This document shows positions 1 through 27,332 of a stretch of DNA of 27,332 nucleotides, piece by piece. Made by a program: the position numbers and the translations under genes. The stretch spans positions 1 through 27,332 of the IMG/VR virus record IMGVR_UViG_3300027971_000185. The stretch is one strand, 5' to 3'. The notes under the pieces were generated by a model that was not told the DNA's origin, made no database searches, and saw only the letters and a program-made list of their open reading frames with translations. This DNA comes from a virus. The first letter of the stretch is position 1. The number at the start of each line of letters is the position of its first letter.

Positions 1-85
1 CGTTTTGCGTGATGTCATAAACGATTTTAGTAATTGTTTTGGCAACCCTTTAAATAATTTTCCTACAATGTGGAGTAAAAAATGA
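1..85 (+). CDS. 3' end of an upstream early gene (partial)
   Basis: The frame starting at base 2 is open through the left edge and ends in TGA at 83-85. The visible C-terminus is about 27 residues and ends MWSKK. The stop overlaps the start codon of the next gene as ATGA, the same junction used many times in this window, which is the main reason to call it real. Too little is visible to name a product. In many phages an ATPase or recombinase gene sits upstream of an SSB/exonuclease pair, but nothing here demonstrates that. Confidence 0.5.
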   Translation, partial: VLRDVINDFSNCFGNPLNNFPTMWSKK

Positions 86-696
86 TTATCAGCGATAACT
101 CAAAAGAATTTAAAATAGCCCCTGCTGGGTTACACATGGCTCGTTTGTATTCAGTCATTGACTTAGGGCATCAAGCTACCGAATGGGCTGGCGAAACCAA
201 GATTATGCACAAGGTTGTATTGACTTGGGAATTGCATGGTAATGACGATCAAGACCAGCCATTAAAAACAGATGACGGTAAACCTTTGATTGTGTCTAAG
301 CGTTATACAGTCAGCCTTGGTGACCAAGCTAGATTGCGTCAAGATCTAGAAGCATGGTCTAACAAAAAAATGACCGCAGAAGATCGCAAAAAGTTTGATT
401 TGCGTAACCTGTTAGACAAATTTTGCATGGTCAACATTACCCATTCAGAAGATGGCAAATACGCCAACATCAGCGGTATCAGCCCTGTACCGTCTGCCTT
501 GCGTAACGCCCAGCCTAACGGTATCAATCCTTGCTTGCATTTTTGGTTAGCTGAGTTTGACCAAGCTAAGTACGACAGTTTGCCAAAGTATTACAAGGAG
601 AAAATTACCGAATCGTCTGAATGGCGTGGTCAAAAAGCTAGGGATGCAGATGCCCCTAAGATTGAAGATGATGTCCTAAATGATGTACCCTTCTGA
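82..696 (+). CDS. single-stranded DNA-binding-like phage protein
   Basis: A 204-residue soluble protein whose acidic C-terminus ends DDVPF. This closely resembles the acidic tip (DDIPF type) by which bacterial SSB recruits replication and repair partners. The body has alternating basic/aromatic and beta-rich stretches (for example WELHGND, SKRYTVSLGD) compatible with an OB-fold, but I cannot prove that fold by eye. The start is supported by GGAG (72-75) six bases before the ATG. It overlaps the following nuclease gene by one base (TGATG), so the two are probably co-translated as a recombination or replication pair. Seen: tail motif and context. Inferred: ssDNA binding. Alternative: another replication accessory protein that uses an SSB-like tip. 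Confidence 0.62.
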   Translation: MIISDNSKEFKIAPAGLHMARLYSVIDLGHQATEWAGETKIMHKVVLTWELHGNDDQDQPLKTDDGKPLIVSKRYTVSLGDQARLRQDLEAWSNKKMTAEDRKKFDLRNLLDKFCMVNITHSEDGKYANISGISPVPSALRNAQPNGINPCLHFWLAEFDQAKYDSLPKYYKEKITESSEWRGQKARDADAPKIEDDVLNDVPF

Positions 697-1457
697 TGAT
701 AGTTAAAGAAAAGGTAGAACAAAATGGCCATTGGTACACTAAAGACGGCACTCCAGCCTACACAACCATCGGCAAAACTGGCGAGCGAGCAACAACGCTT
801 CGGGATGCACGCAAAGACGGACTTTTGCCAAGTGTTACGACAATTAACGGACAGTTATCAAAAGCAGGGCTTGATACATGGAAACAGCAACAAGTCCTCT
901 TAGCCGCACTTACCCTGCCTAGAGCAGATGGTGAGGAAGAACAGGAATGGCTAAAGCGTGTCATGCAAGATAGCCGTGCTACTGGTCGGGAAGCGGCAGA
1001 ACGGGGAACAGCTATCCACGCCATTATTGAGGGTTACTTTGAACAGATGTATTTGCCTGAAAAACCAGCTTACCTTGATGCGATTGATAGTACGCTTAAA
1101 AGTGCGTTTGGAAGTCAGCCGTGGCTTGCAGAGAAGTCTTTTGGGCATCATCTAGGGTACGGTGGCAAATGCGACTTAATGGCTAAACCGATCAACGGGC
1201 AGGGTACTGGGTTCATTGTTGACTTCAAAACAAAAGACACGGACTTGGATAAAGTTGATGTATATTTTGAACATGAAATGCAGTTAGCGGCCTACCGTGA
1301 AGGACTAGGCTTGCCCTCTGCTCGCTGTGCCATCGTATTTGTCAACGGAACGACTAATCAAGTAAAATTGATTGAAATAGAAGAACCCCAGCTTCAAAAG
1401 AGTTGGGAGTGCTTTCAACATTTGTTAAGGGTCTATCAGATCAAGAACAATCTTTAA
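696..1457 (+). CDS. PD-(D/E)XK exonuclease (RecB/Cas4/lambda-exonuclease-like)
   Basis: A 253-residue nuclease-fold protein. The N-terminal half carries GTAIHAIIEGYF (about residues 104-115), the helix with a conserved His (H108) and Glu (E112) seen in RecB-type nucleases. The core is GGKCDLM with D160, then IVDFKTK with D176-x-K178, the PD-(D/E)XK signature. QLAAY at 196-200 matches the Q-x3-Y motif of the same superfamily. These residues should bind two metal ions and cut DNA processively. Coupled to the SSB-like gene upstream by a one-base overlap, it probably resects DNA ends for single-strand annealing recombination or processes replication intermediates. No annealing protein is visible in the window; it may lie to the left. 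Confidence 0.85.
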   Translation: MIVKEKVEQNGHWYTKDGTPAYTTIGKTGERATTLRDARKDGLLPSVTTINGQLSKAGLDTWKQQQVLLAALTLPRADGEEEQEWLKRVMQDSRATGREAAERGTAIHAIIEGYFEQMYLPEKPAYLDAIDSTLKSAFGSQPWLAEKSFGHHLGYGGKCDLMAKPINGQGTGFIVDFKTKDTDLDKVDVYFEHEMQLAAYREGLGLPSARCAIVFVNGTTNQVKLIEIEEPQLQKSWECFQHLLRVYQIKNNL

Positions 1458-1650
1458 TTCCTTCACGGGAACGGGGGAAACGCAAGGAGTACCCCAACTT
1501 ATTTAAGGTCTGTGCATTTTCAGCCAGTTAAAGGTTTGCAAACCGCCTATTTTTAGGGCGTTAAGCCGCCATAGTAGGATGCAGTAAGTTAGGGTTTTTG
1601 CGGCTTTCCACCTAACAGCTAGTAACTGCCAAATACTGCCCGTTGTTTTT

Positions 1651-1679
1651 TTGCATCTTAGGGTATGTCCCTATTAAAT
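1651..1679 (+). promoter_or_regulatory. candidate early promoter for the rightward small-gene operon
   Basis: TTGCAT at 1651-1656 (four of six matches to the sigma-70 -35 box) is followed 17 bases later by TTAAAT at 1674-1679, inside a fully AT stretch that also offers AATAAT at 1677-1682. Transcription would start near 1688 and give a leader of about 70 nt before the gene at 1756. A weaker alternative is TTGCAT at 1685-1690 with TAAACT at 1708-1713, also 17 apart. Confidence 0.42.
1659..1673. promoter_or_regulatory. operator-like dyad TAGGG-N5-CCCTA
   Basis: Perfect 5-bp arms, TAGGG (1659-1663) and CCCTA (1669-1673), flank a 5-nt centre. The dyad lies in the spacer between the proposed -35 and -10 boxes, where a bound repressor would block RNA polymerase. 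The repeat is seen; binding is inferred. Confidence 0.35.
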
Positions 1680-1689
1680 AATACTTGCA

Positions 1690-1707
1690 TTGTTAAGATA
1701 GCTTAAC
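1690..1707. promoter_or_regulatory. dyad GTTAAG-ATAG-CTTAAC, shared with the right control region
   Basis: Perfect 6-bp arms at 1692-1697 and 1702-1707 around ATAG. The 17-mer starting at 1690 recurs at 26174-26190 with one C/G change. It sits at or just after the predicted start of transcription of the early promoter, a typical repressor position. No regulator gene is identified in the window. Confidence 0.45.
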
Positions 1708-1755
1708 TAAACTGGTGTTACTCAATAACGAGTGAGATAGAAAAAAGGAAACAAA

Positions 1756-2112
1756 ATGAAAAAATTAAATTACAAAGCAGTATGTTTTTCATGCAAACAA
1801 GGCGAGCAAGACAATATTCCCGCTCAATGGTATGTAACTGGGCACGATGGCAATAAGCCTTTTAAAGGCTATGTTTGTGATGACCATTACGAAATGCTTG
1901 CAACAGAAGATATGATTAAATCAGAGCAAAACATTGACTTAGATTCTATTGTTTCTTATCACACAGGTTTTAAAACTTTTGATGCAATGGTTAAAAGTGC
2001 AAATTATTGCTACACACCAACACTTAGAACTGATGTAGTACCTGAACTTAAAATTGTTCGCCAAGCATTTAATGACAAAATGGCTGAACTTGGTTTAGAA
2101 AACAGAGCTTAA
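1756..2112 (+). CDS. small protein with CxxC/CxxH zinc-finger-like cysteines
   Basis: A 118-residue protein of unrecognised family. Near the N-terminus it has CFSC (about residues 10-13), followed by YVCDDHYE with C-x2-H about 30 residues later. This spacing would suit a single zinc-binding treble-clef or ribbon module. The remainder is mixed and soluble with no membrane segment. The ATG is preceded by AAGGAAAC (good Shine-Dalgarno). It is the first gene behind the candidate early promoter and is closed by its own intrinsic terminator, so it is likely expressed early and strongly. A DNA- or protein-binding regulator acting on the host is a reasonable guess but not shown. Confidence 0.72.
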   Translation: MKKLNYKAVCFSCKQGEQDNIPAQWYVTGHDGNKPFKGYVCDDHYEMLATEDMIKSEQNIDLDSIVSYHTGFKTFDAMVKSANYCYTPTLRTDVVPELKIVRQAFNDKMAELGLENRA

Positions 2113-2118
2113 TTAACC

Positions 2119-2141
2119 AGCCCCTACGGGGGCTACTTTTT
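2119..2141 (+). terminator. intrinsic terminator after the first early gene
   Basis: AGCCCC (2119-2124), loop TACG, GGGGCT (2129-2134), then AC and a run of five T (2137-2141). A 6-bp GC-rich stem with a tetraloop seven bases past the stop codon at 2110-2112. The next gene begins at 2159, so some readthrough or another start is needed for the downstream genes. Confidence 0.75.
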
Positions 2142-2158
2142 AAAAAAGTGAGATAGAC

Positions 2159-2386
2159 ATGAGCAATAATTATTTATTTTCAATGTATGTTGGTGATACC
2201 TACCTAGATGTTTACGGGTATATAGACAAAGACGAACCTAGCGTTGGTCATGTAGGCGGCATAGAAATAGAAGATGTTTGCACCTGCGACACTAAAACAA
2301 GCGTATGGGAAATGATCCACGCACTCAATTTTGATAAATTTAACGAACAGGCTCAAATGGCTTGGTCAGAACGGAACGACAAATGA
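2159..2386 (+). CDS. small acidic hypothetical protein
   Basis: A 75-residue soluble protein rich in Asp, Glu and aromatic residues (DTYLDVYGYIDKDE). It has a C-x-C pair (CTC) in the middle and no recognised domain. The start lacks a strong Shine-Dalgarno sequence, but AGTGAGATAGA immediately upstream is an exact copy of the 11 bases in the leader of the gene at 1756. Its stop overlaps the lipoprotein start as ATGA, implying coupled translation. Small acidic early phage proteins often act as host-takeover inhibitors or DNA mimics; that is only a possibility here. Confidence 0.65.
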   Translation: MSNNYLFSMYVGDTYLDVYGYIDKDEPSVGHVGGIEIEDVCTCDTKTSVWEMIHALNFDKFNEQAQMAWSERNDK

Positions 2387-2634
2387 AATATTTACTACTA
2401 TTTACCCCTTTTGTACTAGCCGCTTGTAGTTCTTTTGACCCACCCAATGTCAGCCTAGAAACTGATAAACAGGCTTTTCACATGAGCCGCCAGCAGGTCA
2501 TACTAGGTATTACAGAGTGTGAAGAAGCTGGTACACGCCCCGTAGTCATTACGGCAAAGCGTAGGATTAACGGCATTATGAGTGATGTACCCGTAGAAGT
2601 TACCTGTAACCCACGCTACAAAATATTTCACTAG
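2383..2634 (+). CDS. phage-encoded lipoprotein, possible superinfection exclusion factor
   Basis: An 83-residue precursor starting MKYLLLFTPFVLAAC. The start has a Lys then a hydrophobic stretch and a lipobox LAAC with Cys15 as the lipidation site. Ser16-Ser17 after the Cys favour outer-membrane sorting rather than inner-membrane retention. The mature part (about 69 residues) has two further cysteines (ITECEE, VTCNP) that could form a disulfide in the periplasm. I chose ATG 2383 because it overlaps the previous stop as ATGA and gives a proper signal peptide; an upstream GTG at 2362 would add a spurious N-terminus. Small phage lipoproteins of this kind are known as superinfection exclusion proteins (Cor/Llp type) or outer spanins. 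Lying on the early strand away from the lysis cassette favours the former; neither is proven. Confidence 0.72.
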   Translation: MKYLLLFTPFVLAACSSFDPPNVSLETDKQAFHMSRQQVILGITECEEAGTRPVVITAKRRINGIMSDVPVEVTCNPRYKIFH

Positions 2635-2643
2635 GAGATAAAC

Positions 2644-2736
2644 ATGAAAGAGTTTATTCAAGGCGGTTTAGTAGCTATTTTGATCTGTGTCATTGTGTTT
2701 GGTACTAACTACTTAATGCACGGGTATGTAATATGA
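2644..2736 (+). CDS. 30-residue single-pass membrane peptide
   Basis: The ORF encodes M-K-E-F-I-Q-G-G, then a hydrophobic stretch (about residues 9-25, LVAILICVIVFGTNYL), ending HGYVI. It is preceded by AGGAG with ideal spacing (2634-2638 before ATG 2644), and its stop overlaps the next start as ATGA (2733-2736). The strong ribosome site and coupled junction argue that it is real despite its size. One transmembrane helix is likely. It lies directly behind the lipoprotein, so a joint envelope function is possible. Confidence 0.66.
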   Translation: MKEFIQGGLVAILICVIVFGTNYLMHGYVI

Positions 2737-2972
2737 AGCCAGTAGCTTATGCCATGTTTAGGGATGGGGAGTATTACGATGCTATTCACCCTGACGAATA
2801 TGTTAAAACGGCAGGGGAGTACGATACGCCCCTTTATACCTACACCCAGCCAAAAGATTTAACAGATCAAGAAATAGACGGTTTAATCGCGGATGTTGCT
2901 GAAAAGCCTACAGATGAAGATTTGTACGATTTTGCCAAAGCAATATTAAAAAAGGCACAGGGTGAGGGTTGA
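2733..2972 (+). CDS. small acidic hypothetical protein (PVAY...TPLYT type)
   Basis: A 79-residue protein starting MKPVAYAMFRDGEYYDAI with TPLYTYTQP in the middle and an acidic helical C-terminus. Short proteins with a PVAY start and a TPLYT motif recur in phages of Gram-negative hosts, but I know of no assigned function. Starts by ATGA overlap with the membrane-peptide gene and ends inside the start region of the next gene. Confidence 0.7.
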   Translation: MKPVAYAMFRDGEYYDAIHPDEYVKTAGEYDTPLYTYTQPKDLTDQEIDGLIADVAEKPTDEDLYDFAKAILKKAQGEG

Positions 2973-3429
2973 ATTGTCAAAACATGAGTTATTCCTATGC
3001 GAGTACTTCGGTACTATGCGTAGGAAAAACGCCATGCAATTTAACTTTGACAGGCAAGTCAGTAAGCAAGACCCATACGAAATGGATATAGACGGGTTTA
3101 AGGGTGAGTATTTGGTAGCCAAGTATTTAAACTTAATGCCCGACTTTTCCATCAATCAAAAGAAAAACCCTGCCGATCTTAAAACCGCTGGTGGCAAAAC
3201 TATAGATGTTAAATCTACCCGTAATAAAGAGGGTGATGTGTATGTCACCGAATACCACCGCAAAAATCCTTGTGATTTTTACATTCTGATAGTTTTAGAC
3301 GATGATGGTGGCGATATTGTGGGCTGGGTGGATAAGGATGAGTTATTTCAGTTTGCCACGCTACAGGGCGGTTCTCACCCTTCCTACAGGTATGACCGCA
3401 AACGACTTAATCCTATAAGCCAGTTTTAA
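2962..3429 (+). CDS. PD-(D/E)XK-like nuclease candidate
   Basis: A 155-residue protein. GFKGEYLVAKYLNL gives a helix with Glu49. ADLKT supplies Asp72 and, ten residues later, IDVKST supplies Asp82-x-Lys84. The order Glu, Asp, D-x-K followed by a hydrophobic strand (FYILIVLDD) fits small PD-(D/E)XK endonucleases or resolvases. The start is uncertain: GTG 2962 has AAGG seven bases before it, and TTG 2974 has GAGG six bases before it and lies just after the previous stop. Last gene of the rightward module; its stop shares TTAA with the converging endolysin stop. The function could be Holliday junction resolution or host DNA degradation; inferred from the motif only. Confidence 0.62.
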   Translation: MRVELSKHELFLCEYFGTMRRKNAMQFNFDRQVSKQDPYEMDIDGFKGEYLVAKYLNLMPDFSINQKKNPADLKTAGGKTIDVKSTRNKEGDVYVTEYHRKNPCDFYILIVLDDDGGDIVGWVDKDELFQFATLQGGSHPSYRYDRKRLNPISQF

Positions 3430-3845
3430 GCTATTTGTTTGCCGCTTTTAAGGTCTGTAAGGGTTAACCCACCCGTGTACTGAAAGTGAGCAAGTTCTTT
3501 AAATGTACGCCAGCGACCTGCCCACTCTAATCCTGCTTGTTCACCTAGTTTACCGATTTGATCCCATACAGGGTGTAGACCATCCCAATTAGGTTTGCCG
3601 TTGACCATAGGTACGACATCAACAGCACAACGCCAGTTATGCCAAGAATCACCAGCTTTAGCATTGGTAACCACCTTTCCTGCCGTAGTCCTACCTTGTT
3701 CGTATAACGCCTGTTGGGATTCATTATCGCGATAAGTTGATGTAACTAGCAGGTCAATACCCTCATCCTTGCACAGACTTAAAAAGAGTTCTACACGCTT
3801 TTTTGCTGGGGGAATCAAGTCATCAAGGTTTCGGCTGTTTATCAT
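3426..3845 (-). CDS. endolysin, M15 family D-Ala-D-Ala carboxypeptidase/L-Ala-D-Glu peptidase
   Basis: A 139-residue zinc peptidase that cuts the peptide part of peptidoglycan. STYRDNESQQALYEQGRT (about 36-53) is the substrate-side motif typical of the family. SWHNWRCAVDVVP gives the zinc ligands His69 and Asp76, and AHFQYTGG gives the third ligand His120 with Glu117 nearby. The usual Gly of SxHxxGxAxD is Arg here, as in a common phage subgroup. It has no signal peptide, so it needs the holin encoded just upstream; the two overlap as ATGA. Full length and intact. Confidence 0.9.
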   Translation of the reverse strand: MINSRNLDDLIPPAKKRVELFLSLCKDEGIDLLVTSTYRDNESQQALYEQGRTTAGKVVTNAKAGDSWHNWRCAVDVVPMVNGKPNWDGLHPVWDQIGKLGEQAGLEWAGRWRTFKELAHFQYTGGLTLTDLKSGKQIA

Positions 3846-4336
3846 TTTAATGGGGTGGAATTATGAATCATATGGTCTTTAGCTTGACTGCTGGCAGAAC
3901 TACCAAAATAAAAGGCAATAATACCTGTCCAAGCAGTTCCTAAAGAACCAAGCATTAACATTAAGGCATCAGAAGTTGCAATTTTGCCCGACATTAAACC
4001 ACCTAAAATACCAAAAAATCCAATAGTTACAAGAATAGACAATACAGGGGGAATAAAAGATTTAGTTTCTTTTTGTAGTTCACGGGCAGAAGCACGATCT
4101 TGCACAGCTAATTGTTCAAAATTTAGACCTAATTCTTGTTCTTGACGCTGAAGTTCAATTTCAGCTTGTTTTAAGCTGGCAATTTGTTCAGCGTTTAATT
4201 TACCGCTATCAATAACATCTTGAACTTTATCTTCGTCTATTCCAAGTGCCTTAGATACGGCAGTAACGGCAAGACCAGCTAAAGGGCCACCCAAGCAAGT
4301 AGCAATTGTAGGTACTAATTTAGCTAACCAATCCAT
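3842..4336 (-). CDS. holin, 3-TM type
   Basis: A 164-residue membrane protein. The N-terminal hydrophobic segment (about residues 8-32, GGPLAGLAVTAVSKALG) precedes a charged Q/E/A-rich helix (DVIDSGK...ASLKQAEIELQRQEQEL). Two clear membrane helices follow (about 94-115 and 124-148, the second ending AFYFGSS). This layout and the terminal FYFGSSASS motif match the phage 3-TM holin family. It should form the inner-membrane lesion that releases the endolysin. The start ATG follows GGGGAT at a workable distance. It is transcribed with and overlaps the endolysin gene. Confidence 0.85.
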   Translation of the reverse strand: MDWLAKLVPTIATCLGGPLAGLAVTAVSKALGIDEDKVQDVIDSGKLNAEQIASLKQAEIELQRQEQELGLNFEQLAVQDRASARELQKETKSFIPPVLSILVTIGFFGILGGLMSGKIATSDALMLMLGSLGTAWTGIIAFYFGSSASSQAKDHMIHNSTPLK

Positions 4337-4399
4337 TGTTTATCCCCTATGCTAAACACATTAAACTGCCCCAATAACTGTAACAAAAAGTTAAATAAG
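4337..4399 (-). other. 63-nt leader upstream of the holin
   Basis: One of the few real gaps in the leftward module. Read on the minus strand it is AT-rich with GGGGCAG and AGGGGAT, the latter being the holin ribosome site. A start so well separated from the upstream stop means the holin is not translationally coupled, which would allow separate timing. I see no clear -35/-10 pair or hairpin. Confidence 0.35.
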
Positions 4400-4852
4400 C
4401 TACCATTTGTACCCCCATGTGGCATACCAAGCAACAACTGCGGCAACTACAACACACCAAAATTGCAAGCGTTTAACCGCCTTTAAATCGTGCTGGTATT
4501 CCTCGTTATCTTTCTTGCGTAAATTTTCAATATCCACTTTAATTTTTAAGACTGCTTCCCATTCTTTTGCACCGTGCTTCTTTACAAAATCAATCTTAAG
4601 TTTTGCTTCTTCGTCACTAATTTGCTTATTGTGTTGCCATTGTTTTAAAGCCTTGATTAATGCTTGCTCTTTCTTAAACTCTGCTTCTCGTCTTGCTCTG
4701 ATTCGTTCGTTGGCTTGGTGCTGTGCGACATCCAATCCATCGTGCTGTATGTTTTCAATAGACTCAGATAAGCCTTTGCTTGCGGTTCTGCTTGCTTCAA
4801 GGCTTCCTGTAAGGCTTTTGACACCTTCAGATATTCCGAATGGGTCTGCCAC
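4400..4852 (-). CDS. coiled-coil protein with C-terminal membrane anchor (lysis-region)
   Basis: About 150 residues. After ADPFGISEGVKSLTGSLEA the protein is almost wholly helical and highly charged (ANERIRARREAEFKKEQA), ending in one membrane helix (FWCVVVAAVVAWYATW) and a short Lys-Trp tail. I chose GTG 4852, one base after the previous stop; a TTG at 4888 would overlap the upstream gene by 35 bases. It sits with holin and endolysin, so a role in lysis or envelope disruption is likely. The topology (membrane helix at the C-terminus) is opposite to that of classic inner spanins. Proteins of this type occur in phages of aquatic bacteria without a known function. Confidence 0.68.
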   Translation of the reverse strand: MADPFGISEGVKSLTGSLEASRTASKGLSESIENIQHDGLDVAQHQANERIRARREAEFKKEQALIKALKQWQHNKQISDEEAKLKIDFVKKHGAKEWEAVLKIKVDIENLRKKDNEEYQHDLKAVKRLQFWCVVVAAVVAWYATWGYKW

Positions 4853-4853
4853 A

Positions 4854-5063
4854 TCATTTACTTGTGAAGTAATGTGCAATAAAGCCAACGATGGAACTAA
4901 TGCCTGATACCACCATCATGCCGACCCAAAACCCACCCCTGCCTTTATTAGCTAAAGCAAGCAATTCTTCCATGCCTTCTTCTAGCTTATCTACTTTTTG
5001 AGTTAATTGGTCAACCTTTTCCCAAAGCTGACCGTATTTAACAGGGTCGATTTCAAAAGACAT
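4854..5063 (-). CDS. small coiled-coil/TM protein, XhlA- or holin-accessory-like
   Basis: About 69 residues: MSFEIDPVKYGQLWEKVDQ, a heptad-rich coiled coil (VDQLTQKVDKLEEGMEEL), then GRGGFW and one membrane helix (VGMMVVSGISSIVGFIAHYF). A short amphipathic coil plus one C-terminal membrane helix resembles XhlA/hemolysin-type accessory proteins that work with holins. Start choice: ATG 5063 directly after the previous stop, versus TTG 5072, which has AAGG at better spacing. The ATG gives the cleaner N-terminus. Its product and that of the next gene downstream, both membrane-tethered coils, may interact. Confidence 0.7.
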   Translation of the reverse strand: MSFEIDPVKYGQLWEKVDQLTQKVDKLEEGMEELLALANKGRGGFWVGMMVVSGISSIVGFIAHYFTSK

Positions 5064-5064
5064 A

Positions 5065-5325
5065 TTAGCCAATCAAAGCCTTAACTTCATCTTGAGTTAA
5101 ACCTAATGCGGCTAATTTAGCTAGTGCAGATGTTTTTGCAGATTCTTGTGTTTGTTTGTCTGTTATAGCTTTAGCCTGCAATCTACCTAATTCAGCATCA
5201 ATTTGTTCATCGGTTACAGGGGCAGTTGTTGGATTAATCCAAAGCACTTCTCCTGTGTCGTTATTAAGGACATATTCAGCACCTTCAACCAAAGAAGATA
5301 TTGCCGTAGCTTTATCGATAATCAT
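5065..5325 (-). CDS. small fibre-associated protein (possible fibre assembly factor)
   Basis: 86 residues starting MIIDKATAISSLVEGAEY and ending in a helical SALAKLAALGLTQDEVKALIG. Proteins with this C-terminus are common directly downstream of phage tail-fibre genes. The gene overlaps the 234-aa fibre gene by ATGA, consistent with co-production as a chaperone or small subunit. The function is inferred from position only. Confidence 0.72.
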   Translation of the reverse strand: MIIDKATAISSLVEGAEYVLNNDTGEVLWINPTTAPVTDEQIDAELGRLQAKAITDKQTQESAKTSALAKLAALGLTQDEVKALIG

Positions 5326-6026
5326 TGTGCAACCTCCATAAGAATAATAGTATCTGTTCCAGACCTCGGTCTAAATTGTGAAGAAGCATTGCTTACAGAA
5401 CCATAAATTGTATAACTTGTAGCAGAAGTAGTTGCTGGAGAATCATAAAAGCTAGTTGGAATACTAAATCCTACATCACCACCAGCTGTGTCATACATAG
5501 CTAAACAAGTACCACCACCCCTTAAATTAGTTGCTCCACGATAAATATATACAGAAGATTGGGCATTGTCTAAACCATCTTGGGTCATACTAAAAGTAGC
5601 CATTATATAAATTTTGCTAGTATTAAATTTAGGGGTAATGCTTGCAGTTAAACCTAATGAAACTGCAGAAGTTGAAGTAATAGTTGTATTTGACATAGTG
5701 TTATTAGCACCCACTACTTGAATAACAGTTCCTGCTGGGAAAGTACAGTTTGCTAAATTACCTGATGTTGGAGTACCAAGAACAGGAGTTACTAAAGTAG
5801 GCGAGGTAGATAAAACAATGTTGCCAGAACCAGTAGTTGTAGTTGGTAATGCTGCTGTAGCTTTAGTAGCAATAGTTTGCACTACTCCGCTTGAGTCTTT
5901 GTAAAACAGCTTGCCATCGTTGGTGTTTATTGCTAATTCACCAGCGACTAGATTACCAGCCGTAGGTGCGGCAGAAGCCGTGGTGCTATAGTACAGGCTG
6001 ATGGGCGTAAAGTTTGTCTGAGCCAT
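5322..6026 (-). CDS. short tail fibre / receptor-binding protein
   Basis: 234 residues. The N-terminal MAQTNFTPISLYYSTTASA followed by GELAINTNDGKLFYKDSSG is a widespread phage fibre attachment module. Next come low-complexity Thr/Ser segments with GNIVLSTSPTLVTPVLG (about 68-85), which resembles a segment of the 883-aa fibre. The C-terminal domain from about residue 110 (SITPKFNTSKIYIMATF to TDTIILMEVAQ) is beta-rich and looks like a globular receptor-binding head. AAGGA precedes the ATG at good spacing. It probably determines host range together with the 883-aa fibre. Confidence 0.8.
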   Translation of the reverse strand: MAQTNFTPISLYYSTTASAAPTAGNLVAGELAINTNDGKLFYKDSSGVVQTIATKATAALPTTTTGSGNIVLSTSPTLVTPVLGTPTSGNLANCTFPAGTVIQVVGANNTMSNTTITSTSAVSLGLTASITPKFNTSKIYIMATFSMTQDGLDNAQSSVYIYRGATNLRGGGTCLAMYDTAGGDVGFSIPTSFYDSPATTSATSYTIYGSVSNASSQFRPRSGTDTIILMEVAQ

Positions 6027-6035
6027 AATTTTTCC

Positions 6036-6275
6036 TTAAAATGAACCACCAAATATACCAGTAACAGCCGTGACTGTTCCAGCATTTTGTATATCGTTGC
6101 CACCCATCTGCAAGTTACCAGTAATAGGGGTTTGACCGTCTGCCGCTACTGAACCAGTCATTGCAGTAGCAAGGTCAGTAAGGGTGGTATTAGCCCATGT
6201 GCTAGATATAGTTGTGCCAGTTACTACTGGATTGCCAGCAGGTAGGGTATAAGTACCCGTTCCGTTTCTACTCAT
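6036..6275 (-). CDS. stand-alone fibre N-terminal (virion-attachment) module
   Basis: 79 residues beginning MSRNGTGTYTLPAGNPV and continuing VTGTTISSTWANTTLTDLA, then QTPITGNLQMGGNDIQNAG. In other phages this is the N-terminal part of a much longer tail fibre. Here it ends after GIFGGSF, with a new fibre gene ten bases downstream. It may be a deliberately separate adaptor or the residue of recombination that removed its distal part. It starts by ATGA overlap with the ejection-protein gene, which argues that it is still expressed. Confidence 0.75.
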   Translation of the reverse strand: MSRNGTGTYTLPAGNPVVTGTTISSTWANTTLTDLATAMTGSVAADGQTPITGNLQMGGNDIQNAGTVTAVTGIFGGSF

Positions 6276-8287
6276 TTTGATTCCTCTGTAATTTCAGGTT
6301 TTTGTGCAGTGTAACCACCTAGCAAAGAATTTACTATAGCTTGGTTTTTAAGTGATTTAGGCCCAGTTCTTGCCAATTGTTCTAATTTGTTTACAGAATC
6401 AGGGTCAACTAGCATTTCTGCTAATTTTTTAGAATTGTTGCCCATTTGATATTCTTCAAAGAACTTTGCAACACGGGAAGGTTGCAGTGGGGTGGCCGCT
6501 TTACTGAGGATGCCGCCACCCATTTCTTGACGAGCCATTTCATTAAAGGTGGTTGCACTATTAGCAGGTAAACGCTGGCCTTGTGCTTCCATTGTGTCCA
6601 TGAACTTTTCAAAACCTTGCCAAGCCTGCATACCGCTTGATTCTGTAATAAGGGTACGCAAATTGTCACGCTGTTGTTTATTACCAGCAATATTAGCTAC
6701 AAACTTAGGGCCACCCATTTGATTAGGGCCACCTTGCAAATTTTGAGTTGCTTCATTAAAGTTAGCTTCAAGTTGTTGGCGTACAAAACTAGGTACAGCT
6801 TCAGGGTCTTTTCTACGCAATAGTTCTACGGTGCGTTTAATGTCAGCAGGGTACAAAGAAACAGGTTTTTGTGGCATTAACACTTGTGCCGCATCTGCAC
6901 CTTCAGCAATTTGACCTACTGGGCCTTCACGCAATGGCCCTAATTGTGTTTTTTGGGCAATTTCAAATTTACGGCTTCCTTGTGCATAATCAGGTGAAAC
7001 TCTGTTAAGAAAATCATCTAATTGGCGGTTTGCTGACCAAGTTACACGGGAAGCGTTTTTTTCTGCACCCGTCATAGGGTTCATTTGCTTGGCGTATTCA
7101 TCATCCAAAAATTGTTTTGCGGCAATTAATGTTTTAACTGAATTAGCAGGTTCATTTTTTAAGCCATATTTACCGCTAGAACGCACTGCTTGCACTGCAT
7201 CAGCAATTTTTGGGTTCTGCATCATGCCTTCAATATCAATATTAGGCACTGCTTGCTTACCAGCTTGCTTAAAATAAGGATCAACATTAGCTGTAACTGA
7301 AGTTTCAGCCCCTTTTATTAGTTTGCCAGCAGTTTTTTCTAAGTTAAGCGGTGTTGCATAGCTAGGTATTTGACCAATATTTAAGACAGATGATTCAAAC
7401 GCTTGGCGTTGCCCAGCAGGGCGGTTAACCATAAAGTCATTCATTGTTGGCATACTGCTTTGTGCATTTTCCACAAAACGCTGTGTACCAAGTAATGCTT
7501 TATTGCCAGTTATTTGTGCAATTGCTTCAGCACCAGTAATAGGCGAACCCATACGGGCTGATTCTTTCATTAGCAAGTCAGCCATTCTTAACTGGTCAGG
7601 GCTTACATTACGCAAGCCTTTATTTGCAATATCTGCGGCTGTGCTACGCATAGCGTAAGGTGCACCAGCTAATGCTGTAGTACTACCTGTGACGGCAAAT
7701 TGGGCTAATGGGTTGTCAATACCAGCACTTTTTAAAGTTTCTGAAGTTGTACCACCTACAATTCCTTGTGTACCTGTCATAGCAAGTTGTTTGGCAATGT
7801 CTTTGCTTGCATCAGGTAAAGACTGTGTCAAAAGGCTTTTGCCAGTTCTTGCAGGGTTAAAACCGCCACCAGTGTACATTTGGGTAGTAAAGTCAGCTAC
7901 ACGCCCAATAGGGGTGTTAAATTCAGCTTCAGGCTTAAATACGCCTTTTTCGGTTAAATAGGTTTGCAATGGTGCAGAAGCACGGGGTACTGGCATATCA
8001 GGTGTAGTTGCGTACTGGTACAGGCGTTTGACATTTTCAGGTGCACCGACTAGCAAATCAAAAGCACTAGTTATACCTTTACCAGCACTTTGAGCTAATT
8101 TACGGCCTACCCCTACTTGTGGGCGATCATACAATACGCTTTGCCCTGCACCTTCTTGTTGGCCAGCACTTAAAGATTCCTCTGCTTTGGCTTCACGATA
8201 AGCATCAGCAACGGTATTGAATTTGTCAGTACCTTTTAATGCTTCGTTTTTAACTAGCCAATTTGCGTAATCTTCTGCACTTGCCAT
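6272..8287 (-). CDS. large ejection / DNA-transfer protein
   Basis: 671 residues, mostly helical with Ala/Gly/Gln-rich stretches. The N-terminus MASAEDYANWLVKNEALKG resembles the start of many phage internal virion proteins. Repeated weakly hydrophobic segments (GITSAFDLLVGAP, GIVGGTTSETLKSAG, AVTGSTTALAGAPYAM) could insert into membranes. No lytic transglycosylase catalytic motif is evident. As the last and largest of the ejection gene group it corresponds in position to P22 gp16 or gp20, which leave the capsid to form a conduit for the genome. The start is by TAATG overlap. Family assignment is inference from composition and order. Confidence 0.62.
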   Translation of the reverse strand: MASAEDYANWLVKNEALKGTDKFNTVADAYREAKAEESLSAGQQEGAGQSVLYDRPQVGVGRKLAQSAGKGITSAFDLLVGAPENVKRLYQYATTPDMPVPRASAPLQTYLTEKGVFKPEAEFNTPIGRVADFTTQMYTGGGFNPARTGKSLLTQSLPDASKDIAKQLAMTGTQGIVGGTTSETLKSAGIDNPLAQFAVTGSTTALAGAPYAMRSTAADIANKGLRNVSPDQLRMADLLMKESARMGSPITGAEAIAQITGNKALLGTQRFVENAQSSMPTMNDFMVNRPAGQRQAFESSVLNIGQIPSYATPLNLEKTAGKLIKGAETSVTANVDPYFKQAGKQAVPNIDIEGMMQNPKIADAVQAVRSSGKYGLKNEPANSVKTLIAAKQFLDDEYAKQMNPMTGAEKNASRVTWSANRQLDDFLNRVSPDYAQGSRKFEIAQKTQLGPLREGPVGQIAEGADAAQVLMPQKPVSLYPADIKRTVELLRRKDPEAVPSFVRQQLEANFNEATQNLQGGPNQMGGPKFVANIAGNKQQRDNLRTLITESSGMQAWQGFEKFMDTMEAQGQRLPANSATTFNEMARQEMGGGILSKAATPLQPSRVAKFFEEYQMGNNSKKLAEMLVDPDSVNKLEQLARTGPKSLKNQAIVNSLLGGYTAQKPEITEESK

Positions 8288-9546
8288 TATTTTGTATCTC
8301 CAATAATTGCATCTGCTTTAGTCCTATTTGGGCTACTACCCCCTACTGGCCCAAAAATATTTGGGTTTACTTCAATTTGGTAATACGGTAAAGAATTTGG
8401 ACTATCTTTAGCTAGAGCGTTCATCATAGATTGATGTTGGTCATAAGTAAATTTAGCTGATCTCTTAGCCGCATTTGCCAATTGTTTTATTTCTGCCGCA
8501 GTTAAAGATACATCACCTGACATTGCTCTTTGAGCCAATGAGCCTTCAGATTCAGTAATTGCACCTTCGCCACGCATTTGTTTACGGCCTTGCAATGTGA
8601 GTTGTGCTAAACCTTGAATTGCTTGGCGTGTATTGGCAATTTTTTGTTCAGCAGTATCACCAGTTGCACCAAGCATTGAACCAATTTGTGCCAATTGAAG
8701 TTTTTGGTTAGCACCAGCACCAGTAAATATTTTATCGGTATCAACGGCTTGAATAATTCGATTTGCCGCATCTGCCTGTTGAATTGCACCACCAGTTGCA
8801 GTTTTGGAAGCAATTAACATTGGCTGAATATCACTGACGCTCTTACCAAGCATATTGCTAAAGTCATATTTATTAGCACCAGCACTAGCTTTAGATTCAA
8901 CCAATGTTTTTGCGTAAGCCGCTTGTTGTGCGTTCCATTTAGTAGGATCAGATGGAAGTTGACCAACAGCAATAGCATATTTAATAACATCAGGTTGTTT
9001 TCCAGCACCCTGATACATAGGTTGCATTGTGAATGGATCAAGCAATACATCATCAACGCCAACCTTCATTGGGCCTTCGTTTAATTTAGTAAATGCCATG
9101 TTTTGCAGTCTAGGTGTTGCTCTTGGGTCTACTGACAGATTTAAATAAGCCAATTTTGGATTTGGCGGTACAGCGGCTTTAGATTCTTGTAATGGAATAT
9201 TGCCACCTGTAGGCATTGGCCCAGCTTGTGCAGGGAACATTTCAGCAGGCTTACCTTCTTTAATTTGAAAATAATCCGCCATAGCCGCAGTTTCATCTGC
9301 TCTTAATCGTTTTGCTAAATCAATTTGTGCTTGTTCTGCTTTTTCAATGCCACGCTGACCAACATAAGTATTGGCTAAACCAGCTAAATTTTGGAATATG
9401 CTAGGGGCAACATAATGACCACTAATCATCTGACCTTGTGGTTGTTGCATACCTTGTTGCATCAACATTTCAGCCATTTTTTGCTGGCGTAATATCTGTT
9501 GCTGTTGCAACATCTGTTCAGGGTTTAGTGTTCCAATATCAGCCAT
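8287..9546 (-). CDS. ejection / internal virion protein, Q-rich N-terminus
   Basis: 419 residues. The first 45 are Gln/Met-rich (QMLQQQQILRQQKMAEMLMQ), followed by helical segments, a Pro-rich linker (GPMPTGGNIP) and an Ala/Gln-rich C-terminal half (QAIQGLAQLTLQGRKQM). There is no enzyme motif. Its place between the S74-containing protein and the 671-aa protein matches the P22 gp7/gp20 positions. It is probably packaged in the procapsid and ejected with DNA. Confidence 0.58.
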   Translation of the reverse strand: MADIGTLNPEQMLQQQQILRQQKMAEMLMQQGMQQPQGQMISGHYVAPSIFQNLAGLANTYVGQRGIEKAEQAQIDLAKRLRADETAAMADYFQIKEGKPAEMFPAQAGPMPTGGNIPLQESKAAVPPNPKLAYLNLSVDPRATPRLQNMAFTKLNEGPMKVGVDDVLLDPFTMQPMYQGAGKQPDVIKYAIAVGQLPSDPTKWNAQQAAYAKTLVESKASAGANKYDFSNMLGKSVSDIQPMLIASKTATGGAIQQADAANRIIQAVDTDKIFTGAGANQKLQLAQIGSMLGATGDTAEQKIANTRQAIQGLAQLTLQGRKQMRGEGAITESEGSLAQRAMSGDVSLTAAEIKQLANAAKRSAKFTYDQHQSMMNALAKDSPNSLPYYQIEVNPNIFGPVGGSSPNRTKADAIIGDTK

Positions 9547-9548
9547 GA

Positions 9549-9839
9549 TTAGTACCCTGCTTGCATATACGCTGGGTCTGCATACTGTGGCGTATCAGGC
9601 ATCATCTGACTTTTATCAGTTACATTTGCAGGAGTTGCACGATCTTTCTTACGCAACATTGCCGCCATAGCCATAGGATTCATGCCACTACTTTGCGATT
9701 GTCCAGCTTGGTTTACCAACTGATTTTGTTGTGCAAGTGCCGCCTGTTGATTAGCTTGTTGCTGACCTATGTTTTGAAAAACGGGTTGCAATCCACTAAC
9801 ATCTTGTATTGGTTGTGGCATTAACAGATAGGGATTCAT
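9549..9839 (-). CDS. small Gln-rich virion-associated protein
   Basis: 96 residues, with Gln/Asn/Met-rich low complexity (GQQQANQQAALAQQNQL) and a basic patch MLRKKDRATP. It shares the Q-rich style of the next protein's N-terminus. It starts by ATGA overlap with the S74 protein gene. Probably a small ejection or scaffold-like partner; function not recognised. Confidence 0.6.
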   Translation of the reverse strand: MNPYLLMPQPIQDVSGLQPVFQNIGQQQANQQAALAQQNQLVNQAGQSQSSGMNPMAMAAMLRKKDRATPANVTDKSQMMPDTPQYADPAYMQAGY

Positions 9840-10861
9840 AATTGTCCGTAATCTACGGCTTTATAGCCGTTCTCAAGGGTTGTTACAGCATTAGGATACA
9901 TAACCTCAACTTCTTGTGCCATCACGCCTGTGTGCGTTCCGTGACCCGCTAATGGGTGATCTTTAAACTCAGGCTTGTATTCAAATTGATAGAACGGCAA
10001 GCCGTTAGGCAACATTCCAATTGCCACAATGTTTTCTTTAGTGCGAATATCTGACATTAAAGCCGCACCGCCAAGACTAAATAAACCACTTGTCATTGCG
10101 TTATTTGCCGCATTTTGAGCATTTGCCGCACCCATTTGAGCGTTATAACCCATCTGTGTAGCACCTAAAATATCAGCACCAGCCGTGTTTGCTTGCATCG
10201 CAGGGTTAACAAAATTAGGGCCTTGCACCTGTGATCCAGTTCTTACAGCGTTTAGCGTGTTTAACGGCTCATTACGCAGGTAGGCTTGTTCTTGCAGTCC
10301 TTGTTGACGGGCTTGTTGACCAACGCCAAAACCTTGCGTAGTAGCTGTTGCTAACAAATCATTTTCACGCTGGGATTGAGTTAGCATTGCCCGTTTATAG
10401 GCTTCAGAACCAACGGGGATACCTTGATTAGCTAGTTTTACATCTAGTGCTTCACGCCCTTGTTCAATTTGGGGTTGAAGTCTTTGCATATAAGCATCTT
10501 GGTACGACTGACTAGGATTAAACCCTGTAGTCGGTAGTTTGCTTGTATCAAACGGGGTTTCTAGCATATTGCTGACATAACCCAAGCCTTTACCAGTTAA
10601 TTCACCAAGACCTAAACTAGCTTGATTTTGATAGTCTAAAAGTTGTTGTTGGGCAGGGGCAAGACCTTGCGTAGCTTTCCACATTGGATTGCCGAACTTG
10701 TCCTCACCTGAAACTTCATATTCAAGCGATCCATAAGGCGTGTATTGATTTACACGGTTTGCCGCGATATTGGCACGGGCGGCATCTAAATTGCCTGACG
10801 CTGTTTCTTTTGCCGCACCAACATAATCGGGTGGTGGGGGAGCACTAGCTGACTTTCCCAT
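9836..10861 (-). CDS. virion/ejection protein with C-terminal S74 (endosialidase-type) chaperone domain
   Basis: 341 residues. It starts MGKSASAPPPPDYVGAAKET and has NQYTPYGSLEYEVSG, a start common to phage internal or tail-tip proteins. Residues about 65-265 are helical and Ala/Gln-rich. The end carries an S74-type intramolecular chaperone: Ser270-Asp271 in SDIRTKENI, then LPFYQFEYKPEF and THTGVMAQEVEVMYPNAV. In characterised members the Ser of the SD motif directs self-cleavage after trimerisation, so cleavage just before Ser270 is predicted, releasing about 72 residues. AGGAG-like GGAG precedes the ATG. It overlaps the GNAT gene by 17 bases. Confidence 0.78.
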   Translation of the reverse strand: MGKSASAPPPPDYVGAAKETASGNLDAARANIAANRVNQYTPYGSLEYEVSGEDKFGNPMWKATQGLAPAQQQLLDYQNQASLGLGELTGKGLGYVSNMLETPFDTSKLPTTGFNPSQSYQDAYMQRLQPQIEQGREALDVKLANQGIPVGSEAYKRAMLTQSQRENDLLATATTQGFGVGQQARQQGLQEQAYLRNEPLNTLNAVRTGSQVQGPNFVNPAMQANTAGADILGATQMGYNAQMGAANAQNAANNAMTSGLFSLGGAALMSDIRTKENIVAIGMLPNGLPFYQFEYKPEFKDHPLAGHGTHTGVMAQEVEVMYPNAVTTLENGYKAVDYGQL

Positions 10862-11258
10862 ATCTTTCTCCTAAAAATCTACATTTGTCTTTTGACATCA
10901 CAAAAAACAACAAATCCGCTGTAGGAAAAACATCAAGTAATCGTGCTTGTTCCTCAAACCCCAATTTCTTGACAAACTCTACCGACTTGTCGTTACTACT
11001 AATTACGGGGCAAACAATCTTATCTACCCCCAATTGTACAAAAGGATAATCAAAAATGGTATGTAAATATTGCCTATTTAACCCTTTTTCTAGATAAATA
11101 TGGCAAGTTACCGATTTTTTATTAAAGTCCTCATACCAAACTACTGCTTCTATTTCATCTGTTACCCAACCAATTGTGCTTGAATTTTCAGGTGTCCATA
11201 CCATGTTTAACTTTTGGGCGATAAATGGCCCTAATAAGTCTTTATCAAAACATAGCAC
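10845..11258 (-). CDS. GNAT-type N-acetyltransferase
   Basis: About 137 residues. The fold order (GWVTDEIEAVVWYEDF, a central strand-helix, VICPV-like strand, then NDKSVEFVKKLGFEEQARL) matches the phage GNAT proteins found among virion genes; KKLGFEE is the usual C-terminal GNAT motif. I chose GTG 11258, which overlaps the gp10-like stop as TAGTG and has GGAG seven bases before it; an upstream codon at 11303 would intrude 46 bases into the previous gene. It transfers an acetyl group from acetyl-CoA; the substrate is unknown. It could modify a virion or host protein, or serve as an assembly factor. Confidence 0.72.
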   Translation of the reverse strand: MLCFDKDLLGPFIAQKLNMVWTPENSSTIGWVTDEIEAVVWYEDFNKKSVTCHIYLEKGLNRQYLHTIFDYPFVQLGVDKIVCPVISSNDKSVEFVKKLGFEEQARLLDVFPTADLLFFVMSKDKCRFLGERYGKVS

Positions 11259-13030
11259 TACAGCACTCCACCTTTTTCCATTACATAATCGGTTGATGCC
11301 CAATGAAACTCAATACCTTGCGATGCCACATTCAAGTTAATAGAACCAGCAAAACCTGTTCCCGTAACGCCTTGCCAAAATTTAGTAACCACAAGGTTAC
11401 CACCCCAATTGGCGGCATCCCACTTGCCTGTGTCCCAAACACCCACATTTAAAGTAGATGGGTTAAAAGCTATTTGGTTTACTAATGGCTGGGTATCAAA
11501 ATCGGTGCTAATACCGCATAGAACGGTCGGTAAGCCGTTATCTGTTTGTAGGATAGGGCGTACTAAGGTAAAGCGTTTTTGCTGTCCACGGCTGTCAAAA
11601 TAGCTGTAGGCTTGCTGTGCAGTTGCAACAATATTAGCCCCTGCATCTGAAGTTTGAGCGTAAAAATTACCTACAAATCCGCTAGAACCAAAATAAATCT
11701 TATTGTCTGCTGACACTTCCCAGCAAATAGCGTTAATTCCTGTAAATTTAGCCCATGATTTAGTAATCGTGTGCATTACATACTGATCGTACCCTGTGCC
11801 ATTTGGTATGTTTAAAATCAACATATTTTCACTAGCAAAATAGTTAATTTGCCAGCCAAAAAGGGCGTAGTAACTGGTTGCCGCTTGACTTACAGCGTAA
11901 TAAATCTTGTCGGTTAAATTAATACGGGGATCTAAACGGGATGATTGCAAGGCGGCAGACATTGGTACAAGACCGTCTTGTGTCAGCAAAAGCAAATCAC
12001 CACCAAATTTGAAGAAGCACCTACGGCTAAAGGTTTGACCCATTTGCCATACTCCAACTTCACTCCAAGCATTAGAATCGCTAGGGTTTGTACCCTTGTA
12101 AACAATGACTTCACCCATGCTGGTTACAAAAGCACTTAGATCGTCAACGCCATAACCTGCGTCTAAAGTCCATGTACCCATTGCTTGCAAAAAGCCACCT
12201 GAACGGGCAATTGATCCCAATGGAAAGTCTAATGCCGCACCACCAATAGATTCCACGGGTAGATACCAAAATGTCATGCTGTCTTTTTGCACAAAGAACA
12301 GCCTGTTTTGACACATATTGACATTAACAAATACGCTACTGCTTACGCCTGTAATGCCTAAAACGGTATAAGTTCCGACTACAGTAGCATTTGCCGCAGG
12401 TGCGGTAGCCATTGTGTAAGTAAAAGTTGAAGCACCCGTTACCGTAACAGAATAAGTACCGTTGTAATTAGATTCTGTAGCACCACTAATAACAACCCGA
12501 TTACCTGTTGCAAGACCATGCGGTGCGGCAGTTGTTAAGGTAGCTGTTAAGTTACCTATTCCACCCCTTGTAATAGATAATATGGTTTGTGCTGTGGTCG
12601 TGGTAGCCATCTTATACCAGCGTGTACCGTCATAAATAATGGCTGGGTCTGCACCGTTTACAGCTATTAAAAAGTTACCACCATCGGTACTGATCATGCA
12701 ATGTTGGAACTTGCTGTTAGTTAGACCAGTAAATACAGAAGTTGCGGTAGAAGTTGATGCGTTATAAATTACCCCGTTGGCAATGGCAAAAAGCGTGTTT
12801 GTGCCGTCATACCCTGCGTAATTCATCAGGGTTTCTACATTACCCGTGATTCCAGTTGACGCTTTGGAATACCCTTTTCTGAGGGTTACATCCGTAGGGG
12901 TAGGAAAGAAGTTGACCAATTGAACCGCATCAAGCGGTTGCATTTCAGCTAATGAATCCCTAGCATTCCAGCCCCCGATTGGGGAAGCTAGTGAAGTAGT
13001 GGTAGCTGTAAACTTCTTAGGTACAGCCAT
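11258..13030 (-). CDS. P22 gp10-like packaged DNA stabilisation / tail hub protein with inserted domain
   Basis: 590 residues. The opening SPIGGWNARDSLAEMQPLDA and LVNFFPTPTDVTLRKGY, followed by FAIANGVIYN and NGADPAIIYDGTRWYK, is typical of the family that closes the portal channel and attaches the tail needle or fibres. C-terminal segments (WSEVGVWQMGQTF, LLTQDGLVPM, DKIYFGSSGFVGNF) are also characteristic. Residues about 150-223 form an extra Thr/Ala-rich beta module (APHGLATGNRVVISGA, YNGTYSVTV) found in many unrelated phage proteins. It lies directly downstream of the gp4-like gene, as expected. Confidence 0.75.
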   Translation of the reverse strand: MAVPKKFTATTTSLASPIGGWNARDSLAEMQPLDAVQLVNFFPTPTDVTLRKGYSKASTGITGNVETLMNYAGYDGTNTLFAIANGVIYNASTSTATSVFTGLTNSKFQHCMISTDGGNFLIAVNGADPAIIYDGTRWYKMATTTTAQTILSITRGGIGNLTATLTTAAPHGLATGNRVVISGATESNYNGTYSVTVTGASTFTYTMATAPAANATVVGTYTVLGITGVSSSVFVNVNMCQNRLFFVQKDSMTFWYLPVESIGGAALDFPLGSIARSGGFLQAMGTWTLDAGYGVDDLSAFVTSMGEVIVYKGTNPSDSNAWSEVGVWQMGQTFSRRCFFKFGGDLLLLTQDGLVPMSAALQSSRLDPRINLTDKIYYAVSQAATSYYALFGWQINYFASENMLILNIPNGTGYDQYVMHTITKSWAKFTGINAICWEVSADNKIYFGSSGFVGNFYAQTSDAGANIVATAQQAYSYFDSRGQQKRFTLVRPILQTDNGLPTVLCGISTDFDTQPLVNQIAFNPSTLNVGVWDTGKWDAANWGGNLVVTKFWQGVTGTGFAGSINLNVASQGIEFHWASTDYVMEKGGVL

Positions 13031-13032
13031 GA

Positions 13033-13938
13033 TTAACTACCGTAGCCAGTATCAGGAATGTTTGCCCAGCCAATAAGCACAGCACTTGGAGCAGGTGCAA
13101 AGGATAGGGTTGCAGAACCTTTATCGTTAGCTTTAGCAATGCTCAAGTAACGGGTGTAATCTTGTTGCAATGCGGTAGTGTCAAATGACTTGATTTGGAA
13201 ATATTTAAGTTTAGTTAGCAATACGATGATTGCGTCATCTAGTACAGATGTGTCGGTGTCAGTTGTAAAGCTATTCTTAACAGCGTTAGCCGCACTTCTT
13301 ACCCAGCCCTTAGATCGGTACTCAAATCCTAAATATTCTAAGGTGCTGTATGGTGGCCATATCTCAAATTGGTTACCCAAGATTCTCCAACGCACCCGTG
13401 GGCCTGTTGAAATATATCCTGATTTAAGCCATTGCCATTGTTGTGCAGAAACAGGGCCTAACATTTGCCAATGTTTTGTCTTATCCCAATGGGTATTGTC
13501 TGTAATGGTTTCATAATCAGGCGGCAAGGGGTAAATAGTCTTGCTAAAAGTAACTGTACCGCCTACAGATGTTGCAGAAGCTAATTGGGTAGTATTTAAG
13601 CTAGTTGAATTAATGACTGTATCAACATAGGTATCTTGCGGAATACTTGTGCCAACAATAGAATAAGTATTGTCCAAACCTGCGGTACTTGGAATGTTAT
13701 TTAATAAATAACTATTATTCGTTGTATCGCAGGTCGTGGTTATTGCAGTTGTGTAAAAGCGATATTCCAACTCCAATGCTTGCCAATCGTGTTCCTTAAT
13801 TAAGTCATACCCAGCACGGTTCATTAACGCAAGAATTTGTTGCACATCTTGGCTAGTGTTTCCTGCTACATAAGTAGGTACGGCTAAGTTAAGTTCAGCG
13901 GTGGTTTGCTGGACTAATTCAAGCATTGTTGATGACAT
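13033..13938 (-). CDS. P22 gp4-like head-tail connector / tail accessory factor
   Basis: 301 residues. The N-terminus TMLELVQQTTAELNLAVP and QQILALMNRAGYDLIKEHDW is the helical part of the gp4-like family. A beta-rich Thr/Ser insert (about 70-130) follows, then YPLPPDYETITDNTHWD, RVRWRILGNQFEIWPPY and YEFEYRSKGW-like strands. The family binds under the portal and extends the channel. The order portal, coat, gp4-like, gp10-like supports the call. It is two bases downstream of the 215-aa gene. Confidence 0.72.
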   Translation of the reverse strand: MSSTMLELVQQTTAELNLAVPTYVAGNTSQDVQQILALMNRAGYDLIKEHDWQALELEYRFYTTAITTTCDTTNNSYLLNNIPSTAGLDNTYSIVGTSIPQDTYVDTVINSTSLNTTQLASATSVGGTVTFSKTIYPLPPDYETITDNTHWDKTKHWQMLGPVSAQQWQWLKSGYISTGPRVRWRILGNQFEIWPPYSTLEYLGFEYRSKGWVRSAANAVKNSFTTDTDTSVLDDAIIVLLTKLKYFQIKSFDTTALQQDYTRYLSIAKANDKGSATLSFAPAPSAVLIGWANIPDTGYGS

Positions 13939-13939
13939 A

Positions 13940-14587
13940 TCAGGCTTCCTCTGTGGCTACCGCTTTTTTACGGGGTTTCTTTTCACCAACAGCGACAAGT
14001 ATAGCGGCCATTTGATCTTGCATTTTAGCCAGCTTTGCATCTGTTTCTGCCTTTATTTTAGCAGTTTCTAGATCCTTTTTGGCAAGTTCTTCTTTTAAAG
14101 CGTTAATTTCGCTTTCACGCTTGTCTGTTTCGGCTGAAGTTGTTGCTAGGTTTAAAAATGCCTTTGCCTTGTCACGGAACGCAAAAGGTGACATTCCTGC
14201 CGCCATACCCATACGCTGTAACTGCTGATCTGACGCACCTGCAATAGATTCTACGGTAAAGAACTTTATAGCTCGTAGTTCTTCAGCTTGGCTTTTTGAT
14301 ACTAAAGGCCATTCTGCGACAGGTGTTCCAACCACTTCTTCGTCATTTGCCCCTACACGATTCATGTAGTTTGCCCATTGGATAGGGAAACGCTGTCTGT
14401 GCTGTTGAAGTGCGTAAGTGTCTATTTCAGTAAGAGTATCGCCAGCAACGCAAATATGTACAAAATCAAACTCTTTGTATATTGGTCTGCCAGCATCTAT
14501 TGATTCTTGCTCTTGCTGTATGGGTTTTTTGTAAAAGCGTACTTGTAAGCGTGCATCTGCTCCGTGCTCATCTGAGGGAAGTGCCAT
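13940..14587 (-). CDS. conserved head-cassette protein with C-terminal coiled coil
   Basis: 215 residues. The N-terminal half (LQVRFYKKPIQQEQESIDAG, FDFVHICVAGDTLTEID) is compact. A basic/acidic coiled coil from about 150 to 200 (EINALKEELAKKDLETAKIK) ends in a Lys-rich tail KKPRKKAVATEEA. Proteins of this type recur between coat and gp4-like genes in podoviruses of aquatic proteobacteria; I know of no function. AGGAG precedes the ATG. It is the first gene after the internal terminator, so its level is probably lower than that of coat. Confidence 0.68.
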   Translation of the reverse strand: MALPSDEHGADARLQVRFYKKPIQQEQESIDAGRPIYKEFDFVHICVAGDTLTEIDTYALQQHRQRFPIQWANYMNRVGANDEEVVGTPVAEWPLVSKSQAEELRAIKFFTVESIAGASDQQLQRMGMAAGMSPFAFRDKAKAFLNLATTSAETDKRESEINALKEELAKKDLETAKIKAETDAKLAKMQDQMAAILVAVGEKKPRKKAVATEEA

Positions 14588-14621
14588 TTTTAAATCTCCT
14601 AAGTAGTTAGGTAAAGTTAAA

Positions 14622-14653
14622 GAAAAAAGGGGTCAGCCTTGTGAGCCAACCCC
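14622..14653 (-). terminator. intrinsic terminator/attenuator after coat and decoration genes
   Basis: On the minus strand a 10-bp stem (GGGGTTGGCT with GGCTGACCCC, including three G-U type pairs) closes a CACAA loop and is followed by TTTTTTC. It lies 34 bases past the stop of the 98-aa gene and 35 bases before the next start. It would make a coat/decoration-rich short transcript with partial readthrough into the connector and ejection genes. Confidence 0.78.
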
Positions 14654-14686
14654 CTGTTTTTACTACATTTTAGCGTTTTAAGCTAA

Positions 14687-14983
14687 TCAAACAGAAGCCT
14701 TGCTAAACCAACCATAATCGCCTGAAGCCATTGCGACTGCTGGGGCTAAGTAAGTACCAGCAGAACCAGTTGCAACAAAGGTTGAAGCGTTTACTGAACA
14801 AGTAGCTGTTGAAGCTGTAATAGCCGCACCTGCTACTGCCCATACATAACGCAAACCATCATTACCAAAAGTCTGAGCACCTAAAGGGCCAAAACTAGCA
14901 GGAGTGCCTTGTGCCGCTAATTCTGTTGCGGTTTGTGTATCTACAAGATCTACACCTGCGATGGGTAGGGTTGAATATGCCAT
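14687..14983 (-). CDS. small capsid-associated protein (decoration candidate)
   Basis: 98 residues, Ala/Thr/Gly-rich and beta-prone (LRYVWAVAGAAITASTATCSV), with no charged clusters. The position immediately after the coat gene and before a terminator is where phages encode head decoration or stabilisation proteins needed in many copies. The ribosome site AAAGGAATT is strong. Sequence alone does not identify a family; a minor structural role is an alternative. Confidence 0.62.
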   Translation of the reverse strand: MAYSTLPIAGVDLVDTQTATELAAQGTPASFGPLGAQTFGNDGLRYVWAVAGAAITASTATCSVNASTFVATGSAGTYLAPAVAMASGDYGWFSKASV

Positions 14984-15013
14984 GATAATTCCTTTTCTAT
15001 AAGTTAAGTAGAT

Positions 15014-15041
15014 TTAATAGATACGATTAAGTACCTGTCAA
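15014..15041 (-). promoter_or_regulatory. possible promoter before the decoration gene
   Basis: A perfect TTGACA (minus strand, 15041-15036) lies within the last codons of the coat gene. It is followed after 16 bases by TATTAA (15019-15014), four of six matches to the -10 box. It would start transcription about 25 bases before the 98-aa gene. Because the -35 match is coding sequence (Leu-Thr), it may be chance. Confidence 0.28.
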
Positions 15042-16007
15042 AATACCTTGCAATGAGCAGTTAGAAGTTGTCAAATTGCCAGCCCAACCATATAACTTCA
15101 CGATTGCATCTTGGTTAATGGACTGACGCTCACCACCGATAGGAACGAAATTACGCTCTTTGTGTGGGCGGAAGAAGATGTAATTAGTATTCAAAAGATA
15201 CATATACAATGCGTTCTCTTGAGCACCAATACCACCACCTAATACCACATCAGCGGACATACCACCACCGTAGAACTTCAATGATGCAAAGCCAGCCGCA
15301 CCTTCTTCAACACCTGCAATACGCTGGATAGCTTGCAAAGAAGCCACATAGCGTTGATACAGAGTGTTACCAGCGATGATTAAATCAGTCTTATCAGTTC
15401 CACGAACAGACTTGATAGCGGCTGTAGTCATTGCGGCTTGGATCAAAGCGGATGAATCAGCACCAGTTGTTGCTTGGTTACGCCAAAAAGTAAAATTGGC
15501 ACGGTTAATACCACCGTATGTACCTGTCGTTGGAGAGGTGCTAACAGCGGCCGCCAAACCTGTAATGTTTTTACCGCCATTACCTGTACCGTCACCATAG
15601 ATGTCAGTAGAAATACGGTTTAACAAACGGGCTTCAGAAACTTGCATACGACCATCTAATAGGTCAATGATTGCTTCTTTGGAACTGTTTTGCAACATTT
15701 CTAGACCACTCATTGTCACAGAATCAGCATACTGAGTAATGCTGTACTGAGCCGCAGAGATAGGGCTATCAGGGGTGATGTTCAATACTTCGTAGCCACT
15801 ATAAGAGTTAGCGTTGTTAGTATTTGGATCGTTGTACATGATTTCTTCCAAAATAACATTACCGCCTGAAAACGGGCGTACATTACCTTTAGAGTTCAAT
15901 CGCTGTAAAACTGCGTTGTTTTCTGTTAAGTTGTCTGCCAATACTCCGCTACGACTTTGAATGGTGGTAGCGATAATATCGGTGATTGCTGAGTTAGCAA
16001 ATGCCAT
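15027..16007 (-). CDS. major capsid (coat) protein
   Basis: 326 residues. The pattern AITDIIATTIQSRSGVLADN, then NAVLQRLNSKGNVRPFSGG and ISAAQYSITQYADSVTMSG is characteristic of a large group of podovirus coat proteins with the HK97 fold. The C-terminal NYIFFRPHKERNFVPIGG and DAIVKLYGWAGNLTTSN are also typical. The gene follows the scaffold gene, has a very strong ribosome site (AAAGGAAATATCATG) and is followed by the decoration candidate and a terminator, all consistent with high expression. The length suits a compact coat without a large insertion domain. Confidence 0.88.
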   Translation of the reverse strand: MAFANSAITDIIATTIQSRSGVLADNLTENNAVLQRLNSKGNVRPFSGGNVILEEIMYNDPNTNNANSYSGYEVLNITPDSPISAAQYSITQYADSVTMSGLEMLQNSSKEAIIDLLDGRMQVSEARLLNRISTDIYGDGTGNGGKNITGLAAAVSTSPTTGTYGGINRANFTFWRNQATTGADSSALIQAAMTTAAIKSVRGTDKTDLIIAGNTLYQRYVASLQAIQRIAGVEEGAAGFASLKFYGGGMSADVVLGGGIGAQENALYMYLLNTNYIFFRPHKERNFVPIGGERQSINQDAIVKLYGWAGNLTTSNCSLQGILTGT

Positions 16008-16030
16008 GATATTTCCTTTATTTAGTTAAG

Positions 16031-17125
16031 TTAAACCCGACCACCCTCTGCATCGGCTAAATTAGCCATCAGCAAGGATCGTCTATCCTTTGCATCTCCC
16101 TTAGACACTTGACCGCTAGGAGTAACGGATCGTGGACTAACAGCAGTTGCTTTAGCTTTTGCTACTTGCTGTGCCTTAGACGCTTGTGAGCCTGTTGATC
16201 TCAGGAGTTTATCCTGCTCCAACTTGAACGCTTCGTCATTCATACGCACCGCTTTGGCATAAGCCGTTTCTAGGTCTTGGGCTAAACCTCGCTCAAGTAA
16301 TTGAGCCATATCTTCCCGTACCATTTCAAAGTGCGGAAAAGCCACCTTGTTGCTACTTACCCGACTGATTTCATTACTCAATCGAGCATTTTCCTCTTGC
16401 TCCCGAATCGCTGACAATTGTTGCACCTGCTGTTGTGTTGCCTGTAGCTGTTGCATTAACTGTTGCTGATACGGGTCTACATACGCCTGTTCAGGCATCT
16501 GAAGTGCATCTTGGTTTAATTGTATTCCATAATCTTGTGCAAGTCTATGTAGCATATGCACTTTTTGTTCAGGATTGCCATTAGCTAAAGTATAGTGTGC
16601 TCTACCCAAATTATTGATCCAAGCAGACGGTGAAATACCATGCTTTTGAAGTTCAGGCATAAAAGGGCCAATCGCATTGGTAAGTTCCCTTGCATTATCA
16701 GCTTCCTTCTTGTAGACAGATACGCCATTTTTGTACTCAGATTCACGCTGGTTAGCGTATTCAGCAAACTTAGCAAATTCAGCCTTATCTAGCGGCTTGC
16801 CATCTGCCATCTTGTCCCATACTTCGCGATACTCTTTTTTCCAAGTAGTAGGCTGTTTTATTTCTTCTTCATTAGCATCACTAGCTTCATTAACCAATTC
16901 AGATTCTTGATTGGAATTGTCTTGGCTATTGGTTTCTTCGGCATTGCTTTTGAAACGACCCTTTTCGTCACGGTTGTTTTCTTGGCTACTTTCGTTGCTT
17001 TCTTGGCTACTGGTTTGGATTGGATCGTCATTTACTTCTATTTCCTTTTCAATTGGTGCTTCTAAAGTACCTTCTTCGGCTTGATCTAATGCGGCTTCTA
17101 GCATTTCTCTGCGGTCATCTGACAT
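16031..17125 (-). CDS. capsid scaffolding protein
   Basis: 364 residues. Residues 1-90 are very acidic and disordered, rich in Ser/Asn/Gln/Glu. The middle (about 95-200) has WKKEYREVWDKMADGKPL and GISPSAWINNLGRAHYTL, common in podovirus scaffolds. A Gln-rich coiled coil (about 219-250) is followed by a helical region and a basic C-terminal tail (KAQQVAKAKATA, SKGDAKDRRSLL) suited to binding the coat N-arm. It lies directly upstream of the coat gene. It directs procapsid assembly and should be absent from mature virions. Confidence 0.82.
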   Translation of the reverse strand: MSDDRREMLEAALDQAEEGTLEAPIEKEIEVNDDPIQTSSQESNESSQENNRDEKGRFKSNAEETNSQDNSNQESELVNEASDANEEEIKQPTTWKKEYREVWDKMADGKPLDKAEFAKFAEYANQRESEYKNGVSVYKKEADNARELTNAIGPFMPELQKHGISPSAWINNLGRAHYTLANGNPEQKVHMLHRLAQDYGIQLNQDALQMPEQAYVDPYQQQLMQQLQATQQQVQQLSAIREQEENARLSNEISRVSSNKVAFPHFEMVREDMAQLLERGLAQDLETAYAKAVRMNDEAFKLEQDKLLRSTGSQASKAQQVAKAKATAVSPRSVTPSGQVSKGDAKDRRSLLMANLADAEGGRV

Positions 17126-17133
17126 GGTTTACC

Positions 17134-17511
17134 CTATCTGTAGTTAAGTTTGGAATAAGTAATATCCGCAATTTGTTGCTTGCGTTCTTGCTGTTCTTTT
17201 CTTGAAAATTCATGCACTTTTTGCTGGGTTGGTACATCGTTACCCAGTTCAATACAGTTGTTACGCTTTAGGTTTTCACGGTGTTTAGATCGGGAAGATA
17301 CCCATGTACCATCTGCCATGCTTATGTGACCCTCAATATCTGAAATAACTGTAGGGGCTACTCTAGACTTCATAGCTACTTTATCAAGCCATGACGCTTT
17401 GGCGGCTTCTTCACCAATAGTGGGTGTCCACCACTCAAGAAAGAACTCCTCGTCAGTCTTTTGGGTTTCAATGTGATTTCCTTCGGAATATCCGCAATTA
17501 GGGCAAACCAT
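17134..17511 (-). CDS. small zinc-ribbon protein of the head cassette
   Basis: 125 residues starting MVCPNCGYSEG, a C-x2-C knuckle; no second Cys pair is visible (one more Cys in NNCIELG), so any zinc site is incomplete or shared. The middle ISDIEGHISMADGTWVSSRS and HRENLKRNNCIELGND resembles proteins next to scaffold genes in related phages; the GTWV...HR motif looks conserved. The C-terminus is basic and helical. It overlaps the glycosyltransferase stop as TAATG. Function unknown; a DNA- or capsid-binding assembly factor is possible. Confidence 0.68.
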   Translation of the reverse strand: MVCPNCGYSEGNHIETQKTDEEFFLEWWTPTIGEEAAKASWLDKVAMKSRVAPTVISDIEGHISMADGTWVSSRSKHRENLKRNNCIELGNDVPTQQKVHEFSRKEQQERKQQIADITYSKLNYR

Positions 17512-18419
17512 TACATTCTCCTTATGATTTCAGGTATTTTGTCCATTTCATTTTCTTCAACTGTCACTACTGAGTTGTACCAAGTACCGTGTTTCCAACG
17601 CCAACACTTAAACTCTTTTCTAGGCATGATTACAATGGTTCTAACACCCAAAGCACCAGCAAGGTGGGCTATCCCCGTGTCTACTGTGACTAAGCCTTTA
17701 AGGGCTTTTAGGTGGCTTGCGGTTTTAGACCAATCTTGCTTCCAACCATCGTCAGGTAGGGGTGTCCAAAACTTATCTTCTTCCAAATTTAGAGAATAAG
17801 CATCATCACCGACAGCTTGCAACATAATTTCGGGGTTTAGGGTGCGTATATAATGCAAAATACCCTTAGATGTAGCCCAATTAACGCCTATTTTCTTGGG
17901 AATGTTGCTAGGAATGGCATCTAAGTACCCTTCAGAACCTACAATTTTCTTTAAAGATATTGGAAACAAGGCTTTTGCGTAGGCAGGGGCTAGGCTGATG
18001 TAATAAGGTAGCGAAATAATGCCCAACCAATAGTCAGATTCAACGGCAACGCCTTCTTCAGTCATGTTTGTAAAAGCATCAATGCAATCCATCTGACCAA
18101 ATAGCAAATGAAGTGATCCGTTTTGCAATAAAACGACTTTTTTAGCACCCATCACCTTTAAAAATGGCAAAAACCGTGCGTACTGGATAATATCGCCAAA
18201 GCCTTGCTCTGCAATGATGGTTATTGACTTACCAATCAGGCTTTCACCTCTCCATACAGGCATTTTTAGGGGTTTAGCGTAACCTTCAAGATGATTAGCC
18301 ATCACTTCAGGATGCCAACGGTACTCAAACAACCTAAAACCTGCATCTAAACGACCAGCGTGTAGGTGTTCGTAAGCTTTCTTGTATTCCGTGTGCGGAT
18401 TTAATGTAGAAGTATTAAT
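17511..18419 (-). CDS. TPR-type glycosyltransferase (GT9/GT41-like), probably started at ATT
   Basis: Conserved parts include EQGFGDIIQYARFLP (nucleotide-sugar/acceptor region), KIGVNW, VTVDTGIAHLAGALG and CWRWKHGTWY, all in the order seen in bacterial TPR-glycosyltransferase proteins. Upstream of the first TTG (18332) the frame stays open and still encodes family-like sequence (KAYEHLHAGRLDAGFRLFEY), so translation must begin earlier. No ATG, GTG, CTG or further TTG exists before the in-frame TGA at 18431-18429. ATT at 18419-18417 has GAGGA (18430-18426) six bases before it. That gives 302 residues; frameshifting from the overlapping upstream gene is the alternative. It probably modifies virion proteins or host surface sugars. 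Confidence 0.72.
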   Translation of the reverse strand: MNTSTLNPHTEYKKAYEHLHAGRLDAGFRLFEYRWHPEVMANHLEGYAKPLKMPVWRGESLIGKSITIIAEQGFGDIIQYARFLPFLKVMGAKKVVLLQNGSLHLLFGQMDCIDAFTNMTEEGVAVESDYWLGIISLPYYISLAPAYAKALFPISLKKIVGSEGYLDAIPSNIPKKIGVNWATSKGILHYIRTLNPEIMLQAVGDDAYSLNLEEDKFWTPLPDDGWKQDWSKTASHLKALKGLVTVDTGIAHLAGALGVRTIVIMPRKEFKCWRWKHGTWYNSVVTVEENEMDKIPEIIRRM

Positions 18420-18877
18420 ACGGATTCCTCATCGTCTAGTTCCTCTAGGCGTTTGGCTTCCATATATATCAGTTGATCTCGTATGAGATTTTGCTGTTTT
18501 CTGTAAGCTACTGCCGCAAGGATGTTATCCCGTTGTGCTTCAAGGTAGCTTATAGACCGCTGTAATTCTTGTGTATCAGCTAACGGTATATCAGCTTTAA
18601 CCTCTTGTTTTGATTGTACTTTAGATTGCTTAACTTTTGCAACAGGATCAATTTGATCTTTAAACGCTTGTTTGCGTGATGCGTTAGCATCCTTGGTTGC
18701 TTGCTCTAGCTTACGCTGTCTTTCAGCAATCTTTGCAGATAATTTTCGTAATCTCTTTAAATCATCGGATGTCCAAGAAGCATCATCACCACCCCTTAAA
18801 TCACTGGCTGGCGGTGTTCCTGCTATTTGAAAGGCATTGTTTTGAAACGCATTAGCTTGAAAAGCCGTAGAAAACAT
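18401..18877 (-). CDS. small helical virion-associated protein (AFQ-repeat start)
   Basis: 158 residues. The opening MFSTAFQANAFQNNAFQIAG is a short AFQ/NAFQ repeat seen at the start of many phage structural-module proteins. From about residue 38 it is a charged coiled coil (LKRLRKLSAKIAERQRKLEQ, LQRSISYLEAQRDNILAAV). It begins by TAATG overlap with the 76-aa gene, and its last 19 bases overlap the glycosyltransferase reading frame. Function unknown; likely a structural or assembly component made with the fibre set. Confidence 0.7.
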   Translation of the reverse strand: MFSTAFQANAFQNNAFQIAGTPPASDLRGGDDASWTSDDLKRLRKLSAKIAERQRKLEQATKDANASRKQAFKDQIDPVAKVKQSKVQSKQEVKADIPLADTQELQRSISYLEAQRDNILAAVAYRKQQNLIRDQLIYMEAKRLEELDDEESVLILLH

Positions 18878-19107
18878 TAGAATGTGCCGCCAGCAATACC
18901 GCCTGTAACTCCTGTCCCTACAGTCAATACGCTAGTGCTAGAGTTAAATGAAAGGTTAGCACTAGACCCTAAAGCACTTGTACCAGCACCATAGGGTACA
19001 TAACCAGCAGTAAGGGTTGTTAATCCTGTTCCACCAAAAGGAACACTAAGAACACCAGTAGAACTTGCACCATCTGCTAAAAACGATAAATTGCGTGGAA
19101 TTGTCAT
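18877..19107 (-). CDS. stand-alone small fibre-like module
   Basis: 76 residues: MTIPRNLSFLADGASSTG followed by VPFGGTGLTTLTAGYVPYGAG and a C-terminal TGVTGGIAGGTF. FGGTGLTTLTAGYV is a repeat motif of long phage fibres, here in a separate short protein. ATG 19107 is preferred because it overlaps the preceding stop as ATGA; a TTG at 19119 is possible. Its length and GIxGG(T/S)F ending parallel the 79-residue protein at 6036-6275. Confidence 0.74.
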   Translation of the reverse strand: MTIPRNLSFLADGASSTGVLSVPFGGTGLTTLTAGYVPYGAGTSALGSSANLSFNSSTSVLTVGTGVTGGIAGGTF

Positions 19108-19466
19108 ATAGTTACCCAAGTTTTAGTTGTTTCATCCCAGTTGTATTTATTTTCATCTGTAGGATAAGGTGTTGGGGGTATCCAAGTCCATGTAGGAGTT
19201 TCTATAGTCCAACTAGGATATGGTTGTGGGGGATAAAATACATCATTTGTTTTATCGTATATATAGCCTATTCCTGCATAGTTACCACGCAAAGCTATAC
19301 CATTATCAGGTTGGCCATCTTGACCATAATGAATTCCACCCCTTGTATTGTAAGAAGTTTGAATCCACTCGCCAGCACTTGTATCTACAAAATGTGTAAA
19401 AAAGTCTGCTTCGGCAGAAATCACTTGAGTAACCGTTCCATTACAAACTTTAGCGTAATAACTCAT
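19104..19466 (-). CDS. small fibre-associated protein (cyanophage-type)
   Basis: 120 residues starting MSYYAKVCNGTVTQVISAEA, then IQTSYNTRGGIHYGQDG, RGNYAGIGYIYDKTNDVF and a Pro/Trp/Tyr-rich C-terminus (PPQPYPSWTIETPTWTW). Very similar short proteins occur in cyanophages and other aquatic phages near tail-fibre genes, with no firmly assigned function. ATGA overlap with the 883-aa fibre gene suggests a stoichiometric fibre cap or assembly partner. Confidence 0.78.
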   Translation of the reverse strand: MSYYAKVCNGTVTQVISAEADFFTHFVDTSAGEWIQTSYNTRGGIHYGQDGQPDNGIALRGNYAGIGYIYDKTNDVFYPPQPYPSWTIETPTWTWIPPTPYPTDENKYNWDETTKTWVTI

Positions 19467-22114
19467 GCTGTGTATGTCCCTGAAGATGTATATTTAAGGA
19501 TAGTATTTGAACCTGAAGTTGTAACGGTAGGTGAACCTGTTGTTGTCCCTGAATAGTATGCAGTTGGAATAGATAAAATAACAACTCCTGAGCCACCTGC
19601 ACCACCTGTTCCTGCTAAAAGTGCAGTACAACCGCTACCACCACCACCTGAACCCGTATTAACTGTTCCTGCACTACCAGTAGCGTTAGCTACCCCGCCT
19701 GCACCGCCTACTCCTGATGAACCACCAGCACCAGCAGTACCACCAAGATAAGTACCGCCACCACCACCTGCGGCATAAATAACAGCAGAACCAGTTATTG
19801 AATTTGATGTTCCTGCCCCACCAGCACCACCAACTGTGCCTGAAGGTGCAGTAACTCCAGCAGTACCTGAGCCACCACCACCACCACCCGGATAATTTGT
19901 GGCAGAATTTAATCCATTACCGCCAGCATTTCCTTGCCCTGAAGTTCCACTACCACCAACACTTTTATAAGCTCCACCACCACCTGAACCGCCTGAAGCA
20001 CCAGCTATAGATGTTGTAGTAGTGTTGTTGTAACCGCCAGCACCGCCAGCTACTGCCTCTATTAATCCTGTAATAGATGAATTTGTTGCGGCAGTTGGAG
20101 ATGCACTACCAATACCGCCTGCACCGCCTGCACCAACAGTAATAGTGTAAACAGTACCACTACTTGCAATTAATATATTTGAAATTAATCCACCAGCACC
20201 ACCGCCAGCCGCACCACCGCCAGCCGCAATCGAACCGCCACCACCGCCACCGCCTGCAGCCATTAAATAATTTACTGGATAACCTAAAAATACTGTTCCT
20301 GTAGACGCTGGAAATGTAATGGTATTAGTACCAGCAACCGCAGGTACAGCTAAAGTAATACTTCCTGAAGTTGCACCTGCTATTGCAGGGGTTGTTAAAG
20401 AAGGACTTGTAGATAAAACAACATTACCTGTGCCTGTTTTTGTAGTTACTCCAGTACCACCGTTTGCTACGGCAAGAGTACCGCCCAAAGTTACATTTCC
20501 TGTAGTTCCTGTGCTTGGGGTTAACCCTGTAGTTCCTGCACTAAATGAACTAACTGTGCTTGCTACGCTAAATGAAGTAAAAGCCAATACTTCAACAATT
20601 TCTCCAGCGTTACAAGCTACTGTTAAAACTACGCTAGTGCCGTTTGTAGCTGTGTAATCATCACCACTTAACAATACGCCATTAACATAAACTTGAACTA
20701 ATCCAACGGTATAGGCTACTGTAAATGTTGTTTGTGAAGCTGTGGCTGTAAAACTAGTACGAGAATAAGCATTACCTAAACTTGCCCATGATGTATCTGT
20801 TCCATTAGTAGTTAAATATTTACCACTATTGCTTGTTTGACTTGGGGCTAAAGCGTTAAATGCTGTATTTGCAGTTGTTTGCCCAGTTCCACCATTTAGT
20901 ATTGGTAAAGCTGTGCCGCTATAAGATAAAGCCAATGTGCCACTTGATGTAATTGGGCTACCTGTAACACTTAAAAAACTAGGTACAGTTGCCGCTACAG
21001 AAGTAACCGTTCCGCTACCTTTATTGTTAAATGTTGTCCAATCGGTTGATGTTAAATAACCATTTACAGAAGTAGTAGCGGCTGGCATGGATATAGCTGG
21101 GGTATTACCACCGCTAGAAACTACAGGACTTGTACCAGTTACGCTAGTTACAGTACCGCCTGAAGATGGGCTTGTATTGGTAATGGTGAAATTAGGGTAT
21201 GTACCGCTGGTAGATATTCCTGTTCCAGCAGTCAAGACTACTGTTTGGTCAGGGGCAGTATTGGTAACAGTTAAAGTGCCGCTACCAGTAATAGGGCTTC
21301 CACTTACAGAAATACCTGTTCCAGCCGTTGCCGCTACGCTTGTAACCGTTCCAACGCTTACAGAACCACCTAACGCAGTTGAATTGCCATTAATAGTAAT
21401 AGCAGAGTTTACAAGGGCTGAATTAGGAATTGATGTAAGACTTGCACCTGAACCGCTAAATGTTGTGGCCGTAATCGTTGTGCCTGTAATGGCTTTTGGC
21501 GTTGTTGCACCAATGGTAATGTTATCCATTGTTCCTACATTAGTAGGCTTAATTTCAACCGAGCCTGTGCCCGTAGGATTTATATGAACATGACCAGTAC
21601 CAGTAGGACTAATGTCTATTTGTGCGTTTGCACCATTAATATTTGTAGCTACATTAATTGACACATTGTCACCACCACCGCCACCCATACTAATTTGGGT
21701 TGTTCCAGCAGAGTTTTTAAGGGATAAACCGCTTGAGTTGGTAGCTTGAACGATTGGTGTAGTTACGCTAGTAGAAGCTGTAGCAGTAGTAAATGCACCT
21801 GTTGATGCGGTGGTAGCACCAATGGTAGTACCATTAATTGTGCCACCAGTAATAGCCACAGCATTGGCATTTTGGGTAGACATCGTGCCTAGCCCAGTAA
21901 TGTCCGTACTTGGTACGGTTGCACTAGCTGTCATGTTAGCTGTGCCGTTACCCTTTACATAACCAGTTAGGGTTGCCGCACCTGTACCGCCATTAGCTAC
22001 AGGGACAGTTCCCGTTAGCGTATGGTCAGCGTTCCAATCTGACGGTTGAACTAGGGTTGTATCCCCAGCATCAGGGATTGCTGAAGTCTTACTATGCTTG
22101 ACTGTTATAGCCAT
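19463..22114 (-). CDS. long tail fibre / adhesin with glycine-rich C-terminal domain
   Basis: 883 residues. The start MAITVKHSKTSAIPDAGDTT with PSDWNADHTLTG is a common fibre attachment end. The shaft (about 60-445) has repeated short motifs such as GTVTSVAAT and VANGGTG. Residues about 450-515 form a T7-fibre-type module (SQTTFTVAYTVGLVQVYVNG, TNGTSVVLTV). From about 617 to 830 the chain is dominated by Gly runs, then GGSGVVILSIP and a final LKYTSSGTYTA. Such glycine-rich ends can form polyglycine-II bundles, as in the gp38 adhesin of Salmonella phage S16. It overlaps the portal stop by one base. Likely the main host-recognition protein. Confidence 0.85.
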   Translation of the reverse strand: MAITVKHSKTSAIPDAGDTTLVQPSDWNADHTLTGTVPVANGGTGAATLTGYVKGNGTANMTASATVPSTDITGLGTMSTQNANAVAITGGTINGTTIGATTASTGAFTTATASTSVTTPIVQATNSSGLSLKNSAGTTQISMGGGGGDNVSINVATNINGANAQIDISPTGTGHVHINPTGTGSVEIKPTNVGTMDNITIGATTPKAITGTTITATTFSGSGASLTSIPNSALVNSAITINGNSTALGGSVSVGTVTSVAATAGTGISVSGSPITGSGTLTVTNTAPDQTVVLTAGTGISTSGTYPNFTITNTSPSSGGTVTSVTGTSPVVSSGGNTPAISMPAATTSVNGYLTSTDWTTFNNKGSGTVTSVAATVPSFLSVTGSPITSSGTLALSYSGTALPILNGGTGQTTANTAFNALAPSQTSNSGKYLTTNGTDTSWASLGNAYSRTSFTATASQTTFTVAYTVGLVQVYVNGVLLSGDDYTATNGTSVVLTVACNAGEIVEVLAFTSFSVASTVSSFSAGTTGLTPSTGTTGNVTLGGTLAVANGGTGVTTKTGTGNVVLSTSPSLTTPAIAGATSGSITLAVPAVAGTNTITFPASTGTVFLGYPVNYLMAAGGGGGGGSIAAGGGAAGGGAGGLISNILIASSGTVYTITVGAGGAGGIGSASPTAATNSSITGLIEAVAGGAGGYNNTTTTSIAGASGGSGGGGAYKSVGGSGTSGQGNAGGNGLNSATNYPGGGGGGSGTAGVTAPSGTVGGAGGAGTSNSITGSAVIYAAGGGGGTYLGGTAGAGGSSGVGGAGGVANATGSAGTVNTGSGGGGSGCTALLAGTGGAGGSGVVILSIPTAYYSGTTTGSPTVTTSGSNTILKYTSSGTYTA

Positions 22115-24405
22115 TATTGAACCCCGATGATTTTACCGTCTTGTCCCCGTACCACTTGTTTAGGTCTATTGTGGTTTTCGTTAATAGTATTCACCAAATC
22201 GCTAAGTGCAAGGGTCATCTGTTGATTACTCTGTCCAATAGCATCGGCAATAGGTTGCATCGGGTGTTGCATGGATTGAGCCATTGCTTCTTCAGATAGA
22301 TAAGCCTGTTCACCAGTTGATTCATCAGCACCAATACGGGCAACTTCAATCTTAGCCCCGTTGTTAATGTGTGCTAACAACACCTGAGTATTACGCTCGG
22401 TGTTCATCTTCATCTGAGCAACCTTAATCTCCATCTCACGATCCATCATGTTTCGCTGTTCTTCTAGTTGGAATTTAAGCTGGTTCTCTTGGGCTTGGTA
22501 CTCTTGTTTAGCCTTTTCTAAATCCATCTGCATTTGCATTTTTTGTTGTTCCATCTGCATCTGCATCTGCATCTCAGCCTGTCTAGCTTGTACTTGGGCT
22601 TGCATCTTAGCCTGATCCATCTGCTGTTCCATCTGCAATTTCTGCATTTCAGGGCTAGGTGGCTTGGGTTGACCTTCCATTTGTGCGGCTTGTTGACGGA
22701 ACTTATCCGCTGTTTCGTCAATCAAACCTTCTAATCCTTTACCAGCTTTAAACGCTGTTACGCCAAACTTGAGCATTTCAATCAACATTGGGGTAAGTTC
22801 AGGGCTTGCATTTGCCGCTGGTAGTGCTTGACTTAAGAATCCACCCATAGCTTGCAAGAATTCCATGCGGTCTTGCTTTTCTTGTTGCTCATCCTGATAG
22901 ATCATGGAATCAGTAGTTACTTCAATACGGAAGTTTTTAGCTGGTTCGTTCTTTAGGAGTGCAAGGGCTTGCGGTATAAGTTGTTGATCTTGCTGGGATA
23001 ATTGCATTGCACCGCTGATCTTAACAATCGTGTCATCGGTAAAGTGTTGGCAAATAATTTGTGCTTTGATCTGTAACAGGGCAGTAGCAAAGTTCACTAC
23101 ATCGTGTTGCATCGTCTTTAAACGCCCTGAAGCGTTGTTTGACTTGATAATCTGAGCACCAAGTGTTTCGTTAGGATCAGTCTGTCCACGCTGAATATCA
23201 GCAATACCCATGATCTCGTAGATCTGACCCTTAACCTGCTCCATAGCCTGATAAGCCATGTTCAAACCTTCGGCAATCGGCTTGATGTCTACAAGGTTGA
23301 TAGCCCCTACAAGTCCACCCTTTTCGCTAAATGCACCGTAGTTCTTAACTGGTAACAGGGAGTTATTCTCACCCTCTGTAAACAGACGGGCAAGGGATGG
23401 CTCAGAAGCGTCATATACGCCCCGAACCTTCAATGCTTGGATGAATCCATCAATACGGTCTGCCAGCGTGTCTAGCTGTCTTGCTTGGTCTTGGTATAGT
23501 ACAAAGTCAGGTACAGGAATCAAGCTATCAGTTGTAAGGGTTGAGAACATAGGTTTAGGGCAAGGCCAAAAGTTCTCAAGCTGTAGCGGATCGGCACGGG
23601 TATCGAGAATTTTACCTAATGACTTGTTTAGCCAAATCACTTCACCGCTTGTTTTGTCCCAAATCTCATAAACAACGGCTTCAGACGAACCTTCGCCCAT
23701 CTTTTCGTTAAAGGTTCTAGATGTTTCAGGCTTGGTATCTAACGGAATCTTACCGCCAAGTTCTTCACCAAAGCGTTCAACTAGGGCAGGTCTACCCATG
23801 TAAACCTTACGCCATACTGCGGTAACTTCTTCCCATGTTCGGGCAACGGTTAAACCAAAGTCACGCCAATGAACATAATCTACTGGAGCACACTCGTACT
23901 CAATGCGTTCTTGGTTCTCACGGTGAATACCGCCTTCGGTTTCAGCTTCGTCAATATCTTCAGTTACCTGAAAGCCATCATCGGGAGCACCGTCAGCTTC
24001 ACCGCCTTCTTCGCCAACAATATGTGGTTCATAGCGTACCCAAGCTGTTCCACGACCACCTAATAAACGGTCTTGAACCGACTGCTTCATGGCACTAGCG
24101 TAGTCACCATAATGCTCAATTTCGTACTCTAATGCTCGCTCTAACATCATTGACGCTACACGACCTATTGGGTCATTGTCCCTAAATCTGCGGCTTACAT
24201 CAGGTCTTGGCAACCTTGCGAATACCGCTGGGGTAATGGTTTGTACATTAGACCAAAGGATATTAAACTTGGCATTAGGATTGTTTCTACTGCGTTGGTC
24301 ATCGCGGTAACGCTTAACGATCTTGTCTGCTCGCCCTTCCCATTCCTTGAATGTACGCTCGTACTGGGCGATGCAGTTGTACCAATCCGTGTATGTATGT
24401 TCCAT
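22114..24405 (-). CDS. portal protein, P22-like with long coiled-coil C-terminus
   Basis: About 763 residues. MEHTYTDWYNCIAQYERTF, WSNVQTITPAVFARLPRPDV, LLGGRGTAWVRYEP and VDYVHWRDFG are characteristic of large podovirus portals. The core contains DQARQLDTLADRIDGFIQAL and GIADIQRGQTDPNETLGAQ. Residues about 585-670 are an extreme Gln/Met coiled coil that would form the helical barrel reaching into the capsid as in P22 gp1. I chose ATG 24405, which has AGGA seven bases before it and starts just past the terminase stop; a GTG at 24447 would overlap the terminase by 40 bases. It forms the dodecameric DNA channel. Confidence 0.86.
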   Translation of the reverse strand: MEHTYTDWYNCIAQYERTFKEWEGRADKIVKRYRDDQRSRNNPNAKFNILWSNVQTITPAVFARLPRPDVSRRFRDNDPIGRVASMMLERALEYEIEHYGDYASAMKQSVQDRLLGGRGTAWVRYEPHIVGEEGGEADGAPDDGFQVTEDIDEAETEGGIHRENQERIEYECAPVDYVHWRDFGLTVARTWEEVTAVWRKVYMGRPALVERFGEELGGKIPLDTKPETSRTFNEKMGEGSSEAVVYEIWDKTSGEVIWLNKSLGKILDTRADPLQLENFWPCPKPMFSTLTTDSLIPVPDFVLYQDQARQLDTLADRIDGFIQALKVRGVYDASEPSLARLFTEGENNSLLPVKNYGAFSEKGGLVGAINLVDIKPIAEGLNMAYQAMEQVKGQIYEIMGIADIQRGQTDPNETLGAQIIKSNNASGRLKTMQHDVVNFATALLQIKAQIICQHFTDDTIVKISGAMQLSQQDQQLIPQALALLKNEPAKNFRIEVTTDSMIYQDEQQEKQDRMEFLQAMGGFLSQALPAANASPELTPMLIEMLKFGVTAFKAGKGLEGLIDETADKFRQQAAQMEGQPKPPSPEMQKLQMEQQMDQAKMQAQVQARQAEMQMQMQMEQQKMQMQMDLEKAKQEYQAQENQLKFQLEEQRNMMDREMEIKVAQMKMNTERNTQVLLAHINNGAKIEVARIGADESTGEQAYLSEEAMAQSMQHPMQPIADAIGQSNQQMTLALSDLVNTINENHNRPKQVVRGQDGKIIGVQ
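22552..22575 (-). repeat. hexanucleotide repeat coding Gln-Met in the portal coil
   Basis: Three perfect CATCTG units plus a fourth changed at its last base (plus-strand reading), encoding alternating Gln-Met residues in the portal coiled coil. Copy-number slippage here would alter coil length in steps of two residues without breaking the frame. Confidence 0.6.
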
Positions 24406-24407
24406 CT

Positions 24408-25751
24408 TTATATCCTGCGGTGTGTTTGTTTGGGCGTTTCTTTCCACATTTCGTTCAGCGTTACATCAGTCTGTCCGACATGAAGTCCTTTAATGCGGTT
24501 ATCTTTAAGGATAGGGCTGTCCTCATCCTTCCATACAATGCTGAGATAGCGGAACGCATCGGCAGAGTGGCTTGTCCAATCATGTTTTGGGCGATCCCTA
24601 AATACTTTCTTATCATCATCCCACTCTCGTTGATATTGTCGTAAACACTCAATGCCTTCTTCACATCTATTATCAAACCAAGTGCGAGTTAATGCAAGCC
24701 GTGTTGCTTGTATTCCATCCTGTAATGACAAGTTTGGAACAATTTTTAGATGTTTTATGTCAATTTTTGCAGAAATTTGTTCGATTATGCTCTTACCACC
24801 GCTTGCTAATGTTTTTGCCCGTGCGTCATGTGGCAGGTAATGGTAACCATATTTGTACCCAAACTCATCTTCTTTTTGTTGCAATAATCCCGTGTAATAC
24901 GGTATTGCTTGACCGTTAGATGAGTGGTGATCTAGCACCCGTATCTCACCGTATACCACCTGAAACCACCATATAGCCGTGCTGTCATTGAATCCCAAGT
25001 CCCAAGCCGTATGGCAGGGAAACATAGGATCATAGTCAACCGTTGTAATGCGGTCAAGATCGGTGATCCTACGCATTTCCTGACCGTAGAATGCCCCAAG
25101 AATAGCCGCTTCAAAAGAGCATAAGAACTCTTGTTCGTACTGGTTGTCAGACATTGACTTTTGAGCATCTAGCAGTTCAGCTTCAGGGATCAAGCCTGAT
25201 TGGTCTGCTCTTAAGGTCTTGACATACCAATTGTCATTTTTCTTGGCATTGTTGTAGATGTCATAAAAGCTGTTGTGACCACGGGGAGTGCCTATAAAAA
25301 CGGCATATCCCATTCTGTCTGAAAGTAACGGACGGACAATTTCACCCCAAATACGGGGTTTCATATCTGCATATTCGTCCAACACGATACCGTCACAGTA
25401 GTTTCCACGGAGCGAATCAGGGGAATCTGCTCCAAATAGGCGAATCTTAGCCCCATTGTGTAGTTGTACCCATAACTCTGATTGATTGGCTTTAGCTAAT
25501 GCAGGTTCAGAAAACTTTAAAAGGTAATCCCAAGCCACGCTTTTAGCCTGTGAATAGAACGGACACATATAAAAATATCTGCCATCAGGCTTGCGTTCTT
25601 TAATTGCCCGTTTAATTAGGTCATTAATGCTTGCTACGGTCTTGCCAGCCCTTCGGTGACATACCAGTACCGCCCAGCGTTCTTTACGCTTGTGAAAGTC
25701 TTTAAACGCATCTCTGACCTTGTATTCAAACTCATGAACAACCTCAGTCAT
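24408..25751 (-). CDS. terminase large subunit
   Basis: 447 residues, full length. The ATPase has Walker A CHRRAGKT (31-38), Walker B GIVLDEYAD with Asp125-Glu126, and the coupling motif FIGTPRGHNSFY (152-163). The RNase H-like nuclease has AWDLGFNDSTAIW (Asp251), LPHDA (Asp309) and SADAFRYLS (Asp398). It cuts concatemers and drives DNA into the procapsid through the portal encoded just downstream. It starts within ATGACTGA, overlapping the 44-aa gene by eight bases. Confidence 0.93.
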   Translation of the reverse strand: MTEVVHEFEYKVRDAFKDFHKRKERWAVLVCHRRAGKTVASINDLIKRAIKERKPDGRYFYMCPFYSQAKSVAWDYLLKFSEPALAKANQSELWVQLHNGAKIRLFGADSPDSLRGNYCDGIVLDEYADMKPRIWGEIVRPLLSDRMGYAVFIGTPRGHNSFYDIYNNAKKNDNWYVKTLRADQSGLIPEAELLDAQKSMSDNQYEQEFLCSFEAAILGAFYGQEMRRITDLDRITTVDYDPMFPCHTAWDLGFNDSTAIWWFQVVYGEIRVLDHHSSNGQAIPYYTGLLQQKEDEFGYKYGYHYLPHDARAKTLASGGKSIIEQISAKIDIKHLKIVPNLSLQDGIQATRLALTRTWFDNRCEEGIECLRQYQREWDDDKKVFRDRPKHDWTSHSADAFRYLSIVWKDEDSPILKDNRIKGLHVGQTDVTLNEMWKETPKQTHRRI

Positions 25752-25878
25752 TGGTCTTTTTTTCAGGCATAGGAATCAAATAAATGGTTTCATAATTTGG
25801 AAACCTTTTTGTTGCCCGTTCCAAATCTTTGGCTTTTGCTTCTGCAAGCAATTTTTCGTAGATTTCTTGGTCAGTCAT
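25744..25878 (-). CDS. 44-residue protein between the terminase genes
   Basis: A short helical, Lys/Glu-rich protein starting MTDQEIYEKLLAEAKAKDLE and ending IPMPEKKTND. It starts in ATGACTGA, overlapping the small-terminase candidate by eight bases, and stops in an identical ATGACTGA overlapping the large terminase. The coding frame, tight coupling on both sides and lack of any other use of this 130-base stretch support it. It may be a packaging cofactor; no family recognised. Confidence 0.7.
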   Translation of the reverse strand: MTDQEIYEKLLAEAKAKDLERATKRFPNYETIYLIPMPEKKTND

Positions 25879-26158
25879 CTTGCCATTTGTAGATGTGAGT
25901 TATAGGTGCGGTGGCATCACCAGCGTGTTCTGTTCTAGCCAACTTAGGTACATGGTATTCAGCGACTTGCATAAAGCAATCAAAGGCTACCTTTGGCCCT
26001 AGCTTTTCGTTGTTAGCGATCTCCTCAAGCCATTCTTGTAGCTTGTGGCTGTTACCATCCACGAACTTAGCGATCGCTTCTCTAGCGAGGGCTGTGGACT
26101 TATTAGGGCTACCTTTAGGTCTACCCTTTGGATTATTAGTTTGTTGTTTAATAGTCAT
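25871..26158 (-). CDS. terminase small subunit candidate
   Basis: 95 residues. The N-terminus has KGRPKGSPNKSTALAREAI, an AT-hook-like GRPKG followed by a helix, typical of small DNA-binding proteins encoded before the large terminase. The rest (FVDGNSHKLQEWLEEIANNE, KVAFDCFMQVAEYHVPKL) is helical and ends in an acidic tail KWQDD. By position it should bind the packaging site and activate the large subunit. Proteins with this start are also annotated only as DUF5681-like, so the name is provisional. It is the first gene of the leftward module. Confidence 0.65.
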   Translation of the reverse strand: MTIKQQTNNPKGRPKGSPNKSTALAREAIAKFVDGNSHKLQEWLEEIANNEKLGPKVAFDCFMQVAEYHVPKLARTEHAGDATAPITHIYKWQDD

Positions 26159-26228
26159 ATCTTTATCAAGTAGTTGTTAAGATAGGTTAATACTTGGTAC
26201 AATTATAGTACATAACAAGGAGTTTAGT
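26159..26228. promoter_or_regulatory. divergent control region for the terminase operon and the 52-aa gene
   Basis: A 70-nt gap between oppositely directed genes. Leftward: a perfect TATAAT at 26207-26202 on the minus strand, without a good -35 box. Rightward: TTGTTA (26174-26179) and TACAAT (26198-26203) with an 18-base spacer. The two -10 elements overlap, so the promoters would compete. The late operon of about 22 kb probably starts here. Confidence 0.5.
26174..26190. promoter_or_regulatory. second copy of the early-region operator motif
   Basis: TTGTTAAGATAGGTTAA matches 1690-1706 at 16 of 17 positions. It covers the proposed -35 box of the rightward promoter and lies just downstream of the predicted leftward start site, so a bound protein could affect both. 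The half-sites TTAA-N6-TTAA are kept although outer symmetry is weaker than in the first copy. Confidence 0.45.
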
Positions 26229-26387
26229 ATGCCTACCATCAAATTAACCCGTAATGCCAATGGTTCAATCAATTGTGAATTAAGCAATGAAGCTATTGAT
26301 TTAGATAATGATAGCTATGTAGCTTTATTACAAGATGCTGTAGCCATGCTTCAATCGGAATTGCTTACGGCAGAATTACAAGCCTGA
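26229..26387 (+). CDS. 52-residue rightward gene inside the late module
   Basis: Encodes MPTIKLTRNANGSINCELSN followed by an acidic stretch and a helix (VALLQDAVAMLQSELLTAEL). AAGGAG at 26217-26222 sits six bases before the ATG, the best ribosome site in the region, and a promoter candidate lies just upstream. Its last 12 bases overlap the converging gene at its right. With its own promoter and an opposite direction it may be a small regulator or anti-host protein; no family recognised. Confidence 0.68.
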   Translation: MPTIKLTRNANGSINCELSNEAIDLDNDSYVALLQDAVAMLQSELLTAELQA

Positions 26388-27332
26388 ATTCTTTAGCTGT
26401 TCCATGTATTTGTAGTAATTGTCTATAACTTGTTGGTCTACTAATTCTGAAATAGAATCTTTTTTCTTTTCTAAGCCACCTATAGCCATATTTCTTAAAT
26501 CACCCTTTTGGTTTGCGTATGCTTGCTCAAGCTGGGGAAATACTTTAGGAAATAGTGTTTCTACGGGAATGTTGTTACCTAGCGTTCCCATGTACTGACC
26601 CGTAAAGTCGGTTGAGTATGTGGGGTTTTGACTTGGTCGCAGGTGCATACCTTCAGGGCCAACATTGATTAATGTATTACCCACATAACCCTTTGGTACG
26701 CCTTCAAGTGCTGGATCACGCAATGCGGCCGCTAAATCTTCAGCATTAAATCCCAAATATTCTTGTCTGCCCTTTAAACCAGCGGTTCTGTTAATAAAGA
26801 CTTTACGCAGATCACCAGCTGTACCTTTAACGCCTTCGCCTGAATACAGTTGCATACGACCTTCTTCAGTACCTACGCCAGCAAAGTCTGAAAATGGGTT
26901 TGTTCCCCGTTGTGGGTCTTTGTATTGCCTAATGCTGTTATCAAGTTCTTTTATAAACTTTTTGCTGGGTTCTCTAGCGTCAATAATTCCTAACATTGTT
27001 TGCGTGGGCATGACGCTAAAGTTTTCCGCACCCTCGCCCATAGTTATAGGCAAATGGATAATATTTCCAGTACCACCTGCCGCCAAGTTTTCTGCCCTAG
27101 CTTGGGCATCTCTTTTTTGAATTCTGCTGGCAATACCAAGATTTGATGCTCCAGCAATATTTTGATTTATGTGTGCTAAGTCACGGGCGTAGTCTTGGCC
27201 ACCGTGTGTCATTACAGTATTTGGCAATGTTTCGCCTGATATAGATTTAATGGCGTAATTGCGGCTGGTTGAATCCCACGGCATAACCATCAGGCTAGAA
27301 CCTTTTAAATCTTCAATCTTTTGCGGTATTTT
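26376..27332 (-). CDS. C-terminal part of a large phage protein (polyvalent-protein-like), cut by the right edge
   Basis: The frame is open to the last base, adding at least 14 residues (ending GSSL) before the Met at 27290, so the true start lies outside. The visible part is about 318 residues: MVMPWDSTSRNYAIKSISGE, THGGQDYARDLAHINQNIAG, MLGIIDAREPSKKFIKELD, FSDFAGVGTEEGRMQLYSG, and a C-terminal KKDSISELVDQQVIDNYYKY. Segments like PWD...Y and HGGQDYARD recall associated domains of phage large polyvalent proteins, often packaged and delivered to the host, but I cannot assign a named domain. It lies upstream of the terminase genes on the same strand; transcription must pass the divergent 52-aa gene. 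Confidence 0.6.
   Translation of the reverse strand, partial: KIPQKIEDLKGSSLMVMPWDSTSRNYAIKSISGETLPNTVMTHGGQDYARDLAHINQNIAGASNLGIASRIQKRDAQARAENLAAGGTGNIIHLPITMGEGAENFSVMPTQTMLGIIDAREPSKKFIKELDNSIRQYKDPQRGTNPFSDFAGVGTEEGRMQLYSGEGVKGTAGDLRKVFINRTAGLKGRQEYLGFNAEDLAAALRDPALEGVPKGYVGNTLINVGPEGMHLRPSQNPTYSTDFTGQYMGTLGNNIPVETLFPKVFPQLEQAYANQKGDLRNMAIGGLEKKKDSISELVDQQVIDNYYKYMEQLKNSGL

Follow-up and report, generated by a model that had tools for sequence, protein, structure and literature searches.

A putative two-part envelope module of freshwater phages, probably an early guard of the infected cell rather than a lysis device

Gene order around the lipoprotein gene

The window, by which we mean the whole stretch of DNA analysed here, is the 27,332-base record of a freshwater phage in which small genes form a rightward block (82-3429) that meets a leftward block of lysis and structural genes. 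In the rightward block, a gene for an 83-aa lipoprotein (2383..2634, plus strand; ATG at 2383, stop at 2634) is followed by one for a 30-aa membrane peptide with a single helix (2644..2736, plus strand), which reads MKEFIQGGLVAILICVIVFGTNYLMHGYVI. An initial sequence-only reading had announced this peptide together with an AGGAG ribosome site, and both are indeed there, the site overlapping the lipoprotein stop codon (2632..2643, plus strand; cacTAGGAGataaacATG) at a 9-nt spacing that is common to most relatives. On the other side, the TGA of a 75-aa ORF of unassigned function (2159..2386, plus strand), found in part of the relatives only, overlaps the lipoprotein ATG by 4 nt, and the stop of the 30-aa peptide overlaps the start of the next gene. 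Since starts, stops and ribosome site overlap all along this series, the 75-aa ORF, the lipoprotein, the peptide and the next gene look translationally coupled; for the lipoprotein and the peptide, it is the overlap of stop codon and AGGAG that suggests it.

Upstream of the pair lie a PD-(D/E)XK exonuclease-like gene of the recombination module (696..1457, plus strand; PF12705, E 7.8e-5) and, ahead of it, a gene of 204 aa (82..696, plus strand), labelled SSB-like purely from its position and giving no Pfam match at 0.01. About 300 bases between the exonuclease gene and a 118-aa ORF (1458-1755) contain no obvious gene; Rfam gave no match there or anywhere else in the window. A terminator-like hairpin precedes the lipoprotein group (2119-2134) and is weak as a signal, with 9 such sites in the window versus 5.2 ± 2.2 expected, and the promoter scan of the window did not rise above shuffles. 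After the pair, a 155-aa gene (2962-3429), also found in part of the relatives only, matches PF19161 (DUF5843, 5.5e-6) and phrog_18407 (2.4e-8), and its product may be nuclease-like. Convergent to the lipoprotein operon are the genes for the endolysin, an M15 peptidase (3426..3845, minus strand; PF13539, 1.6e-11; phrog_2649, 2.2e-27), and for a probable holin-type membrane protein of the lysis cassette (3842..4336, minus strand), a label we infer, the matched family being one with no assigned function (phrog_1544, 5.7e-18). The lysis region further encodes a 72-aa protein (4854-5072, minus strand) that is coiled-coil-like at its N-terminus and helical at its C-terminus; kept in many relatives, it found no match in the family search and presumably resembles XhlA-type proteins.

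Recombination genes adjoin the lipoprotein gene in unrelated layouts: RecT and YqaJ in Limnohabitans phage DC33 (L081), an ERF gene downstream in L094, DUF669 with a weak PD-(D/E)XK match nearby in a prophage that carries an integrase (L165), and PD-(D/E)XK beside it in both L144 and the window. The endolysin gene, for its part, is convergent to the lipoprotein gene and downstream of it in 73/73 loci where both were found. This placement, adjoining recombination genes and facing the endolysin, suggests that the lipoprotein is expressed early in infection.

The lipoprotein family

The lipoprotein reads MKYLLLFTPFVLAAC and continues SSFDPP, with a signal peptide at residues 1-14 and the predicted lipid-bearing Cys15; the lipobox LAAC and Ser at +2 are as had been claimed from the ORF. 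Across the family, 21 of 31 aligned members and 17 of the 20 fused proteins (see below) have Ser at +2, and none of either set has Asp there (0/31 and 0/20). With LAAC, Ser at +2 and no Asp there, the sequence carries a sorting signal of the outer-membrane type. Invariant over the 31 aligned sequences are, among others, Cys15, R36, C46, R52, K59, G64, V73, C75 and P77; the two further cysteines, C46 and C75, are able to form a disulfide. For the mature domain a helix (36-48) and two strands (51-62 and 65-77) are predicted, and two AlphaFold2 models of members about half identical agreed on a core in which a single helix is joined to a long hairpin of two strands, with a pLDDT of about 80-92 in the core (81-92 in one of the models) and low confidence before it. 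Searched against the PDB, the lipoprotein sequence profile returned one match only, at E 1.9, Foldseek with both models returned none at E 0.001 or below, and VIA-align reached Z 3.0 at most; BFVD gave two matches below 0.001, both from uncultured Caudovirales and one of them 149 aa long, like the fusions.

The window lipoprotein had no match in Pfam and weak matches only in PHROG, none of them convincing. Weak PHROG matches of the L081 and L082 lipoproteins to spanin and Cor families vanished once the signal peptide was removed, with the exception that L081 still matched phrog_16998, a family of unknown function (0.0069). In IMG/VR, 119 relatives were confirmed with a single-sequence query and at least 236 stretches with an alignment query, and the best 80 of the 119 and the best 80 of the 236 were kept for analysis; many of the 80 kept window-clade loci (L001-L080) are near-identical and do not count as 80 independent cases. 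An annotated phage collection contained the family in three records, at 37-43% identity: Limnohabitans phage DC33, phage zth2-2 and a Manatee Spring record. The genome collection scan gave two relatives, a MAG contig and a prophage of Polynucleobacter sp. UB-Piko-W3, the latter with an integrase about 4 kb off and a tRNA-Arg gene beyond the integrase. As to the records themselves, DC33 (PQ492659.1) is filed under Inoviridae, the filamentous phages, and looks like a wrongly filed tailed phage because it encodes RecT, YqaJ, an L-Ala-D-Glu peptidase and an embedded Rz/Rz1-like pair. A 41-kb IMG/VR record (G001; L220, L221) has similar but non-identical copies of several late genes near both ends; its assembly may therefore be chimeric, or the population mixed.

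Purifying selection on the mature domain is strong, with a dN/dS of 0.075 (0.058 in the core). The corresponding values are 0.125 (helix peptide), 0.115 (endolysin), 0.069 (204-aa gene) and 0.129 (exonuclease), all from unequal numbers of rows per gene (20 to 75). Given this and the 119 IMG/VR relatives, the lipoprotein gene is not a chance ORF; both genes are real, and the lipoprotein belongs to a conserved family that is not in the family libraries searched. In a tree built on 53 columns only, one branch (26 rows, 99) sets apart the clade with separate genes, and another (17 rows, 91) the lipoproteins that stand alone. The excerpts available from the literature on exclusion lipoproteins, Limnohabitans phage lipoproteins, early small lipoproteins and spanins do not mention the family.

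The membrane partner and the fused form

All 80 window-clade loci (80/80) have a one-helix ORF whose start is no more than about 13 nt from the lipoprotein stop: 76 were recognised by pattern, two by eye (L015 and L079, of 28 and 26 aa), and the remaining two (L040, L055) start as the 80-aa type and run off the contig. The partner comes in two forms, one of about 30 aa, which is that of the window and consists of the helix and a short tail, and one of 80 aa, in which a charged domain (RMIDKGWGD..Y) and a basic run precede the same helix. The 30-aa peptide of the window corresponds to the C-terminal membrane segment and tail of what is elsewhere an 80-aa protein. By the positive-inside rule for membrane-protein topology, the basic run before the helix would place the domain of the 80-aa form in the cytoplasm and the tail in the periplasm.

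A separate scan with the 80-aa form identified 54 loci, with the lipoprotein directly upstream in 43 and absent from that place in 11 (L170, L175-L179, L204-L206, L217, L219). Most of these 11 have a soluble gene of 92-102 aa directly upstream instead, and in five of the 11 records, searched over the available sequence, no lipoprotein was found. Conversely, phages with a standalone lipoprotein, such as L081 and L082, have no helix partner beside the lipoprotein gene. Taken together, the standalone lipoproteins and the 11 of 54 loci with no adjacent lipoprotein indicate that neither part needs the other everywhere. In a distant relative, a different membrane peptide, of 43 aa, directly follows the lipoprotein and is itself followed by an exonuclease (L143:6289-6420).

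One locus, L151, encodes both domains in one frame. A scan with this ORF gave 41 loci, 20 of which (L312-L331, L312 being the L151 record again) have a single ORF of 148-155 aa; five others have a shorter extension (L333-L335, L351, L352), five a normal N-terminus (L336-L340), one has no readable ORF (L332), and in ten (L341-L350) the N-terminus was not judged. The order in the fusions is GWGD domain, transmembrane segment ending in the lipobox, and lipoprotein domain, with the lipobox Cys present in 20/20 and the motif LTGC in 14. Residue 1 is the only start after a ribosome-site-like sequence in 19 of the 20, L314 having a second such start, a GTG 32 codons in. The N-terminal domain is homologous to the 80-aa protein in all 20 (E 7.6e-15 or better, the best of 1000 shuffled decoys scoring 0.15), and the profile comparison gave 99.5%. 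No second copy of either part occurs in the stretch examined at the 20 fusion loci. No phage lipoprotein extended by a comparable N-terminal domain is described in the excerpts available from the literature on extended lipoprotein signal peptides.

The same two parts are therefore fused in one phage group and split, in the opposite order, in another, which is evidence that they work together. The pairing of lipoprotein and peptide had been proposed from the window, and it gains strength from the 20 of 41 loci of another phage group that hold both domains in one ORF; the two genes would accordingly be read as one unit, a two-part envelope module. A tandem duplication followed by reciprocal loss would be consistent with this opposite order. 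For the window itself the link runs via the 80-aa form, since the 30-aa peptide has no GWGD domain and a membrane helix is all that it has in common with the fusions. Possible, though on the unlikely side, is a joint reading in which one cut by signal peptidase II turns the fused precursor into two working products: the inner-membrane remnant of the cut fusion (GWGD domain and helix) would be a functional partner, the phage group of the window would obtain both products from separate genes that lie in the reverse order, and the 30-aa peptide would be the minimal, helix-only form of the released piece.

Envelope protection, its alternatives and known systems

The pair probably serves to guard the envelope of the infected cell early in infection, and not to lyse it. 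The role we favour, while holding it as tentative, is envelope protection of the Llp/Cor/Rtp45 kind: acting on the outer membrane from its periplasmic face, the lipoprotein would have a conserved target, and a block of the receptor or of entry would be the likely effect. Made early with the recombination genes, the lipoprotein would receive its lipid, reach the inner leaflet of the outer membrane and owe its stability to a disulfide between Cys46 and Cys75; it would bind a conserved outer-membrane or periplasmic host component, so that the infected cell, and later its debris, would become unfit for further phage adsorption or DNA entry. The helix peptide would sit in the inner membrane with its N-terminus inside and support or extend the effect at the second membrane. 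Two sets of observations support this: the outer-membrane lipobox, recombination neighbours, convergent endolysin, purifying selection, conserved pair and fusion on the one hand, and, on the other, the size, lipid anchor, Cys pair and predicted beta-hairpin, all like those of Llp and Rtp45. It is weakened by the lack of detectable homology to Cor and of a BLASTP alignment with Llp, by a location away from the receptor-binding locus, by the loci in which either part does without the other and by conservation despite the fibre mismatch described next.

The gene does not lie beside a receptor-binding protein gene; its neighbours are recombination and lysis genes. In the records G001 and G004, the mature lipoprotein is 88% and 83% identical, respectively, to that of the window, and only about 65 of the 383 residues of the window's fibre C-terminus match, at 39-48%. 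A lipoprotein kept at 83-88% while the fibre C-terminus is not shared suggests a conserved target rather than a matched receptor and, with the gene's location, argues against a narrow, receptor-matched role. The same facts would fit an early take-over of a conserved envelope machine of the host (for example Lpt, Bam, Lol, Tol-Pal or a peptidoglycan hydrolase), in which the lipoprotein would inhibit or redirect a host component so that the cell stays whole, or of metabolic use, up to the moment of lysis; other phages would be excluded secondarily or not at all. The conservation of a single mature domain in phages whose recombinases and hosts differ, the low core dN/dS and the conservation of the lipoprotein where the fibre C-terminus is not shared all speak for it; nevertheless, neither sequence nor fold (no PDB match at the Foldseek threshold given above) points to a host target, and we rate this explanation as possible, if rather doubtful.

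A block to DNA entry in the periplasm is unlikely. Here the pair would stop later genomes after adsorption, for instance by inhibiting a tail enzyme or the entry channel, much as T4 Spackle works with Imm: Spackle, as described in the passages available, is likewise an early periplasmic protein, of about 75 aa and with a disulfide, that acts together with another exclusion gene, so that an early protein facing the periplasm with an inner-membrane partner resembles that system. However, Spackle is an alpha-helical bundle that binds tail lysozyme and has no lipid anchor, whereas a helix and beta-hairpin are predicted for the window lipoprotein. It is more improbable still that the pair is selfish or specific to a lineage, plays no part at the envelope during infection and persists for some other reason; neighbours do come and go around the lipoprotein, but purifying selection and its presence in many different phages stand against such a view.

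Finally, the pair might form an unusual two-component spanin, with the lipoprotein as o-spanin and the helix peptide as i-spanin, and it does share with Rz/Rz1 the combination of an inner-membrane protein and an outer-membrane lipoprotein. The claim that no conventional spanin is visible in the window agrees with our lipobox scan, and no other credible lipoprotein was seen there or in G001 (41 kb) and G004 (45.5 kb); the i-spanin family phrog_2466 was matched in 0/11 window-clade records even at E 10, by a test that is loose, as it rang in 9/14 control genomes. According to the passages available from one survey, no spanin was found in 91 of 677 phages, and some o-spanins, of the T4 family, lack a proline-rich part and possess a beta-alpha-beta core with two Cys (PMC6139136). 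Yet an Rz-like i-spanin, counted as a homologue of that of DC33 or zth2-2, is also present in 18 of 162 lipoprotein loci, a total that leaves out L084, which duplicates the window and would make it 163. In 17 of the 18 an Rz1-like lipobox ORF is embedded, and in L081 and L082 PHROG spanin families match both Rz/Rz1-like parts. In these 17 loci the lipoprotein is not the sole outer-membrane lysis lipoprotein of its phage, while in the window clade no second one was seen; because true spanins coexist with it in the same loci, the lipoprotein would do another job, at least there. Moreover, an N-terminal helix followed by a long periplasmic coiled coil is found in neither partner form: the window peptide has about 8 residues after its helix, with no room for a periplasmic spanin domain, and the soluble part of the 80-aa form, before the helix and with the basic run, falls on the cytoplasmic side. 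Nor is the lipoprotein encoded with the endolysin, which is convergent to it. A unimolecular spanin was considered and rejected, as it needs an N-terminal lipobox and a C-terminal transmembrane segment and the fusion shows the reverse order. Coexistence with Rz/Rz1-like spanins in 17 loci and the shortness of the peptide largely exclude the spanin alternative, which had been raised in the sequence-only reading and which we now consider very improbable; the lipoprotein pair is probably not a spanin.

Small phage lipoproteins that disarm outer-membrane proteins are already known from a few coliphages. What is new here is the coexistence of the lipoprotein with true spanins and the fused and split architecture. 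If the envelope-protection reading is true, it would add a widespread, sequence-unrelated family in phages of freshwater bacteria, one linked to recombination genes, not to receptor-binding genes, and coupled to an inner-membrane partner; should its target prove conserved, the family may lead to an envelope machine whose control is necessary for many phages. The fused and split forms provide a natural test of whether the remnant of a signal peptide can be a functional protein.

Of the known systems, T5 Llp is in many respects alike: it is a small phage lipoprotein with a Cys pair and a C-terminal TC motif, its gene lies on its own strand and is followed by four small ORFs annotated as single-membrane-span, and the title of a 1994 paper describes it as expressed early. 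However, llp adjoins the receptor-binding gene oad, whereas the window gene adjoins recombination genes, and BLASTP of the mature window lipoprotein against mature Llp, as single sequences, gave no alignment. The Cor lipoproteins (N15, phi80 and T1 relatives) also share features with the window protein, N15 Cor being a 78-aa lipoprotein with a Cys pair; ahead of the TC end a VxIYxxRKxN-like stretch recurs. In contrast, N15 cor lies among tail genes, and hhalign of the mature domains gave only 6.3%. A comparison that included the signal peptides had reached 92.7%, driven by the lipobox part, and the Cor relation it implied was rejected. According to the passages available on these systems (PMC9586334, PMC12685063, PMC7677548, PMC11990801), small siphophages encode their known exclusion factors at the receptor-binding locus; FhuA is what Llp acts on, and LptDE is the target of Rtp45 of phage Rtp. 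Rtp45 is, like the window lipoprotein, a small periplasmic lipoprotein with a disulfide and a long hairpin, a likeness drawn from those descriptions rather than from a comparison of sequence or fold, and differs in being about 6 kDa. Superinfection exclusion by receptor masking is still the best analogue for what the pair may do.
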